A stretch of DNA of 64,000 bases from Psychromonas sp. Urea-02u-13 (GTDB lineage Bacteria; Pseudomonadota; Gammaproteobacteria; Enterobacterales; Psychromonadaceae), in assembly GCF_002835995.1 (NCBI RefSeq), contig NZ_PJBZ01000039.1, positions 62,001-126,000 of the forward strand, given 5' to 3'. The notes under the pieces were generated by a model. It was given only the letters and a program-made list of their open reading frames with translations, did not search any database and had not been told where the DNA came from. Positions 1-64,000 of this stretch are shown piece by piece (within the stretch, counting starts at the first letter, position 1; every line of letters starts with the position of its first letter). The position numbers and the translations under genes are program-made.

Positions 1-421
1 CACCACCCAGAATGTGCGCGCCTAACCAACCAATACTAGCGACAAAAATTAACACACCCACGACGTTTTTCACGTAACGGTTAGCGCCAACATAATAAGA
101 GAGTTCTTCACTCATTGTCATGAAACGAAGTTTACGCATCGGTGCAAACCACCATGCGGTTAATAGGATGCCGATTGCACCACCAATGCCGTATAACGCA
201 CCCGCCCAACCATTAGAATAACCAAAACCAACTGCGCCCATTGACGAGCCTGTGCCTACCATAGTGGCGACAGTGGTACCAAGGGTTAAAAATAAGGGTA
301 ATCCACGACCACCCAGTAGAAAATCTTCTCCACTTTTTTGGTTGCGTGAGACTCTCCAACCTATCCAAATTAGGAAGATAACGTATATAACAAAGGCGCT
401 TAAAAAGAGTGTGCTGTTCAT
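1..421 (-). CDS. Sodium:solute symporter (SSS family), N-terminal part
   Basis: The first about 140 residues of a multi-pass inner-membrane transporter; the rest lies beyond the window edge. The protein opens with a hydrophobic helix (MNSTLFLSAFVIYVIF), a basic stretch and the GEDFLLGGRGLPL segment, then Gly-rich membrane helices (TTVATMVGTGSS), all typical of the SSS/SLC5 fold that couples Na+ entry to solute uptake. It is the last gene of a minus-strand run RpiR regulator, D-aminoacylase, RidA, symporter, so import of an amino acid or N-acyl amino acid is the natural inference, but the substrate cannot be read from this fragment. The start is not certain: an in-frame ATG at 433 is possible and neither has a strong ribosome site. 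Confidence 0.85.
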   Translation of the reverse strand, partial: MNSTLFLSAFVIYVIFLIWIGWRVSRNQKSGEDFLLGGRGLPLFLTLGTTVATMVGTGSSMGAVGFGYSNGWAGALYGIGGAIGILLTAWWFAPMRKLRFMTMSEELSYYVGANRYVKNVVGVLIFVASIGWLGAHILGG

Positions 422-681
422 AGCAGATCCCATTCTCGTAAAGTTTTTACCCGTGATTTCTTAGGGTATTAAATGCGTACTGTAAATATCTGTTTATCAG
501 TACAATCGGTGCGCGAGTTCCGTTGCGCAAGGTACTTATAGCGATTTCTTCACTATAAAATTAACTGCCTGTGGCGGTTAATTACCCGTCCTACTTTGCG
601 TATCCTGTTTTCACTGCTTAACCAACAAGTCATTACTTTTTTAAGCCTCTTTGTGCTTTTAAGTAATAGTTAGTTGGTGGT

Positions 682-735
682 AGCTGGGTGGAGCCAGCTT
701 GTAGGTAATAGGTGATCAATCTATTACCTGTTTTT
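682..735 (+). terminator. Two adjacent hairpins, second followed by T-run (terminator-like)
   Basis: A 6-bp stem (AGCTGG/CCAGCT, 682-699) is followed by a perfect 9-bp stem (AGGTAATAG at 703-711, CTATTACCT at 721-729) and then GTTTTT on the plus strand. No plus-strand gene precedes it, so its function is unclear. It lies in the 450-bp gap 422-871, which otherwise holds only the palindromic element at 748-868. Confidence 0.35.
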
Positions 736-747
736 CTAAATAATTTG

Positions 748-868
748 GTAACTGCTCTGGGCTAAGCCATTTAGGCTAAGTTCAAGGCGAAAAAGCGCAG
801 TTTAATATTTTAAATGAGCACTTTTTAACGCCGAAATTAGTTTGAATGGCAACGACCAGAGTAGTTAC
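748..868. repeat. Palindromic element downstream of ridA
   Basis: Arms GTAACTGCTCTGG (748-760) and CCAGAGTAGTTAC (856-868) pair at 12 of 13 positions. Further in, 765-786 and 832-850 are also roughly complementary (GCCATTTAGG.. against ..TTTGAATGGC). The element starts directly after the ridA stop codon and could fold into a long hairpin separating ridA from the symporter gene. It resembles a small non-autonomous or REP-type element, but there is no second copy in this window. Confidence 0.5.
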
Positions 869-871
869 TGC

Positions 872-1258
872 TTATGGTGCTTTGTAGCACGTAACGTCTA
901 CTTCAACTTTTACGTCAACAACCAAGTCACAAACCATACAAATACGGGCTGGTGGATGATCGCCAAAGACTTCTTTGAAGACTTTGTTAAACGATTGAAA
1001 GTAACGCGAGTCGGTTAATACCACTTTTACATGGATAACATCTTTAGCTTCGTAACCTGCATTAGTCATGATGTCGATACAGTTTTGAATCGCTAAACGT
1101 GACTGCTCAATAATGCCACCTTCAACTACTTCACCATCTGTCATCGGTGTTTGTCCTGAAACGTATAAGAAACCACCGGCTTCTACTGCGCTTGAAAAAG
1201 GTAAATGTTGACCGCCAGTACCTGTACCGCCTTCTGCGCCAAAACGTTTAATTGTCAT
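872..1258 (-). CDS. RidA/YjgF/UK114 family protein
   Basis: 128 residues, full length for the family of trimeric enamine/imine deaminases. The conserved PPARICMV segment places Arg105 where RidA proteins bind the substrate carboxylate, and VSGQTP and the C-terminal VEVDVTCYK strand are typical. RidA proteins hydrolyse reactive 2-aminoacrylate/imine intermediates released by PLP-dependent dehydratases. That fits the PLP D-serine-dehydratase-like enzyme encoded across the divergent promoter (4589-5827) and the N-acyl-D-amino-acid deacylase just upstream. A GGAG ribosome site precedes the ATG. A second, more canonical RidA is at 55170-55571; this one lacks the ARLPKD segment and is likely the pathway-specific paralogue. 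Confidence 0.9.
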   Translation of the reverse strand: MTIKRFGAEGGTGTGGQHLPFSSAVEAGGFLYVSGQTPMTDGEVVEGGIIEQSRLAIQNCIDIMTNAGYEAKDVIHVKVVLTDSRYFQSFNKVFKEVFGDHPPARICMVCDLVVDVKVEVDVTCYKAP

Positions 1259-1298
1259 TTTTTATCTCCACTTTATTTAATAAATAGTTAATAGTAAT

Positions 1299-1739
1299 TA
1301 GCTTCTAGCTTCTAGCTTCTAGCTTCTAGCTTGTAGCTTGTAGCTTCTAGCTCGTAGCTTCTAGCTCGTAGCTTCTAGCTCGTAGCTTCTAGCTCGTAGC
1401 TTCTAGCTTCTAGCTTCTAGCTTCTAGCTTCTAGCTTCTAGCTTGTAGCTTCTAGCTTCTAGCTTGTAGCTTCTAGCTTCTAGCTTCTAGCTCGTAGCTT
1501 CTAGCTCGTAGCTTCTAGCTCGTAGCTTCTAGCTCGTAGCTTCTAGCTTCTAGCTTCTAGCTTCTAGCTTCTAGCTTCTAGCTTGTAGCTTGTAGCTTGT
1601 AGCTTGTAGCTTGTAGCTTGTAGCTTGTAGCTTGTAGCTTGTAGCTTGTAGCTTCTAGCTTCTAGCTTCTAGCTTCTAGCTTCTAGCTTCTAGCTTCTAG
1701 CTTCTAGCTTGTAGCTTCTAGCCTCTAGCTCGTAGCTTC
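1299..1739. repeat. Heptanucleotide tandem array, 63 units of TAGCTTC and variants
   Basis: 441 bp made of exactly 63 seven-base units with no insertion or deletion. The main types are TAGCTTC, TAGCTTG and TAGCTCG, plus one TAGCCTC near the end. There is higher-order structure: runs of the dimer TAGCTTCTAGCTCG occur twice (about 1341-1400 and 1488-1545), and a run of ten TAGCTTG lies at about 1579-1650. The tetramer CTAG, usually rare in enterobacterial-type genomes, is very frequent here. The last three codons and stop of the D-aminoacylase gene (1725-1739) lie inside the array, and ridA starts 40 bp beyond its other end. Confidence 0.95.
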
Positions 1740-3188
1740 TTCTCTACGCATGAATCGGCCATGTCGTTGTCCAATTAAGTTGCCTTTTTGATAACTTAGT
1801 TGTCCATTTACCCAGACTTTTTCAATGCCGTGAGATTTTCTAATTGGGTCTTCAAAGGTCGCTTTATCACAAATTGTTTTTGGGTCGAAAAGCACTAAAT
1901 CGGCAAAGTTTCCAATTTTTATCTCGCCACGACCCGCAAGATGATATTCACCCGCTGATAAACCTGTCATTTTATGCACCGCTTCTGGTAGCTCAAAAAG
2001 TTGTTCATCACGGCTGTAATAACCTAATACACGTGGGAAAGTACCCCATAAACGTGGATGCGGATGAGGGTCATTGGGTAATCCATCAGAGCCAACCATC
2101 GTGCGTTTATATTTTAAAACACGTTTCACATCATCAGCATGCAAGCCATGGTAAACCGCGCCCGCTGGCTGTAGACGTTTGGCTGCATCGTGTAAACTAA
2201 TGCCCCAATCTTTGGCAATAACAGCTAATAACTTACCCGCTTGTTGTGGCTCGCTTTCAGACCAAGTGATAAAAATATCGAAATCATCAGTGACTTGTTT
2301 TAAGTCTAAAGTTGAAGAGCTTGCGCTATACGGATAACAATCACAGGCGACTTTTTGTGTTTTAGATTTCTCTTCTAATAACGCTAATGTTTCCGTTGTA
2401 CGGCCCCAATTTCCAGCACCTGCACATTTTAAATGGGAAATAATCAGTGGCACTTTGCCATGTTCTGCTGTTTCAAAGGCTTCGTTCATTGCCTCTAAAA
2501 TTTCATCAAACTCAGTGCGCATATGCGTGGTATAAATACCTTGGAATGCGGCTAACTGTTTGACTAAGGCTTTTACTTCATCAATGTTCGCTTGTTTAGC
2601 GCTTGCGTAGGCAAGTCCTGAACTTAAGCCTAATGCGCCTTGAGACATCGCTTCTTTTAACTGCGTTGCCATTTTTTCTATTTCAATATCAGTGGCTGTG
2701 CGAAACAAATCATCCATATGATTGTTACGTAGCGCAGTATGACCAATTAAGGCTGCTACATTAACGCGCGGTTCGGCTTGCTTGACGGCGTTAATATAAT
2801 CTTCAAAAGTTGGGTAGATAAAATCTTTTTGTGCGCCTAATAAATTCATTGGATCAGGTGGCGCGCCGGCGAGTGTTACTGGGCTCGCACTAATGCCACA
2901 GTTACCTACAATCACGCTAGTAACACCTTGGCTGATTTTGCACAGCATGTCTGGTGTGCGAATGACATTGGTATCATCATGGGTATGCACATCAATAAAA
3001 CCGGGTGAGAGCACTAAATCGGTTGCATCAATGATCTGTGTTGCTTGGCTTGTTTGTGCTGTTGTGAGGTTATTAATCGCCACAATCTTGTCTTCAATAA
3101 CCGCGATATCTGCGCTATAAGCGGCTTGGCCTGAACCATCAATGAGTTGCGCATTTTTTATTATTAGATCGTAACTTTGTTCGCTCAT
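1725..3188 (-). CDS. N-acyl-D-amino-acid deacylase (D-aminoacylase), amidohydrolase superfamily
   Basis: 487 residues, the usual size. The metal-binding GFIDVHTHDD motif near residue 65, GNCGIS near residue 97, TTHMRTE and IISHLKCAG in the barrel, MVGSDG for the late catalytic Asp, and a C-terminal composite beta domain (NFADLVLFDP) mark the D-aminoacylase/dihydroorotase-like amidohydrolases. These cytoplasmic zinc enzymes hydrolyse N-acetyl or N-formyl D-amino acids to free D-amino acids. It lies between the RpiR regulator and ridA, probably co-transcribed. The C-terminal residues ATS and the TAG stop are encoded by the heptamer array, so the end of the protein has been shaped by the repeat. 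The exact D-amino acid substrate cannot be told. Confidence 0.92.
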   Translation of the reverse strand: MSEQSYDLIIKNAQLIDGSGQAAYSADIAVIEDKIVAINNLTTAQTSQATQIIDATDLVLSPGFIDVHTHDDTNVIRTPDMLCKISQGVTSVIVGNCGISASPVTLAGAPPDPMNLLGAQKDFIYPTFEDYINAVKQAEPRVNVAALIGHTALRNNHMDDLFRTATDIEIEKMATQLKEAMSQGALGLSSGLAYASAKQANIDEVKALVKQLAAFQGIYTTHMRTEFDEILEAMNEAFETAEHGKVPLIISHLKCAGAGNWGRTTETLALLEEKSKTQKVACDCYPYSASSSTLDLKQVTDDFDIFITWSESEPQQAGKLLAVIAKDWGISLHDAAKRLQPAGAVYHGLHADDVKRVLKYKRTMVGSDGLPNDPHPHPRLWGTFPRVLGYYSRDEQLFELPEAVHKMTGLSAGEYHLAGRGEIKIGNFADLVLFDPKTICDKATFEDPIRKSHGIEKVWVNGQLSYQKGNLIGQRHGRFMRREEATS

Positions 3189-3247
3189 AGTTTCTCTGCT
3201 TATTTATATTGATGTTTGCGGCTATCGGTAATAATTACTGCTTTAAA

Positions 3248-4114
3248 TCAGTCGCCTAAAGGCTGTCTATCCACACCGCCACGGTGTTTTTCTAAATCTA
3301 TTTTTAAACGTCTTAATTTTTCACGTGATTTACGTTTATGTTTAATCGCTAACTCTGTCGCTAACACATCAATGGCTGCCATCATCACGTAACGTGAGGC
3401 CGTTGGTTTGAAAATGTAATCCGTTTCAATCGGTTCCATCGGAATTAATACATCGGCAATGTTCGCCAGCGGTGTACCTGCTTTAGTAATGACCACTGTG
3501 TTTGAGTGGTGCAAACCTGCAATTTCAGCCGCTTCTAATACATCGGGAGAATAACCGCCCATTGATAAACAAATTAATGCATCGTTGCTGTCCATCGTTG
3601 CCGCTGCCATGCGCATTAACATCGGGTCGCTATAAGCGGTCGTTGCATAACCTAAACGGAATAAACGATATTGCATCTCTTGCGCTAACATCGTTGACCC
3701 ACCACCCACACCAAATACTAAAATTTGGCGCGCGCCACTGAGTTTCTCAATCGCGCTATCTACTATTTTTTGAGTAATTAAATGGCAGTTATGTTCGAGT
3801 GCGGATTTTATGCCGTCATAAATACCTGAAATGCCCGTAGGCTCGGTATTAACATCCTGAGAAAAACGTTTTCCAATCACTAAAGATTGTGCAATACGTA
3901 ATTTAAGTTCACGTACATTTTTACATAACACAGCTTTTGCAAAGCGCGTAATGCTCGCTTCACTCACCTCTGCTGCTTGAGATAGTTCACTAATGCTGGC
4001 ATTCGCTGCAAAGTTAAGATCACTTAATATAAGCTGTGCGACTTTTTTTTCGGCATCTCTTAATTGGCTAAAACCTTCATTAATCACTGCCACAATGTCT
4101 AAATCGTTATCCAC
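3248..4114 (-). CDS. RpiR/MurR-type transcriptional regulator (HTH + SIS)
   Basis: 288 residues: an N-terminal HTH_6 domain (SISELSQAAEVSEASITRFAKAVL) and a SIS sugar-phosphate-isomerase fold (ILVFGVGGGSTMLAQEM, ALICLSMGGYSPDV, VVITKAGTPLA). The family senses phosphosugars or related metabolites and usually controls the adjacent catabolic genes, here the deacylase/ridA/symporter run and probably the divergent PLP enzyme. I choose the GTG at 4114: AGGGAG lies six bases upstream and the protein then begins VDNDLDIV, as normal for the family. An in-frame ATG at 4204 would add 30 residues translated mostly from the end of the neighbouring MITE-like element and is probably spurious. Confidence 0.88.
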   Translation of the reverse strand: MDNDLDIVAVINEGFSQLRDAEKKVAQLILSDLNFAANASISELSQAAEVSEASITRFAKAVLCKNVRELKLRIAQSLVIGKRFSQDVNTEPTGISGIYDGIKSALEHNCHLITQKIVDSAIEKLSGARQILVFGVGGGSTMLAQEMQYRLFRLGYATTAYSDPMLMRMAAATMDSNDALICLSMGGYSPDVLEAAEIAGLHHSNTVVITKAGTPLANIADVLIPMEPIETDYIFKPTASRYVMMAAIDVLATELAIKHKRKSREKLRRLKIDLEKHRGGVDRQPLGD

Positions 4115-4139
4115 GCTAAGCTCCCTAAATTTGGTAAAG

Positions 4140-4400
4140 TACCCGTTATCACTCAAAATGCATTTATCAGTCACTAGCTTGGGTATCAGGACAAGGCGCA
4201 ACATGATGACAATGGCTAGCCCTTATCAAATGTTGCAACGCAGTAATGATGTTCAAGCTAGCGACCCGCAGGGCAAGCCGTGAGATAAATATCTTCGTTG
4301 TTAGTAAGCTTCGATTGAACAAGTTAGACCTTCAACTTCCTGCCTAGAAACTATTCACCTCACGGCTTGCTGATTTTTGCGTCTTGAATGATGACGGGTA
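4140..4400. mobile_element. MITE-like element, copy 1 (261 bp)
   Basis: Begins TACCCGTTATCACTCAA and ends TTGAATGATGACGGGTA, i.e. terminal inverted repeats of about 17 bp (two mismatches) with TA at both outer ends, consistent with TA target-site insertion as in Tc1/IS630-type elements. It is closely similar over its whole length to 13245-13505, which is also 261 bp. It encodes no protein. It sits 25 bp upstream of the RpiR start, between that gene and the divergent PLP-enzyme gene, so it separates the two promoters. Confidence 0.85.
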
Positions 4401-4469
4401 CAAATTATAGTAATCACTATAAATAATCCTCGATATGGATCACAGTTATTATTTTAATGTTTGAAACTA

Positions 4470-4493
4470 TCACACTTCTATTTCTTTGTGTGA
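4470..4493. promoter_or_regulatory. Inverted repeat, candidate operator in divergent promoter region
   Basis: TCACAC and GTGTGA are perfect inverted halves separated by 12 bases, about 100 bp upstream of the PLP-enzyme start. It could bind the adjacent RpiR regulator, but that is only position-based inference. Confidence 0.35.
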
Positions 4494-4588
4494 TTGTAAT
4501 CTACATTTTGATTCGTGATGCTAGATATTGCTTAAATGCTTATGCATTATTGGATGCAAGCGAGTCTTAACCTCTTAATGGTGGAAAT

Positions 4589-5827
4589 ATGTCTGTTACT
4601 AAATATCACGAAACTGGATTTTGCAAAGGCGGTGTTGATCCGCAGTTAACGCAATGGAATTTGCTTAATGAGGACGTCAGCCTACCGGTTGCTGTCGTTT
4701 ACCAATCTCGGATTGATAATAATTTACAGTGGATGCAAAAATTTGCTGACCATTATCAGGTCAAGCTTGCACCTCACGGTAAAACCACCATGGCGCCAGA
4801 ATTATTTAAGCGTCAACAAGAAGCAGGAGCATGGGCGATTACGTTAGCCAGTGCACCACAAGTTGTGGCTGCTTATGACCAAGGCTTAAGACGTATCATG
4901 ATGGCTAACCAATTGGTTGGTAAACAAAATATGCGTGCGATTGCTGCTTTGTTATTAAAAGGCGATTTTACCTTTTATTGTTTAGTAGACAGTGTTGAAA
5001 ATGTGCAACAGTTGGCCCGTTTCTTTGCGACAACAGGCATTACGCTCAACGTATTATTAGAAATTGGCGTACCTGGCGGTCGTTGTGGTTGTCGCGATCA
5101 ACAGCAGATAGATGCCGTGGTTAATGAAATTGCATTACATAACTGTATTCAATTAAGCGGTATTGAAGTTTATGAAGGGGTTATTCATGGCGATAATGCA
5201 GAACAACTGATTCGTGATTTTTTAACTGGTGTTATTAATACCCTAGATGCTTTATTAGCGGTCAACGCATTTGCAGATGAGCCGGTAATTTTAACGGGCG
5301 CGGGCAGTGCTTGGTACGATGTGGTGGCAGAAACCTTTAACGAAGCAAAATTAGCGTCCTCAATTATTCCTGTTATTCGTCCGGGTTGTTATTTAATCCA
5401 CGATACGGGTATTTATTTAGAGGCACAAAATGCGGTTAATGAACGTAACCAAGTGGCCTGTGAATCAACGGGTGACTTACAGTCGGCACTAGAAGTGTGG
5501 GCTTATGTGCAATCAATTCCAGAATCGGGAAAAGCCATTATCGGCATGGGTAAACGTGATGCCGCTTTTGATGCGGGTCTGCCAACTCCTGCGTTATTTT
5601 TCCGCCCGGGGCAATCTGCTCCAACGGCTGTGGATAAAAGTTGGCTGGTGACGGATATCATGGATCAGCACGCTTATTTATCCTATCCAGAAAATGCCGA
5701 TATCAAAGTCGGTGACATGATTGCCTTTTCTACTTCTCACCCTTGTTTAACCTTCGATAAATGGAAAAACATCGCCGTACTCGATGATAACTACCAAGTC
5801 ACAGATATTTTACAAACTTATTTCTAG
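4589..5827 (+). CDS. D-serine dehydratase/D-threonine aldolase-like PLP enzyme (amino acid deaminase)
   Basis: 412 residues with an alanine-racemase-type N-terminal barrel and a C-terminal beta domain, the fold-type III plan of eukaryote-like D-serine dehydratase (DSD1) and D-threonine aldolase. Lys65 in KLAPHGKTTMAPELF is the predicted PLP Schiff-base lysine. SHPC near residue 386 matches the His and Cys that hold zinc in DSD1-type enzymes, which favours dehydratase/deaminase over aldolase. With the deacylase across the promoter it can convert the released D-amino acid to a 2-oxo acid plus ammonia, and RidA would clear the enamine intermediate. The gene is followed after 94 bp by the hexosaminidase and is probably co-transcribed with it. 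Confidence 0.88.
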   Translation: MSVTKYHETGFCKGGVDPQLTQWNLLNEDVSLPVAVVYQSRIDNNLQWMQKFADHYQVKLAPHGKTTMAPELFKRQQEAGAWAITLASAPQVVAAYDQGLRRIMMANQLVGKQNMRAIAALLLKGDFTFYCLVDSVENVQQLARFFATTGITLNVLLEIGVPGGRCGCRDQQQIDAVVNEIALHNCIQLSGIEVYEGVIHGDNAEQLIRDFLTGVINTLDALLAVNAFADEPVILTGAGSAWYDVVAETFNEAKLASSIIPVIRPGCYLIHDTGIYLEAQNAVNERNQVACESTGDLQSALEVWAYVQSIPESGKAIIGMGKRDAAFDAGLPTPALFFRPGQSAPTAVDKSWLVTDIMDQHAYLSYPENADIKVGDMIAFSTSHPCLTFDKWKNIAVLDDNYQVTDILQTYF

Positions 5828-5921
5828 CGGGTTGTTTTCACCCACAACATGCGTGATGGTCTTACTTTGTAAGGCTTGCCAAGGAAGGCATTTTTTCTTT
5901 TTACTTTATTAAGGTATAAAC

Positions 5922-8345
5922 ATGAAAATCAAACCTTTAGCTCTACTTACTCTTAGCCTGTCGGGTTTCGCTTCGCTAGGCGCTTTTGCGGCAGCACCGA
6001 ATACCGATTTAAATTTAATGCCTTATCCACAAGAGGTGGTATTAAACCAAGGAGTGCTAAAGGTTGATGCAAACTTTTCCATCGCATTAACGGGATTCCA
6101 ATCGCCACGTTTACAAGCAACGGCGCAGCGATTAGCGGAACGTATCGAATTACAAACGGGATTATTCCTGAAACAACCGATGACGCGCGATAGCAAAACA
6201 GCATCACTGATTATTAATGTCAAAGAGGGGCCTGCAAGTACTTATCCACAAGTCAAAGAAGACGAATCTTATTCGTTAATTGTCAAAAATCAGCAAGCAA
6301 TGATTACCGCTAACTCTCCTTACGGCGCGATTCATGCTATCGAAACGTTATTACAATTAGTGACGAATGATAATCAGGGCGCCAGCATTCCTGCACTGAC
6401 CATTAAAGATGAACCCCGTTTTAAATGGCGTGGAGTGTTGTTAGATACGGCGCGTCACTGGGTCGAAATCGACACCATTAAACGCCAGTTAGATGGTATT
6501 GCTTCGGCTAAATTAAATGTGTTCCATTGGCATTTAACCGATGACCAAGCATGGCGTGTGGAAGTCAAAAGCTACCCGAAACTTACGGATGTGGCGAGTG
6601 ATGGAAAGTTTTATAGCCAAGAAGAGATTAAAGAGGTGGTCGCTTACGCTACTAATTTAGGTATTCGTGTTATTCCAGAAATCGATGTACCAGGTCATGC
6701 CTCAGCGATTGCAGTAGCTTACCCTGAGTTAATGTCTGCACCGGGACCGTATCAAGAAGAGATTAATTGGGGAGTGCATAAACCTTTATTAGACCCAAGC
6801 AATGCAGATGTTTATACCTTTGTGGATAAAGTGGTGGCAGAGATGGCCGCTTTATTCCCCGATGAATACTTACATATTGGCGGCGATGAGGTTGACCCAA
6901 CACAATGGAATGAAAGTAAAAAAATAAAACAGTACATGGAGAAAAATAGCTTAGCGGATGATAAAGCGTTACATGCTTTCTTTAATCAAAAAGTAGAAAC
7001 TATTTTAGCGAAACATGACCGTAAAATGATCGGTTGGGATGAGGTTTATCACCCTGATTTACCCAAGAGTATTGTTATTCAATCATGGCAGGGACAAGAC
7101 GCTTTAGGTGATGCCGTTAAAGATGGTTTCCAAGGTATTTTATCAACGGGTTTTTACGTTGATCAACCCATGGATACGAGCTTCCATTACCGTAATGAAA
7201 TTTTGCCACAACCTTTAACGGTTGATGATCAACTGCATAAAGGCGAGACCTTTGAAACATGGTCGTTCGATATGCCAAGAAAACGTGGTAGCAACGTGCA
7301 AGGTAGTTTTACGCTAATCACTGATGTAAAAGGTGTGCAACGTGGTTTTATCGACTTTAAAGGTAAAGCACGCCGTGGTGTTCAAGATATTCAGCTTGAG
7401 AAAGGGGTCACTAGTTTTTGGTTAGATACTTGGATGGGTCATACCAGCCCTCGCTTTGAAACCCAAGGCAATAAATTAACAGGTTATACACGTGCCGGTA
7501 ATGGCCAGTATGTGATGACGGGTGAAAAGATTGCTTCATCGGCACAAAAAGGCACTGCAATTCCTGATAATCGCAAACCTAATAGTGTGCCGAGCGAGCA
7601 AGCGGATCGTATTTTAGGCGGTGAAATAACATTATGGGCAGAGAACATTAAAGATGATTTAGTCGATTTACGTTTATGGCCTCGCTCGTATGCGATTGCT
7701 GAACGTTTATGGTCTGATGTCAGCCTCACCGATGAAACCAGTATGTATAAACGTTTAGACGCGATGGATAACTGGTCAACGGTATCTGTTGGCTTGCAAC
7801 AACAATGGCAAGAGCATAAAGGTTTCTTACGTTTAAGTAATGGCCAAGATGTTCGCCCGTTACAGGTATTAGCGCAAGCGGTTGAACAAGCACAGTATTA
7901 TCATCGTCATCATGAAAAATCAGCAGCCGGTAATTACCATAAATTCGAACCTTTAAATCGTTTTGCAGATGCATTACCTGTGGAAAGTAACCAAGCACGC
8001 AGATTAAAACTTTTAGTTGATACGTGGACGGAAGATAAGTCGAATACCGAAGCAAAAGTAGAGATGCAAACGATGTTTAAACTGTGGGTAGATAATACCC
8101 CTGCAGCGCTCAAACTGGTTGATGCGAACTACCTGTTAACTGAGATAAAACCTGTCGTTGAATCAACAGATAAAATAGCTAAATTAGGCTTAGAACTGAT
8201 TGATTATATTGAGTCAGGCAAAACTTACCCAGCAGCTAAAGTAAAACAAGCAAAACAGATTATCTTTGCCGCACAACAATTCCAAGACGAGCTAGTCGTT
8301 CGTGCCGCTTACCCTGTTGAGAAGTTACTTAATGCAGCTTATTAA
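5922..8345 (+). CDS. Beta-N-acetylhexosaminidase, GH20 (exported)
   Basis: 807 residues. A signal peptide with a cleavable AFA-AAP end is followed by the GH20b domain (LMPYPQEVVLNQGVLKV) and the catalytic barrel: RFKWRGVLLDTARHW, FHWHLTDDQAWRVE, PEIDVPGHASA and LHIGGDEVDPTQW, where Asp322-Glu323 is the catalytic pair for substrate-assisted cleavage of terminal GlcNAc/GalNAc. About 150 residues (roughly 405-560) inserted between the barrel core and GGEITLWAENI look like an extra beta domain. The enzyme acts in the periplasm or outside on chitobiose, chitooligosaccharides or muropeptide-derived sugars. It shares the plus-strand unit with the PLP enzyme and is closed by a strong terminator. Its 3' end has a deleted copy at 15654-15742. 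Confidence 0.95.
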   Translation: MKIKPLALLTLSLSGFASLGAFAAAPNTDLNLMPYPQEVVLNQGVLKVDANFSIALTGFQSPRLQATAQRLAERIELQTGLFLKQPMTRDSKTASLIINVKEGPASTYPQVKEDESYSLIVKNQQAMITANSPYGAIHAIETLLQLVTNDNQGASIPALTIKDEPRFKWRGVLLDTARHWVEIDTIKRQLDGIASAKLNVFHWHLTDDQAWRVEVKSYPKLTDVASDGKFYSQEEIKEVVAYATNLGIRVIPEIDVPGHASAIAVAYPELMSAPGPYQEEINWGVHKPLLDPSNADVYTFVDKVVAEMAALFPDEYLHIGGDEVDPTQWNESKKIKQYMEKNSLADDKALHAFFNQKVETILAKHDRKMIGWDEVYHPDLPKSIVIQSWQGQDALGDAVKDGFQGILSTGFYVDQPMDTSFHYRNEILPQPLTVDDQLHKGETFETWSFDMPRKRGSNVQGSFTLITDVKGVQRGFIDFKGKARRGVQDIQLEKGVTSFWLDTWMGHTSPRFETQGNKLTGYTRAGNGQYVMTGEKIASSAQKGTAIPDNRKPNSVPSEQADRILGGEITLWAENIKDDLVDLRLWPRSYAIAERLWSDVSLTDETSMYKRLDAMDNWSTVSVGLQQQWQEHKGFLRLSNGQDVRPLQVLAQAVEQAQYYHRHHEKSAAGNYHKFEPLNRFADALPVESNQARRLKLLVDTWTEDKSNTEAKVEMQTMFKLWVDNTPAALKLVDANYLLTEIKPVVESTDKIAKLGLELIDYIESGKTYPAAKVKQAKQIIFAAQQFQDELVVRAAYPVEKLLNAAY

Positions 8346-8375
8346 TAATTAACTTGTATCAGTTTGTTAGATGAA

Positions 8376-8410
8376 TAAAAAAGCCAATCAGCAATGATTG
8401 GCTTTTTTTG
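8376..8410 (+). terminator. Rho-independent terminator after the hexosaminidase
   Basis: A long perfect stem AAGCCAATCA/TGATTGGCTT with a GCAA tetraloop-like turn, an A-run before and a T-run after, 30 bp past the stop codon. Confidence 0.92.
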
Positions 8411-8445
8411 TTTTGATTTATTTATGCATCTGTTGCTAACACCAT

Positions 8446-8569
8446 AAACCCTGCAGGACTGAAGTCCCACTTCCCAATAACGCGTTACCAACGTGGCCTT
8501 GGAAGTGAGCCTTTAGGCTTGCCTCTGTTGCAGCATCGACAAACCCTGCAGGACTGAAGTTCCACTTCC
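8446..8569. repeat. REP-like palindromic repeat, one full (8446-8531) and one partial (8541-8569) copy
   Basis: The full copy runs from AAACCCTGCAGGACTGAAG to GCCTCTGTTGC and can fold: CACTTCC near 8468 pairs with GGAAGTG near 8501, with smaller stems GGACTGAAGTCC and AGCCTTTAGGCT. A truncated second copy of the first 29 bases follows directly. Another copy lies at 15743-15826. The gap 8411-8771 holds nothing else except the presumed promoter of the regulator. Confidence 0.75.
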
Positions 8570-8774
8570 GAGGAACATTAGCCTGTTTTTCTTCATTTAT
8601 ATAAATAGCTCTCATATGTTCAGTTAATCGCGTTTTCTACCTATCCGAGTTATGCACTTGTTTTTTAAGTCTAAGTAACGTGGGTATATGATCAGATAGT
8701 ATTTTTATTTGCTGTGTTGTCAGGAAAAATATTGGATAATATGGCAATAATATATTATTGATGGAGAAAATGTG

Positions 8775-9740
8775 ATGGGTAAAAAAATGACCATGGCGGA
8801 GATTTCAAAACGACTTGGGATATCAACAATGACCGTGTCACGTTACTTTAATGATGGTTATGTCTCGGCTGAGAACCGCCTTAACATTGATGCTATCGTC
8901 AAAGAAAGTCATTATACCCCCAATATATTTGCTCGCTCAATTCGTAGCCAATCTAATATTATTGGTTTCGTTGCCCCTCGGATTGAATCCTATACAACGA
9001 GTTTAGTGATTAAAGGGGCACTGGCTGCCGCTAATGAATCACAAGTCCGAATGCTGTTTCATGCTACAGGGTTTAGCCATGAGTCAGAATGCCAAGCCGT
9101 GAGGGAGTTTAATGGCTTAAATGCATTGGGCACTATCATTATTGCTTCAAAGCACAGTGTCGAAGAGCCTTTTTATCAAACCTTAGATAATGTGCTATTT
9201 ATTGGTAAAAACACCCCCCATCATTGCTGTTTATATTACCCTGAACAAGCCGCGATTAAAGCGTTAGTCTCACAAACCATCACTCAGTTAAAACAGCAGC
9301 AGGCACCGCTCGAAGCCATACATTATATTTATGATGAACGCATGCTATCAAGCCGTACTAAATTGATGCAAGAAACCATTACTGACACGATACCAGAGCT
9401 GAATTTTTCGTTGCAAGCATTGGCTGATTCGGAGCAAAAAATCGGCTACCAAGAAATTCAATTACAGCCCAATAATGTCTATTTTTGTGCCACCGATAAT
9501 ATTGCCATTCGTCTATATCGCCGCGCCAAAGAACAGCAATTAAAAATTGGTCATAACCTATGGATTGTAGGCATAGGGGATTATGACTACAGTGATTTAT
9601 TAGTACCAAGTCTTAGTACCGTTGCTTTTAATTATTATCAAGTGGGCTACCAGGCCGTTAAAAAATTGATTAAGCGTGATTTCAGTTCAGCTGAAGGCCA
9701 ATTCGATATAAAAATCAGAGAAAGCTCACAGTTTATTTGA
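8775..9740 (+). CDS. LacI/GalR-family transcriptional regulator of the alpha-glucoside cluster
   Basis: 321 residues. The N-terminal HTH (MAEISKRLGISTMTVSRYFNDGYVS) and hinge (NIFARSIRSQSNIIGFVAP) are typical of LacI proteins, followed by a periplasmic-binding-protein-like effector domain ending at the C-terminus. TreR and MalR-type repressors are the closest functional analogues by context: the next genes are a GH13 glucosidase and a PTS permease, with a LacI-type operator between. I prefer the ATG at 8775, eight bases after GGAG, over the GTG one codon earlier. The effector (free sugar or sugar phosphate) is not evident. Confidence 0.88.
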   Translation: MGKKMTMAEISKRLGISTMTVSRYFNDGYVSAENRLNIDAIVKESHYTPNIFARSIRSQSNIIGFVAPRIESYTTSLVIKGALAAANESQVRMLFHATGFSHESECQAVREFNGLNALGTIIIASKHSVEEPFYQTLDNVLFIGKNTPHHCCLYYPEQAAIKALVSQTITQLKQQQAPLEAIHYIYDERMLSSRTKLMQETITDTIPELNFSLQALADSEQKIGYQEIQLQPNNVYFCATDNIAIRLYRRAKEQQLKIGHNLWIVGIGDYDYSDLLVPSLSTVAFNYYQVGYQAVKKLIKRDFSSAEGQFDIKIRESSQFI

Positions 9741-9777
9741 AAACGTATTGCATCTAATTTAATTCAATCTCACTATA

Positions 9778-9795
9778 TGTGTTAACGATAACGCA
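9778..9795. promoter_or_regulatory. Candidate LacI-family operator upstream of the GH13 gene
   Basis: TGTGTTAACGATAACGCA is an 18-bp near-palindrome (six of eight positions match between half-sites) with the central CG step common in LacI-family operators. It lies 17-34 bases before the GH13 start, directly downstream of the regulator gene. Function is inferred from position and form. Confidence 0.5.
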
Positions 9796-9811
9796 TGGTG
9801 AGATTGAAGAG

Positions 9812-11545
9812 ATGGAACACGCCAATAATATGCACTTAAAGCCACTTGCGTGGTGGAAAAAAGCGACTGCCTACCAAATTTATCCCCGTAGTTTTTATGA
9901 TACAAACCAAGATGGTATTGGTGATATTGAGGGGATCATTGCCAAGCTGGATTACTTTGCTGATTTGGGTATTGATTTATTATGGATTTGTCCATTTTAT
10001 GAATCACCGAATGATGATAACGGTTACGATATTAGTGACTATCAAGCAATTCATCCTGACTTTGGCACCCTTGAGGATGTCGACCGATTAATCAGTGCCG
10101 CTCATGATCGTGGCATTCGTATTATTATGGATTTAGTGATCAACCACACTAGCGATGAGCATCCATGGTTCATTGAGTCTCGTCAAAGTAAAGATAGTCC
10201 TAAACGTGATTGGTATATTTGGCGTGATGGTTGTGAGCCTACAGCTGAAAAGCCGACTCGCGATCCAAACAACTGGGAAAGTATTTTTCATGGTAGTGCA
10301 TGGGAATATGATGCCAAAACTGCGCAATATTACCTGCACCTATTTTCTAAAAAGCAGCCCGATCTTAATTGGGAAAACCCTGAAGTTAAACAAGCATTGT
10401 TTAACATGATTCATTGGTGGTTGGCTCGTGGTATTGATGGTTTCCGTGTGGATGCTATTAGCCATATTCAGAAACAAGCAGGTTTACCTTCTTTACCCAA
10501 TCCAAAGGGTGAAAATTATGTTTCTTCATTTGACTATCACATGAATGTTGAAGGTATTGATAAGCCTCTCTATGAGCTAAGAGATCAAGCGTTTGCACCC
10601 TTTGATATTGTTACCGTTGGTGAGGCAAATGGGGTCGAAGCAGAAAACGCATTAACTTGGGTTGCCGAAGCCAACGAACATGAGCAAGGCGGTGTTTTTA
10701 ATATGATTTTTCAGTTTGAACACATGAAATTATGGTCGGAAGAACAAAGTCGCGAGCGTTTTGATTTAGTGGGATTTAAACAAATTTTATCGCGTTGGCA
10801 AGATGCATTAGAAGGCAAAGGCTGGAACGCACTTTATTTAGAGAATCACGATCAAGCCCGTAGTATTGATACCTTTGCTCATCCTGATTATTGGTATGGC
10901 AGTGCTACCGCTTTAGCAAGTTGTTATTTTTTGATGAAAGGCACCCCTTTTATTTATCAGGGCCAAGAGATCGGCATGGTAAATCGTCAGTTTACTTCTC
11001 TTAACGACTTTAATGATGTCTCTGCTAGAAATTTAATTCAAAAGTTACAGCAACAAGGACAAAGCGACGAAAATATCTTGGCGTTGTTAAATCAAGTATC
11101 CCGTGATCATAGTCGTTTACCAATGCAATGGAATGACCAGGATTTTGCTGGTTTTTCTGAGGTGTCGCCTTGGTTTGCTGTGAATCCCAATTACACCGAT
11201 ATCAATGTTGAACAACAACAGCAAGATCCAAACTCGATTTTGAATTTTTATAAGCAGTTGATTGCTCTACGTAAATCAAATGAAAGTTTGGTGGTTGGTC
11301 GTTATCAATTGATCCTGCCTGACGATCCTAATATCTATGCTTATCAACGCATTGCTCAAGATATGACATGGACCATTATTACCAATTTAAATGCACAAGA
11401 GAGCATCGTTAATATCGACAGTGCACAGTTAGGGGCGTTAATGCTTGATAACCAAACTCTCAATAATGAACACAGTCGGTCAGATTTTATAACTACGCAA
11501 ATAGCCCCCGCTTATGCCGCGTATATATTTGTAAGAAAACATTAA
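9812..11545 (+). CDS. GH13 alpha-glucosidase (oligo-1,6-glucosidase/maltase subgroup), cytoplasmic
   Basis: 577 residues, no signal peptide. The conserved GH13 regions are DLVINHTS, the QPDLN motif of the oligo-1,6-glucosidase subfamily, DGFRVDAISH (nucleophile Asp214), VGEAN (acid/base Glu271) and LENHDQAR (Asp347). The residue after the nucleophile is Ala; in this subfamily Val there goes with alpha-1,6 and Ala or Thr with alpha-1,4 preference, so maltose-like substrates are favoured. Trehalose-6-phosphate hydrolases (TreC) have a related sequence and cannot be wholly excluded. I start at ATG 9812, nine bases after GGTGAG; the GTG at 9779 lies in the candidate operator. Next comes the PTS permease, 59 bp away. 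Confidence 0.88.
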   Translation: MEHANNMHLKPLAWWKKATAYQIYPRSFYDTNQDGIGDIEGIIAKLDYFADLGIDLLWICPFYESPNDDNGYDISDYQAIHPDFGTLEDVDRLISAAHDRGIRIIMDLVINHTSDEHPWFIESRQSKDSPKRDWYIWRDGCEPTAEKPTRDPNNWESIFHGSAWEYDAKTAQYYLHLFSKKQPDLNWENPEVKQALFNMIHWWLARGIDGFRVDAISHIQKQAGLPSLPNPKGENYVSSFDYHMNVEGIDKPLYELRDQAFAPFDIVTVGEANGVEAENALTWVAEANEHEQGGVFNMIFQFEHMKLWSEEQSRERFDLVGFKQILSRWQDALEGKGWNALYLENHDQARSIDTFAHPDYWYGSATALASCYFLMKGTPFIYQGQEIGMVNRQFTSLNDFNDVSARNLIQKLQQQGQSDENILALLNQVSRDHSRLPMQWNDQDFAGFSEVSPWFAVNPNYTDINVEQQQQDPNSILNFYKQLIALRKSNESLVVGRYQLILPDDPNIYAYQRIAQDMTWTIITNLNAQESIVNIDSAQLGALMLDNQTLNNEHSRSDFITTQIAPAYAAYIFVRKH

Positions 11546-11604
11546 ATTATATTTATGGCAGGGCGTTGATGACGTTAACCTGCATTTCAACCAAGGAATT
11601 AGTT

Positions 11605-13233
11605 ATGAGTAAATTACTATCATTTGATTTTTGGCAACGATTTGGAAAATCACTTATCGTTGTTATCGCGGTGATGCCAGCAGCCGGTATCATGATATCA
11701 CTAGGTAAAGTTGTCGCAATGTATGCTGGTGGCATCAGTGCTATTGAAACAATAGGCTATATTATGGAAAATATAGGTTGGGGGATTATTGTTAACCTTC
11801 ACCTGTTATTTGCTGTCGCTATTGGTGGCTCGTGGGCAAAAGAGCGTGCAGGCGGTGCATTTGCAGCGCTCATTGCTTTCATATTAATTAACCGTACCAC
11901 TGGGGTTATATTAGGCGTAAATAGCGAGATGCTGATTGACCCTCAGGCGACTGTGATGAGTTTATTTGGAACTGCGCTGCCTGTCTCTCAATTTTTCACT
12001 GATATTTTAGGCGCACCTGCACTAAATATGGGTGTTTTTATCGGTATTATGTCCGGCTATTTAGGTGCCAACTTATATAACCGTTACTATGATTTCTCTC
12101 GGTTACCTGAGGCATTAGCCTTTTTTAACGGTAAGCGTTTTGTGCCTTTTGTGGTTATTTTCTATTCGGTGATCATTGCATTTGGTTTATCGATAGTATG
12201 GCCTTTAATTCAAGGTGCACTCAATGATTTTGGTCAATGGATTGCAACCTCTAAAGATACTGCACCCATCACAGCTCCTTTCTTGTATGGCACGTTAGAG
12301 CGTTTATTACTGCCGTTTGGTTTACATCACACCTTAACAATTCCAATGAATTACACCGAGTTGGGTGGTTCTTATGAGCTTTTGACTGGGGCTAGTGCGG
12401 GTTCAAGCGTTTATGGTCAAGATCCATTATGGCTTGCTTGGATAAGTGATTTAAATAATCTTAAATTATCCGATCCGGCAACTTACCAGCATTTATTGGA
12501 TACTGTGCATCCAGCACGTTTTAAAGCGGGCCAAGTCATTATAGCCGCGTCATCATTGATTGGGATTGGGCTTGCGATGTATCACTGTGTTGATAATGAT
12601 AAACGTAAGCAATATAAACCGATGTTTTTATCCGCCTGTCTTGCCGTGTTATTAACGGGCGTGACTGAACCCATTGAATTCATGTTTATGTTCATTGCTC
12701 CCGTGTTGTATGTTGCACACGCGGTGTTAACAGGTATTGCATTTGCATTGGTGGATGTTATGGATCTACGTGTACATGCCTTTGGTTTGATTGAATTACT
12801 CACTCGTATACCCATGATGATTTCAGCGGGCATAGGCGGTGATTTAATTCGTTTCGCGTTGGTGTGTATTGTTTTCTTTGTCGTTAACTACGGACTGTTT
12901 CGTTTGCTAATTGTGAAGTTTCATTTACCAACACCGGGGCGTATGGGTAACTATCTGGATGAAAATTCAGAAGCCATGTTGCAAGAGGATAAGCTTGACA
13001 TTATTATTCAAAATTTAGGCGGGCGTGACAATATTGCTGAGATTGATGCTTGTATGACCCGCTTGCGTATAACGGTTAATGATCCGCTATTGGTTGCTGA
13101 ATATTCGTTATGGAAATCTACGGGAGCACTTGGATTAGTGGTTAAAGAGCAGGGGGTACAAGCTATTTATGGTCCGGGAGTGGATGTGATTAAATCTAGG
13201 TTACTTGATAAGTTTTCAGCACAACCTGCGTAA
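11605..13233 (+). CDS. PTS EIICB permease, glucose/maltose family
   Basis: 542 residues. The EIIC domain has about ten membrane segments and the LLLPFGLHHTL and GVTEPIEFMFMF motifs of the glucose/glucoside superfamily. It contains a long loop with GQDPLWLAW, seen in maltose/glucose-type permeases. A linker (PTPGRMGNY) leads to EIIB, where Cys in EIDACMTRLRI is the phosphorylation site. There is no EIIA domain, so phosphate must come from a separate Crr-type EIIA. The enzyme imports and phosphorylates its sugar; the neighbours (alpha-glucosidase, EEP phosphatase, glucokinase) suggest maltose or a related alpha-glucoside. AAGGAA six bases before ATG 11605 decides the start; an upstream in-frame ATG at 11566 has no such site. 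Confidence 0.9.
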   Translation: MSKLLSFDFWQRFGKSLIVVIAVMPAAGIMISLGKVVAMYAGGISAIETIGYIMENIGWGIIVNLHLLFAVAIGGSWAKERAGGAFAALIAFILINRTTGVILGVNSEMLIDPQATVMSLFGTALPVSQFFTDILGAPALNMGVFIGIMSGYLGANLYNRYYDFSRLPEALAFFNGKRFVPFVVIFYSVIIAFGLSIVWPLIQGALNDFGQWIATSKDTAPITAPFLYGTLERLLLPFGLHHTLTIPMNYTELGGSYELLTGASAGSSVYGQDPLWLAWISDLNNLKLSDPATYQHLLDTVHPARFKAGQVIIAASSLIGIGLAMYHCVDNDKRKQYKPMFLSACLAVLLTGVTEPIEFMFMFIAPVLYVAHAVLTGIAFALVDVMDLRVHAFGLIELLTRIPMMISAGIGGDLIRFALVCIVFFVVNYGLFRLLIVKFHLPTPGRMGNYLDENSEAMLQEDKLDIIIQNLGGRDNIAEIDACMTRLRITVNDPLLVAEYSLWKSTGALGLVVKEQGVQAIYGPGVDVIKSRLLDKFSAQPA

Positions 13234-13244
13234 TTCGTTCTTTA

Positions 13245-13505
13245 TACCCGTTATCATTCAAAGTGCTTTGTTCAGTCGCTAGCTTGTACACCAAGGCAAG
13301 GCGCAACATGATGACAATGGCTAGTCCTTATCGAGTGTTGCAACGCTGAATTGGTTTGCAAGCTAGCGACCCGTAGGGCAAGCCGTGAGGCAAACATCTT
13401 CGTTGTTAGAAAGCTTCGATTGAACTAGTTAGACCTTCAGCTTTCTGCCTAGAACCTGCTCACCTCACAGCTTGCTGAATTTAGCAACTTGAATGATAAC
13501 GGGTA
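13245..13505. mobile_element. MITE-like element, copy 2 (261 bp)
   Basis: Ends TACCCGTTATCATTCAA and TTGAATGATAACGGGTA are perfect 17-bp terminal inverted repeats, with TA outermost. It is the same length as copy 1 (4140-4400) and very similar throughout, including shared internal blocks such as GGCGCAACATGATGACAATG and AGACCTTCA. It begins 12 bp after the PTS gene stop. No coding capacity. A short hairpin at 41078-41114 carries the same ends. Confidence 0.88.
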
Positions 13506-13541
13506 TATATTAGCTGTAAATAACAAGTGAACAATATCGAT

Positions 13542-13567
13542 AAACGCAGTATTGATGCTGCGTTTTT
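13542..13567 (+). terminator. Rho-independent terminator between the PTS gene and the EEP phosphatase
   Basis: AAACGCAG/CTGCGTTT stem with an eight-base loop, continuing into TTTTT. It sits 32 bp before the phosphatase start, so it may work as an attenuator or separate that gene from the PTS operon. Confidence 0.75.
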
Positions 13568-13598
13568 ATCTCCGTACATTTAAATAAGCGAATAATAA

Positions 13599-14405
13599 AT
13601 GAAGTTATTGACGCTAAATACCCACAGTTGGCAAGAAGATAAACAGTTAGAAAAGTTGGATATAGTCGCGCAAGCCATTATTGAACAAGGGTGTGATGTG
13701 ATTGCATTACAAGAGGTTAATCAATGCCAAGATAGCTCGGTCGTTGATGCCAGTATATTAAGTAATCATCCCGTGCTAGCTAATAACTATGGTTATTTAT
13801 TACAGCAAAAATTGGCGGAGCATGGTCATCACTACCAACTTACATGGGATTTTGTTCACCAAAGTTATGAAGTATATCAAGAGGGGTTAGCATTTTTGAC
13901 GCGACTGCCCATTCTTGAACATGAGGTCATTGATTTAAATGATAACTATGATGTGAGTTTTTGGAAACATCGACGAGCAGTGCGTATTAAAGTGGCTTCT
14001 CAACAAGGTGAATTCGATTTTTATAATTGTCATTGCGGCTGGTGGAATGACTCAGAGAGCCCATTTGAGGATCATATCAAGCGTATCACGGCGACATTAT
14101 CAACAGGGTTGAGCTTTCTATTAGGTGATTTCAATAACCCGAGTCATATACGCAATGAAGGTTATGATTATGTATTACAGCGCGGTTTAATTGATTGTTA
14201 TGAGATGGCAGAAAAAAAAGATGCTGGTACCACTGTGATTAAAAATATTGATGGTTGGCAACACAATAGCCAGGCTTTACGGATTGATTTGATTCTTAGT
14301 AATCAATTGGTTGTGGTAAAGCAGCATCAGACGATTTTTAATAACGATTTTTATCCGATTGTGTCGGATCACTTTGGGGTGTTGGTTGAAGTGGAAGTTG
14401 CTTAG
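13599..14405 (+). CDS. Endonuclease/exonuclease/phosphatase-family protein, MapP/RgfB-like; predicted maltose-6'-phosphate phosphatase
   Basis: 268 residues, no signal peptide. The EEP fold is shown by LTLNTHSW at the N-terminus (Asn7), ALQEVNQ with metal-binding Glu39, LLGDFNNPSH and the closing SDHFGVLVEV. The opening is the type seen in RgfB and in MapP, which in Enterococcus faecalis dephosphorylates maltose 6'-phosphate made by a PTS and is encoded just downstream of the maltose permease. Here too it directly follows an EIICB gene and precedes glucokinase, with an alpha-glucosidase two genes up. A cytoplasmic sugar phosphatase is therefore much more likely than a nuclease, but the substrate is inferred from family resemblance and context. 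The ribosome site is weak. Confidence 0.78.
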   Translation: MKLLTLNTHSWQEDKQLEKLDIVAQAIIEQGCDVIALQEVNQCQDSSVVDASILSNHPVLANNYGYLLQQKLAEHGHHYQLTWDFVHQSYEVYQEGLAFLTRLPILEHEVIDLNDNYDVSFWKHRRAVRIKVASQQGEFDFYNCHCGWWNDSESPFEDHIKRITATLSTGLSFLLGDFNNPSHIRNEGYDYVLQRGLIDCYEMAEKKDAGTTVIKNIDGWQHNSQALRIDLILSNQLVVVKQHQTIFNNDFYPIVSDHFGVLVEVEVA

Positions 14406-14536
14406 TTTTTATTAACTCATTGATTGCTTTGCAAAGAGTGTATCCATGAAATTAATAATAGGTTTGTTTATTTTAGAACTCATCGCATGTTTATGAATCA
14501 TATTTGCTATAACTATAAATTATTCAAGGAGAAAAA

Positions 14537-15511
14537 ATGTTATCTGTTGTTGCTGACGTTGGTGGTACAAATATCCGACTTGCTGTTTGTGATGTTAAAA
14601 CGGGGGAGTTGAGTCAATTAAATGAATTTGCTTGTGCCGAATTTATAACACTTGAAGTTGCACTGACTCAATACTTTGAAATATTACAAGGTGAAGTGAA
14701 ACACCTTTGTATTGGTATTGCTTGTCCCGTTGAAAATGATCATGTTGTGATGACCAATTTAAGTTGGGATTTTTCTAAGCAAGCACTTAAAGAAAAATTA
14801 AAATTAGCGTCGTTATATGTCATCAATGACTACACTGCAATTTCATTCGCGGTACCCTTTCTTTCTTCAGTAGAAAAAATACAAGTCGGTGGTGGTGAAT
14901 GTAAAGAGAATGCTGTTACGGCTATCTTTGGTCCTGGGACAGGGCTCGGTGTTTCACACATTATTAAATCGGCGGATAAATGGATCAGTTTAGAGGGTGA
15001 GGGTGGACACGTAAGTTTCGCTGCTAATACACCAGAACAGGCTGATATTTTATGTTTACTACAAGCGCAATTTGGTCACGTTTCTGCAGAGCGTATTTTG
15101 TCCGGGCAGGGTTTAGTTAATTTGTACCAGAGTCTTTGTGCTTTATCTAAACGTGAAGTTAAATTTGAGCATCCGAAAGAGGTCTCTAAAGCTGCATTAG
15201 ACGGCAGTTGTGATATGGCACGGAGAAGTCTGGATGTTTTTTGTCAAGTTATGGGCAGTTTTGCTGGTAACCTTGCATTAAACCTAGCTTGTACAGGAGG
15301 TGTTTACATCGCGGGCGGTATTGTACCGCGCTTTGTTGAGTTATTTCAATCTAGCGAGTTCAGGCATTTCTTTGAAGATAAAGGGCGTTTTAAAGCGTAT
15401 CTATCATCTATTCCCACTTTTTTAATTACCCATAATAACCCTGGGTTATTGGGAGCGAGTGTTTATCTTCGTCAAGAGTTAGGTTTATTAAATAATGATG
15501 CATTAGGGTGA
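14537..15511 (+). CDS. glk: Glucokinase
   Basis: 324 residues, close to E. coli Glk (321). It has the ATP-binding DVGGTNIRLAV at the N-terminus, the catalytic-Asp segment VINDYTAISFA, FGPGTGLGVS, EGEGGHVSFAA with the glucose-binding Glu/His, and IAGGIVPRF near the C-terminus. It phosphorylates cytoplasmic glucose with ATP. In this cluster it would use glucose released inside the cell by the GH13 enzyme after the incoming sugar has lost its PTS phosphate, which explains why a PTS locus carries a glucokinase. AAGGAGAAAAA precedes the ATG. It is transcribed with, or shortly after, the EEP phosphatase and closed by a terminator. Confidence 0.93.
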   Translation: MLSVVADVGGTNIRLAVCDVKTGELSQLNEFACAEFITLEVALTQYFEILQGEVKHLCIGIACPVENDHVVMTNLSWDFSKQALKEKLKLASLYVINDYTAISFAVPFLSSVEKIQVGGGECKENAVTAIFGPGTGLGVSHIIKSADKWISLEGEGGHVSFAANTPEQADILCLLQAQFGHVSAERILSGQGLVNLYQSLCALSKREVKFEHPKEVSKAALDGSCDMARRSLDVFCQVMGSFAGNLALNLACTGGVYIAGGIVPRFVELFQSSEFRHFFEDKGRFKAYLSSIPTFLITHNNPGLLGASVYLRQELGLLNNDALG

Positions 15512-15590
15512 GATATTCATGACCAATAGGGCTGACTATTAGCTGCTTAAATTTATAATGCACAGTAAATGTTGAATCTGCGTTGTTAAT

Positions 15591-15629
15591 AAAAATCCTT
15601 TCTCATTAAAAAGTGAGAGAGGATTTTTT
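15591..15629 (+). terminator. Rho-independent terminator after glk
   Basis: AAAAATCCT/AGGATTTTT with an inner TCTCA../..GTGAGA stem and a T-rich end, 80 bp after the stop codon. Confidence 0.85.
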
Positions 15630-15653
15630 AAATATGTGTAAGTCGCCACAGAG

Positions 15654-15742
15654 GGCAATTGCCATAAACTCGAACCTTTAAATCGTTTTGCAGACGCATT
15701 TAGGATTAGAACTGATTGATTATATTGAGTCAGGCAAAACTG
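15654..15742 (+). pseudogene. Relic of a GH20 hexosaminidase 3' end with internal deletion
   Basis: Positions 15656-15701 match the intact hexosaminidase gene at about 7931-7975 (CGAACCTTTAAATCGTTTTG is identical), and the next stretch matches 8185-8228 (GAACTGATTGATTATATTGA identical). About 208 bp between them is missing. The relic then runs straight into a copy of the REP-like repeat that lies 100 bp downstream of the intact gene, so a second deletion removed the true gene end. It encodes nothing useful and records a segmental duplication. Confidence 0.85.
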
Positions 15743-15826
15743 ACCCTGCAGGACTAAAGTCCCACTTCCCAATAACGCGTTACCAATATGATTTTGGAAG
15801 TGAGCCTTTAGGCTTGCCTCTGTTGC
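15743..15826. repeat. REP-like palindromic repeat, further copy
   Basis: Same sequence family as 8446-8531 (CCCTGCAGGACTAAAGTCCC to GCCTCTGTTGC) with changes mainly in the loop. Immediately follows the hexosaminidase relic. The rest of the gap up to 15949 is featureless apart from the presumed promoter of the next gene. Confidence 0.8.
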
Positions 15827-15949
15827 TAATTCTGCAAACCATGAAAAATAGAGCTAATTTTTTAACCTAAGGCACACAAATTATGATGATATTTTACATT
15901 TGCCGTGAATAGCGTAGATTGTGCGCACTATTAATAAGGAATATGACCC

Positions 15950-16207
15950 ATGAATCCAATTATCCAAACGTTAAAAGATCACGATGTTAGTGATCAGAAA
16001 ATTGTAGAAGTTTTTCAAGCATTAACGGAAAATCCGCTTGGCGCAATGGCTATCATTACGACATTAGGTATCCCACAAGAGAAATTACAAGCGTTAATGA
16101 TGATGGTAATGACTAACCCTGATTTGATTAAACAAGCGGTTGAAGAGTTAGGTTTAGACTTTGCAAAAGTTGAAGAAGCAAAAGCAAAATTACAAGAAAA
16201 CCAATAA
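15950..16207 (+). CDS. DUF2999 family protein
   Basis: 85 residues, soluble, mostly helical, with QALTENPLGAMAIITTLGIP and a Met-rich helix (ALMMMVMTNPDLIKQAV) followed by LGLDFAKVEEAKAKL. It resembles the small DUF2999 proteins of Vibrio and Shewanella, whose function is unknown. It stands alone between glk and the convergent OmpA-domain gene and has its own terminator. Nothing in the sequence suggests an enzyme; a small regulatory or scaffolding protein is possible. Confidence 0.75.
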   Translation: MNPIIQTLKDHDVSDQKIVEVFQALTENPLGAMAIITTLGIPQEKLQALMMMVMTNPDLIKQAVEELGLDFAKVEEAKAKLQENQ

Positions 16208-16222
16208 ACAGCGGTTAATATG

Positions 16223-16247
16223 AGAAAGCCGGTTGTTACGGCTTTCT
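16223..16247 (+). terminator. Hairpin after the DUF2999 gene
   Basis: Perfect AGAAAGCCG/CGGCTTTCT stem with a seven-base loop, 16 bp after the stop; the following T-tract is broken (GTCTTACCTTT), so termination may be weak or bidirectional. Confidence 0.6.
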
Positions 16248-16327
16248 GTCTTACCTTTCACCCTCTTAGCAACTCTCTGTCTACCTCTGCTACCTGCTAC
16301 CTATATGCTTAACTTATTGCGCTACGA

Positions 16328-17251
16328 TTATTGATAGACCACATCGTTGTTAATATAAATCACTTCAACACGACGGTTTTTAATGCGCCCCGCACGGGAT
16401 TTATTAGAAGCAATCGGATTATCTTCACCTTTCCAACCGGTATTGATAGCTTCTTCATGCACCCCTTGGCTAATAAAATAATCTCGAACGGCCAGCGCGC
16501 GTTTTTTAGAAAGTTTTAAATTGTAAGCTGCTGGGCCACTGTTATCGGTATAAGCGACGATATCCACACTGATTGCTTCTTGACTCATACGCATTTTTTT
16601 CGCTAATTTAGCTAATGCACTGGGATCGCGAATTTCTGCACTATCAAATTTAAACAGTGTGCTGCTATTGATGGTGATAGGCACAATGACCGATGCAGGT
16701 GGTGCTACTACTTTATCGGATTTTTGTGTGACGCCAAATTTGTAATTTAAACCGACGCTAAACTCATATAAATCATCTTCCACATTAGGCACATCACCAA
16801 TCAGACGGTAACCGGTGTCTAATTCCCATTTGCTCGAAATTTGGTATTTTAAACCAATACCGCCACTGAGATTTAAATCGTTATCCATAAAACTATTACC
16901 AATTTTTGCGTAAACAGCTGCTCTGTCTGAAAGGTAATAACGGCCTACTAAATACGTTGAAAAAACCATTAAGTTGCCACTGTCAGGGCCTCGTTGTAAT
17001 TTTCCTAGGTAATTTACATCTGATTCTACGGCGAAAAAATGATTAATATTGTAACCTAGTAGTACACCCATGCTTGCCGTTGATGGGTCTTTATCGGGCT
17101 GATTATTATCATCAGAAGCTTTGTTCTCTATATCAATGAGTGTTGCCCCTAATTTTCCGCCCAGATAAAAGCCGTGATCGTTATATAACGACTCTGCGCT
17201 GGTAAAACCTGAATAGAGTAATAACAGGGTTAATAGATATAAACGCTTCAT
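16328..17251 (-). CDS. OmpA-family outer-membrane protein, last gene of the fimbrial operon
   Basis: 307 residues. A signal peptide ending SAE is followed by an eight-strand OmpA-like barrel (GFYLGGKLGATLIDI, GVLLGYNINHFFAVE, GLNYKFGV) and a proline linker. The OmpA C-terminal peptidoglycan-binding domain comes last, from about residue 195 (TLFKFDSAEI, VDIVAYTDNSG, YNLKLSKKRALAVRDYF, KNRRVEVIY). The start overlaps the stop of the tip-protein gene by four bases, so it is translationally coupled to the fimbrial operon. It may anchor or stabilise the fimbrial export machinery at the cell wall. OmpA genes are not standard in CS1-type operons. Confidence 0.9.
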   Translation of the reverse strand: MKRLYLLTLLLLYSGFTSAESLYNDHGFYLGGKLGATLIDIENKASDDNNQPDKDPSTASMGVLLGYNINHFFAVESDVNYLGKLQRGPDSGNLMVFSTYLVGRYYLSDRAAVYAKIGNSFMDNDLNLSGGIGLKYQISSKWELDTGYRLIGDVPNVEDDLYEFSVGLNYKFGVTQKSDKVVAPPASVIVPITINSSTLFKFDSAEIRDPSALAKLAKKMRMSQEAISVDIVAYTDNSGPAAYNLKLSKKRALAVRDYFISQGVHEEAINTGWKGEDNPIASNKSRAGRIKNRRVEVIYINNDVVYQ

Positions 17252-18282
17252 AGGGTCACCTCAAACATCACCGTGAAATGGTCGGCATAACTGCTTTCTT
17301 CAACATCTTTGACTGAGATATTGTCGTAATTGACACCGAGGGTAAACGGGATAAGTGTTGAATCCGGTGAAGTGATTTCGGCTTTTCCATCATCCACCAG
17401 TTTACCCTTACTCACTAATTGACTACCTGAGCTACAGCCTTTGCAAGTGATGCTATACGGGATAGAGGTTGATCCACTGTTCACTGGTTTTAAGGTGTAA
17501 TCATTGGTCTTTTTATTGATTAAGCGAAAGGTCAGGCCATTTTCAAAATAACCTAATGCCGATACTTTAAAACCCGTTTGTCCACTCACTGTATGTGCCT
17601 TGGTATCGTATTTAGGCACGATATGACCTGTGCCTAATACGTTAATGCGTTTGATAACACTGGGGTTATATTCAATTTGCACGGAAAATGTAATGGGAAT
17701 ATTACGGTAGGTTTTCACCGTTTGTGACGCATCCACAAAGAAGCCATAACTTGCAATTGCACTCACAGTGCCAGAATAAACACCTTTGCTTTTGCCTTTA
17801 AGCTGGGCAATTAACACGGCTTTATCCAATTTAATAATGGGCTGTAAGGCAGTAAAAGGTGTTTCGGGTTGTTGGTAATTAAGACGACTATCTGCAATAC
17901 AATAACCATGACCCGCCGTGCGTTTAACTGTCGCAATGGAAGATAATTTTGTTTCATTACAGCTTGGATAAATATCTGAATACCAGCTGCTTTCCCATAT
18001 TGGGTTAGTCTGATAATTCACGCCACTTAAGGTCAGTGGCACAGAAACATGTTCATTACCGCTACTGAGCTCAATATAAAGATCTGTCATTGAGGTAAAA
18101 GTCCCCGGAACCCAAGCTGTTGTTTTAGGTAGATTACCCGGTTTGAACCAATAATTCGGTGTGAGGTATTGACCATCACTGCTGGCATTAAACCAATCTA
18201 GTTTTTCGCCGGTCAGCTTGCCGTTAATAGTAAATGCATGTGCATTAAGGCTTAATAAACATAGCAGTAATAGGTAGCGCAT
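17248..18282 (-). CDS. Putative fimbrial tip/adhesin subunit, CooD/CfaE-like position
   Basis: 344 residues with a clear signal peptide (MRYLLLLCLLSLNAHA). The mature part is beta-rich with paired cysteines (PSCNETK..GHGYCIAD; ITCKGCSSGSQ) and ends in a strand-like FTVMFEVTL, as donor-strand pilins do. Length and position right after the chaperone match the tip adhesin of CS1/CFA-I-type fimbriae (usher, chaperone, tip gene sets). Sequence identity to known adhesins is not obvious by eye, so the role rests mostly on operon context. Two bases separate it from the chaperone stop. Confidence 0.65.
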   Translation of the reverse strand: MRYLLLLCLLSLNAHAFTINGKLTGEKLDWFNASSDGQYLTPNYWFKPGNLPKTTAWVPGTFTSMTDLYIELSSGNEHVSVPLTLSGVNYQTNPIWESSWYSDIYPSCNETKLSSIATVKRTAGHGYCIADSRLNYQQPETPFTALQPIIKLDKAVLIAQLKGKSKGVYSGTVSAIASYGFFVDASQTVKTYRNIPITFSVQIEYNPSVIKRINVLGTGHIVPKYDTKAHTVSGQTGFKVSALGYFENGLTFRLINKKTNDYTLKPVNSGSTSIPYSITCKGCSSGSQLVSKGKLVDDGKAEITSPDSTLIPFTLGVNYDNISVKDVEESSYADHFTVMFEVTL

Positions 18283-18283
18283 A

Positions 18284-19012
18284 TTATTCCCCTTGCGTTA
18301 GTGTGATCTCTTCTTTGAATGTTTCATCGTGGTTAAGCATGATCACATCAAGGTTGTCACGTTGTAGTTCTTTAGGCAGGTGTAAAATGCGTGTTCTACC
18401 CGCGAGTAAGGTGAACGTGGTTTTACACAAGGCTGGTTTTTTATTACTCTCTTCTTGAACATTATTTTTACACTGATCAATGAGTAATGTGAGCATGGTA
18501 TTACCACTGTTTTTAGCGGTGATATTTTTGCCGTCATAACTTGCTTGATACTCAACCTTGCTCTCTTTAGCTGGAATAATGTAGTAGGGCGCAAAACCAA
18601 ATAACATGCTGATGTTTGATTGCTCTTCGCCTTCATTGCTATAAGAAACCGGTTGAATATGGATTTGAAACACTTGGTCCACCGTTCTGTCACATTTGTT
18701 GCCACAGATACTTTCAATTTGAATGTCTTTCACCATGTTTGGCTCAATCACTAATTTTGAAGGTTTAGTGGCTATCTGCCAGCGATCTAAATTTTTTCGT
18801 GTGTACGGTGTTTTAATAATTTGGTTATTTTTAATTTCTACTTTAGACACCGAGGTCTTTAAGAAATAAGTAATATTATCGGTATTATCAAGGGTTAAAA
18901 TACCCGCTTGATCGTCCGCATTCGCAAGCATTAAGCTACTAATCGCCATTGCTGATACCGGTGTTATGTTGATGATTAAGCACATCATTAAAAGCTGTTT
19001 CATTATTTTCAT
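18284..19012 (-). CDS. Periplasmic fimbrial chaperone, alternate (CS1-type) chaperone-usher family
   Basis: 242 residues with an N-terminal signal sequence and two beta domains. TPYTRKNLDRWQIATKPSKLVIEPNMVKDIQI resembles the G1-strand and linker region of pilus chaperones, and FGFAPYYIIPA matches the start of the second domain in CooB/CfaA-like proteins. It would cap fimbrial subunits and deliver them to the usher encoded three bases upstream. The cysteine pair ICGNKCD and the further DQCKNN/ALCKTTF cysteines suggest disulfides. Family assignment leans on size and operon order as well as sequence. Confidence 0.75.
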   Translation of the reverse strand: MKIMKQLLMMCLIINITPVSAMAISSLMLANADDQAGILTLDNTDNITYFLKTSVSKVEIKNNQIIKTPYTRKNLDRWQIATKPSKLVIEPNMVKDIQIESICGNKCDRTVDQVFQIHIQPVSYSNEGEEQSNISMLFGFAPYYIIPAKESKVEYQASYDGKNITAKNSGNTMLTLLIDQCKNNVQEESNKKPALCKTTFTLLAGRTRILHLPKELQRDNLDVIMLNHDETFKEEITLTQGE

Positions 19013-19015
19013 TAT

Positions 19016-21841
19016 TTAATCCCAATTCTGTGTAAAGTTGTTTTTCTCGATAGTGCTTAAGGCGTACAGGCTTAATTCATTTAATAATGTTTGCTGTTGT
19101 GCCGTTAGCATTTCTGTATTGCTGACATACAGGTATTGGCGGTTACCCACTTCACGAGACAGTGTTTCAATACCTGCGGCTGTTAATTTTTTAACGGTTT
19201 GTGGATAATCCGCATCACCATCCGTGTTTTCATCGGCTGCGTTATCAAAGGAGCCTAAAAAGTAATATTTTTTACCATTGAGCTGTATCGCTGGGTTATC
19301 GTTATTAGCCAATGACCAAGCGCCTCCTTGTTGTAATCCTGGTAGGCAATAGTTATTACCCAAGTTACTAATGGTGCTTGAATTTCTGTCTAAGCTGGGT
19401 GTGACACAAATTTGTTGTTGTGAATACAATCCATAATCACTGCCTGCAATCACTGAGACTTTAAAAACACCTTGCTCAATTTTCTCGATATCGACACAAC
19501 CTTCACCTGCACATTTAACTTCTGAGATTGCGTTGTTATTAAGATCATCAAAGGAGCTAATGAAGGTTTTAATTTTCACTAAGTCCATGTCTAAACTAAT
19601 CACTGTGCCGGGTAGGGCATAACCACTGGTTTGGTGTTCATCATCACTGATGTAGTTAGAAGACTCAGTATCTAAAAATACGTTAAAATCTTGGTATTTA
19701 TCAATCGCGATCACCGTGTCTTCTTGGTTAATGTTTTCGTTATAACCCAGCTCTTGCTCGTGATAAACAGATAACAAACCACGATGACTATCGTCTTCTT
19801 GCTGGTTGTTGGCATCAACGACCACGTAGGCATCACTTTTCTGTGCGGTGATATAAACCTTGCCCGTATTAGAGATAACTTGTGTTGTGGATAAGTTCGC
19901 ATTGAGCGATTTAGTGCCATCAGAGCTTAAATAAGCATAACTGTCGGCCGTGAATGCACGGTGCTGGTAGTTTGCTGAGCTACTGATATCGGTACTGGCA
20001 TAACGTTCTGCATCGCTACCGGTATAAGTCACGCCCACTTCAGTATTCACCGATAAGTTATCAGTTACTTGCTGGCTATTAGTCAGGCTATTACGGAACT
20101 CTTCTACCCCTTGGTGACCTAAACTCATTGATGAGTTAGCGCTCCAATCTGTTGATAAAGGCACAGACCAAAGAATTCCTGCGTACCAATCGTTTTTGCT
20201 CCAGCGGTATTCTTCATTTTGGTAAGTCGCTGAAAAGTTTAATGTTGAGTTGGCGATAAAAGCATGAGAATAACCAGCGCTCACCGACCAGTAATCGCTT
20301 TGGTCGACGTATTGATGTTGGCTATTGGCGAGATCAATGTTGTTATTAACTAATAACAGGTAACCTTGACCGCTATAAATATTGGCAGATACATTGACGC
20401 TTAAACGGCGGTAACCAATATTGGATAACATGTAATTATCTAAGCTGTATTCTGAGTCTGCAGAGCGGTATTGCTCGTAACCCACACCAACGTTATAAAT
20501 ATTGGTGTCGGCTGATAAAAACTGGCTGCCGTTATCAAAAAGAGCGTATTTCACATCGCTGCTTATCTGCGTAGCAAAGGATTTTTTAATGCCTATTTCT
20601 GCCATGGTATTATCGACATTAGACAATAAACGCGCGCCTATTAAGGCACTGTCGAATAACTGGTACGTGCCTTTTGCTTCGGCAAAACTATTGTTGTCTA
20701 ACCACAGGTCATAACGTGGTTTGTTGATGTCGAATGATGCGCTTGAATCATTGTTTCTTTTATTCTCTTTTTCGTAACGATCATTTAATAAACCCGCTGC
20801 AAAACTAAAGTCATACTCACCTTGGTTGAGTGAAAAGGCATTGTTATTAAATATTTGCTGTCTTTCTGTTAATAACTCACGGCCACCTGAGATAACAACA
20901 ATAGTGGCCATGTAGGAGCCATAAGGTAGTTCACGAAAAGAGAGGCTTTGTTGGCCTGAATCGACATTTTTGCTGTAAATAAGATTACCTTCACGGTAAA
21001 CCTCGATACGACCTTGATTGGGTAATAAGTAATACAAGCTACGGCTATTTTGTTTGCCGCCGCTGATTAAGTTGTTAGAGGAAGCGTAACTCACCACTTC
21101 TTGTGAATAGCTACCCGTTAAGTCTAAAAAAGAGGTGCTGTTTTGCTCATAACCGTATTTGAAATGACCCACTTGAAGGCGACGGTTTTGAAATTCATAA
21201 TCGTAAGATAACTGTTCAACGTCTAAATCATTAGAGGCGCTATCAAGGTAAAGGCTGCTTCTCATATTGCCGTATTTAAGGCCTAATAAACTTTTATCAC
21301 GCAGAATAAGTGATGAGCCACTGTCGCTAAAGTAGTGATAATTAAAGTCCATATTGTTAATAAAACCGTATAGGTTGTTATCTGAATCATGGAAAACATG
21401 GCTCGTTTTGTTTTTGTCTAATAGCTTATTATTCGCAAAAAAAGTGATGTGTTTGAGTTCATAATCAAATGAAAACGCAAAGGTTTCCGGGATCATGCTG
21501 CACTCTGCGACTTTACCGTGGCAGGCGCTGTCATTGGTCATATTGTTTTGCATGGCATTAATAATGGCGCTGACTTGCTGTTTTTTAATATTATTTTGTA
21601 GCAGGTAATTTTCTACTTTATTAATGCTGGTGGCATTTAAAGTGGCTGATGTTGGCGTTGACATCACGCTGATAGTTAACATCTCTGGCGCACTGGCCAT
21701 TTCAAAAGTGAACTGTTCTTGGCTGCCTTCGTATAACGAAGCAAATTCATCGGGAATAATAATGCCTTCACTTTGTATAGAGGCAATGCTTAGGCTGATG
21801 TTGAAAAGTAATGAAGCGATGATTAGACATTTAATTTTCAT
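19016..21841 (-). CDS. Outer-membrane usher, CS1/TcfC-type, with SPOR-like C-terminal extension
   Basis: 941 residues. Signal peptide, N-terminal periplasmic part, then a long beta-barrel rich in alternating aromatic strands. YYLLPNQGRIEVYREGNLIYS and LSFRELPYGSYMATIVV form the plug/E-set-like region seen in CooC/TcfC ushers. A C-terminal plug-like domain holds cysteine pairs (VKCAGEGCVDI, QQICVTP..YCLPG). The last about 85 residues (YYFLGSFDNAADEN.., LTAAGIETLSREV, RQYLYVS, QQTLLNELSLYAL) follow the beta-alpha-beta-beta-alpha pattern of a SPOR domain, which binds denuded peptidoglycan. Its start overlaps the preceding subunit gene by four bases. It exports and assembles the fimbria. Confidence 0.85.
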   Translation of the reverse strand: MKIKCLIIASLLFNISLSIASIQSEGIIIPDEFASLYEGSQEQFTFEMASAPEMLTISVMSTPTSATLNATSINKVENYLLQNNIKKQQVSAIINAMQNNMTNDSACHGKVAECSMIPETFAFSFDYELKHITFFANNKLLDKNKTSHVFHDSDNNLYGFINNMDFNYHYFSDSGSSLILRDKSLLGLKYGNMRSSLYLDSASNDLDVEQLSYDYEFQNRRLQVGHFKYGYEQNSTSFLDLTGSYSQEVVSYASSNNLISGGKQNSRSLYYLLPNQGRIEVYREGNLIYSKNVDSGQQSLSFRELPYGSYMATIVVISGGRELLTERQQIFNNNAFSLNQGEYDFSFAAGLLNDRYEKENKRNNDSSASFDINKPRYDLWLDNNSFAEAKGTYQLFDSALIGARLLSNVDNTMAEIGIKKSFATQISSDVKYALFDNGSQFLSADTNIYNVGVGYEQYRSADSEYSLDNYMLSNIGYRRLSVNVSANIYSGQGYLLLVNNNIDLANSQHQYVDQSDYWSVSAGYSHAFIANSTLNFSATYQNEEYRWSKNDWYAGILWSVPLSTDWSANSSMSLGHQGVEEFRNSLTNSQQVTDNLSVNTEVGVTYTGSDAERYASTDISSSANYQHRAFTADSYAYLSSDGTKSLNANLSTTQVISNTGKVYITAQKSDAYVVVDANNQQEDDSHRGLLSVYHEQELGYNENINQEDTVIAIDKYQDFNVFLDTESSNYISDDEHQTSGYALPGTVISLDMDLVKIKTFISSFDDLNNNAISEVKCAGEGCVDIEKIEQGVFKVSVIAGSDYGLYSQQQICVTPSLDRNSSTISNLGNNYCLPGLQQGGAWSLANNDNPAIQLNGKKYYFLGSFDNAADENTDGDADYPQTVKKLTAAGIETLSREVGNRQYLYVSNTEMLTAQQQTLLNELSLYALSTIEKNNFTQNWD

Positions 21842-22386
21842 ATCTCTAACTCCACACTCATTTGGATAGACCCACTACAGTTATCGTCACCGTAGTTAAG
21901 CGGGTCGAAAGAAAGGTCAACGTCTAAACTGCGCGTTTTCCCCTGCATATCTAATTCATCTAAGTCTTCGTTAATGAAGGTATCGCCCATTAGCATCTGT
22001 TTTCCGTCTACCCAGACAGTAGAGAAGTCTTTAGTAGCGGTTTCTGCGCCAGTGCTGTCGTAACACTGCGATTGGTTTTCAACGAGTGTCAAAGCAAAGC
22101 TATCCACAGGATCAGATTCGCTGATGGAGGTTGCTAGTTGTAATTGATCTGAAATAGTCTTGAATTGGTAATTTGCTGCATCGAATTCGAGCTCCCAGTT
22201 TTGTTTCACAAATTCAAACTTAATGATATTGCGGTCAAAAAACTGGGCTAACTCGATGTTGGTATCAACACGAAATTGTTGCTGTAATGATGAAGCGTCT
22301 GCAAGCGCATGCACATTGGTACTCACTAAAAGTAAGCGAGTAAAGATGAGCAAAGGATGCAAAAAAAGGGCTTGAGAACGCTTCAT
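21838..22386 (-). CDS. Putative fimbrial subunit (second pilin or initiator)
   Basis: 182 residues from ATG 22386, preceded by AGAGGTG; an upstream in-frame start at 22452 would run back into the previous gene and lacks a ribosome site. A signal peptide (LIFTRLLLVSTNVHA) is followed by a beta-rich acidic domain with two cysteines (QSQCYDS and DDNCSGS) and an amphipathic final strand, SIQMSVELEI, as in donor-strand-exchange subunits. It lies 13 bases after the first pilin-like gene and overlaps the usher start. I do not recognise a named family; function comes from position. Confidence 0.65.
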   Translation of the reverse strand: MKRSQALFLHPLLIFTRLLLVSTNVHALADASSLQQQFRVDTNIELAQFFDRNIIKFEFVKQNWELEFDAANYQFKTISDQLQLATSISESDPVDSFALTLVENQSQCYDSTGAETATKDFSTVWVDGKQMLMGDTFINEDLDELDMQGKTRSLDVDLSFDPLNYGDDNCSGSIQMSVELEI

Positions 22387-22399
22387 ATTCACCTCTAAA

Positions 22400-22972
22400 T
22401 TAGATCGCTTTAGATGAGTTGATAACAGAGTGAACTTCGATGTTTTGACCAACCGCTAAAGGCGCATCTGCAACTGTTTCGTTTTCTGTGGTGAAAGTCA
22501 CTGTGCCTGCTGTTGCTTCAATAGGTACTGCTTGTGTCATTGCCACGCCGTCCATATTGACAACAGTGCCTAGCGCTGATGTGTCAGTGGTACCAATCAC
22601 AGTATCTAACATGCTCATTGTCCAAGAAGCATCACTGATTAGGTCACCAACAGCATCTGCAGACTCGCCTGTAACAAAGGCACTACCTTCTGCACATTTA
22701 CCAACAGTAACGCCATCATCACAAGCGCGGTAATGTAGTTCTAAGGAAATTTTATCTGAAGTGAATTGACCTGATGTATCTGTTACTACTAAGCCTGCAG
22801 AGTCTGCGTAAGGTAATGCGCCACCTGGGCCTGTAATAATCACTGACTCACCCGGTGCGACTGATGGCACAATGCCTTTCCAATGTAATGTTGTTGTTGC
22901 ATCAGTTGATGCCGCTAATACAGAAGCAGAGGCTGTTAATAAAATGATTGGTAATAGTAGTTTGTTTTTCAT
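22400..22972 (-). CDS. Pilin-like protein 1, predicted major fimbrial subunit
   Basis: 190 residues. Signal peptide (LLTASASVLAA) and a beta-rich mature part with LHWKGIVPSVAPGESVIITGPGG, one cysteine pair (YRACDDGVTVGKCAE) and a final hydrophobic segment QNIEVHSVINSSKAI. As first gene of the coupled run to the usher, chaperone and tip genes it is the best candidate for the major pilin. Its paralogue at 26373-26948 shares the same signal-peptide plan, the LHWKGI..SVIITGP and PYADSAGLV segments, DASWTMN and the SSKAI end. AAGGTTC precedes the ATG. The family name is unknown to me. Confidence 0.7.
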   Translation of the reverse strand: MKNKLLLPIILLTASASVLAASTDATTTLHWKGIVPSVAPGESVIITGPGGALPYADSAGLVVTDTSGQFTSDKISLELHYRACDDGVTVGKCAEGSAFVTGESADAVGDLISDASWTMSMLDTVIGTTDTSALGTVVNMDGVAMTQAVPIEATAGTVTFTTENETVADAPLAVGQNIEVHSVINSSKAI

Positions 22973-23210
22973 AGTGAACCTTTATCAGTTAGAGTTAATT
23001 AAGCCGCTTAACCTGCATAAAACTGCGTTAGCTAAGCTTGATAACTATGATAAAGGTGTGATGTTTTGTGAGACAGGTCACGTTTGAAATTCAAAAAATA
23101 GAAATGCCTACCTGTTAACCATTTGTTAATAAGTCTATTGTGCTGGCAGGTAGTGTGTATCTAGCTTGATGGTAGGTCTTTGATGATGATGAAAAATCCT
23201 TTTAAGTAAT

Positions 23211-23236
23211 AAAAAAACCACAAAATAAATTGTGGG
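23211..23236 (-). terminator. Rho-independent terminator (minus strand) after the lipoprotein gene
   Basis: Read on the minus strand, CCACAA/TTGTGG with a six-base loop is followed by TTTTTTT. It separates the lipoprotein gene from the promoter region of pilin-like gene 1, so the two are distinct transcription units. Confidence 0.75.
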
Positions 23237-23239
23237 TAA

Positions 23240-23362
23240 TACCGATACGCTTAACTATTTAGTCGCCTTAACGTATTAAGGCAGATAACAACTGACTAAT
23301 ACCAAGTAAATTTAATGTGCTTGGTCTTTTTACTTGGTCTAATTTCAATTAAGCGCACGGTA
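23240..23362. repeat. Palindromic element, 123 bp
   Basis: Outer arms TACCGATACGCTTAA (23240-23254) and TTAAGCGCACGGTA (23349-23362) pair imperfectly. Inside are two perfect hairpins: GCCTTAA/TTAAGGC (23265-23282) and ACCAAGTAA/TTACTTGGT (23301-23338). It lies nine bases past the lipoprotein stop. It looks like a small non-coding mobile or REP-type element; no other copy is seen here. The remaining gap to 22972 holds only the pilin promoter region. Confidence 0.65.
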
Positions 23363-23371
23363 TAAAATCGT

Positions 23372-26236
23372 TTAAATATCGTATTTATCAAAAATACCGT
23401 TGTTATTAATATCTTTCTCGGCATCAATGCGATCCGCATGATTATTTTTATAGTTACCGATAATATGACTGTAAGGGCTGTAGTGGTTACCGTTATAGGT
23501 ATCCTTATATAAAAACTCTAACTCATCACCAACACTATCGCCGTCACTGTCAGAAAGTACCGGTTGTGAGCAATATTCAACTCTGTCTGCTTGGTAACTC
23601 TCTGGATATTTTAAACATTCAGCTACCTCTTGTTGTGTTGAGAAACCATCATTATCTAAGTCCGTTAAATCGATTAACCCCGGTTTATCATCGAACCTAT
23701 CAGGAGGATAAACACTCACCCCTGAGTCCGATTGAGGCACAACCGCGCCATTCATTTTAAAGTCGATGTAAGTACAACCCGATATAATATAAGGGTAGGT
23801 AATGTTTTTTGTATCAATGTTGCACTCAAAGACTTTATCAACCCGTTTGAGCGGGTTAATAAAGCGCCAGTGGTTGCTGTTATCCGTTTTGTCATCACGG
23901 CTAAAATAGGTGCTTTTACCTTGGCCAGAAGTGGCAGTCAGGCTGGCATAAGAGTTGGCTGCATCACCGATAATATTGGTGCTATGCGCTCTTTCTTCTT
24001 CGTGAAAACCAGCACTGGTTAGGCTGTATAATCGATGGTTCTCAAGTAATACCATTACCGCATTAGAGGTGTTTTCATAAAACAGGACCTTGCCTTTGTC
24101 TCTATCACTAATATTGCCAAAATTGAGGGTTAAATCGACCGGATCACCATTGGGTTTTTTCTCAATATGGTATTGTGCATAACCGGCTAATTTTAAATTG
24201 GCTTTGTCACCAAACATATAACTAATAAAATTAGGCCCTTGCTGGTAGTCGTTTACCTTCTGTGCAACCTCTTTAAACTGATAGCGTTCACCATTTTTTC
24301 TACTGCCGTTAAACAAAGCGTATAAGACACCTTGTTTGGTGAGGGCCGCGATGCCGGTGGTGGTTTGCGTAGATTTAATGACCGTTTCTTTTTTGTCATT
24401 CATCTTATCAACAAAGTTTAAATAGAAGTTAGTGCTTGTGTCTTTTTTAGATTTAAATCGGTAAAAAGGTTTTTGTTGCCCCCACGAACCCGTGTTGGCT
24501 TTTAGGCAATAAAAAGAGCCATGTGTGCCCGCATTCCAGCATTGCAATGCTAGTTCTTTAAAGGGCGAGAAGTCGGTTTTAATCAGCGTAGCTGGAGTAT
24601 CCTTTACAGCACAATCAATACCATAGTAGGTAGACTTACCATTATCAAAATGCACCACAGCAGAAGTGATACCAAAGCTTTCCACAGACTCAACACCGGA
24701 TAAATGCTGGTTATTAAATAGATCCGTAAAATCGGCATAACAGAGGTTCTTCGTGCCATAGATTTGATTAACCGCGCGTGCTTCATTTGCTTGGTTGACG
24801 ATATAAATAACGCCACCATAACCCAAGCTACGATCGTTATAGGTCAATCCGTAATAAACACGGTCGGTTGCCGGTAAATCAATTAAGGTGTCGGTGGGTT
24901 GCAGTGCATTCAGCGCACTAAATAAAATAATACGATTCTCACTGCCGTCTTCACTGCTCATATCAATGCGGTAATTACCAAAGCCAATATTATCTAGCGC
25001 GGTGGCATATAAACCATTATTTTGCATATACGGTAGCAGATCTTCTTTAAAGGGTTTCATAAGGGTATTACGGCCCACAGCGCCTAATCCACCATCACTA
25101 AAAAGTTTGATAAAGCCATTATAAGAAAACTCAATTTGGCCTTGTCGTACTTCGCCGGTATGAAAGGTTATTTGACCTGTGCTCACCCCATTTAATTGAT
25201 GATCGTAAACACTGTAATTCACCACAAATTCGCCGTCGTCGATGGGGCTAAATTCAAAAGAGGTATTCGTCACATCATTACTATCGCTAAGTTGCACATT
25301 TGCGCCCATCGCTTGTACTGAGACTAATTGAATCGCATCACCTTCTGCATCACTCACTAATGGCGAGCCAGAAAAATTCATAATATCCACTGTGATCGTT
25401 TCACCCACGGGTACTAAGCGCGCGTAGGTATCATCGCTGGTGATCGGCGCATTATTACTATCACCTGACACATCGATATTAATACGGCCGGTTTTTACAA
25501 TGTCTAATTCATCAACTACCGCATAACTGACTACGGTTAAACCAATTTCTGTTGGGTCATAAATAAAATTACCCATGTCATCTAAATTAGCCACACCACT
25601 GCCTTGCACAATGGTGGAAGAGATAAATTCCGGATTAGTGAGGCTTAATAATTCACTGCTGATTTCATCTTGAATATTAAAAAGGAGATTGGTATCTACC
25701 GTGACGCTTTTGCTGATGTCAGTAAACTGACCGGCTTTGCTTGAAGACTTTTTGCTGGTGGCATTTTTGGGGCTGTCGTCTGTTTGATCATCTTGATTGT
25801 CTGACGAACCTTGTGGCACTGAAAAACTGATTGTTGCAAACGCCGTTGCTTGGTTATTTCCATCGGAGACCGTATAGGCTAAATCGCAACTGCCTGAGCG
25901 CATGGGTTTGATAGCAAAACTTAATTGCGCTGCTTGCTGATTTTCTAGCACACATAATTCAGAGTCTGTTAATACTTCAATGTGGCTGAGAGTGAGGTTT
26001 TTATGCGCGCTAGAGCCGACAAAATTAGAGAAGTTAAAATTGAGTATTTGACCGGCTTTATTGGCACGGGCATTTTTTACAAAATCGACTGCATAAACAG
26101 GGTTCTTAACAATGACGGGAGTTGGTGGTTGTGTTGGCTCAGGGACGGGCTGTGTGCTTGAGCCTGATTCGCTGTTACAACCGAATAGCGCAGCCAGGAA
26201 AATTAATACTGTAAAGTGCTTTAATAATTTTGTCAT
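23372..26236 (-). CDS. Large outer-membrane lipoprotein with cadherin-like and Ca-binding (TSP3-type) repeats
   Basis: 954 residues. The lipoprotein signal ends LFGC with Cys20; the next residue is Asn, not Asp, so outer-membrane sorting is expected. A Pro-rich linker and Ser/Asp-rich spacer separate Ig/cadherin-like modules (about 45-140; about 265-360, starting NNAPITSDDTYARL and containing SDAEGDAI). A large central domain of unknown fold follows. The C-terminus has Asp-rich calcium-binding repeats (TDLDNDGFSTQQEV, LSDSDGDSVGDELE, DINNNGIFDKYDI). It is flanked by the two pilin-like genes on the same strand, so a surface adhesin or fimbria-associated role is plausible but not shown. Confidence 0.7.
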   Translation of the reverse strand: MTKLLKHFTVLIFLAALFGCNSESGSSTQPVPEPTQPPTPVIVKNPVYAVDFVKNARANKAGQILNFNFSNFVGSSAHKNLTLSHIEVLTDSELCVLENQQAAQLSFAIKPMRSGSCDLAYTVSDGNNQATAFATISFSVPQGSSDNQDDQTDDSPKNATSKKSSSKAGQFTDISKSVTVDTNLLFNIQDEISSELLSLTNPEFISSTIVQGSGVANLDDMGNFIYDPTEIGLTVVSYAVVDELDIVKTGRINIDVSGDSNNAPITSDDTYARLVPVGETITVDIMNFSGSPLVSDAEGDAIQLVSVQAMGANVQLSDSNDVTNTSFEFSPIDDGEFVVNYSVYDHQLNGVSTGQITFHTGEVRQGQIEFSYNGFIKLFSDGGLGAVGRNTLMKPFKEDLLPYMQNNGLYATALDNIGFGNYRIDMSSEDGSENRIILFSALNALQPTDTLIDLPATDRVYYGLTYNDRSLGYGGVIYIVNQANEARAVNQIYGTKNLCYADFTDLFNNQHLSGVESVESFGITSAVVHFDNGKSTYYGIDCAVKDTPATLIKTDFSPFKELALQCWNAGTHGSFYCLKANTGSWGQQKPFYRFKSKKDTSTNFYLNFVDKMNDKKETVIKSTQTTTGIAALTKQGVLYALFNGSRKNGERYQFKEVAQKVNDYQQGPNFISYMFGDKANLKLAGYAQYHIEKKPNGDPVDLTLNFGNISDRDKGKVLFYENTSNAVMVLLENHRLYSLTSAGFHEEERAHSTNIIGDAANSYASLTATSGQGKSTYFSRDDKTDNSNHWRFINPLKRVDKVFECNIDTKNITYPYIISGCTYIDFKMNGAVVPQSDSGVSVYPPDRFDDKPGLIDLTDLDNDGFSTQQEVAECLKYPESYQADRVEYCSQPVLSDSDGDSVGDELEFLYKDTYNGNHYSPYSHIIGNYKNNHADRIDAEKDINNNGIFDKYDI

Positions 26237-26372
26237 TATCTACCTCAGTCATATCAATAAACCAACTCAAAGAGTTGCAATTTACAGATAGTAACTGAGT
26301 CAATAATTATCAACAGGGCGAGATTTTAAAGCAAAGTTTAACTATGCCTAGTTATCTATTCTAGTCATAACC

Positions 26373-26948
26373 CTAAATCGCTTTTGAAGAGCTAATCACG
26401 GTATGCACTTCGATATTCTGACCTACCGCTAACGCAGAGCCCATTGCAACAGCATTTTCAGTATTAAAAATAACCGTGCCAGAAGTGGCAGTAATCGGCG
26501 TGGATTTATCCATAGTGACCCCATTCATTTTCACTTCAGTCCAGGTAAAAGGATATGCAGTTTGCTGTGTGCCTATGACGGTTTCAACAGAGTTCATGGT
26601 CCAGCTGGCATCATTAATAATATCACCAACGGCATTTATATCATCAGTCAGAATGGTCTGCTGTGCTTCACAATCACCCCCACTATCGCCGTTTTGGCAC
26701 TTACGGTAATGCAGTTCTAAGGCAATATTATCCGAGCTAAATACACCGCTACTATCTTTTATCACTAAACCTGCTGAATCAGCATAAGGGATAACGCCAT
26801 TAGGGCCGGTAATAATCACTGAATCACTGGGTAAAATAGAAGGGGTGATCCCTTTCCAGTGTAATGTATTAGTTGCACTATTAGGGGCTGCTAATGCAAT
26901 ACCACTGAGGTTCATTAAGGTGATAAAAACAGCTAATTTGAGTTTCAT
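26373..26948 (-). CDS. Pilin-like protein 2, paralogue of the predicted major subunit
   Basis: 191 residues with a signal peptide (LMNLSGIALAA) and the same architecture as 22400-22972: LHWKGITPSILPSDSVIITG, PYADSAGLVIKDSSG, the cysteine pair YRKCQNGDSGGDCEA, DASWTMN, and a near-identical C-terminus (GQNIEVHTVISSSKAI). GAGAGG lies upstream of the ATG. It precedes the lipoprotein gene by 136 bp and is probably in its transcription unit. It may be an alternative or minor subunit of the same fimbria, or a donor for recombination with the other gene. Confidence 0.68.
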   Translation of the reverse strand: MKLKLAVFITLMNLSGIALAAPNSATNTLHWKGITPSILPSDSVIITGPNGVIPYADSAGLVIKDSSGVFSSDNIALELHYRKCQNGDSGGDCEAQQTILTDDINAVGDIINDASWTMNSVETVIGTQQTAYPFTWTEVKMNGVTMDKSTPITATSGTVIFNTENAVAMGSALAVGQNIEVHTVISSSKAI

Positions 26949-27099
26949 AACTTGCCTCTCATGTTATTAGATAGAAATAAAAATTAAGAGGCTAGTGTAA
27001 GTTTTATTTTTTTGAACGACAGGGCGTTGTTGAAAATACGAGGGGCAACAATGCCTATCTAAATCAGGCTGGTTAAGCGGTCGTAATACTGGTGAGCGA

Positions 27100-28035
27100 C
27101 TAATTTTTTTTGCTATTAACTAATTCAGGGTGCTTTTTCAGCCAGCTAATTACGCCATGGTTTGATAAAAATTCCTCACGCTGAATGGACATTATTTTAG
27201 GTTGGCCATTAATATGTTCTTTTTCTGTGGGTATTTTTTTAATGAGTTTAAAACCAATGTTTTTATGAATTTTAGCCATGTGTTTATTCAGAACAATAGA
27301 AATAATTTCTTTAATATCCATATCATTACAAATGATATCTAACATGCAATAACAGTTATATAACCACCAATCGAAATTAAAACGACTAAAAGTATGTGCA
27401 AAGAGGAACTTATCCTTGCTAACGGATTGACTGCGAGGCACCTTATAAAAACCTTTTATATCAGAAACTAACAGCGCTTTATCATTGCTATCATGGACTG
27501 AATGCAAGGAATGAGCACATAATCGTTGATCTTCATCTTCGCAGGTAACAACAAATAGGTTGTTGCTTTTTTGTAACGCGATGGCTGCCGCTATTCTATC
27601 GGTTAAATTTACTTCTGGTAGGTCAAAGATACGCGCAGTGGCAGCATTGATTTTTTTCAGTTGCTTAACATCCTCGAGTGGATTCTCTGCGTTATAACGA
27701 ATATAAACGGGGTTATCAACAGGGTAAAAAGATCGTAATAAAACTTCTTCTTCTTGGGAATGCGCATCGGCTAACTTTTGAAAGTTATTTATTTTTGTTT
27801 CCGAGAGCTTCAGGTTTAGCTTCAGTAAATAACTTATTTTATCATAGTGAGCAAAGCCTAAAAGGTGCACGATACGCAGTGTTGATGGCATAGAAACACC
27901 ACGTTCCCAACGGCTATAAGTGATTAAATCAAGGTGTTCAAAGTTCACATCAAATAAAGAAAGCTGTTCGACCATGTCTGCTTGAGTCAGGCTTAACTCT
28001 GTCCGTATTTGTTGTAATAAAGTGGATAATTCCAT
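27100..28035 (-). CDS. XRE-type HTH regulator with a C-terminal acetyltransferase-like domain
   Basis: 311 residues from ATG 28035; the longer TTG start at 28062 is less likely. The N-terminus is a Cro/C1-type HTH (LLQQIRTELSLTQADMVEQL..ITYSRWERGVSMPS). The rest contains a segment ending LNKHMAKIHKNIGFKLIKKIP, which has the look of the last helix-strand of a GNAT fold, and a WWLYNCYCMLDIIC stretch. It lies upstream of and on the same strand as the pilin/lipoprotein genes, so it may control fimbrial expression; that is positional inference only. I do not recognise an exact family. Confidence 0.6.
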   Translation of the reverse strand: MELSTLLQQIRTELSLTQADMVEQLSLFDVNFEHLDLITYSRWERGVSMPSTLRIVHLLGFAHYDKISYLLKLNLKLSETKINNFQKLADAHSQEEEVLLRSFYPVDNPVYIRYNAENPLEDVKQLKKINAATARIFDLPEVNLTDRIAAAIALQKSNNLFVVTCEDEDQRLCAHSLHSVHDSNDKALLVSDIKGFYKVPRSQSVSKDKFLFAHTFSRFNFDWWLYNCYCMLDIICNDMDIKEIISIVLNKHMAKIHKNIGFKLIKKIPTEKEHINGQPKIMSIQREEFLSNHGVISWLKKHPELVNSKKN

Positions 28036-28294
28036 TGAGTTCTCTGTGACATTAGTTATCAAATTTTGATTTAGTTAAATTCTAACAAGTATGGGCAAAG
28101 AAACCCAGCACCAGAGGCTATGTTGGCAAATACTTAGTTAAATAAGATTCTGATTTTTAATGGGTTATGGGCGTAATTGCATTTAATAAAGGTAAAAAAA
28201 TAGAAGGATTTGTTTGTCTTGTCACGTTTTTATAAACATAAAAAACAGCTAAAAAGAGGGATGATCAGGCGACAATGTAATATGCACCTGTTAA

Positions 28295-28834
28295 CTACTT
28301 AATAAGATTAAGAATTTCTTTAAAACTATCAGAACGACAATCTTTTAGCAGTTCAAACAAACACATTTCTACTCCGGTAATATCAATGCCTTTATTTACT
28401 AATGCGTTGATAGCGAGTTGTTTGTTTTCTAAAGTACGAGAAGAGGTGCAATCGCTCACTAATTGTATTTGATAACCACGCTGCAACAAACCGAGTGCGG
28501 TCTGATAAACACAAATATGGGTTTCAATGCCACAAAGCAACCAGGTATTTATTTTCTTTGCACTGATGACCTCGATGAATTTAGCTTCATCACAAGCATT
28601 AAAGCTAAATTTACTGATGGCCGTATTGTCAGTTAATAAAGGGCTTAGCTGATCAACGGTAGCGCCCAGTTTATCTGGGTTTTGCTCAAGGAGAATGATC
28701 GGTAACCCTAATGCCTGTGCACCTTTAATTAGTTTTTCACAATGCGTAATCATGCTCTGACTCTCATGTACCAAACGCGCTAATTTACCTTGTATATCAA
28801 CAACGATAAGCCCGGTATTTTCTTTGCTTAACAT
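28295..28834 (-). CDS. Isochorismatase-family cysteine hydrolase
   Basis: 179 residues, a single compact domain. IVVDIQGKL supplies the catalytic Asp near residue 13, and LLCGIETHICVYQTA supplies the nucleophilic Cys with the conserved cis-peptide Gly-Ile; the catalytic Lys is likely in the FSFNACDEAKF region. The family includes nicotinamidases, YcaC-like hydrolases and isochorismatases, and the substrate cannot be told from sequence alone. It is followed closely upstream on the same strand by a GNAT gene (27 bp), suggesting a small operon. Confidence 0.88.
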   Translation of the reverse strand: MLSKENTGLIVVDIQGKLARLVHESQSMITHCEKLIKGAQALGLPIILLEQNPDKLGATVDQLSPLLTDNTAISKFSFNACDEAKFIEVISAKKINTWLLCGIETHICVYQTALGLLQRGYQIQLVSDCTSSRTLENKQLAINALVNKGIDITGVEMCLFELLKDCRSDSFKEILNLIK

Positions 28835-28861
28835 AAAAGATCCCTTACGGTGGTTATATTA

Positions 28862-29269
28862 TTACGTGTTCACACTGCGCATTAATTTAATGCCACCGAC
28901 ATCTGTTGAAAAACCAAAGCTTGAATAGAAAGCTTCCATTTCAGGCAGGCAATATAACTCGAAGTGTTTTACTTTTGTTAGCTGTTCATGGTTTTTAATC
29001 AGGCCCATTATTTTTTTCCCCACACCATTGCCACGCTGGCTTTCACAAACAATGACATCAAAGATAATCGCTTTGTAGATAAAGTCACTGATGATGCGCG
29101 TAAAAGCGATAAGCTCATGGTTCTCATCAAGCAGGCCAATACAAATTTGCGACCCTTTGATACAAGCGGTTACTTCTTCTAAGGAACGGTCTTTTGCCCA
29201 CCAAACCGTTTTGTATAACTGATGAACTTGTTTTATCTGCGGCTCGGAAAATTGGTAGATAGTTTTCAT
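28862..29269 (-). CDS. GNAT-family N-acetyltransferase
   Basis: 135 residues, a minimal GNAT fold. AFTRIISDFIYKAIIFDVIVCESQRGNGVGKKIM contains the acetyl-CoA-binding R/Q-x-x-G-x-G/A loop, and FYSSFGFSTDVGGIKLM is the C-terminal strand. It resembles small YhbS/YitF-like acetyltransferases acting on metabolites or proteins; substrate unknown. It precedes the isochorismatase-like gene on the minus strand. Confidence 0.85.
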   Translation of the reverse strand: MKTIYQFSEPQIKQVHQLYKTVWWAKDRSLEEVTACIKGSQICIGLLDENHELIAFTRIISDFIYKAIIFDVIVCESQRGNGVGKKIMGLIKNHEQLTKVKHFELYCLPEMEAFYSSFGFSTDVGGIKLMRSVNT

Positions 29270-29317
29270 GGTAAGTCTGACCTTGTATCTTTTATTAAAT
29301 TGGTGTGATTAGTTGTT

Positions 29318-29572
29318 TTATTCACTGTTATCTGCTTGCTCGTTTTCATTATCTTTTGGCGCGACTCGGTTAAGCAGTTTGTCGTAGTGCCATGAAAAGA
29401 GAGCAAACAACAGTGCCACAATAAAGGTGATGACTAGATTACCTATCTGGTTTGATGTGTTATTGGTGAATGAAAAAATCAACGCAAAAATCATCAACGC
29501 ACAGACGATATTTGAGGAAGTAACAATGAGCCACCTAAAAGTGCTCATGATGTAAAAAAGGAAAGCTTTCAT
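29318..29572 (-). CDS. Small inner-membrane protein, unknown function
   Basis: 84 residues. Two or three hydrophobic segments (FLFYIMSTFRWLIVT, NIVCALMIFALIFSF, NLVITFIVALLFALFSW) are followed by an acidic cytoplasmic-type tail (KDNENEQADNSE). I recognise no family. It lies 48 bp upstream of the GNAT gene on the same strand and may share its promoter. A plausible start follows GGACCATCC at the usual distance. Confidence 0.6.
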   Translation of the reverse strand: MKAFLFYIMSTFRWLIVTSSNIVCALMIFALIFSFTNNTSNQIGNLVITFIVALLFALFSWHYDKLLNRVAPKDNENEQADNSE

Positions 29573-29752
29573 GGATGGTCCTTAATAAACAACAGATTAG
29601 TAATCTGTTAAGTTTAAAGCGTTGCGAGCTGATAACCAAGCGCTTGGCATAGTTATCGTAAGCGAACGTTATTTTGTGTTAGTGTTATTCATTCGTTAAA
29701 TCACCCTCTATTTAACTTTTATCTTTTACCTTTTAACTAAAAAGTACTTATC

Positions 29753-30457
29753 ATGACTAACAAAGTAGCACATAGACCTCGTCCACTGATTGACATGCTG
29801 GTGAGCATTATTATTCCGTCAGTTATCCTAATGAAATTTAGCGGTGACTCTGATCTTGGGCCTAGTGGCGGACTCATTGCTGCGCTGGCCTTTCCACTGG
29901 CTTGGGGATTATTCGAATTAATTAAGTACCGTAAGTTTAACTTTATCGCGTTGTTAGGTTTAGTCAGTGTGTTGCTAACCGGTGGTATCGGTTTATTTGA
30001 GTTAGATACAAAATGGCTTGCGATTAAAGAGGCTGCGATTCCTGCTACCATAGGTATTGGTGTGTTAATTTCTACTTTTACGCCTTATCCCTTGGTCAAA
30101 GCCTTGTTGTTTAATCCTGAGATTATGGATGTGGAAAAAATAAAGCAAAAACTACAAGAGCGTAATAGCACTGCATTTTTTGAAAAACGCCTGATGAAAG
30201 CCACTTATTTGGTGGCCTGTTCTTTTGCCTTTTCAGCAACCATGAATTACATCCTCGCTAAGTGGCTGGTTACTAGCCCTGCTGGTACGCCTGAGTTTAA
30301 TGCGCAATTAGGTAAACTGACGTTATATAGCTATCCGATGATTGCATTGCCATCGATGATCATGATGTTAGGCATTTTTTATTATTTATGGCGCACTATT
30401 AGTGATTTAACAGGATTCAAATTAGATGATGTGATGGCTGGAAAATTGAAAAAATAG
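29753..30457 (+). CDS. VC0807-type integral membrane protein
   Basis: 234 residues with about five or six membrane helices (DMLVSIIIPSVILMKF, GGLIAALAFPLAWGLFEL, IALLGLVSVLLTGGIGLF, AAIPATIGIGVLISTF, MIALPSMIMMLGIFYYLW). It resembles the conserved Vibrio/Shewanella membrane proteins named after VC0807, of unknown function, distantly like septation-protein-A-type folds. The AraC-type regulator gene follows after 46 bp on the same strand and may be co-transcribed. The intergenic region to 29572 is the divergent promoter. Confidence 0.72.
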   Translation: MTNKVAHRPRPLIDMLVSIIIPSVILMKFSGDSDLGPSGGLIAALAFPLAWGLFELIKYRKFNFIALLGLVSVLLTGGIGLFELDTKWLAIKEAAIPATIGIGVLISTFTPYPLVKALLFNPEIMDVEKIKQKLQERNSTAFFEKRLMKATYLVACSFAFSATMNYILAKWLVTSPAGTPEFNAQLGKLTLYSYPMIALPSMIMMLGIFYYLWRTISDLTGFKLDDVMAGKLKK

Positions 30458-30503
30458 GCGATTAGCACTGATGAAAACATGGAAGGTGTAATCTAATAAC
30501 CCA

Positions 30504-31295
30504 GTGCTAAAGCAATTTATTGATTGTTATTGGTATTTAGAAAAATCATCTGAAGACGTGGTTGAATTACACCCTAAGCTGATTGCTAACCCCGCGATGC
30601 ATTTGATTATTGCAGGGCAGGAACAGCCTTATTTATATAGCCAAGATGTAAGTCAAAGTGCGGGGTTAGGTTGCCACCTTTTACACCCCGCGAGTAAAAG
30701 TACACAGCTGCATCATAGTCATGCTTTCTCGATTATTGGTGTGAAATTTTTACCCGGCGCTGCTTTTGCCTTGGCCGGTTTATTGCCACAAGTGGTTGTC
30801 AATAAAGTGGAAGATTTTAACAATAAACAGATGTGTCTACTTTTGCAGGCATACCTATTTAAAGGTGATGTGGAGCAACAGGAAGTTGTCAGACTGTTAG
30901 ATGAAAGCCTGCTTCCTTTTTGTCAACAGGTGAGCATCAATAAACACTATCAACAAAATCAACACTGCTTACAATTATTAGCAAAGAACAAAACGATTAA
31001 GCAGCTTGCTGAGCAGCTGTTTTGTTCAAAGCGTACGCTTGAGCGAAACTTTCTAAAAGTAACCGGCTTAACCCTCAAGCAATATCAAACCATGCAACGT
31101 TTAGAGTTGTTAGTCACTTACCTTTATCAGCAAGGGCAACAGAAACAAAATTGGGCAGAGATTGCAGCGCAATTTGGTTTTAGCGACCAACCACATTTGA
31201 TTCGTTATCTAAAACAGCAAATTGGTTTATCCCCGAACAACTACCTTAATCAACGTGATTTAACCATTGATGTATATGGTGATTTTGAGGATTAG
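30504..31295 (+). CDS. AraC-family transcriptional regulator
   Basis: 263 residues. An N-terminal effector-type domain (PAMHLIIAGQEQPYLYS, AFSIIGVKFLPGAAFAL), of the kind found before many AraC HTH domains, is followed by the double HTH: TIKQLAEQLFCSKRTLERNFLKVTGLTLKQYQ and WAEIAAQFGFSDQPHLIRYLKQQIGLSPNNY. The target is unknown. The GTG start at 30504 is provisional: the only purine-rich site (GGAAGG) is rather far upstream and no better in-frame start is available. Confidence 0.8.
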   Translation: MLKQFIDCYWYLEKSSEDVVELHPKLIANPAMHLIIAGQEQPYLYSQDVSQSAGLGCHLLHPASKSTQLHHSHAFSIIGVKFLPGAAFALAGLLPQVVVNKVEDFNNKQMCLLLQAYLFKGDVEQQEVVRLLDESLLPFCQQVSINKHYQQNQHCLQLLAKNKTIKQLAEQLFCSKRTLERNFLKVTGLTLKQYQTMQRLELLVTYLYQQGQQKQNWAEIAAQFGFSDQPHLIRYLKQQIGLSPNNYLNQRDLTIDVYGDFED

Positions 31296-31342
31296 AAGCA
31301 AGCGGTCAGCTTTAAGTAAGGTCAAAGACTAACATCAAAAGC

Positions 31343-31444
31343 ACTTAACTACGAAGGCATGAAGTTCACCAAGAAATAAAAATAAATGGAGCCACCTTTA
31401 GATTTTCTTCGTGTTCTCTGTGTAGTGCCGCGCTTCGTGGTGAG
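31343..31444. repeat. Imperfect palindromic intergenic repeat
   Basis: The left part (ACTACGAAGGCATGAAGTTC.., reading towards AAGAA) is an imperfect inverted copy of the right part (TTCTTCGTGTTCTCTGTGTA..CTTCGTGGTGA). This style of CTTCGTGGTGA element is common between genes in environmental gammaproteobacteria. It occupies most of the gap between the AraC and GNAT genes. Confidence 0.5.
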
Positions 31445-31553
31445 TTTCGTTTGCTATAAAACAAAAGTTGTCGCAAATGTTCAATAAATCTGTTTTTTAG
31501 TTATCTATACTGTTTTTACTGCATAACCGATTGGTTATTTATAAGGAAAACAG

Positions 31554-32120
31554 ATGCATAATATTAAACAACTTAAAGCTGGCCAGACCATCCCATTATT
31601 TTCAGATTATCAGATACGTTTGATCCAAGCGCAAGATTTAGACGCTATCAAACTGATGCTTGATGATCCTAAAGTGACCGAATATCTCTTTTTTGCACCT
31701 GCGCCAGCAGAGGTCTATGAAGGTTATTTTAATCCGATGATCGATGAAATAAGTACGGCGATTAAAGCAGGTGTGTGGGCTGATAATTTGGTCTTCATTG
31801 TGTTGGATAAAGAAAACCAATTTGCCGGCATGGTTGGTTTAACGCAGGTGGCTATGTTGGCAGGGAATTATGAAATTGGTTATCAAGCACCGCAAAAAAG
31901 TTGGGGAAAAGGTATCACAACACATGCCTGTCAATTAGTTAGCCAACTTGCTTTTGAAACATTAGGAGCACATAAAATTACCGCTGACTGTTACGCCTCT
32001 AATGAAGGCTCTTATCGTGTGTTATTAAAAAGTGGTTATGCACAAGAAGGGCTGTCTAAACATTATTACAAGACCGAGCAGGGCTTAGAAGATAGATTGT
32101 ACTTTGGCTTGAGCAAATAA
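31554..32120 (+). CDS. GNAT-family N-acetyltransferase, RimJ/RimL type
   Basis: 188 residues. The acceptor-side N-terminus (IRLIQAQDLDAIKLMLDDPKVTEYLFF), NYEIGYQAPQKSWGKGITTHACQLVSQLAFETLGAHKITADCYASNEGSYRVLLKSGY and a final YKTEQGLEDRLYFGLS strand match the RimJ/RimL-like group that acetylates protein N-termini, aminoglycosides or small amines. Substrate unknown. AAGGAAAAC precedes the ATG. It is convergent with the next gene across a 100-bp gap containing hairpins. Confidence 0.88.
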   Translation: MHNIKQLKAGQTIPLFSDYQIRLIQAQDLDAIKLMLDDPKVTEYLFFAPAPAEVYEGYFNPMIDEISTAIKAGVWADNLVFIVLDKENQFAGMVGLTQVAMLAGNYEIGYQAPQKSWGKGITTHACQLVSQLAFETLGAHKITADCYASNEGSYRVLLKSGYAQEGLSKHYYKTEQGLEDRLYFGLSK

Positions 32121-32160
32121 ACGAAATGCGGCACTTCGTTTATTGCTTGTGTTTGAGACA

Positions 32161-32196
32161 ACCGATAAACGCTTTTTTAATAAAGTATTTATCGGT
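32161..32196. terminator. Hairpin between convergent genes
   Basis: Perfect ACCGATAAA/TTTATCGGT stem with an 18-base AT-rich loop, between the convergent GNAT and duplicated-domain genes. A shorter AAACGAA/TTCGTTT stem lies just before it. Likely a shared bidirectional terminator. Confidence 0.45.
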
Positions 32197-32221
32197 TTGA
32201 GGATTACTCACACTCATTATT

Positions 32222-32695
32222 CTATTTTTTATTCGCTTCACTTTTTTCTTTAACTTTGCTGACAAAATGAAGGAAGTTACCCGCTCCGCCTGAAGTTGCC
32301 GCGCCAAGAAAGGTCGTTGATGTATTCATTTCATCTAATTGCATCTGTTTAAATTTTTGATGTGCTTGTTGATTAGTTTGGGCGTGCACAGGATCACCTA
32401 TGCGTTCAAACCCTTGTTCAACAAGTTGCTCTTTTTCTGTTAAGAAAGAGGGGCTATCTATATTCAAATGTAATATCAGCTCATCTTTTTCGAAAAAGTG
32501 AAATATTGCTTTTTTACCAGATTGAATATTATTAAATTGATCGTATGCTAGCTGACTATTTGCGGCTTCTACTGCATCACCTAGTTGCTTGAATCCTTGT
32601 GCTGACAGTTGTTCTTTTTCAACTTCAAAAGTGTGACTGGTAATATTCAAATGTAAAATAACGTCGTCTTTTTCAAAAAAATGAAATGTTGGCAT
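32222..32695 (-). CDS. Unknown protein with two tandem about 55-residue repeats
   Basis: 157 residues, no signal peptide or membrane segment. Residues about 4-57 and 64-118 are clear duplicates: FHFFEKDDVILHLNI../FHFFEKDELILHLNI.., then EKEQLSAQGFKQLGDAV/EKEQLVEQGFERIGDPV, and a helix ending YDQFNNIQ/HQKFKQMQ. Each repeat is predicted beta-hairpin plus helices. A Gly/Ala-rich tail (TTFLGAATSGGAGNFLHFV) and a Lys-rich end follow. I do not recognise the family. It is preceded by GGGAAAATG, a GGAGAGGG ribosome site and an AT-rich promoter region. Confidence 0.7.
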   Translation of the reverse strand: MPTFHFFEKDDVILHLNITSHTFEVEKEQLSAQGFKQLGDAVEAANSQLAYDQFNNIQSGKKAIFHFFEKDELILHLNIDSPSFLTEKEQLVEQGFERIGDPVHAQTNQQAHQKFKQMQLDEMNTSTTFLGAATSGGAGNFLHFVSKVKEKSEANKK

Positions 32696-32927
32696 TTTCC
32701 CTCTCCTTAGTTTTTTTCTTTCTTTTTATCTCCAATGACATAATATGACCGACAAGGGTTTGATGCAAATAAAAATCAAATACTTAACAAATCCCTGATC
32801 TGTATTGTCGTTTATCGCTCATTGTTAAGCGCTCGTGTTAACAAATAATGACTAAAGAACATCTGTTTGGCGTTGTTTAGTTATTATTTGTTATCATCAG
32901 GTTTTCACCTTCAATATTAAGCTGAGC

Positions 32928-33401
32928 ATGAATAAACAGTTGTTATTAGACACATTATTAATTGAACTCAACCGAGTGCAGCAAATTGCTGTTGATGCCG
33001 TCAAACGTGCACATGCGACTGCTTCTGATAAGGCGAATATCCCCGAAAATAAATACGATACATTAGCGCTTGAAGCGGGTTATTTAGCGCAAGGGCAATC
33101 GAAACGTGTTGAGCAGTGCACGGCTGATATTCAATGTTTCAAAAAGCTTAATCATCTCGCCTCTGAGAAAGTGAAAAGCGGTGCATTAGTGTTGTTATTA
33201 GATGAAAACGACCAGGAAAAATGGCTGTTTTTTGGTCCTGCAGCCGGTGGGCTGAAAATTGTCTTTAATGACAAAACCATTGTTGTGGTTACTGTGAGTT
33301 CACCTTTAGGCAAGGCGATTAATCAAGCCGAAGTTGGGCAAGAAGTGAATGTGAATATTGCGGGTAAACAGATGAGTTATGAGATGATGGAAATTCATTA
33401 A
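32928..33401 (+). CDS. GreA/GreB-family transcription-factor-like protein
   Basis: 157 residues. The N-terminal half is helical (LLDTLLIELNRVQQIAVDAVKRAHATASDKANIPENKYDTLALEAGYLAQGQSKRV), like a shortened coiled-coil finger, and the C-terminal half is the FKBP-like GreA/GreB domain (KSGALVLLLDENDQEKWLFFGPAAGG, VVTVSSPLGKAINQAEVGQEV). The SPLGKAI.. segment is the best-conserved Gre motif. Proteins of this sort bind RNA polymerase near the secondary channel, but whether this one has the acidic tip residues for transcript cleavage is uncertain. It is transcribed alone. Confidence 0.78.
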   Translation: MNKQLLLDTLLIELNRVQQIAVDAVKRAHATASDKANIPENKYDTLALEAGYLAQGQSKRVEQCTADIQCFKKLNHLASEKVKSGALVLLLDENDQEKWLFFGPAAGGLKIVFNDKTIVVVTVSSPLGKAINQAEVGQEVNVNIAGKQMSYEMMEIH

Positions 33402-33479
33402 TCCTGTTTCCCACTTTGTTAGCACTCGTTTTATTTAAAAACTGTGTTTAAGACAGAGTCTGTTGAATACTGGCTCTGT

Positions 33480-33977
33480 TTAATAACCTCCGGCCCATTG
33501 ATCGAATTCGAGAATTGTCGCTTTTTCTTCTTTTGTGAACGGCGCGGGATAGTAGGGTAACGCTAATAATTTATCGCTGGGTAATAATCTCCACCGAGCA
33601 TTCATTTTTAATCGTTGTAAAACCCCATCAATTTCTAGGTACATATAATAACCATCGGCATGAGTATTTGCGTAACTGGCAATACTGCCTACTTGACCAT
33701 TGGGTAAGCCTATTTTTCGCCCAAGCGGAAAAATTTGATGCAGTGCATAACTCACGTCTGCACTGTTTGTTTCACCGGCTCTAAATTTTTCTAATCCAAT
33801 CGCAATGGCTGCATTGCAGTGATTCCATCCAACATCTAATAAATTAGATAGTTTTTCAGTGAAAGACTTACCCTGTGTATTACCTAAAGAGTCCACAAAT
33901 TGTGCAACAATTTGATCACCCTGTTGTTCATGAATGATTAAAAATTCTTGTGCATTTTTGTTCGAGAGCAGTTGCAT
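33480..33977 (-). CDS. Hypothetical cytoplasmic protein
   Basis: 165 residues, no signal or membrane segment. It contains SFTEKLSNLLDVGWNHCNAAIAIGLEKFRAGETNSADVSYALHQIFPLGRKIGLPNGQVGSIASYAN and an acidic, aromatic C-terminus (PAPFTKEEKATILEFDQWAGGY). I recognise no family. It is convergent with the Gre-like gene and on the same strand as the ArsR-type gene 84 bp upstream, so it could share its transcript, though nothing links them functionally. Confidence 0.6.
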   Translation of the reverse strand: MQLLSNKNAQEFLIIHEQQGDQIVAQFVDSLGNTQGKSFTEKLSNLLDVGWNHCNAAIAIGLEKFRAGETNSADVSYALHQIFPLGRKIGLPNGQVGSIASYANTHADGYYMYLEIDGVLQRLKMNARWRLLPSDKLLALPYYPAPFTKEEKATILEFDQWAGGY

Positions 33978-34061
33978 AAATACCTCATGATATCGGCCTA
34001 TCTGTGCCTTTATTTGTTAAAAAAGGATAGAGATAAGTGCAAGTGAACTCTTTGATTTAGG

Positions 34062-34367
34062 TTACTTTATTGTTTCTTTTTCTTCGTCTATACAACATTC
34101 ATCTTGTAAAAAACTGATCACCGAGGCTAATTTTCCATATTCTGCCACACAGTAAAGTGTTCTACTTTCACGACGCTGTGAAATTAAACCGGCAGATATC
34201 AAACTTGAGATATGGTGAGAAAGTGTAGACCCTGGAATCTCAAGTTTGCTTTGCAAGCTACCTACGGCAATACCTTGAAATCCTGCTTTGATAACCGACT
34301 TATAAATAACTAATCGTGTTGGATGGCCTAATTCTTTTAATGCTTTAGCGATGATTTCGATTTCCAT
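34062..34367 (-). CDS. ArsR/SmtB-family transcriptional regulator
   Basis: 101 residues, the normal size: a winged helix with ALKELGHPTRLVIYKSVIKAGFQGIAVGSLQSKLEIPGSTLSHHISSLISAGLISQRRESRTLYCVA. Cysteines occur only late (TLYCVA and a C-terminal DECCID pair), so if it senses metals or metalloids the site is C-terminal rather than the classic ELCVCDL helix. It is divergent from the permease gene, with a palindromic candidate operator between them, which is the usual arrangement for a repressor of an adjacent transporter. Confidence 0.9.
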   Translation of the reverse strand: MEIEIIAKALKELGHPTRLVIYKSVIKAGFQGIAVGSLQSKLEIPGSTLSHHISSLISAGLISQRRESRTLYCVAEYGKLASVISFLQDECCIDEEKETIK

Positions 34368-34389
34368 ATAACTCTCCCTAAAAAATGAT

Positions 34390-34411
34390 ATATCGATAAT
34401 ACTCGAAATAT
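34390..34411. promoter_or_regulatory. Candidate ArsR-family operator
   Basis: ATATCGATAATACTCGAAATAT is an imperfect palindrome (ATATCGA paired with TCGAAATAT) in the divergent promoter region, 23 bp from the regulator start. A further half-like ATTTCGAT lies at about 34439. Assignment rests on position and symmetry. Confidence 0.5.
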
Positions 34412-34490
34412 GTTGATCAAGCTAGTTTTAAGGAGTACATTTCGATCAATCCAGAAATTTAGAATTAAAAATAAAATTGAGAGGTAAGTT

Positions 34491-35402
34491 ATGTTTGATA
34501 TGAATATGGTGAAAGAAACAGTGAATATGTTCCTGTTTTTAGCAGTAGAGTTAACGTTACTATTTTTATTAATTAGTTATTTGGTTGGTGTACTTCAGGA
34601 GTATATCCCACCAGAAAAAATTCAAAGTATTCTCAGTGGTAAGCATGGTAAAGGTTATTTAATTGCCGGATTTTTAGGGGCGATAACCCCTTTTTGTTCT
34701 TGTTCTACTATCCCATTCTTAAAGGGGTTATTAAGAGCGAGGGCTGGTTTTGGTACGATGATGGTTTTCTTGTTTGCTAGTCCGTTATTAAACCCGATTA
34801 TTATTGGACTCTTTGCAGTGACCTTTGGTTGGAAAGTAACGCTATTTTATTTTGTAATAGCAATGGGCATTTCAATTATCGCCGGCATTACATTAGAAAA
34901 ATTAGGTTTTGAAAAATATGTCAGAGAAGAAGCTTATATCGCGCCACAAGCAAAGGGTTGTGCTTCAAGTTGTGGTGGCAATAAAGCGCCAGTCAGCAAA
35001 TGGAAAAGAATATGGGACACAACGTGGACTGATTTTAAAAAAGTGCTTCCTTATTTAATCGGTGGTATTGCAGTGGGTTCGCTTATCTATGGCTTTATGC
35101 CAACGGAGTTTGTAGCAAGTATTTCTAGCGAAGATAACCTTTTTGCTATTCCGGTTGCTGCTGTGATTGGTATTCCATTGTACATTCGTGCTGAAGCGGT
35201 TATCCCATTAAGTGCGGCATTAGCGGCAAAAGGTATGGGACTTGGGGCGGTAATGGCACTGATTATTGGTAGTGCAGGAGCAAGTTTAACGGAAGTGATT
35301 TTACTTAAATCTATCTTTAAAAATCAAATGATTGCCGCTTTCTTGTTTGTCATTCTGTTTATGGCAATCAGCGCAGGTTACTTGTATTCATTTATCTTCT
35401 GA
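34491..35402 (+). CDS. Permease of the DUF318/ArsP-like family
   Basis: 303 residues, about eight membrane helices. The family signature ITPFCSCSTIPFLKGLLRA with two cysteines sits near residue 68, and FLFASPLLNPIIIGLF follows. A cytoplasmic loop carries another cysteine group (KGCASSCGG), then a second half-set of helices with IPLYIRAEAVIPLSAAL and IGSAGASLTEVILL. ArsP-like members export trivalent organoarsenicals; others are of unknown specificity. The divergent ArsR-type gene supports a metalloid or thiol-reactive substrate. A strong terminator follows. No other ars gene is nearby. Confidence 0.85.
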   Translation: MFDMNMVKETVNMFLFLAVELTLLFLLISYLVGVLQEYIPPEKIQSILSGKHGKGYLIAGFLGAITPFCSCSTIPFLKGLLRARAGFGTMMVFLFASPLLNPIIIGLFAVTFGWKVTLFYFVIAMGISIIAGITLEKLGFEKYVREEAYIAPQAKGCASSCGGNKAPVSKWKRIWDTTWTDFKKVLPYLIGGIAVGSLIYGFMPTEFVASISSEDNLFAIPVAAVIGIPLYIRAEAVIPLSAALAAKGMGLGAVMALIIGSAGASLTEVILLKSIFKNQMIAAFLFVILFMAISAGYLYSFIF

Positions 35403-35439
35403 TAAGTACCAATAAACTCTAATTTGAATGGTAAAAGCA

Positions 35440-35478
35440 AAATCCCCCTCGTTGAACTTTCAGCGAGGGGGATTTTTT
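35440..35478 (+). terminator. Strong rho-independent terminator after the permease
   Basis: AAAATCCCCCTCG/CGAGGGGGATTTTTT with an inner TTGAA../..TCAG continuation; long GC-rich stem and T-run 38 bp after the stop. It may also serve the converging gene. Confidence 0.92.
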
Positions 35479-35509
35479 GTTAATGAGTCTTAGGTAATAT
35501 CACTGTATT

Positions 35510-36346
35510 TCATTGGCCATCGGAAGCATTGTTTGGTGTTTTTAAGCGTATTTTTATTCTGCCATCGTAGTTCAGCTGGTTTAAGCTTTTTGACCAATGC
35601 TTCATGATTAAACGCTCAATGAGACCATTTTTCTGTGCATTTTCTAATGCGATGGTTAATATTTCCTGGTGTTGTTTACCTGCATTAGGGCCTGTTTTAC
35701 TGAGATAAAATCGGAAATCTCGATCATAAATAAGCATCAGATTTTTTTCGATCGCTAAATTAGGGTGTTGCTCTAATTCGCCAATAATTTCGTTGATGCC
35801 TCTCGGAAAATAATGATGCCGAGACCCCTGTGCAATCATGGCAAAGATTTGTTTCCACTTTGCATGCTCACTATAACGAAGATCGTTGGCCGCCCACACG
35901 GTGGCATCAAACCATTTTTTCCCTAAATTTGCCTCTAGGTTTAATTTTCTAAAACTATCAAGGTCGGTCACATGGTTATAAAGGTGCTGGTCTGCGGGGT
36001 TAATTAATAACAACCTTTTACCTATTAATTTATTAGTGATGCCTACTTCAATCGCAATATAGTCTTTATCTCTTTGTTCTGATTCAATCATCCAATATAA
36101 GCTAAGTATTCCTTTGCCGAGGTAGCTTTTAACTCTAAGTTGAGGCAGGTGTTGCACGATTAAGTTTGGCGTATGGCCCGCTTCTTTAATGGCCGTTTCG
36201 AGTAGCTCATGAAAGAATTTATGTTGATGAGGATTTTCTTCAAGAATAGGAATCTGTAAGGTGATGACTTGTGCTTCCACTTTTTCAGAAAAGTAGGTCG
36301 AGAGGAAAATAGCGGTAATGAGTAGGTATAAAAAAGTTTTTTTCAT
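35510..36346 (-). CDS. Periplasmic substrate-binding-protein-like (type 2) protein
   Basis: 278 residues with a signal peptide (FLYLLITAIFLSTYFSEKVEA). The mature part resembles the amino-acid-type solute-binding fold: HKFFHELLETAIKEAGH near the start, KRLLLINPADQHLYNHVTDLDSFRKL, and NLMLIYDRDFRFYLSKTGPN..ILTIALENAQKNGLIERLI in the second lobe. No transporter or sensor gene adjoins it, so it may be an orphan binding protein or a relative of sensor-linked domains. Ligand unknown. Transcribed alone, convergent with the permease. Confidence 0.7.
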   Translation of the reverse strand: MKKTFLYLLITAIFLSTYFSEKVEAQVITLQIPILEENPHQHKFFHELLETAIKEAGHTPNLIVQHLPQLRVKSYLGKGILSLYWMIESEQRDKDYIAIEVGITNKLIGKRLLLINPADQHLYNHVTDLDSFRKLNLEANLGKKWFDATVWAANDLRYSEHAKWKQIFAMIAQGSRHHYFPRGINEIIGELEQHPNLAIEKNLMLIYDRDFRFYLSKTGPNAGKQHQEILTIALENAQKNGLIERLIMKHWSKSLNQLNYDGRIKIRLKTPNNASDGQ

Positions 36347-36605
36347 CGCGCTTCCTCATCTTGTGTACTGAGATTGCTGTAAGCGCATCGACTACAAATT
36401 AACGAGGCTTTTTATCAGCAAGCTGGCAATTTTGATTAAGATAAAATTCGATTATTTTAATGTTAGAAGTGAATAACAGCGCAGTCAAAGTGTTTTCAGT
36501 GCGCCTCTTAGTGGAGGCGAAATAGAAAGATTGCCTGTTGTTGGTTATTTTGATTAGATAATAGCCTGGTAATATTTTTTATCTGTTTATCGCTACTTTT
36601 TACTT

Positions 36606-37292
36606 ATGAAGGTCATTATTGTGCAACTCTTTGATTTTGAAAATATCCCTATTACGGTGCTGGATAACGATGGGAAAATAACTTATTGGGATAATTTTCT
36701 CACTGAAAATGAAGCAATAAACTTATTTAACCAGTTATTAACCGACAGTGAATGGAAAGAAGAGATGATTTCTGTTTATGGCAAACGTTATCAACAGCCT
36801 CGATTGACTTGTTGGTACGGTGAATATGGCGTATTGGCCGACGGTGGCTATCAGGCGATCGCAAAGGCAATGCCTTTGACTGCTAGTTTGCAGTTTTTGA
36901 AAGATAAAATTGAGCAAGAAACGGGTTATCGGTTCAACTGCATTTTGGCTAATTTATATCGCGATGAAAATGACAGTGTTGGTTATCATGCTGATGATGA
37001 GCCGATCTTAGGTATTAACCCTGTTATTGCTTCCTACAGTTTAGGTGAAACAAGGCGCTTTTTGGTTAAACACAATCAGCAAACATACAATAGTTTGAAA
37101 GTGGATTTAACGAATAATTCGTTGTTATTGATGGATGGTTGTTTGCAACATTTTTGGCAACACGCAATCCCAAAAACAAAACGTCCTATGAACGCACGTA
37201 TTAATTTAACCTTTAGATTGATGCCTGCAGAAAATAAGTTTTTATCTCCGTTAATAAGGAAGGGCACATGGATTTTCAAATCACCCCAATAG
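36606..37292 (+). CDS. AlkB-like 2-oxoglutarate/Fe(II)-dependent dioxygenase (predicted alkylation repair)
   Basis: 228 residues. RQQPRLTCWYGEYG matches the nucleotide-recognition lid region of AlkB/ALKBH2-type enzymes. NLYRDENDSVGYHADDEPILG carries the Fe ligands His-x-Asp, QHFWQHAIPKT the distal His, and RINLTFR the Arg pair that binds 2-oxoglutarate. Such enzymes remove methyl groups from N1-methyladenine and N3-methylcytosine. The start may be ATG 36606 or, with AAGG at a better distance, GTG 36621. The GNAT gene overlaps its 3' end by 25 bases, so the two are translationally linked. Confidence 0.88.
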   Translation: MKVIIVQLFDFENIPITVLDNDGKITYWDNFLTENEAINLFNQLLTDSEWKEEMISVYGKRYQQPRLTCWYGEYGVLADGGYQAIAKAMPLTASLQFLKDKIEQETGYRFNCILANLYRDENDSVGYHADDEPILGINPVIASYSLGETRRFLVKHNQQTYNSLKVDLTNNSLLLMDGCLQHFWQHAIPKTKRPMNARINLTFRLMPAENKFLSPLIRKGTWIFKSPQ

Positions 37293-37750
37293 GCAAACAG
37301 TACGATGCCATCGTTGGTGACATTATTAAAGCGGTAGGTGCTGAACATGGTGCGATTGGTGAGGGGTTTGGTCCTTCTGATCTGGAAGTGACTTGCATGA
37401 GCGAGCATTACCACGATTGCGATAATAGCTTGTATTTGGTGGCGCTTATTGATGGAAAAGTCGTAGGGGGCTGTGGCATTGCTCAATTTGCAGATGATGA
37501 AAAGGTCTGTGAATTACGTAAGTTATTTTTGTTACCAGAGAGCCGCGGTTTAGGCCTTGGAAAAACATTAACAGAGTCTTGTTTGACGTATGCTAAATCG
37601 CAGGGTTATTTGCAATGTTATCTTGATACGTTATCGAATATGCAACCGGCTATTCGTTTGTATGAAGGATTAGGTTTTAAGCATTTAACACAACCCTTAG
37701 CGGAAACAGAGCATAGTGGTTGTGATGTATGGATGTTAAAAGCGCTCTAA
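37268..37750 (+). CDS. GNAT-family N-acetyltransferase
   Basis: 160 residues. VALIDGKVVGGCGIAQF, CELRKLFLLPESRGLGLGKTLTESCLTYAKSQGY (acetyl-CoA loop RGLGLG) and AIRLYEGLGFKHL are the standard GNAT elements, of the type annotated as YjgM/ArgA-like small acetyltransferases. The gene begins inside the end of the AlkB-like gene with its own GGAAGG site, so the pair forms a two-gene operon. Substrate unknown. Confidence 0.88.
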   Translation: MDFQITPIGKQYDAIVGDIIKAVGAEHGAIGEGFGPSDLEVTCMSEHYHDCDNSLYLVALIDGKVVGGCGIAQFADDEKVCELRKLFLLPESRGLGLGKTLTESCLTYAKSQGYLQCYLDTLSNMQPAIRLYEGLGFKHLTQPLAETEHSGCDVWMLKAL

Positions 37751-37823
37751 GAAAGTTTATCTCTTCTACATCGATGATTGAGTGTTTATCTGAGCAGGCT
37801 TTTCTTGGTGCAGTTTGAGCGAT

Positions 37824-37851
37824 CAAAAAAGCCAGCTAGAAGCTGGCTTGA
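37824..37851 (-). terminator. Rho-independent terminator (minus strand) after the sulfatase-like gene
   Basis: GCCAGC/GCTGGC stem with TTTTTT following on the minus strand, 30 bp past the stop codon of the minus-strand gene; on the plus strand the T-run is absent. Confidence 0.82.
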
Positions 37852-37879
37852 GTCGTGGGTGCTAACTCAAAAATCGTTA

Positions 37880-39946
37880 TTAGTGTTTGTGACCTTCATG
37901 TTTTTCAGTGGTTTCATATAACTGCGCATCCACTTCCTGGCCTTTTGCTGGGCGCGGTACAATTTCAAATGTTTCATCAAATTCAACTAATGAAGCAAGC
38001 AGTTTATTTAATGTTTCTTTGTCACCTTTTAAACCAGCTTCTTTAGATTCAAATAATGCTTTTAAGTTAGTTTGTTTTAAGATGATTTTAGTAATATCTG
38101 CATCGTTGATGTATAAAGTTGCATCTGCTTTTAATGCTTTGTCTACTTTGATGTTGTTTAAGTTACCGTTAGACATCTCAACAAAGTAGGTTTCTTTGCT
38201 ATCCGGGATGACAACATTTAGCGTAAAGGGTGTGTACTGCGCTTTAACAGAATCCACTTTCACTGCGAAGAAGTCTAATAGGTTTTCAACGCTCATCTCT
38301 GCTAATACATCTGCAGAAGCTGTTTTAGGGTTACCTGGCATGGTGCCTACACGTAGCTCTTGTGCGCCGGTTAGGTAAGTATTTCTCCAGCCTGCACCTT
38401 CAGATTGGTAACCTAATTGCTCAAACGTATCTGCCAATAATTTACGTGCCTCTTTATTGTTTGGCTCTGCTTGCATCACTTTATTTAACGCGGTTGCTAC
38501 AAAGCGGTATTCACCTTTAGCAAAATCAGCCTGTGCTTTTTCAACAATCATTTCACTGCCACCCATGTACTCAACAAACTTCACAGACTCTGCGTTGATA
38601 GGTAGCGGGTTTAAGTTTGCAGGGTTCATATCAAAGTAACCCAAGTACATGTTGTAAACCGCACGTGCATTGTGTGAATAAGTACCGTGGTAACCATTAG
38701 TGTGCCAGCTTTGCTGAATACTCTCAGGCATCACTTCGTAGATTTTGTCACCTAAGTCTTGCATAACATAACCATCATTCGCTAAACGTAATGTTTGGTT
38801 ATGGGTAAAGCCATAAGCGTCACGTTGCATTTTGAGGTACTCAGAAATTTCTGTATTTCCCCAGATTGGCGCTGAGTGTGATGCAAATAAAACATCTGTT
38901 TGTGCTCCCCATGTGACGAGCATTTCATTGATTTTTTTAGACCATTTTAATGAGTCACGTACTTTAGCGCCACGTAAGGTGTAAATATTATGCATGCCTT
39001 GGTAAGTGAGTTCACCTGTCCATAATGTATTGATGCTGGGAATAAAGGTGACCATTTCTGAAGCCGCCTCTGTGCCCGATGCATCCATAAATTTCATTTC
39101 TAACCCGTCGATCACTAATGTTTCAATTTCGTCGTTATGGTTTAATTCGTAATCGGGTAATACGTAAGTGATTTCACCTTTTGATAAACCTTTAGCGAGC
39201 GCTGCATCTACAATACCGTGTTCATGGCGATTCAAAGTTGCACCATACTGATAAGCTGCACGACGAGACATAGCATTACCCGCTAATACATTCTCATCAA
39301 CTATCTCTTTGGTGATGTTTTTTGAGCCGTACACTTTTACATCTGGAAATGCTTCTTGGATTGCGCGAGATCCACCAAAATGATCTGCATGAGAGTGTGA
39401 GTAGATCATCGCTACAATCGGTAAGTTACCGGCTTCTGGTACATTTTCTTGGAAGAATTTCAGTGATTGTGCCGCTGACTCTTTGGTTAATAACACATCG
39501 TAAACAATCCAGCCGCTATCACTTCTGATAAATGAAATTGATGATAAGTCGGTGCCACGTACTTGGTAGATTTTACCCGGTACCACTTCGTATAGGCCTG
39601 TTGCTGCTTGGTTTAATACTGCTTGGCGCCACAATGATGGGTTAACTGAATCTGGTGCGTTATCCGCGTTTGCCACATTAGCATCAATAAAATTAAAGCT
39701 ATTGCGAATAATATCACCGGTTGCTTGGTCAAACTCTGCAATCAAACCGCGGTTATTATTATCAAATGAACGTACATCTTTAAAGTTCAGTGTTTTTGCA
39801 AATTCAGTATTGTATTCGATGGTTGCTTTAGTCGCGTCTTTACCACCTTGTTCTCCCACTGTGCTTAAGTGTGCGTGGTCATGATCGGCTGCTATAGCAG
39901 CAAATGAAATAGACGAAATAACGAGAGCTAATGTAGTTTTTTTCAT
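37880..39946 (-). CDS. Alkyl-sulfatase-like metallo-beta-lactamase-fold hydrolase (SdsA1/BDS1 family), exported
   Basis: 688 residues from ATG 39946, which has a signal peptide (TLALVISSISFAAIA) and TGGTGAT upstream; a longer in-frame reading from 40048 lacks both. The catalytic domain has the zinc motif HSHADH (184-189), VTFIPSINTLWTGELTYQG and later ASHSAP. Then comes the helical dimerisation domain of alkyl sulfatases (GYFDMNPANLNPLP, ANDFAKGEYRFVATALNKVMQAEPNNKEAR-like region) and a C-terminal SCP2-like domain (VVIPDSKETYFVEMSNGNLN). Such enzymes hydrolyse primary or secondary alkyl sulfates such as SDS. A LysR-type regulator is the next gene upstream on the same strand. Confidence 0.9.
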   Translation of the reverse strand: MKKTTLALVISSISFAAIAADHDHAHLSTVGEQGGKDATKATIEYNTEFAKTLNFKDVRSFDNNNRGLIAEFDQATGDIIRNSFNFIDANVANADNAPDSVNPSLWRQAVLNQAATGLYEVVPGKIYQVRGTDLSSISFIRSDSGWIVYDVLLTKESAAQSLKFFQENVPEAGNLPIVAMIYSHSHADHFGGSRAIQEAFPDVKVYGSKNITKEIVDENVLAGNAMSRRAAYQYGATLNRHEHGIVDAALAKGLSKGEITYVLPDYELNHNDEIETLVIDGLEMKFMDASGTEAASEMVTFIPSINTLWTGELTYQGMHNIYTLRGAKVRDSLKWSKKINEMLVTWGAQTDVLFASHSAPIWGNTEISEYLKMQRDAYGFTHNQTLRLANDGYVMQDLGDKIYEVMPESIQQSWHTNGYHGTYSHNARAVYNMYLGYFDMNPANLNPLPINAESVKFVEYMGGSEMIVEKAQADFAKGEYRFVATALNKVMQAEPNNKEARKLLADTFEQLGYQSEGAGWRNTYLTGAQELRVGTMPGNPKTASADVLAEMSVENLLDFFAVKVDSVKAQYTPFTLNVVIPDSKETYFVEMSNGNLNNIKVDKALKADATLYINDADITKIILKQTNLKALFESKEAGLKGDKETLNKLLASLVEFDETFEIVPRPAKGQEVDAQLYETTEKHEGHKH

Positions 39947-40112
39947 AATATCACCAGTTAAATAATTGTTTATTAAAATCATTGGAAGTCTTAATTCATA
40001 AGATTCTCTTATGAGGTTTGCTTCGATGTAGAGATAATAAACAGTCACGGTAGATAAATGAACGGGGTAGTAGTTATGCTTAGTATAAGCAGTGCTTATG
40101 AAGGGAGAGGGG

Positions 40113-40955
40113 TTAAAAATTAATGAGTTTATTTTTGATTAGCGTTCGTAGGGCTTGGTGGTTTTTATCTTTTAGATAACGTTTGTGGTAAATCAAATGG
40201 AAGTCGATTGATTTCATAGTGAAAGGCGGTTCAAGTACTTTTAGCCCTAAAGAATCGGCAATATGACAAAGTCCTTCTGGAATAGCCGCAATATAATCAG
40301 AGTTTTGTACGGCGAGCATCATATTGGCTGGGCTTGAAACCTGCACTCTAATATCACGCTTTTTTAATGCTGTTTTAGCAAAATATTCAACTGCACGCAG
40401 TTTGTTACGTACGAGCTTCATGGCTACATGACCTAGCTGTAAATATTGCTCCATGGTAATGCTATCACCGACACTCGGATGGTTTTTACAGCAGACTAAT
40501 TTAAGGTGCTCTTTACGTACTAATTCAAAGCAGAAGCTATTATCTTGCTGGGTGATGTTATCAATCGCGATGTCAATTTTACGCATGCGTAAATCGTTAA
40601 AGGTATCGTCTTCACTATCAGGCGATTCTATTAGCTGAATATCGTGAATATCACTGAGTTTAAGTAAAATACTTTCTGGTGCATAAACAATGAAACGCTC
40701 TTTATTGCCTAACGCATTATCAACAATATCTAGCACGGAGGAGACTTGATCATAAAAGCTTTGTGCATTTGGGGTTGGGCTTAAATTACGCCCGCTACGA
40801 ATAAATAATGGATAACCTAAGAAGTTTTCAAGACGTTTAATAGACCCACTGATGGCTGGTTGAGACACCTCTAATAACTCAGCTGTTTTAGTAATAGAGT
40901 TTAATTCATAAACTTTTACAAAAGGTTTGATTAGGTTCATATCAAAGTCGGTCAT
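40113..40955 (-). CDS. LysR-family transcriptional regulator
   Basis: 280 residues. N-terminal winged HTH (LIKPFVKVYELNSITKTAELLEVSQPAISGSIKRLENFLGYPLFIRSGRNLSPT), a linker helix, then a short effector domain. It resembles the LeuO/NodD-like subgroup in that the second domain is compact. It lies 167 bp upstream of the sulfatase-like gene in the same direction, the reverse of the usual divergent LysR layout, so control of that gene is possible but not certain. Confidence 0.88.
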   Translation of the reverse strand: MTDFDMNLIKPFVKVYELNSITKTAELLEVSQPAISGSIKRLENFLGYPLFIRSGRNLSPTPNAQSFYDQVSSVLDIVDNALGNKERFIVYAPESILLKLSDIHDIQLIESPDSEDDTFNDLRMRKIDIAIDNITQQDNSFCFELVRKEHLKLVCCKNHPSVGDSITMEQYLQLGHVAMKLVRNKLRAVEYFAKTALKKRDIRVQVSSPANMMLAVQNSDYIAAIPEGLCHIADSLGLKVLEPPFTMKSIDFHLIYHKRYLKDKNHQALRTLIKNKLINF

Positions 40956-41077
40956 GCATCATTCCATTACTGTGATTCGCTTGTTGAGGGACGGTAAAGA
41001 TAATAGCATCTCTTTGAGAGATCATACAGGGAGTCACAGAGCGGGGGGGAATGCGTAAAGCTTGTTAATAGAAACAA

Positions 41078-41114
41078 GTTATACCCGTTATCGAGATACG
41101 TTAACGGGTATAAC
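41078..41114. repeat. Perfect 13-bp inverted repeat with MITE-like ends
   Basis: GTTATACCCGTTA (41078-41090) and TAACGGGTATAAC (41102-41114) are perfect inverted copies around an 11-base loop. ATACCCGTTATC and AACGGGTATA are the same as the ends of the 261-bp MITE-like elements, so this may be an element collapsed by internal deletion. It lies 21 bp after the DUF2860 gene stop and could also act as that gene's terminator. Confidence 0.7.
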
Positions 41115-41134
41115 TATGACTAAGGGTGAGTACC

Positions 41135-42136
41135 TTAGTATTTGTACGTCAGACCTGTTGCAATGATGAAGCTGCTTTCATCATAAAAGTCGATGTCTGA
41201 ATCTTCTTGGCTATAACCTGCCATGATATTAAAGCTAAACGATTCCCAATCAAAAGGCTGCTTATAGCTATAGATAGAGAAGAAGCGTAGGCTAGTTGAA
41301 TCTTGTTTTACATTAAATACAGGGTTGATAATATCAAATTGTTTCATACCTAAGCTAATTGTTGAAACAATAGTATGTTTACCTTGCCTTGCAAGTACAG
41401 AAAGTTGCGCAGTATATTCGTCGTAGCTATTCGCTTCGCCATCTGCATTTCGCACTGTATATTCTAGTGAAGGGCGCATATATATCATAGCAGTAACCGG
41501 TATCACCACTTCTACTTCAGCACGATGAAACGCACTGTCACGCTCTAAGCTTTGCATATCTCCAGGTGTAAGATCTGTACGGCTTGAACCACTTGTTTCA
41601 TTTTCTACATCGTTAGCTGCGTAAGCGTATTTAAATGCAAACGGACCACCAAATAATTGCTCGATTGCAATACGACCACCACCCGTTGATTCTTTTGTTG
41701 TTTCACGTGCTTGATCCGTTAAAAAAGGGTCTTCCCACGTATCGTTAAACATAGAAAGTTCTGGGAAATAAGCGACAGTGATTTTAGTTTGGTTTTTGAA
41801 CTGGTGGATGAAACCTAGCTCATATTGAAAACGCGCTGTTGCAACTTGGTCTTGGCTGTTACCTAAATACACCTGAGTTTGTAAAGAATCAAAAGTATAT
41901 TGAATACGACCCAGTGGGAAGATGATAGGTGTTTGTAAAGACTCCCCTGAGTTAGTTAGATTATTAGTTACTTCGTTATCTTCGTGTGTTGTAAATTGTG
42001 ATTCGACGTTACGAGAACCTGCATAAAAAGCGAGTGTTAATCCAAAGCCTGGCTCTTTATCAAGAGGACGCGCTTGCGTAGAGGGGACTAATGCAGCGCT
42101 GGCCATTAATAAGATTGTGTTGAGCAGTTTGGACAT
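41135..42136 (-). CDS. DUF2860-type outer-membrane beta-barrel protein
   Basis: 333 residues. Signal peptide (LLMASAALVPSTQARP) and then alternating amphipathic strands (FGLTLAFYAGSRNV, RIQYTFDSLQTQVYLG, RFQYELGFIHQF, HTIVSTISLGMKQF, SFNIMAGYSQED) ending in the C-terminal aromatic GLTYKY typical of barrel insertion. It resembles the DUF2860 proteins of vibrios, of unknown function. No neighbouring gene suggests a substrate. Monocistronic. Confidence 0.72.
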   Translation of the reverse strand: MSKLLNTILLMASAALVPSTQARPLDKEPGFGLTLAFYAGSRNVESQFTTHEDNEVTNNLTNSGESLQTPIIFPLGRIQYTFDSLQTQVYLGNSQDQVATARFQYELGFIHQFKNQTKITVAYFPELSMFNDTWEDPFLTDQARETTKESTGGGRIAIEQLFGGPFAFKYAYAANDVENETSGSSRTDLTPGDMQSLERDSAFHRAEVEVVIPVTAMIYMRPSLEYTVRNADGEANSYDEYTAQLSVLARQGKHTIVSTISLGMKQFDIINPVFNVKQDSTSLRFFSIYSYKQPFDWESFSFNIMAGYSQEDSDIDFYDESSFIIATGLTYKY

Positions 42137-42361
42137 TTGTATTCCTAATTATTAAGTTATTATAGATTCCACTGTATTTTATATGTAAATTTAGCATTTG
42201 TAATGTTTATTTTAACAAACTATGAAGATATTTTGACAAAAACACTGCTATAACTGTTAAATGTGCGCATAGATCGCATATGATGCTTTTATTAATTTTG
42301 TGCTAAAACGGAGGTTTAACAGCTTTAAAGCAGGATTTTTGATAAAACTAATGATTATCAC

Positions 42362-42390
42362 GTTACAAAAGGTGGAAAAATCCTTATACT
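42362..42390 (+). promoter_or_regulatory. Promoter for secE-nusG
   Basis: GTTACA (42362-42367), 17-bp spacer, TATACT (42385-42390), about 100 bp before secE. A second possible promoter, TTGACA at 42233-42238 with TTAAAT 18 bp on, lies further up. The rest of the gap 42137-42493 shows nothing else. Confidence 0.55.
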
Positions 42391-42493
42391 GACGTGCTTT
42401 ATTTTTAGGCTCAAAGCTTTTTAGCTTTTTGCCGTACTTATTGGCTGGCTTGTTGATAAGTATTATTAATATTTAACACTGGATAGATGAGTT

Positions 42494-42874
42494 ATGAACG
42501 CAACAAATACAGAAAGCAACAGTAGTTCAATGGACGGACTAAAATGGGCTGTTACCATTGTTTTATTAGTCGCTATTATCGTTGGTAATTACATGTTTGG
42601 AGAAACTGTTCATGTGGTTGCACGTGTTCTGATTCTACTTGTAATGGCTGCATTAGCAGTGTTATCAGCAGCGCTAACAGAGAAAGGCAAAACATTTGTC
42701 GGTTTTGCACAAGATTCACGTTTAGAAGTACGTAAAGTGGTTTGGCCTACACGCCAAGAAACAATACAAACAACACTAATTATTCTTGCAGTATCAACCA
42801 TCGTTGGTTTAGTACTGTGGGGACTTGATGGTATATTTGTTCGTGTTGTTGCTTTCATTACCACGTCTATTTAA
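42494..42874 (+). CDS. secE: Preprotein translocase subunit SecE
   Basis: 126 residues, the three-helix gammaproteobacterial form: WAVTIVLLVAIIVGNYMF, VARVLILLVMAALAVLSAAL and a C-terminal helix (LIILAVSTIVGLVLWGLDGIFVRV). The conserved amphipathic segment DSRLEVRKVVWPTRQETIQTT precedes the last helix. It clamps the two halves of SecY in the inner-membrane translocon. First gene of secE-nusG, which is the standard arrangement, though here no tRNA gene or tufB precedes it. Confidence 0.97.
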   Translation: MNATNTESNSSSMDGLKWAVTIVLLVAIIVGNYMFGETVHVVARVLILLVMAALAVLSAALTEKGKTFVGFAQDSRLEVRKVVWPTRQETIQTTLIILAVSTIVGLVLWGLDGIFVRVVAFITTSI

Positions 42875-42889
42875 GTTTAAGGGTTTAAT

Positions 42890-43438
42890 ATGTCTGAAGA
42901 AGTACAAAAGAAAAGATGGTACGTAGTACAAGCGTTCTCTGGTTTTGAAGGTCGCGTACAAAAAACGTTAATCGAGCATATTAAATTAAACGAAATGGAA
43001 GAACATTTCGGTGAGATTTTAGTGCCAACCGAAGAAGTGGTTGAAATGCGCGCGGGTCAAAAGCGTGCAAGTTCACGTAAATTCTTCCCAGGTTATGTAT
43101 TAGTTGAAATGACGATGAACGACGCAAGTTGGCATTTAGTTAAAAATACAGACCGTGTAATGGGCTTTATTGGCGGTACTAAAGAACGTCCTGCTCCTAT
43201 TTCACAAAAAGAAGTGGATAACATCATGGATCGCTTGAAAGCATCTGTTGATTCTCCACGTCCTCGTACGTTATTCGAACCAGGCCAAATTGTACGTGTT
43301 ACTGACGGACCATTTGCTGACTTCGGCGGTACGGTTGAAGAAGTTGACTACGATAAGAGTCGCTTAAAAGTATCTGTTTCTATCTTCGGGCGTGCAACGC
43401 CAGTTGATCTTGAGTTCTCTCAAGTAGAAAAAGACTAA
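42890..43438 (+). CDS. nusG: Transcription termination/antitermination factor NusG
   Basis: 182 residues. NGN domain from [19 protein letters not shown], with [27 protein letters not shown] and [16 protein letters not shown], then a KOW domain ([53 protein letters not shown]). It binds RNA polymerase, and Rho or ribosomal S10. Fifteen bases after secE. A terminator follows, so it is separated from rplK. Confidence 0.98.
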
Positions 43439-43510
43439 TTAAAAATAGCTTTCAGTTATTAGCTGTTAGTTATCAGTAAAACAGCACTTCGCGAACTTCG
43501 CGGGTGTTAG

Positions 43511-43566
43511 TAGGGTGAAAGATCTGCTTCTCTTTTAAGAGGACAGCGCTTTCACCCTTTTTTTTG
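43511..43566 (+). terminator. Rho-independent terminator after nusG
   Basis: AGGGTGAAAG (43512-43521) pairs with CTTTCACCCT, a smaller CTCTT/AAGAG stem sits in the loop, and eight or nine T follow. It is flanked by TTAGTTATCAG (about 43468) and CTGATAACTAA (about 43636), an outer inverted repeat of the same TAGCTGATA-type sequence found elsewhere in the window. Confidence 0.88.
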
Positions 43567-43684
43567 GTCTCGAATTATAGCCAGAAGCCCCTGTTTTTAA
43601 AGGGTTGCTGGTTATCCATGACTGACAGGAGATAGCTGATAACTAACGACTGCTTGCTATAGTTCAAAAAAACAACAAAATAAC

Positions 43685-43714
43685 TTGTGAAAGAGGGCGA
43701 ATTATAGGTATAAT
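43685..43714 (+). promoter_or_regulatory. Promoter for rplKA
   Basis: TTGTGA, 18-bp spacer, TATAAT followed by TTGCCGCC, about 110 bp before rplK. The same TATAATTTG(C/T)CGCC -10/start region recurs before rplJ. Confidence 0.75.
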
Positions 43715-43822
43715 TTGCCGCCTTTTTATTTTCTGTCTAACAGGAAATAAAGAGAGCATTTATTCGAAACGGGAAGCTGACCTTAAAAACCAGCGTTAAA
43801 CCCAAACATAGGTAGTATTATC

Positions 43823-44251
43823 ATGGCTAAAAAAGTACAAGCGTATATCAAGCTGCAAGTTTCAGCTGGTATGGCTAACCCGTCACCACCAGTTGGTCCT
43901 GCACTAGGTCAACACGGTGTTAACATCATGGAATTTTGTAAAGCATTCAATGCAAAAACAGATTCTGTTGAAAAAGGCGCGCCAGTTCCTGTAGTAATTA
44001 CAGTATATTCTGACCGTTCTTTTACTTTCGAAACTAAGACTCCACCTGCATCTTACTTACTTAAGAAAGCTGCTGGTATCAAATCTGGTTCTGGCGTTCC
44101 TAATAAAGACAAAGTTGGTACAGTTACACGTGCTCAACTTGAAGAGATCGCTAAAACTAAAGAAGTTGATCTAACGGGTGCCGATCTTGAAGCGATGGTA
44201 CGTTGTATTGCGGGTTCTGCTCGTTCTATGGGCTTGGAAGTAGAGGGTTAA
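43823..44251 (+). CDS. rplK: 50S ribosomal protein L11
   Basis: 142 residues. Full-length L11: an N-terminal domain ([40 protein letters not shown]) and a C-terminal 23S rRNA-binding domain ([44 protein letters not shown]). Part of the GTPase-associated centre; needed for RelA activation. Followed four bases later by rplA in the conserved L11 operon. Confidence 0.98.
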
Positions 44252-44255
44252 TACT

Positions 44256-44960
44256 ATGTCTAAATTATCTAAACGCATGAAAGCGGTACGTGACACTGTA
44301 GACGCTACTAAAGAATACGAAATCAATGAAGCGGTTACGCTTCTTCAAAAACTAGCAACTGCTAAATTCAACGAAAGTGTTGATGTTTCAGTTAACCTAG
44401 GTGTTGATTCTCGTCGTAGTGATCAAAACGTACGTGGCGCGACTGTTTTACCACATGGTACTGGTCGTGAAGTTCGTGTTGCTGTATTTACACAAGGCGC
44501 TAATGCTGAAAAAGCAAAAGAAGCTGGTGCGGATATCGTTGGTATGGACGATCTTGCTGCGCAAGTTAAAGCTGGCGTAATGGATTTTGACGTTGTAATT
44601 GCATCTCCAGACGCTATGCGTGTTGTTGGTCAATTAGGTCAAATCTTAGGCCCACGTGGTCTAATGCCTAACCCGAAAGTTGGAACTGTAACACCTGACG
44701 TAGCAACAGCAGTTAAAAATGCTAAAGCTGGTCAAGTACGTTACCGCAACGACAAGAATGGTATTATCCATTCTACAATCGGTAAAGCATCGTTCACTGC
44801 TGAACAAATCCAAGAAAATCTTGAAGCACTTCTAGTTGCGCTTAAACGAGCAAAACCAGCTGGCGCAAAAGGTATTTTCTTGAAAAAAGTTACACTATCT
44901 ACAACTATGGGTGCTGGCGTTAAAGTTGACCAAGCATCTTTAAATACTGTAGTAGCGTAA
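44256..44960 (+). CDS. rplA: 50S ribosomal protein L1
   Basis: 234 residues, matching E. coli L1 in size. Features include [51 protein letters not shown] and the C-terminal [22 protein letters not shown]1 forms the mobile stalk at the E site and represses its own operon by binding the rplK leader. Directly after rplK. Confidence 0.98.
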
Positions 44961-45003
44961 TTTTTTATAGCAGCAGCTCACAATTTCATTGTAAAACTGT
45001 TGC

Positions 45004-45032
45004 TATACAAGACGATAAATTATCTGTATAAT
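45004..45032 (+). promoter_or_regulatory. Promoter for rplJL-rpoBC
   Basis: TATACA, 17-bp spacer, TATAAT (45027-45032), 214 bp before rplJ; the long leader between is the expected place for L10 autoregulation. Confidence 0.7.
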
Positions 45033-45049
45033 TTGTCGCCTTACTTTGG

Positions 45050-45245
45050 AGGGCCTTAGGTCCCTTCTTAGACCGTAGGTGTAAATGTTTGATTCGTCAG
45101 ATAGATACTTAATTTCCTACGTAGATGGTGCCGGACCCCAGAAAGAATTATTCTACTGGATCCGATAACCGAAATAGTGCCCCATTATTTATGATGGGGG
45201 TGTTTACTGGTGTAATAACCAGTGGAATCCAGGAGTAAAAACCAA
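45050..45245 (+). promoter_or_regulatory. L10 leader (ribosomal autoregulatory region)
   Basis: The untranslated stretch before rplJ contains CCGTAGGTGTAAA and, 40 bases on, CCTACGTAGATGGTGCCGG; CGTAGG (45074-45079) pairs with CCTACG (45116-45121). This is the form of the gammaproteobacterial L10 leader, to which the L10-L7/L12 complex binds to repress translation. A further ACTGG/CCAGT hairpin (about 45206-45222) lies just before the AGGAG ribosome site. Confidence 0.75.
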
Positions 45246-45749
45246 ATGACATTAAGACTCGAAGACAAGCAAGCTATTGTCGCTGAAGTTAATGTAGCTG
45301 CTACAGCTGCACTGTCTGCTGTTGTAGCCGATTCACGTGGCGTAACAGTTGGTGCAATGAATGAACTTCGTGCAGCAGCTCGTGCAAATGGTGTGTATTT
45401 ACGTGTAGTACGTAACACTTTAGCTCGACGTGCACTTGAAGGTACTGACTTTGCATGTTTAGCAGAGTTGTTTAGCGGTCCTACAATCCTTGCATTTTCA
45501 AACGAACATCCAGGTGCAGCAGCACGTCTTATTAAAGACTTTGCTAAAGCTAATGAAACGTTTGAAGTGAAAGGCTTGGCATTTGAAGGTGAGTTCATTG
45601 AACCATCTGATATTGACCGTCTAGCGACACTACCAACATACGACGAAGCAATTGCGAAACTGATGGCTACTATGAAAGAAGCTGCAGCTGGCAAACTTGT
45701 ACGTACTCTGGCTGCAATTCGCGACCAGAAAGAAGAATCTGCAGCTTAA
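45246..45749 (+). CDS. rplJ: 50S ribosomal protein L10
   Basis: 167 residues from ATG 45246, giving the normal [16 protein letters not shown] start; a GTG at 45222 would lie before the AGGAG site and is rejected. Conserved [37 protein letters not shown] and a C-terminal helix that carries L7/L12 dimers. L10 forms the stalk base and is the translational repressor of its own operon. Confidence 0.97.
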
Positions 45750-45789
45750 TCGCTGTAATACTACTTAATTTATTAATAGGAATTGACTC

Positions 45790-46155
45790 ATGTCTCTTAC
45801 TAAAGACCAAATCATTGAAGCAGTTGCTGAATTATCAGTAATGGAAGTTGTTGAATTAATCGAAGCAATGGAAGAGAAATTCGGCGTATCTGCAGCAGCT
45901 GCTGTAGCTGGCGTTGCTGGTCCTGCTGAATCTGCTGAAGAGCAAACTGAATTTGACGTTGTAATGACTTCATTCGGCGAAAACAAAGTTAAAGCAATCA
46001 AAGCAGTACGTGGCGCTACAGGTCTTGGCCTGAAAGAAGCTAAAGCTGCAGTTGAAGCTTGTCCAACAGTTGTTAAAGAAGCTGCATCTAAAGAAGAAGC
46101 AGAAGCTCTTAAAGCTGAACTAGAAGCAATCGGCGCTGTTGTTGAAATTAAATAA
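45790..46155 (+). CDS. rplL: 50S ribosomal protein L7/L12
   Basis: 121 residues. N-terminal dimerisation helices ([34 protein letters not shown]), an Ala-rich hinge and the C-terminal factor-binding domain ([56 protein letters not shown]). Recruits EF-G and EF-Tu to the ribosome. A hairpin with T-run follows before rpoB. Confidence 0.98.
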
Positions 46156-46193
46156 TTTAGTCTTCTAAATTGTTTAGCCATGAAAATGGCAAT

Positions 46194-46224
46194 GGCTGGT
46201 GATTTTTTAATCACCGGCCTTTTT
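46194..46224 (+). terminator. Attenuator/terminator between rplL and rpoB
   Basis: GGCTGGTGATT pairs with AATCACCGGCC (one G-T pair) and runs into CTTTTT. As in E. coli, this site is expected to be a partial terminator that lowers rpoBC expression relative to rplJL. Confidence 0.8.
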
Positions 46225-46393
46225 GCGCTATAGGATACCGTAATTTTTCATTGTTTTTTACGGTCATCGGACATTAAAGATGGTGTTATATAACACGCCA
46301 TTAATACAAAACATTGTGCGCGGTTGTCGAACAAAGAAGGCCTTGATCAAGGTCAGACAGCTATGATTACTTATCAGCGAGCAAAGGAACCAC

Positions 46394-49300
46394 ATGGGTT
46401 ACTCTTATACTGAGAAAAAACGTATTCGTAAGGATTTTGGGAAGCGCCCACAAGTTATGGAAAAACCATACTTGTTGGAGATTCAACTAGATTCATTTAA
46501 ACGATTCATTGAAGTCGATTTAACTGGTGAAGTAGGCTTAGAAGCTGCTTTTAACAGTATTTTCCCTATTGCTAGTTACTCTGGTACATCGGAACTGCAA
46601 TATGTAAGCTACCGTCTTGGTGAGCCGGTATTTGATGTTAAAGAATGTCAAATCCGTGGTATTACATACTCTGCGTCTTTACGCGTTAAATTACGTTTAG
46701 TAATTTACGATCGTGATGCACCTGCAGGTACAGTAAAAGATATCCGTGAACAAGAAGTTTACATGGGTGAAATGCCACTCATGACTGAAAACGGTACTTT
46801 TGTTATCAATGGTACTGAGCGTGTTATCGTTTCTCAATTACACCGTTCTCCTGGTGTATTCTTCGATCACGATAAAGGCAAAACACACAGTTCAGGTAAA
46901 GTTCTTTATAACGCACGTGTAATTCCTTACCGTGGTTCTTGGTTAGACTTTGAATTCGATCCGAAAGATAACCTTTTTGTTCGTATTGACCGTCGTCGTA
47001 AATTACCTGCGACTATCATGTTGCGTGCACTTGAGTACACAACTGAACAAATCCTAGATATGTTCTTTGATACCACTAAATTTGAAATCAAAGATGGTGT
47101 TATCTCAATGGACCTTATTGCTGATCGCCTACGTGGTGAGCAATTATCTTTTGATATCGCAAGCGCTGGAAAAGTGTATGTTGAAGCTGGCAAGCGTGTT
47201 ACTGCTCGTCATATCAAACAACTACAAAAAGACGGCATTACGAGTCTTGAAGTATCACTTGATTACCTTGAAGGTAAAGTTTCAGCTAAAGATTACATTA
47301 GCACTGAAACTGGTGAAATCATTGTTAACGCAAATGATATCTTCACACTTGAGCTACTTGCTGAACTTGCACAATCTGGTATTAAAACATTCGAAGTTAT
47401 TTACACGAATGAACTAGACTGTGGATCATTTATCTCAGATACATTACGTGTTGATTCATCTACTAACAAGATGGAAGCACTAGTTGAAGTTTACCGTATG
47501 ATGCGTCCTGGTGAGCCACCAACTAAAGATGCAGCTGAAGGTTTATTCCAAAACTTATTCTTCGCTGAAGAGCGTTACGACCTTTCTAAAGTTGGTCGTA
47601 TGAAGTTCAACCGTCGTGTTGGCCTTGAAGGTGATTTAGGTTCAGGTACATTATCTAACGAAGATATCTTAAGTGTAATGAAAACACTTATTAATATCCG
47701 TAACGGTAACGGCATCGTAGATGATATCGATCATCTTGGTAACCGTCGTATTCGTTGTGTTGGTGAAATGGCTGAAAACCAATTCCGTGTTGGTCTAGTA
47801 CGTGTTGAACGTGCTGTTAAAGAACGTCTATCTCTAGGCGACCTTGATGCAACTATGCCTCAAGATCTTATCAACGCTAAACCTATTTCTGCTGCTGTTA
47901 AAGAGTTCTTTGGTTCCTCACAACTGTCTCAGTTTATGGATCAAAATAATCCGTTATCAGAAGTAACACATAAACGTCGTATCTCAGCGTTAGGCCCCGG
48001 TGGTCTTACACGTGAACGTGCGGGCTTTGAAGTACGTGACGTACATCCAACGCATTACGGTCGTCTATGTCCAATCGAAACGCCAGAGGGACCAAACATT
48101 GGTCTAATTAACTCATTGGCAACATTTGCACGTACTAACGATTACGGTTTCTTAGAAACACCTTACCGTAAAGTAGTAGATGGCAAGCCAAGCGAACAAA
48201 TTGATTACCTTTCTGCAATCGAAGAAGGTTCATTTGTTATCGCACAGGCGTCAGCAAGTGTTGATGAAAGCGGTTCACTAAATGAAGAATCAATTCCATG
48301 TCGTCATCAAGGTGAAACAACCTTCATGTCGCCTGCTGATATTGATTACATGGATGTGTCACCACAACAGATCATCTCTGTTGCTGCGTCACTTATTCCA
48401 TTCCTAGAACACGATGATGCTAACCGTGCCTTAATGGGTGCGAACATGCAACGTCAAGCGGTTCCTACTTTACGTGCTGATAAACCATTAGTAGGTACAG
48501 GTATTGAACGTCGTTTGGCAATCGATTCTGGTGTAACAGTTATCGCTAAACGTGGCGGTGTTATCGACTATGTTGATGCATCACGTATCGTTGTTAAAGT
48601 TGATGATGCTGAACTACTTCCTGGTGAAGCTGGTATCGACATCTACAACTTAACTAAATACACACGTTCAAATCAGAATACTTGTATTAACCAAAAACCA
48701 ACGTGTAAGCCAGGCGAGCCAATCGTTCGTGGTGACGTATTAGCAGATGGTCCATCTACTGATATGGGTGACTTAGCACTTGGTCAAAACATGAAGATTG
48801 CCTTCATGCCTTGGAATGGTTACAACTTCGAGGATTCAATCCTTATTTCTGAGCGTGTTTCGCAAGAAGATCGTTTTACTACGATTCATATCCAAGAGTT
48901 CTCATGTGTTGCACGTGAAACTAAATTGGGTAGCGAAGAAATTTCTGCCGATATCCCTAACGTTGGTGAAGCTGCGTTAAGCAAACTAGATGAATCTGGT
49001 ATTGTTTACGTTGGTGCTGAAGTTAAACCTGGCGATATCTTAGTAGGTAAAGTGACACCTAAAGGTGAAACACAACTTACGCCAGAAGAAAAACTATTAC
49101 GAGCTATCTTCGGTGAGAAAGCGTCTGACGTTAAAGACAGCTCTCTACGTGTAGCTAACTCTACTTACGCAACAGTAATTGACGTTCAAGTCTTTACTCG
49201 TGACGGCGTAGAGAAAGATAAACGTGCTCTTGAAATCGAAGAGATGCAACTTAAAGCTGCGAAGAAAGATTTGAATGAGAAATTCAAAATCTTAGAAAAC

Positions 49301-50428
49301 GCTATCTTTGAGAAAGCATTAAGCATCTTAGTTGGCGCAGGCCAAGATGAGCAACGTCTACAACAGATGCCTCGTGCACAGTGGTTAGAAGTTGCAATTG
49401 ATGATGAAGAGAAGCAATCGCATCTTGATCAAATCATTACTCAATACGACCAAGTTAAAGCTGATTACGATAAAGAGTTTGATGTTAAACGTCGTAAAAT
49501 CACACAAGGTGATGATTTAGCACCTGGTGTTCAGAAAATTGTTAAAGTATATCTAGCAGTACGTCGTCGCCTACAGCCTGGTGATAAGATGGCTGGTCGT
49601 CACGGTAACAAAGGTGTTATCTCTAACATCGTTCCTGTGGAAGATATGCCTCACGATGAGTTTGGTGTTCCAGTTGATATCGTACTTAACCCACTGGGTG
49701 TACCATCACGTATGAACATCGGTCAGATTCTTGAGACTCACTTAGGCCTTGCTTGTAAAGGTGTTGGTGAAAAACTTGAGCGCATGATTAAGAACCAACG
49801 TGAAGTTGAAATGCCAAAAGTACGCGATTTTGTACAGAAAATGTACTCTTTCGGTGATGCGCCTTGTCATGTTGATCTTAACGATTTCGATGATGAAGCA
49901 GTACTACGCCTTGCTAAAAACCTATACAAAGGTTTACCAATTGCAACGCCTGCATTCGATGGTGCTTACGAGTCTGAGATTCGTGAATTACTAAGAATGG
50001 CTGATTTACCAGAATCTGGTCAATTACAGCTAACTGATGGTCGTACTGGTCTTGAATTTGAACGTCCAGTAACTGTTGGTTACATGTACATGTTAAAACT
50101 GAATCACTTGGTTGATGACAAAATGCATGCTCGTTCTACTGGTTCGTACAGCCTAGTAACTCAGCAACCACTTGGTGGTAAAGCTCAGTTCGGTGGCCAG
50201 CGTTTCGGTGAGATGGAAGTATGGGCACTACAAGCATTTGGCGCGGCGTACACGCTTCAAGAAATGCTTACTGTTAAGTCAGATGATGTTAATGGTCGTA
50301 CTAAGATGTATAAAAACATCGTAGATGGCGATCATAGAATGGAACCAGGCATGCCTGAATCATTTAACGTATTGTTGAAAGAAATCCGTTCATTAAGTAT
50401 CAACATCGAGCTAGATGAATCTAACTAA
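46394..50428 (+). CDS. rpoB: RNA polymerase beta subunit
   Basis: 1344 residues, full length. The rifampicin-binding region [30 protein letters not shown] is wild type, with the Asp, His and Ser whose change gives resistance all present. Other landmarks are [48 protein letters not shown] and the C-terminal [19 protein letters not shown]. Catalyses RNA synthesis with rpoC. A ribosome site AAGGAACC precedes the ATG. Confidence 0.99.
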
Positions 50429-50453
50429 GATTCATTTTAGTTAAAAAATATGT

Positions 50454-50476
50454 GGCGCCTTAGTTATTAAGGCGCC
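50454..50476 (+). other. Intercistronic hairpin rpoB-rpoC
   Basis: Perfect nine-base-pair stem GGCGCCTTA/TAAGGCGCC with a five-base loop and no T-run, in the 75-bp gap. Not a terminator by form; perhaps an mRNA-stabilising or processing structure. Confidence 0.6.
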
Positions 50477-50503
50477 TAGTTTTAACTCCTATGGGAGAAC
50501 AGC

Positions 50504-53500
50504 GTGAAAGACTTACTTAAGTTTTTAAAGCAGCAAAACAAAACCAAAGAATTTGATGGTATTAAAATTGGCCTAGCGTCACCAGAACAGATCCGCTCGT
50601 GGTCTTTTGGTGAAGTTAAGAAACCAGAAACTATCAACTACCGTACATTTAAACCTGAACGTGAAGGTCTTTTCTGTGCTCGTATATTTGGCCCAATCAA
50701 AGATTACGAATGTCTTTGTGGTAAATATAAGCGCCTGAAACACCGTGGTGTTATCTGTGAGAAGTGTGGCGTTGAAGTTACACAATCTAAAGTTCGTCGT
50801 GACCGTATGGGCCACATCGAATTAGCATCTCCAGTTGCACACATTTGGTTCCTTAAATCACTTCCGTCACGTATCGGCTTAATGCTTGATATGACGTTAC
50901 GTGATATCGAACGTATTCTTTACTTTGAATCTTTCGTTGTTGTTGAACCTGGAATGACTGACCTTGAGCGTCGTCAAATTCTTCTTGAAGAAGAATACCT
51001 AGACATGCTTGAGCAATGGGGCGATGAATTTGAAGCTCTCATGGGTGCTGAAGCTGTATTCGCACTTCTTAAGCAGCTTGATCTTGATCACGAGATTGCT
51101 GAAATGCGTGAAGAGCTAGGTACAACTAACTCTGAAACTAAACGTAAAAAATTAACTAAACGTCTGAAACTGGTTGATTCATTTAACCAATCTTCAAACA
51201 AACCAGAGTGGATGATTTTAACAGTACTTCCAGTACTTCCACCTGATTTACGTCCTCTAGTACCACTAGACGGCGGACGTTTTGCTACTTCTGACCTAAA
51301 TGACTTATACCGTCGTGTTATTAACCGTAATAACCGTCTTAAACGTCTTTTAGATCTAGCTGCACCAGACATTATCGTACGTAACGAAAAACGTATGTTA
51401 CAAGAGTCTGTTGATGCATTGTTAGATAATGGTCGTCGTGGTCGTGCAATTACTGGATCAAACAAGCGTCCTCTTAAATCGCTTGCAGATATGATCAAAG
51501 GTAAGCAAGGTCGTTTCCGTCAAAATCTACTAGGTAAACGTGTAGATTACTCTGGCCGTTCTGTAATCACAGTTGGACCGACGTTACGCTTGCACCAATG
51601 TGGTCTTCCTAAGAAAATGGCACTTGAATTATTCAAGCCATTTGTTTACGGAAAACTAGAAGCATTAGGTCTTGCAACAACAATCAAAGCAGCTAAGAAA
51701 TTAGTTGACCGTGAAGGCGGGGAAGTTTGGGACATCTTAGAAGGTGTTATCCGTGAACATCCAGTGCTACTTAACCGTGCACCAACACTTCACAGATTGG
51801 GTATCCAAGCATTTGAACCTGTACTTATCGAAGGTAAAGCGATTCAGCTTCATCCTTTAGTATGTGCGGCTTACAACGCCGATTTCGATGGTGACCAAAT
51901 GGCGGTACACGTACCGTTAACAATCGAAGCACAGCTTGAAGCTCGTACATTGATGATGTCTACGAATAACATCCTTTCGCCTGCAAATGGTGAACCGATT
52001 ATCGTACCATCACAAGATGTTGTACTAGGTCTTTACTACATGACGCGTTCAAAAATTAACGCGAAGGGTGAAGGCATGTGGTTCCAAAGTGCTAAGGAAG
52101 CTGAAAAAGCTTACCGCGCACGTGTTGTGGACATGCAAGCAATTGTTAAAGTACGTATGACGCAAGTTCATGTTGCTGAAGACAAATCACGTACTTCAAC
52201 TACAGAAATTGTTGAAACGACTGTCGGTCGTGCAATCCTGTCTCTTATCATGCCTGAAGGTCTACCTTTCAGGCACGTTGATTTAGACATGGGTAAAAAA
52301 GCAATCTCTAACGTACTGAACGCTTGTTACCGTTTATTAGGTATTAAAGATACAGTCGTATTTGCTGACCAACTTATGTATACCGGTTTTGAATATGCAA
52401 CATTGTCAGGTGCCTCTGTAGGTATCGACGATATGGTTATTCCAGACGCGAAGAAAGAATTAGTTGAAGAAGCTGAAGAGCAAGTTTCTGAAATCTATGA
52501 GCAGTTCCAAGCAGGTCTTGTAACAGCGGGTGAGCGCTACAACAAAGTGATCGATATTTGGGCAAGTACCAATGATCAAGTTGCTAAAGCGATGATGGAT
52601 AACTTATCTAGCGATACAGTTGAAAATGCGCAAGGCGAATTCGTTGAGCAAAAATCTTTCAACAGTGTTTACATGATGGCCGATTCAGGCGCACGTGGTA
52701 GCCCAGCGCAGATTCGTCAGCTTGCTGGTATGCGTGGTCTAATGGCAAAACCAGATGGTTCTATCATTGAAACGCCAATCGTAGCTAACTTCCGTGAAGG
52801 TCTAAACGTACTTCAGTACTTCATCTCAACGCATGGTGCACGTAAAGGTCTAGCCGATACAGCACTTAAAACAGCAAACTCGGGTTACCTAACTCGTCGT
52901 CTTGTTGATATTGCACAAGATTTAGTTATCACTGAAGAAGATTGTGGTAGTACAGAAGGTCTATTAGTTAAACCACTTATTCAAGGTGGTGATATTGTTG
53001 AGCCGTTACGTGAACGTGTACTTGGTCGTGTTGTATTACACGATGTTATCAAGCCGGGCACTAAGAACGAAATATTGCTGGCTCGCAATACATTATTAGA
53101 TGAAAAACTGTGTGACCTGATCGAAGAATGTTCAGTGGATCAAATTTGGGTTCGTTCTGTAATCACTTGTAAAACTGACTTTGGTGCTTGTGCTGCTTGT
53201 TACGGTCGTGACTTGGCACGTGGACATGTTGTTGGTCAAGGTGAAGCAATCGGTGTTATGGCTGCACAGTCAATCGGTGAACCTGGTACACAGTTAACAA
53301 TGCGTACGTTCCATATCGGTGGTGCTGCATCGCGTGCTGCTTCTGAGAATAATATTGCTGTTAAGAACAGCGGTAAGATTAAATTACATAACGCTAAGTT
53401 TGTAATTAACTCAGACAACAAAGTTGTTGTTACTTCTCGTTCAACTGAATTAACAATTATCGATGAACTTGGTCGTACTAAAGAGAACCATAAATTACCT

Positions 53501-54724
53501 TACGGTTCTGTTCTTGAGAAACAAGATGGTGCATCAATCGCAATTGGCGAAGTTATCGCTAACTGGGATCCGCATACACATCCAATCATCACGGAAGTAG
53601 CTGGTAAGATTGAATTCCTAGATTTCGTTGTAGGTATTACAATTACTAAACAAACTGATGAACTAACTGGTTTATCAAGTATTGTTATCATCGACCCTGC
53701 ACAGCGTCCAACTGCTGGTAAAGAGATGCGTCCAACAGCTAAACTTGTTGATACTGATGGTAATGACCTGTTTATTCCTGGTACAACTGTTGCTGCACAA
53801 TACACGCTTCCTGCTAACGCTATCGTTAGTCTAGAAGATGGCGCGCAAGTACAAGTTGGTGATGCGGTTGCCCGTATTCCACAGGAAAGCTCGAAAACAC
53901 GTGATATTACCGGTGGTCTACCTCGTGTTGCGGATCTATTTGAAGCGCGTCTTCCTAAAGATGCTGCAATTCTAGCTGAAGTATCAGGTACATTAGCATT
54001 CGGTAAAGAGACTAAAGGTAAGATTCGTTTAGTTATCACACAACCAGATGGTACTGCATACGAAGAGATGATTCCTAAATGGCGTCACCTGAACATCTTC
54101 GAAGGTGAGAAGATTGAGAAAGGTGAGGTTATCTCGGATGGTCCTGAGTCTCCGCATGATATCTTACGTTTACGTGGTATTAGCCCAGTTGCTAACTACA
54201 TCACAAACGAAGTACAAGAAGTTTACCGCTTACAAGGCGTAAAAATTAACGATAAACACATTGAAGTTATCGTTAACCAAATGCTACGTAAAGGTATGAT
54301 CACTGATGCTGGTGATTCTAACTTCTTAGTTGGCGAGCAAGCTGAAGTTGTACGCGTTATCATTGATAACCGTCGCTTAGAAGCTGAAGGTAAAGCACCT
54401 GCGAAGTTTGATTACCAACTTCTAGGTATTACTAAAGCATCGCTTGCAACTGAATCGTTTATCTCAGCAGCCTCTTTCCAAGAAACTACGCGTGTTCTTA
54501 CGGAAGCTGCTGTTGCTGGTAAATGTGACAAACTACACGGTCTTAAAGAGAACGTTATCGTTGGTCGCTTGATTCCTGCCGGTACTGGTTTTGCACATCA
54601 TAGAGCACGTGCAGCAGAAAAAGCGAAAGCGCTTGAGCCTAAGCCAGCTGAACCTGTTGTAGATATTGATGCTGCTGAGCAAAACTTAGCAGACTTATTA
54701 AACGCAGTTGATTTCGGTGAATAA
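50504..54724 (+). CDS. rpoC: RNA polymerase beta' subunit
   Basis: 1406 residues. The zinc-binding [20 protein letters not shown] is near the N-terminus, the catalytic Mg-binding [13 protein letters not shown] in the centre, [19 protein letters not shown]-like bridge/trigger region ([16 protein letters not shown]), and the second zinc site [19 protein letters not shown]. The gene starts with GTG, placed by GGGAG eleven bases upstream. It ends the rplJL-rpoBC operon and is followed by a tandem repeat and then a terminator nearly 300 bp on. Confidence 0.99.
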
Positions 54725-54990
54725 GAATCGGCTATAAAATTACTTACTCTTTTGAAATCAATTTAGAGTAAGTTAATTTGTAACGATTCAGGATCGGCTT
54801 CAAAGTTACTTGATCTTTTGTTTTCAAAATAACCAGTCTTTAAGGTTTTTTGAAAACAATCTAGAGAAAGTTATTTTGTAACGATTCAGGATCGGCTTCA
54901 AAGTTACTTGATCTTTTGTTTTCAAAATAACCAGTCTTTAAGGTTTTTTGAAAACAATCTAGAAAAAGTTATTTTGTAACGATTCCTAGC
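54722..54990. repeat. 98-bp tandem repeat downstream of rpoC
   Basis: Two near-identical 98-bp units (54781-54878 and 54879-54976, each from TAACGATTCAGGATCGG to GTTATTTTG) are preceded by a diverged partial unit directly after the rpoC stop and followed by the first ten bases of another. Each unit contains a perfect 12-bp inverted repeat TTGTTTTCAAAA/TTTTGAAAACAA, so the transcript can form repeated hairpins before the true terminator. Confidence 0.92.
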
Positions 54991-55014
54991 TTTAATCAAA
55001 ACACACGTTTAACT

Positions 55015-55038
55015 AAAAAGGTGCTTCGGCACCTTTTT
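55015..55038 (+). terminator. Rho-independent terminator of the rpoBC operon
   Basis: AAAAAGGTGC TTCG GCACCTTTTTT: a stable UUCG tetraloop hairpin with flanking A and T runs, about 290 bp after the rpoC stop, beyond the tandem repeat. Confidence 0.93.
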
Positions 55039-55169
55039 TATTACCTATAAAAAAGTAAGCGCGGTCTATATTTTAGTAAAAAGTGACTACTTTCCCTTTG
55101 AATTATAAGCGTAATGTATCAAAATCTATCTGCTAAAGATATTATCTATTCACCTGTGAGGCCTTTCCT

Positions 55170-55571
55170 ATGAGCAATAAAAAAACAATCTCAACACCTA
55201 ATGCACCATCAGCAATTGGACCGTATTCTCAAGCTAATCAAATCGGTAATTTAGTCTTTACTTCAGGACAGATTCCGTTAAACCCGGAAACAATGGAAGT
55301 AGTTGAAGGCGGAATTACTGAGCAAACAGAGCAAGTAATGAAAAACCTTTTTGCTGTTTTACATAAAGCTAAAGCATCGGCAGCAACGATTGTAAAAACC
55401 ACTTGTTACATTAAAGATATGAATGACTTTGCTGCTTTTAATGCGGTTTATGGAAAATATTTCCCTGACTTTGCACCTGCGCGTTCATGTGTTGAAGTCG
55501 CACGTTTGCCAAAAGATGTATTAGTTGAAGTCGAAGCGATTGCTGTGACTGCATTACAAGAAAACGAATAA
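55170..55571 (+). CDS. ridA: RidA, 2-iminobutanoate/2-iminopropanoate deaminase
   Basis: 133 residues, the canonical RidA: SAIGPYSQANQIGNLVFTSGQIPLNP at the N-terminus, Arg105 in APARSCVEVARLPKDVLVEVEAIA, and Glu in the final strand. It hydrolyses reactive enamines and imines released by PLP enzymes such as threonine dehydratase. It lies two bases upstream of tusD, an unusual partner, so the four genes may form one operon. The RidA at 872-1258 is a diverged paralogue. Confidence 0.93.
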   Translation: MSNKKTISTPNAPSAIGPYSQANQIGNLVFTSGQIPLNPETMEVVEGGITEQTEQVMKNLFAVLHKAKASAATIVKTTCYIKDMNDFAAFNAVYGKYFPDFAPARSCVEVARLPKDVLVEVEAIAVTALQENE

Positions 55572-55573
55572 CC

Positions 55574-55978
55574 ATGCTGAATGGGTCTTTAAAATTTGCA
55601 GTTGTTGTCTCTGGCGCACCTTATGGTACGCAAGGGGCAAGCAGTGCTTACCAGTTTTGTGCTTCAGCCGTGCAAGCGGGACATAAAATAGTGGGTGTGT
55701 TTTTTTATCAAGAAGGGGTGCTCAATGCAAGTCTGCTTGTTAGCCCTGCGAGTGATGAAATAAATCTGCCTAGTTTATGGGCGCAGCTTGCGACAGCGCA
55801 TCAATTTCCATTGGAGGTTTGTGTTTCAGCCTCATTGCGTCGTGGCATTGTTAATCAGGTGGAAGCAGAACAGCTGGCTCTTGCACAATTTAATTTAAAA
55901 TCCCCTTTCGTATTAAGTGGGTTAGGTCAACTTGCGGAGTTAAGCGCGGGTGCAGATCGGTTGGTACAGTTCAAATGA
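55574..55978 (+). CDS. tusD: Sulfurtransferase TusD
   Basis: 134 residues. FAVVVSGAPYGTQGASSAYQFCASAV and GVFFYQEGVLNAS are typical DsrE/TusD segments, and Cys83 in EVCVSASLRRG is the conserved persulfide-carrying cysteine. TusBCD relays sulfur from TusA to TusE/MnmA for 2-thiouridine at the wobble base of Lys, Glu and Gln tRNAs. Its stop overlaps the tusC start (ATGA). Confidence 0.95.
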   Translation: MLNGSLKFAVVVSGAPYGTQGASSAYQFCASAVQAGHKIVGVFFYQEGVLNASLLVSPASDEINLPSLWAQLATAHQFPLEVCVSASLRRGIVNQVEAEQLALAQFNLKSPFVLSGLGQLAELSAGADRLVQFK

Positions 55979-56337
55979 CAGAAAAAAAAATAGGTATTAT
56001 TAATACGTGTTTACCACACGGTAGTGCGCAAGGGCGAGAATCTTTGGATCTCACATTAGCCCTATCTGCATTTAATGAATCACTCTCATTGTTTTTTATC
56101 GGCGATGGTGTGTATCAATTGTTAGCAGGGCATACACCCGATGAGTCATTACAAAAGCATTTTCAACCACTATTTAAAATGCTGGATCTTTATGATGTAG
56201 AGAATATCTACGTCTGTGAACAATCATTATTGCAACGTGTTATTAAACAAGAGCAATTATTAATTGATGTTACCTTGTTAAACCGCGCACAATTAAAATC
56301 TAAGCTTGCTTTGCAAGACCAACTATTAAGCTTCTAA
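55975..56337 (+). CDS. tusC: Sulfurtransferase complex subunit TusC
   Basis: 120 residues, DsrF-like: IGIINTCLPHGSAQGRESLDLTLALSAFNESLSLFFIGDGVYQLLAG. Second subunit of the TusBCD hexamer; it lacks a catalytic cysteine role in most bacteria. Overlaps tusD by four bases and is one base from tusB. Confidence 0.94.
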   Translation: MTEKKIGIINTCLPHGSAQGRESLDLTLALSAFNESLSLFFIGDGVYQLLAGHTPDESLQKHFQPLFKMLDLYDVENIYVCEQSLLQRVIKQEQLLIDVTLLNRAQLKSKLALQDQLLSF

Positions 56338-56338
56338 T

Positions 56339-56632
56339 ATGTCGATATTACATACGGTAAATACCTCGCCTTTTCAAACGCATGCACTGCAGCAGTGTTT
56401 ATCTTTACTGAATAGTGAGGATTGCCTGTTATTAATTGAAGATGCAGTAGTTGCAGCTCAAGCGCAGCATCCCTTATTCAAAGAGTTAAGTGAGCTGGCA
56501 GAGCAAGGCAGATTAAAGGTGCTCACTTCAGACCTTCAAGCACGTGGCATTGAGAATCGAATCGGTAATCAATGTGCTTATGCTGATTTTGTCACTTTAG
56601 TCACTGAGCATACGAGTCAAATGGCTTGGTAA
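56339..56632 (+). CDS. tusB: Sulfurtransferase complex subunit TusB
   Basis: 97 residues, DsrH-like: MSILHTVNTSPFQTHALQQCLSLL, LLIEDAVVAAQ and a final FVTLVTEHTSQMAW. Completes the TusBCD complex. The gene ends at the edge of a 760-bp repeat-rich gap before the str operon. Confidence 0.93.
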   Translation: MSILHTVNTSPFQTHALQQCLSLLNSEDCLLLIEDAVVAAQAQHPLFKELSELAEQGRLKVLTSDLQARGIENRIGNQCAYADFVTLVTEHTSQMAW

Positions 56633-56860
56633 TAATTGAGCTACGAGTATTTAGCTTCTAGCTACGAAAACACACTTTGCCTTTCGTAGCTCGTCACTCG
56701 AAGTTAAATACTTGAAGGCTATAAGCCATAAGGCAACATACTGTTCCAGCATTCCAGCATTCCAGCATTCCAGCTTTCTATATTTCATTTAGCTTTCTAG
56801 CAATTAGTTTGCTAATAAGTGAGCTACGAAAACACACTTTGCCTTTCGTAGCTCGACGCT
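56633..56860. repeat. Repeat-rich gap, first part: paired hairpin elements and an 8-bp tandem
   Basis: Two copies of the same hairpin, AGCTACGAAA..TTTCGTAGCT with loop ACACACTTTGCC, lie at 56660-56691 and 56822-56853, each preceded by TAGCT-like sequence. Between them GTTCCAGC/ATTCCAGC is repeated four times (56743-56774). The region also has TTTAGCTTCTAGCTACGA, close to the heptamers of the 1299-1739 array. No coding sequence is evident. Confidence 0.85.
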
Positions 56861-57003
56861 AAATATCTTGGTAAGTGTCGAGCTGTCAGCCATTAGCCAT
56901 TAGCTGTCAGCTTTCAGTCAGTTCAAAACAGAGTCTATCCCTAATTGTTGTATCCAACCTATGAAACGCGTGTATTCTTTTCCTGACGCTATTTAATGTT
57001 TTA

Positions 57004-57270
57004 GCCCTGTATTTATCGCTAAATAACATTGTCACTATATCTGATTAAAGTGAATTATCTTGTGCTGATAGCTGACACCTGCCCTTTGCCCTGTATTTAT
57101 CGCTAAATAACATTGTCACTATATCTGATTAAAGTGAATTATCTTGTGCTGACAGCTGATAGCTGACACCTACCCTTTGCCCTGTATTTATCACTAAATA
57201 ACAGTGTCACTATATCTGATTAAAGTAAATTATCTGGTGCTGATAGCTAATAGCTGACACCTGCCCTTTG
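57004..57270. repeat. Three tandem copies of an 84-92-bp unit before rpsL
   Basis: Units 57004-57087 (84 bp), 57088-57178 (91) and 57179-57270 (92) share GCCCTGTATTTATC..TAAATAACA.TGTCACTATATCTGATTAAAGT and end in GCTGA(T/C)AGCTGACACC..CCCTTTG. The length difference comes mainly from an extra seven-base step (GCTGACA or GCTAATA) in units 2 and 3. Non-coding; it lies just upstream of the str promoter. Confidence 0.92.
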
Positions 57271-57308
57271 CTGTTCTTTCTGTGATCACAAACACAATTG
57301 CTTAATTA

Positions 57309-57337
57309 TTGACTCCTATTTCTAAGCAGCGTAAACT
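57309..57337 (+). promoter_or_regulatory. Promoter of the str operon
   Basis: TTGACT, 17-bp spacer, TAAACT, followed by a CTTGCG start region, 60 bp before rpsL. Confidence 0.7.
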
Positions 57338-57396
57338 CTTGCGACCCCAAATTATGGGGATTGATTTTTCAAACACAAACTAGGAGCTATTTAAAA

Positions 57397-57771
57397 ATGG
57401 CAACAATTTCACAATTGGTACGCAAACCGCGTAAGGACAAAGTTCAAAAAACTAACGTTCCTGCGCTAGAAGCGTGTCCACAAAAACGTGGCGTATGTAC
57501 TCGTGTATATACTACTACACCAAAAAAACCAAACTCGGCAATGCGTAAAGTTGCTCGTGTTCGTCTTACTAACGGTTTCGAAGTTACTTCGTACATCGGT
57601 GGTGAAGGCCATAACTTGCAAGAACATAGTGTAATCTTGATCCGCGGCGGTCGTGTAAAAGATTTACCGGGTGTTCGTTACCATACAGTTCGTGGTGCAC
57701 TTGATACTTCAGGTGTTGCGGATCGTCGTAAAGGTCGTTCTAAATACGGTACTAAAAGACCTAAGTCTTAA
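57397..57771 (+). CDS. rpsL: 30S ribosomal protein S12
   Basis: 124 residues from ATG 57397 ([12 protein letters not shown]), preceded by TAGGAGC; an ATT/ATG-like extension upstream from 57361 is rejected because S12 has a fixed start. [18 protein letters not shown] and [20 protein letters not shown] are conserved, and the two lysines whose replacement gives streptomycin resistance (PKKPNS and VKDLPG) are wild type. Decoding-centre protein; first gene of the str operon. Confidence 0.98.
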
Positions 57772-57828
57772 GTTATCCCGTAAGTAAGGCCAAACAAACA
57801 CTATTTTAATTTAATATGTTTTGGGTAA

Positions 57829-58326
<498 letters not shown>

Positions 58327-58334
58327 AATCTTAG

Positions 58335-58358
58335 CGCAAGCTTTTGCTTGCGTTTTTT
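58335..58358 (+). terminator. Terminator/attenuator between rpsG and fusA
   Basis: Perfect CGCAAGC/GCTTGCG stem with a TTTT loop and six T after it, eight bases past the rpsG stop. Since no promoter is obvious before fusA, it may act as a partial terminator setting the ratio of S12/S7 to EF-G. Confidence 0.82.
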
Positions 58359-58398
58359 GCTTTAAAAAAATTACTTTTAGTATTTAAAGGACATCAGA

Positions 58399-60492
58399 TT
58401 GGCACGTACAACAGCTATTGAGCAATACCGAAATATCGGAATCGTTGCTCATGTCGATGCGGGAAAAACAACAACGACTGAACGTATTTTGTTCTACACT
58501 GGTCTATCTCACAAAATTGGTGAGGTGCATGACGGTGCAGCAACAATGGACTGGATGGAACAGGAACAGGAGCGTGGTATCACTATCACGTCTGCTGCGA
58601 CGACTACATTCTGGTCTGGTATGGAAGGTCAGTTTGCTAAACACCGCATCAACATCATTGATACACCGGGACATGTAGACTTCACGATTGAAGTTGAACG
58701 TTCGTTACGTGTACTTGATGGTGCTGTTGTTGTATTTTGTGGTTCATCGGGTGTAGAGCCTCAATCAGAAACTGTTTGGCGTCAAGCGAACAAATACGGC
58801 GTTCCGCGCATTGTATTTGTAAACAAGATGGACAGAACAGGCGCTGATTTTGAAGCAGTTGTTGAGCAAATTCGTGAACGCTTAGGCGCAAATTGTGTAC
58901 CCATTCATTTGAATGTTGGTGCAGAAGATGAGTTTAGCGGTGTAATTGACCTCATTAAGATGAAGTTAATTAATTGGTCTGAAGCCGACCAAGGTATGAC
59001 GTTTGAATATCACGATATTCCTGCTGATTACTTGGAACGTGCTGAAGAGTTACATGAAGAGCTCGTTGAAACAGCTGCAGAAGCTAACGATGAATTGATG
59101 GAAAAGTACCTTGAAGAAGGTGAGCTTTCTATCGAAGAGATCAAACAGGGTTTACGTCAACGTACGTTAAACAATGAAATTGTATTAGCGACATGTGGTA
59201 GTGCTTTTAAAAATAAAGGCGTACAAGCAGTCCTTGATGCAGTGATTGATTTCTTGCCATCTCCTACGGAAGTCGCTGCTATTAAAGGCATCGACGAACG
59301 TGAAAATGAGATCGAATGTCCAGCTGACGATAACGCACCTTTTGCAGCGCTTGCATTTAAAATTGCAACTGACCCATTCGTGGGAACGTTGACGTTTATG
59401 CGCGTTTATTCTGGTGTTGTTAATTCAGGTGATCATGTTTATAACTCAGTAAAACAGAAACGTGAACGTTTTGGCCGTATCGTACAGATGCATGCCAATG
59501 ACCGTAATGAGATCAAAGAGGTGCGCGCCGGCGATATCGCTGCTGCAATCGGCCTTAAAGATGTTACTACGGGTGATACGTTATGCCATGCTGATCATAA
59601 AGTGATCCTTGAGCGTATGGAATTTCCTGAACCGGTCATTCAGATTGCGGTTGAACCTCGAACGAAGGTCGACCAAGACAAACTGAGTATCGCGCTTGAG
59701 AAATTAGCCGCAGAAGATCCTTCATTCCGTGTTGAAACGAATGAAGATACTGGACAAATACTACTCTCTGGCATGGGTGAGCTTCACCTAGATATTATCG
59801 TAGATCGTATGCGCCGTGAGTTTAGTGTTAACTGTAACGTGGGTACACCACAAGTTGCATACCGTGAGACCATCCGTAAAACGGTTGAGATCGAAGGTAA
59901 ATTTATTCGTCAAGGCGAAGGACCGAGCCAATATGGCCACGTCATTCTCAAACTTGAACCGCTTGAAGCGGGTGCGGGTTTTGAATTTGTTAATGAGATA
60001 ACAGATAAATGTATTCCAAAAGAATACTTTCCTGCTATTAACAAAGGCTGTGAAGAGCAAATGAACCAAGGTGTGTTAGCCGGTTATCCAATGCTTGATA
60101 TTCGTGCAACGCTGATTGGTGGTTCATACCACGAAACAGATTCGCAAGAAATGTCATTTAAAGTTGCAGCGATGTTAGGTTTCAGAGATGGTGCATTAAA
60201 AGCTGATGCAACAATACTTGAGCCAATGATGAAAGTTGAAATTACCACTCCAGATAACTGGATGGGTGATGTTGTGGGCGACATTAATCGTCGTCGCGGT
60301 ATGATTGAAGGTATGGACGATGGCCCTGGTGGCGTTAAAATCGTGCATGCTAAAGCACCGCTTGCAGAAATGTTTGGTTATGCCACTGCATTACGCTCTG
60401 CAACGCAAGGACGAGCATCCTATTCTATGGAATTCCTGGAATATGGTGATGCGCCTAAAAAAATAGCTAACGCAATTATTGAAGCGAAATAA
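58399..60492 (+). CDS. fusA: Elongation factor G
   Basis: 697 residues. GTPase motifs [19 protein letters not shown], the switch [11 protein letters not shown] and NKMD. Then domains II-V, ending [36 protein letters not shown]. Drives translocation. The start is TTG at 58399: AAAGGACAT lies upstream and the protein aligns as [15 protein letters not shown], the normal EF-G beginning, so the rare start codon is real. Third gene of the str operon. Confidence 0.98.
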
Positions 60493-60566
60493 AAAATAAA
60501 CTAAACTATCGCCTCTCCATGTGATCGCACGTGGATAGGTATTAACTGAATAAGAAGGTACACACT

Positions 60567-61751
60567 GTGTCTAAAGAAAAATTTGAACGTAATAAACCGC
60601 ATGTAAACGTTGGTACAATTGGCCACGTCGATCACGGTAAAACAACTCTAACAGCTGCTATCACTAACGTTCTTGCGAAAGCAAACGGCGGCGAAGCTAA
60701 AGATTTTGCATCTATCGATAACGCTCCTGAAGAGCGCGAACGTGGTATCACTATCTCTACATCTCACGTTGAATATGACACTGAATCACGTCATTACGCA
60801 CACGTAGATTGCCCAGGACATGCCGATTACGTTAAAAACATGATCACTGGTGCTGCACAAATGGATGGTGGTATTCTTGTTGTTGCTGCAACAGACGGCC
60901 CTATGCCACAAACTCGTGAGCACATCCTGCTTTCACGTCAAGTTGGTGTTCCACATTTAGTTGTTTTCATGAACAAATGTGACATGGTTGATGATGAAGA
61001 GCTTCTTGAGCTAGTAGAAATGGAAGTTCGTGAACTTCTTTCTGAATATGACTTCCCAGGTGATGACTTACCTGTAATTCAAGGTTCTGCTCTTAAAGCA
61101 CTTGAAGGCGAACCAGAATGGGAAGCTAAGATTCTTGAACTTGCAGAAGCTCTAGATACTTACATTCCTCTTCCAGAACGTGATATCGACAAACCATTCA
61201 TCCTACCAATTGAAGATGTTTTCTCAATTTCAGGTCGTGGTACTGTTGTAACTGGTCGTGTTGAACGTGGTATCGTTAAAGTTGGTGAAGAAGTTGAAAT
61301 CATCGGCCTTAAAGACACTACTAAGACTACATGTACTGGTGTTGAAATGTTCCGTAAACTTCTTGACGAAGGTCGTGCTGGCGAAAACGTTGGTGTTCTT
61401 TTACGTGGTACTAAACGTGAAGAAATCGAACGTGGTCAAGTTCTAGCTAAGCCTGGTTCAATCACTCCTCATACTAAGTTTGAAGGTGAAGTGTACATCC
61501 TAAGTAAAGATGAGGGTGGTCGTCACACTCCTTTCTTTAAAGGTTACCGTCCACAGTTCTACTTCCGTACTACGGATATTACTGGTGCTGTTGAATTACC
61601 TGAAGGCGTAGAAATGGTTATGCCTGGTGATAACCTTAAATTCGTTGTTGACCTAATCGGTCCAATCGCAATGGATGAAGGTCTACGTTTTGCTATCCGT
61701 GAAGGTGGCCGTACTGTAGGTGCTGGTGTTGTTTCTAAAATCATCGAGTAA
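60567..61751 (+). CDS. tuf: Elongation factor Tu
   Basis: 394 residues. [43 protein letters not shown] and the closing [14 protein letters not shown] are standard. The start is GTG ([20 protein letters not shown]) after AGAAGGT. Delivers aminoacyl-tRNA to the ribosome. Fourth gene of the str operon. Its last 36 bases, the stop and the terminator are duplicated 228 bp downstream. Confidence 0.99.
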
Positions 61752-61781
61752 TAATTACTCTTTAGTTTAGAACAATATTAG

Positions 61782-61808
61782 AAAGAGCGCTTAGGCGCTC
61801 TTTTTTTT
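61782..61808 (+). terminator. Terminator of tuf/str operon
   Basis: AAAGAGCGC TTAG GCGCTCTTT followed by more T; perfect stem, 30 bp after the tuf stop. Confidence 0.93.
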
Positions 61809-61943
61809 GGTCTATAGAAAAGTAAAAGCTTCGAGAACATTAGCTTCGAGCTTCGAAAACAGGTTATGGATTGATAGCTTTGTTTTCGTAGCTATTAACT
61901 CGTTGCTCGTAGCTGTTGCAGGTGGCGCTATGCCATAAACAGG

Positions 61944-62083
61944 GTAGGTGCTGGTGTTGTTCCTAAAATCATCGAGTAATAATTACTCTTTAATTTAGAA
62001 CAATATTAGAAAGAGCGCTTAGGCGCTCTTTTTTGGGTCTATAGAAAAGTAAAAGCTTCGAGAGTATTAGCTTCGAGCTTCGA
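61944..62083 (+). repeat. Duplicated tuf 3' end with terminator
   Basis: 61944-62083 repeats 61716-61856 at an offset of 228 (227 after one T is lost). The repeat covers the codons for VGAGVV(S)KIIE, the TAATAA stop, the 3' untranslated stretch, the AAAGAGCGC terminator hairpin (62010-62034) and the following TCTATAGAAAAGTAAAAGCTTCGAGA. There is one substitution in the coding part (TTTC to TTCC) and few elsewhere. Too short to be a second tuf gene. Confidence 0.93.
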
Positions 62084-62250
62084 CAACAAGCTTTTCGTCG
62101 CTATTAGCTCGCTACTCGTAGCTTTAGTAACTTCGAGCTTCGACAACAAGCTTTTCGTCGCTATTAGCTCGCTACTCGTAGCTTTAGTAACTTCGAGCTT
62201 CGACAACAAGCTTTTCGTCGCTATTAGCTCGCTACTCGTAGCTTTAGTCG
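62071..62250. repeat. Three tandem 60-bp repeats overlapping the tapT stop
   Basis: Units 62071-62130 and 62131-62190 are identical and 62191-62250 matches for 58 of 60 bases (CTTCGAGCTTCGACAACAAG ... CTACTCGTAGCTTTAGTAA). The array abuts the duplicated tuf end, and its last bases contain the TTA that is the tapT stop codon on the minus strand. Confidence 0.95.
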
Positions 62251-62957
62251 TTTGATTTCAGCTTATAATAACTCGCATCTGTAGGCAGTTGTTTACGTTC
62301 TTTACCTAATAGGTAATTCTCTTTGAACACTTCAAAAAGCAACGCGAGTTGCGCCGCGTTTTTTGTTTCCCCAATATATTCCAATGCCAGTGCGGCTACT
62401 TCTGCTGTCGCAAGTTGATTATCTTTTACGGCTTTTCGCACTAAATAGCGTGAGATGTTTTCAGGCGAAAAAGAAAGAACCGGTAGGCTGTCCAAATAAG
62501 GACTTTTACGGAACATTTTTTTTGCTTGTGCCCAACTACCATCTAATAAGATAAACAGTGGTTTTTTTCCTGAGATAGGATTATTGTCTTTGTTAATTAG
62601 ACGTTCAGGTTCGCTATACTCAGCAGGAAATATCACCATAGGTTGCCACTGAGGATCATTTAATAAGGCGAGCATGTCGCTGTTTGGCTCAGTACGAGAC
62701 CAAATATAAGCAAAGGTATCTGGCACTAAGTCAGCAATTAATCGCCCTGTATTACTTGGCTTCAAAATTTCATCATCATACATCAGCAGTAAAAACGCAC
62801 TGTTAGTTTGAGCCGTTTTTTTAAGCGGGCAAATACAAAGGTAAGGTAATAACATGCAATTTACACAGCGTGTTATACGGCCTCCTCGCGCTAAAAATGG
62901 GCGTGTTGATTGGCTTAAACGTAAATCGTAAAGTTTATGTAGAGCATGGATTCGCAT
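62244..62957 (-). CDS. tapT: DTW-domain protein, TapT-like tRNA-uridine aminocarboxypropyltransferase
   Basis: 237 residues. The N-terminal zinc-knuckle-like CVNCMLLPYLCIC (C-x2-C-x6-C-x-C) and LLDGSWAQAKKMFRKSPYL, the DTW/DGSW motif, define the family; LLMYDDEILKPSNTGRLI is also typical. E. coli TapT (YfiP) transfers the 3-amino-3-carboxypropyl group of SAM to U47 of tRNA. Here the protein is of normal length but its stop codon lies at the edge of a tandem repeat array. Divergent from the recQ-type helicase with a 42-bp gap. Confidence 0.85.
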   Translation of the reverse strand: MRIHALHKLYDLRLSQSTRPFLARGGRITRCVNCMLLPYLCICPLKKTAQTNSAFLLLMYDDEILKPSNTGRLIADLVPDTFAYIWSRTEPNSDMLALLNDPQWQPMVIFPAEYSEPERLINKDNNPISGKKPLFILLDGSWAQAKKMFRKSPYLDSLPVLSFSPENISRYLVRKAVKDNQLATAEVAALALEYIGETKNAAQLALLFEVFKENYLLGKERKQLPTDASYYKLKSND

Positions 62958-62999
62958 CGTATTATCATTTTTTAAAATTTAGTTATACAGGGTAAAGTA

Positions 63000-64000
63000 A
63001 TGAAAAACTTATTACAGCAATATTTTGGATTCAGTGAGTTTCGCAAGGGCCAAGAGCCTGTTATTTCGGCTTTGTTAAATGGGCAGAGTGCCGCCGCTAT
63101 CTTCCCCACGGGTTCAGGGAAATCACTGTGTTACCAATTACCGGCTTTACAGTTGCCTCACCTTACTTTGGTGGTTTCCCCATTACTTGCCTTGATTCAA
63201 GATCAACTCGATTTTTTACGTAAAAAAGGCATAGCAGCTGCCAGCATTCAATCGATGCAAAGCGCGGCAGAGTCTTCTGCTGTTTATAAAGCCGTTGCGG
63301 ATGGTGAGATTAAAATATTATTCATCTCCGTTGAGCGACTGAATAGCGAACGTTTCCGTCAATTCTTAAAACAAGTCCCTATCTCTTTGCTAGTGGTGGA
63401 TGAAGCGCATTGTATTTCTGAATGGGGACATAATTTCCGCCCCGATTACCTCAAACTCGCTTTTTATCGCCAAGAATTCAATATTCAACAAGTCTTATTA
63501 TTAACAGCAACTGCGACCACTCAAGTGATCGAGGATATGGCCAGTAAATTTTCCATCGATAAACAGAACATTACAGTGACAGGCTCTTATCGTAGTAATC
63601 TTAACCTTTCGGTGGTTGGCACGACTGAAGCGAATAAGATGGGCCATTTAGTGCCCTGGCTTGAGCCTAAAAAGCAGTCTGCAGGCATTGTTTACGTTAC
63701 CTTGCAACAAACGACAGAGCGCGTTGCAAAAGCGCTTACAAGTGCGGGTATTTACGCACAGGCATATCATGCAGGTATGCCTAGTGAGCAACGTACGGAT
63801 ATTCAACAGCGTTTTATGTCTGGTGAATTACAACTGATTGTCGCCACCATTGCCTTTGGTATGGGTATTGATAAAAGTGATATTCGTTTTGTAGTGCATT
63901 ACGATTTGCCTAAATCGATAGAGAACTACGCGCAGGAGATTGGTCGCGCAGGGCGAGATGGTCAATCAGCTGAATGTTTAGTATTGGCCAATAAAGACAA
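63000..64000 (+). CDS. RecQ-family ATP-dependent DNA helicase, N-terminal part
   Basis: The first 333 residues; the gene runs off the window. Walker A (FPTGSGKSLCYQLPA), DEAHCISEWGHNFRPDY (motif II with the RecQ aromatic-rich loop), LLLTATAT, motif IV/V VATIAFGMGIDKSDIRFVVHYDLPKS and motif VI EIGRAGRDGQ are all present. Whether it is RecQ itself or one of the RecQ-like paralogues of marine gammaproteobacteria depends on the missing RQC/HRDC part; the GSGKS rather than GGGKS Walker A hints at a paralogue, so I give no symbol. Confidence 0.92.
   Translation, partial: MKNLLQQYFGFSEFRKGQEPVISALLNGQSAAAIFPTGSGKSLCYQLPALQLPHLTLVVSPLLALIQDQLDFLRKKGIAAASIQSMQSAAESSAVYKAVADGEIKILFISVERLNSERFRQFLKQVPISLLVVDEAHCISEWGHNFRPDYLKLAFYRQEFNIQQVLLLTATATTQVIEDMASKFSIDKQNITVTGSYRSNLNLSVVGTTEANKMGHLVPWLEPKKQSAGIVYVTLQQTTERVAKALTSAGIYAQAYHAGMPSEQRTDIQQRFMSGELQLIVATIAFGMGIDKSDIRFVVHYDLPKSIENYAQEIGRAGRDGQSAECLVLANKD

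Follow-up and report, generated by a model that had tools for sequence, protein, structure and literature searches.

Gene content of the cassette

The window analyzed here is the whole 64,000-nt stretch of contig NZ_PJBZ01000039.1 of the marine bacterium Psychromonas sp. Urea-02u-13 between positions 62,001 and 126,000. It carries, in this order, genes or sites for a LacI-family regulator, its candidate operator, a GH13 glucosidase, an EIICB permease, an EEP-superfamily protein, and a glucokinase (Table 1), with the four enzyme genes intact and in the same orientation. An initial prediction made from this DNA had placed four enzymes in one cluster, and all four are found where it put them, in families that agree in profile searches. 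The open reading frame listed for the GH13 protein begins with GTG at 9779, and there is an ATG at 9812. The gap between EIICB and EEP is 365 nt in the window as opposed to 37–102 nt in ten other measured gammaproteobacterial loci, because a MITE-like insert sits in it.

Table 1. Cassette features in window coordinates (feature, position, strand, remarks)
Feature	Position	Strand	Remarks
lacI-family regulator	8772..9740	+	Opens the cassette; exceeds the PF00356 and PF13377 cut-offs; precedes GH13 in relatives too
Operator, 20-bp near-palindromic LacI-type, ATGTGTTAACGATAACGCAT	9777..9796	+	Between lacI and GH13
GH13 subfamily-31-type alpha-glucosidase, predicted maltose-specific	9812..11545	+	Subfamily from nearest relatives
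EIICB, maltose PTS, MalT type (predicted)	11566..13233	+	TIGR02003; likely start ATG 11605
MITE-like insert, 33-nt terminal inverted repeats	13243..13507		In EIICB-EEP gap
EEP-superfamily protein, predicted maltose 6'-phosphate phosphatase (MapP-like)	13599..14405	+	PF03372
Glucokinase, E. coli Glk type	14537..15511	+	Optional addition; PF02685, TIGR00749

A general scan for promoters and terminators gave a weak signal: 33 promoter-like sites where 26.2 were expected, and 9 resembling terminators where 6.1 were expected. At up to 3 mismatches, the operator motif occurs at a single place in the 64 kb, matching on both strands, while shuffled sequence gave a mean of 0.06 matches and only 1 of 100 shuffles had two. 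It is present in all 25 gammaproteobacterial cassette loci that include the gap between lacI and the next gene, is absent from the Cetobacterium cassette, and does not recur, even with 3 mismatches allowed, near the genome's glucosidase cluster (L074). We infer that this is the binding site of the linked LacI protein.

A MalT-type permease and a GH13 enzyme predicted to act on unphosphorylated maltose

EIICB scores 843.9 bits against TIGR02003, a model without a stated substrate whose curated cut-off is 649.85, and carries both the PTS_EIIC and PTS_EIIB domains, the latter with its cysteine intact (C496 of the listed open reading frame). It is 67% identical over 453 residues to MalT of Bacillus cereus (5IWS) and only 31% identical to MalX of E. 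coli. By these comparisons, it is a PTS permease of the MalT type, with transport and phosphorylation of maltose as its predicted activities.

The GH13 protein matches the Alpha-amylase family at 501.6 bits. Its residues A215, H218, E271, and N273 correspond to A200, H203, E256, and N258 of BspAG13_31A, a maltose-specific alpha-1,4-glucosidase of GH13_31 from Bacillus sp. AHU2216 (5ZCB), and most other compared positions are shared as well, although residues 329, 332, and 386 differ. The alanine that had been predicted to follow the nucleophile is indeed there, as D214-A215 of the protein starting at 9812, and presumably has a role in alpha-1,4 specificity. This signature is matched in all 17 aligned cassette GH13 rows, drawn from 31 GH13 cassette loci. 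According to PMC10096246, H203 and N258 act at subsite +1 of that enzyme and are tied to its preference for alpha-1,4 disaccharides. The assignment of the window protein as a maltose-specific alpha-1,4-glucosidase, predicted from sequence, is supported by these residues.

If the GH13 enzyme instead worked like TreC and cut the disaccharide while it still carried its phosphate, the EEP protein could be left to relieve sugar-phosphate stress or to dephosphorylate glucose 6-phosphate. Identity of the GH13 protein to E. coli TreC is 41%, and the TreC model TIGR02403 is its best NCBIfam match, yet at 571.1 bits it does not reach the cut-off of 799.05. K143, V200, L203, and S258, which the genome's own TreC shares with that of E. 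coli, are replaced by I, A, H, and N, and the genome encodes a separate TreB-TreC pair. On these grounds, a TreC-like identity, which had been named in advance as a finding that would undo the proposal, was rejected, and we regard direct cleavage as quite improbable. In maltose 6'-phosphate, the phosphorylated glucose is the one that has to fit into the closed −1 pocket of a GH13 enzyme. To our knowledge, the known hydrolases of this compound belong to GH4. A GH13 enzyme acting on free maltose, as we prefer, calls for an explanation of its place inside a PTS gene cluster, and a phosphatase step would provide one.

The EEP protein as a candidate MapP-like phosphatase

The EEP protein exceeds the PF03372 cut-off (32.9 bits against 24.5) and is 40% identical to the product of the gene next after malT on an E. 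faecium plasmid, where maltose phosphorylase is encoded alongside, the arrangement known for mapP. Its LTLNTHSW opening, on which the original prediction had drawn, is present, and the E. faecium protein has MTLNTHSW. In a search of PDB sequences, the window protein matches 3TEB, an EEP protein of Leptotrichia buccalis whose title gives no function, at E 5.6e-47, and a profile built from 24 relatives finds 3TEB as its sole significant PDB match, with DNase gamma next at E 0.05. The E. faecalis structure 3L1W was also considered as a possible MapP and rejected, as 3TEB, and not 3L1W, is the single PDB match of the malT-linked E. faecium protein when E values up to 1 are allowed.

The predicted structure (model pLDDT 89) likewise has 3TEB as its nearest fold (Z 37.2), followed by mannosyl-6-phosphatase, TDP2, sphingomyelinases, and the other listed EEP enzymes, which lie together at Z about 21–26, so the fold alone does not pick an activity. 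Grouping with nucleases or sphingomyelinases, which had been foreseen as a possible refutation, is thus ruled out by sequence, through the profile, while the fold does not discriminate. Residues N7, E39, H145, D177, N179, D257, and H258, of catalytic type in the EEP family, are complete in 45 of 45 aligned rows. The stretch after H145 is more variable: it reads GWW (residues 147–149 in the window protein) or SWW in EEP proteins linked to GH13 or GH65, NLP in those linked to MalQ/GlgP in the f9 genomes, which belong to the window's order, and GWW, GRW, and GKY in three MalQ-linked proteins of Bacillota. 3TEB lacks the GWW stretch and groups with the f9 proteins.

Co-occurrence and partner enzymes

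Among 394 genomes of the window's order, EEP matches (counted at E ≤ 1e-30) and EIICB proteins over the TIGR02003 cut-off each occur in 14, and the two sets of genomes are identical. The genes are adjacent at 15 of 15 places, with 24–386 nt between matches; EEP lies downstream of EIICB at 8 of these, as it does directly after the malT-type gene in the window, and upstream at 7 f9 places. This co-occurrence would be unexplained if EIICB served mainly as a facilitator that does not phosphorylate and the EEP protein had an unrelated role as a nuclease or phosphodiesterase, a reading that the intact EIIB domain and cysteine also speak against. The EEP fold is common to many activities, and 4 of 15 Bacillota genomes with the family have no adjoining EIICB, but we still consider this the least probable of the alternatives, and a very improbable one.

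The LacI-GH13-EIICB-EEP order recurs in Psychromonas, Vibrio, Photobacterium, Enterobacteriaceae, and Cetobacterium, which argues that the arrangement is not due to chance. In all, GH13 adjoins the EEP-EIICB pair at 26 Gram-negative loci, of which one is truncated where its contig stops, and at 5 Bacillota loci. GH65 with pgmB is an alternative partner, and one locus (L025) has both GH65 and GH13. MalQ, with or without GlgP, is the partner in 7 f9 genomes and at 3 Bacillota loci; the families were checked at three of these loci. Every one of these adjoining partners acts on unphosphorylated sugar. Pairs without an adjoining partner also exist, in 4 of the 15 Bacillota genomes and in P. marina, which has no GH13 beside the pair; in 4 of 5 such genomes searched, a GH13 homolog (55–58%) is encoded elsewhere, and in G689 there is no close homolog (best 48%). 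The persistence of the EEP-MalT pair while its partner switches among enzymes for unphosphorylated sugars makes a sugar-phosphate phosphatase the likeliest predicted function of the EEP protein.

The same variation in partners, along with that in the stretch after H145, could reflect a change of substrate or only descent. The route might then be as proposed and serve chiefly another sugar, such as maltulose, turanose, or maltotriose, with maltose as a minor substrate. We find this unlikely given how closely EIICB matches B. cereus MalT and given the GH13 residues tied to alpha-1,4 disaccharide preference in BspAG13_31A, and we retain maltose as the predicted substrate.

The glucokinase assignment is clear (381.3 bits against PF02685, with TIGR00749 also over its cut-off). 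Among the Gram-negative loci fetched, however, glk is the gene immediately after EEP in just three cases, the window and the two P. arctica copies; in an E. coli island, it lies 2.3 kb upstream of the cassette, and at one Bacillota locus a ROK-family gene sits inside the operon. The conserved core is therefore LacI, operator, GH13, EIICB, and EEP, and the linked Glk is a local Psychromonas addition. The original claim that the four enzymes make sense only together stands for EIICB, EEP, and an enzyme for free maltose, and fails for Glk, whose linkage is optional.

Phylogeny and horizontal movement

The gene trees concur on the main gammaproteobacterial groups, the GH13 tree having been made by a quick method. 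In the EEP tree, Enterococcus is represented by the malT-linked E. faecium protein, which belongs to a different deep clade from that of the window protein, across a weakly supported root split (72/19). Membership of the window protein in MapP rests for this reason on context and the 40% identity. In the EIICB tree, the f9 genomes are placed with E. faecium and the MalQ-linked Bacillota (100/100); in the EEP tree, they join 3TEB and the other Bacillota (97/90). Since the deep parts of the two trees disagree, EEP and EIICB have not always been inherited together. The cassette spreads horizontally, and its hosts comprise Psychromonas, Vibrio, Photobacterium, Leclercia plasmids, and an E. coli island.

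A proposed route for maltose

Separate evidence supports each of the MalT-type PTS, the MapP-like phosphatase, and the alpha-1,4-specific GH13. Considering gene content, order, conservation, co-occurrence, the operator motif, active-site residues, and fold, we think it probable that the locus is a LacI-controlled maltose cassette, a genomic reading throughout in which the PTS substrate, the phosphatase activity, and binding of the motif by the linked LacI protein are the predicted elements. EIICB, together with the EIIA-Glc of the genome (one match to this type), would bring in maltose as maltose 6'-phosphate, the EEP protein would strip the phosphate to give free maltose, GH13 would split this into two glucose, and glucokinase would convert glucose to glucose 6-phosphate. 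No match to GH65 was found in the same genome.

If this is how the cassette operates, one PEP is spent on a phosphate that is then discarded and two ATP at glucokinase. This would be costlier than PTS uptake with phosphorolysis or a phospho-glucosidase and raises the question of what the tag is for. ABC import followed by hydrolysis of maltose costs as much or more. The route would also suggest a function, open to experiment, for a protein filed publicly as "endonuclease/exonuclease/phosphatase family protein". More broadly, we lean toward MalT and EEP forming a general, mobile "tag, import, untag" unit in several phyla, joined to any free-maltose enzyme, with the gammaproteobacterial cassette as its first recognized Gram-negative form.

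Comparison with known systems

According to PMC3302838, B. subtilis MalP-MalA combines a maltose PTS with a 6-phospho-alpha-glucosidase. Uptake resembles that predicted for the window, whereas the phosphorylated disaccharide is split directly and no phosphatase is involved. S. mutans, as described in passages of PMC3737437, has malT with SMU_2046c, a suggested mapP homolog, and encodes MalQ/GlgP elsewhere; it shares with the window a MalT with an EEP-family neighbor and differs in its amylomaltase/phosphorylase route, a linked form of which occurs in the f9 genomes.

The variant had been thought undescribed in Gram-negatives, and no Gram-negative MalT-MapP-GH13 route was found in a search of open-licence PubMed Central papers. 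Passages of PMC8290834 and PMC11046441 contain nothing on such a route, and those of the LacI regulon paper PMC4052901 do not mention Psychromonas. The hydrolytic version is not confined to Gram-negatives, as it also occurs in Bacillota; it is present as well in Cetobacterium (Fusobacteriota), a Gram-negative of another phylum.

The closest parallel is the MalT-MapP-MalP maltose route of Enterococcus faecalis (Mokhtari et al. 2013, via passages of PMC3737437), in which, as in the window, a MalT-type PTS permease is directly followed by the gene for a (predicted, in the window) EEP-family phosphatase and an enzyme for free maltose completes the pathway. E. faecalis uses a GH65 maltose phosphorylase and pgmB where the window has a GH13 hydrolase and glucokinase, and the window's EIICB lacks an EIIA of its own and resides in a Gram-negative host. 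If our reading is correct, the MalT-MapP logic of Gram-positive lactic acid bacteria would also apply in Vibrionaceae, Psychromonas, and Enterobacteriaceae and, with another partner enzyme, in a second family of the window's order. The predicted route is thus probably the Enterococcus MalT-MapP solution with a GH13 hydrolase in place of maltose phosphorylase.

The cassette and its transporter

The genes for a PTS permease, an EEP-family protein, a GH13 hydrolase and a glucokinase do lie together in one cluster, as the original prediction held, and all are intact. In a profile search the permease scores nearly 200 bits above the TIGR02003 cut-off, and it shares 67% identity over 453 residues with PDB entry 5IWS, listed as an Enzyme II, which we take to be MalT of B. 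cereus; identity is 58% with the EIICBA of an E. faecium plasmid and only 31% with E. coli MalX. It has no EIIA domain, and the genome contains one match of the EIIA-Glc type, on a different contig. The Vibrio maritimus EIICB (L012, 6462-7915) consists of two overlapping ORFs, reflecting a frameshift or a sequencing error.

Features of the cassette and its surroundings (window coordinates)
Feature	Position	Strand	Remark
LacI-family regulator, GH13, EIICB, EEP-family protein, glucokinase (this order)	8772-15511	+	all intact
Near-palindrome ATGTGTTAACGATAACGCAT, 20 bp	9777-9796		between lacI and GH13
MITE-like element, inverted ends ATACCCGTTATCATTCAA	13243-13507		between EIICB and EEP
Second pair of ATACCCGTTATCATTCAA ends	4139-4401		two mismatches each
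RpiR-like ORF	3248-4204		5' end overlapped by second pair
Hexosaminidase gene 3' end and trailing repeat	7929-8531		upstream
Remnant of the same	15654-15826		right of Glk

The sequence ATGTGTTAACGATAACGCAT occurs only once within the 64-kb window at up to 3 mismatches, where 0.06 matches are expected. The motif RTGTTAWCGNTAACRCA is present at all 25 gammaproteobacterial loci that cover the gap between lacI and the next gene, and at 29 of 152 loci overall, the remainder being three further pieces of the same loci and the contig carrying the GH13 of genome G306; a motif search did not find it at the Cetobacterium locus. ATGTGTTAACGATAACGCAT is most simply read as a putative operator of the linked LacI protein.

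A constant pair with exchanged partners

Across 394 genomes from the order (Enterobacterales in GTDB), the EEP protein (counted at E<=1e-30) occurs in 14 and a MalT-type EIICB (counted over the cut-off) in 14, and these are the same 14 genomes, with the two genes adjacent at 15 of 15 places. The chance of an identical set is 5e-26 by plain genome count and 4e-10 by genera (6/115), both figures being uncorrected for descent. This co-occurrence is the strongest evidence that the EEP protein is a sugar phosphatase.

The pair is constant, and its partner enzyme is exchanged between GH13, GH65 with pgmB, and MalQ with GlgP. GH13 stands beside the pair at 26 Gram-negative loci, one of which (L011) is truncated by a contig end; MalQ and GlgP accompany it in all 7 genomes (1.9-2.7 Mb) of f9, a second family of the order, where a domain search confirmed GH77 and phosphorylase domains at L049 and L051; and GH65 with pgmB does so on one E. 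faecium and one Lactococcus plasmid. A Faecalimicrobium locus has both GH65 and GH13 beside the pair, three Bacillota loci have MalQ, and a further one (L134) reads EIICB-EEP-ROK gene-GH13. Every partner acts on unphosphorylated sugar, and a dephosphorylation step is therefore required between the PTS and the partner, in line with the phosphatase step originally proposed.

In 4 of the 7 f9 genomes (L046, L047, L049, L050), MalQ and GlgP form a single ORF of 1257-1277 aa beside EEP and EIICB; at L049 both domains lie within one ORF, possibly a fused amylomaltase-phosphorylase.

Exceptions occur in Bacillota, where two samples yielded the EEP family in 8/398 and 8/291 genomes, 15 in all. The EEP gene stands without an adjoining EIICB in 4 of these (L129-L132) and the pair without an adjoining listed partner in another 4 (L023, L127, L128, L133); the remainder have GH13 (4/15) or MalQ (3/15). 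L129-L131 come from large genomes (6.5-7.3 Mb), with no PTS gene near EEP and the same neighbouring gene set in all three, and a solitary EIIA gene is found near the EEP gene of L132. P. marina (L004) has no local GH13, and the operator motif lies directly before EIICB. Pair-only genomes encode a GH13 homologue (55-58%) elsewhere in 4 of 5 searched; G689, also pair-only, has none in that range (best 48%). The sixth genome searched, G306, has the pair at the edge of a contig; its GH13 match (88%) and the operator motif sit together on a different contig. The EEP tree puts the E. faecium and window proteins in separate deep clades, although support for its root split is weak; on the f9 group, its deep branching conflicts with that of the EIICB tree.

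Predicted activities of the hydrolase and the EEP protein

Among PDB entries the GH13 scores highest with two alpha-glucosidases, 5ZCB (693 bits) and 2ZE0 (692 bits), and lower with oligo-1,6-glucosidase 1UOK (561 bits) and GH13 entry 5BRQ (467 bits), presumably the B. licheniformis trehalose-6-phosphate hydrolase. Ala200, His203, Glu256 and Asn258 of BspAG13_31A (5ZCB) are all matched in the window-type enzyme, with equivalents in 17/17 aligned cassette rows (from 31 such loci) and 23/27 rows overall; the post-nucleophile Ala noticed earlier is thus conserved throughout the aligned cassette rows. According to PMC10096246, the +1 glucose is bound by His203 and Asn258, the latter residue being crucial to the enzyme's preference for disaccharides. 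The signature is missing from four rows: E. coli TreC, two enzymes of the window's own genome (its TreC and a second GH13), and the closest GH13 in G689. Trehalose-6-phosphate hydrolysis, one of the competing activities named at the outset, is disfavoured, since TreC rows lack the signature and the genome has a separate TreB-TreC locus. The same contig also carries, some 53 kb upstream, a glucosidase cluster close to an ABC ATPase gene; this cluster encodes another GH13_31-type enzyme (54.8% identical) and a glucokinase; a genome search for GH65 gave no match.

PF03372 is the sole Pfam match of the EEP protein, and 3TEB its only significant PDB relative by sequence. Its AlphaFold model (pLDDT 89, pTM 0.91) matches 3TEB at Z 37.2, and the next protein in Foldseek is the mannosyl-6-phosphatase BT3783 (4C1R). 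By Z, BT3783 is level with other EEP enzymes, including sphingomyelinase and TDP2, and the modelled fold therefore settles the superfamily, not the substrate. The protein stands apart from sphingomyelinases by sequence, but fold does not choose its activity.

Spread, mobility and glucokinase

The window is part of a Psychromonas genome. The closest named EEP match is in P. arctica (94%), and distribution within the genus group is patchy (4/24 genomes, the window's own counted). At 83% identity the protein is found on 11 Leclercia and Enterobacter plasmids, among 61 matching plasmid records, and both Leclercia plasmids inspected carry LacI-GH13-EIICB-EEP. On Leclercia plasmid pLEC-5e18 (L155, 7459-12807), the cassette is flanked by pco (copper) and sil (silver) resistance genes and adjoins an IS1 transposase gene. 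A search of 5426 complete genomes of E. coli located EEP in one, within an IS-rich region where a glk also lies 2.3 kb upstream. Trees group the enterobacterial copies with Vibrio metschnikovii and place Psychromonas beside Vibrio.

The predicted glucokinase gene is indeed present directly after EEP, but among the Gram-negative loci fetched this arrangement is confined to the window and two P. arctica copies; the window's genome encodes three clear glucokinases in total, with a fourth, weak match besides. The MITE-like element and the second, imperfect pair of its ends are listed in the table. The hexosaminidase remnant right of Glk includes the trailing repeat and has internal deletions; together with the upstream original it gives the LacI-to-Glk block direct repeats on both sides.

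The proposed route and known systems

Judging from its similarity to MalT, EIICB would import and phosphorylate maltose; the EEP protein, by context, family and the logic of the route, would dephosphorylate the imported sugar; the GH13, given its conserved specificity residues, would hydrolyse maltose; and Glk, by family membership, would phosphorylate glucose. Each molecule of maltose would cost this route a PEP and two ATP, whereas phosphorolysis would save one ATP. A 2012 study pointed out that in four Gram-positive species, including E. faecalis and S. pneumoniae, malT is accompanied by a gene whose function was then unknown (PMC3302838); in another paper, MapP is described as a maltose-6-phosphate phosphatase of E. 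faecalis, and S. mutans SMU_2046c is put forward as its homologue (PMC3737437). No Gram-negative case appeared in the accessible portions of the literature searched. The component parts are of known kinds, and their hydrolytic combination in Gram-negatives is new as far as that literature reaches.
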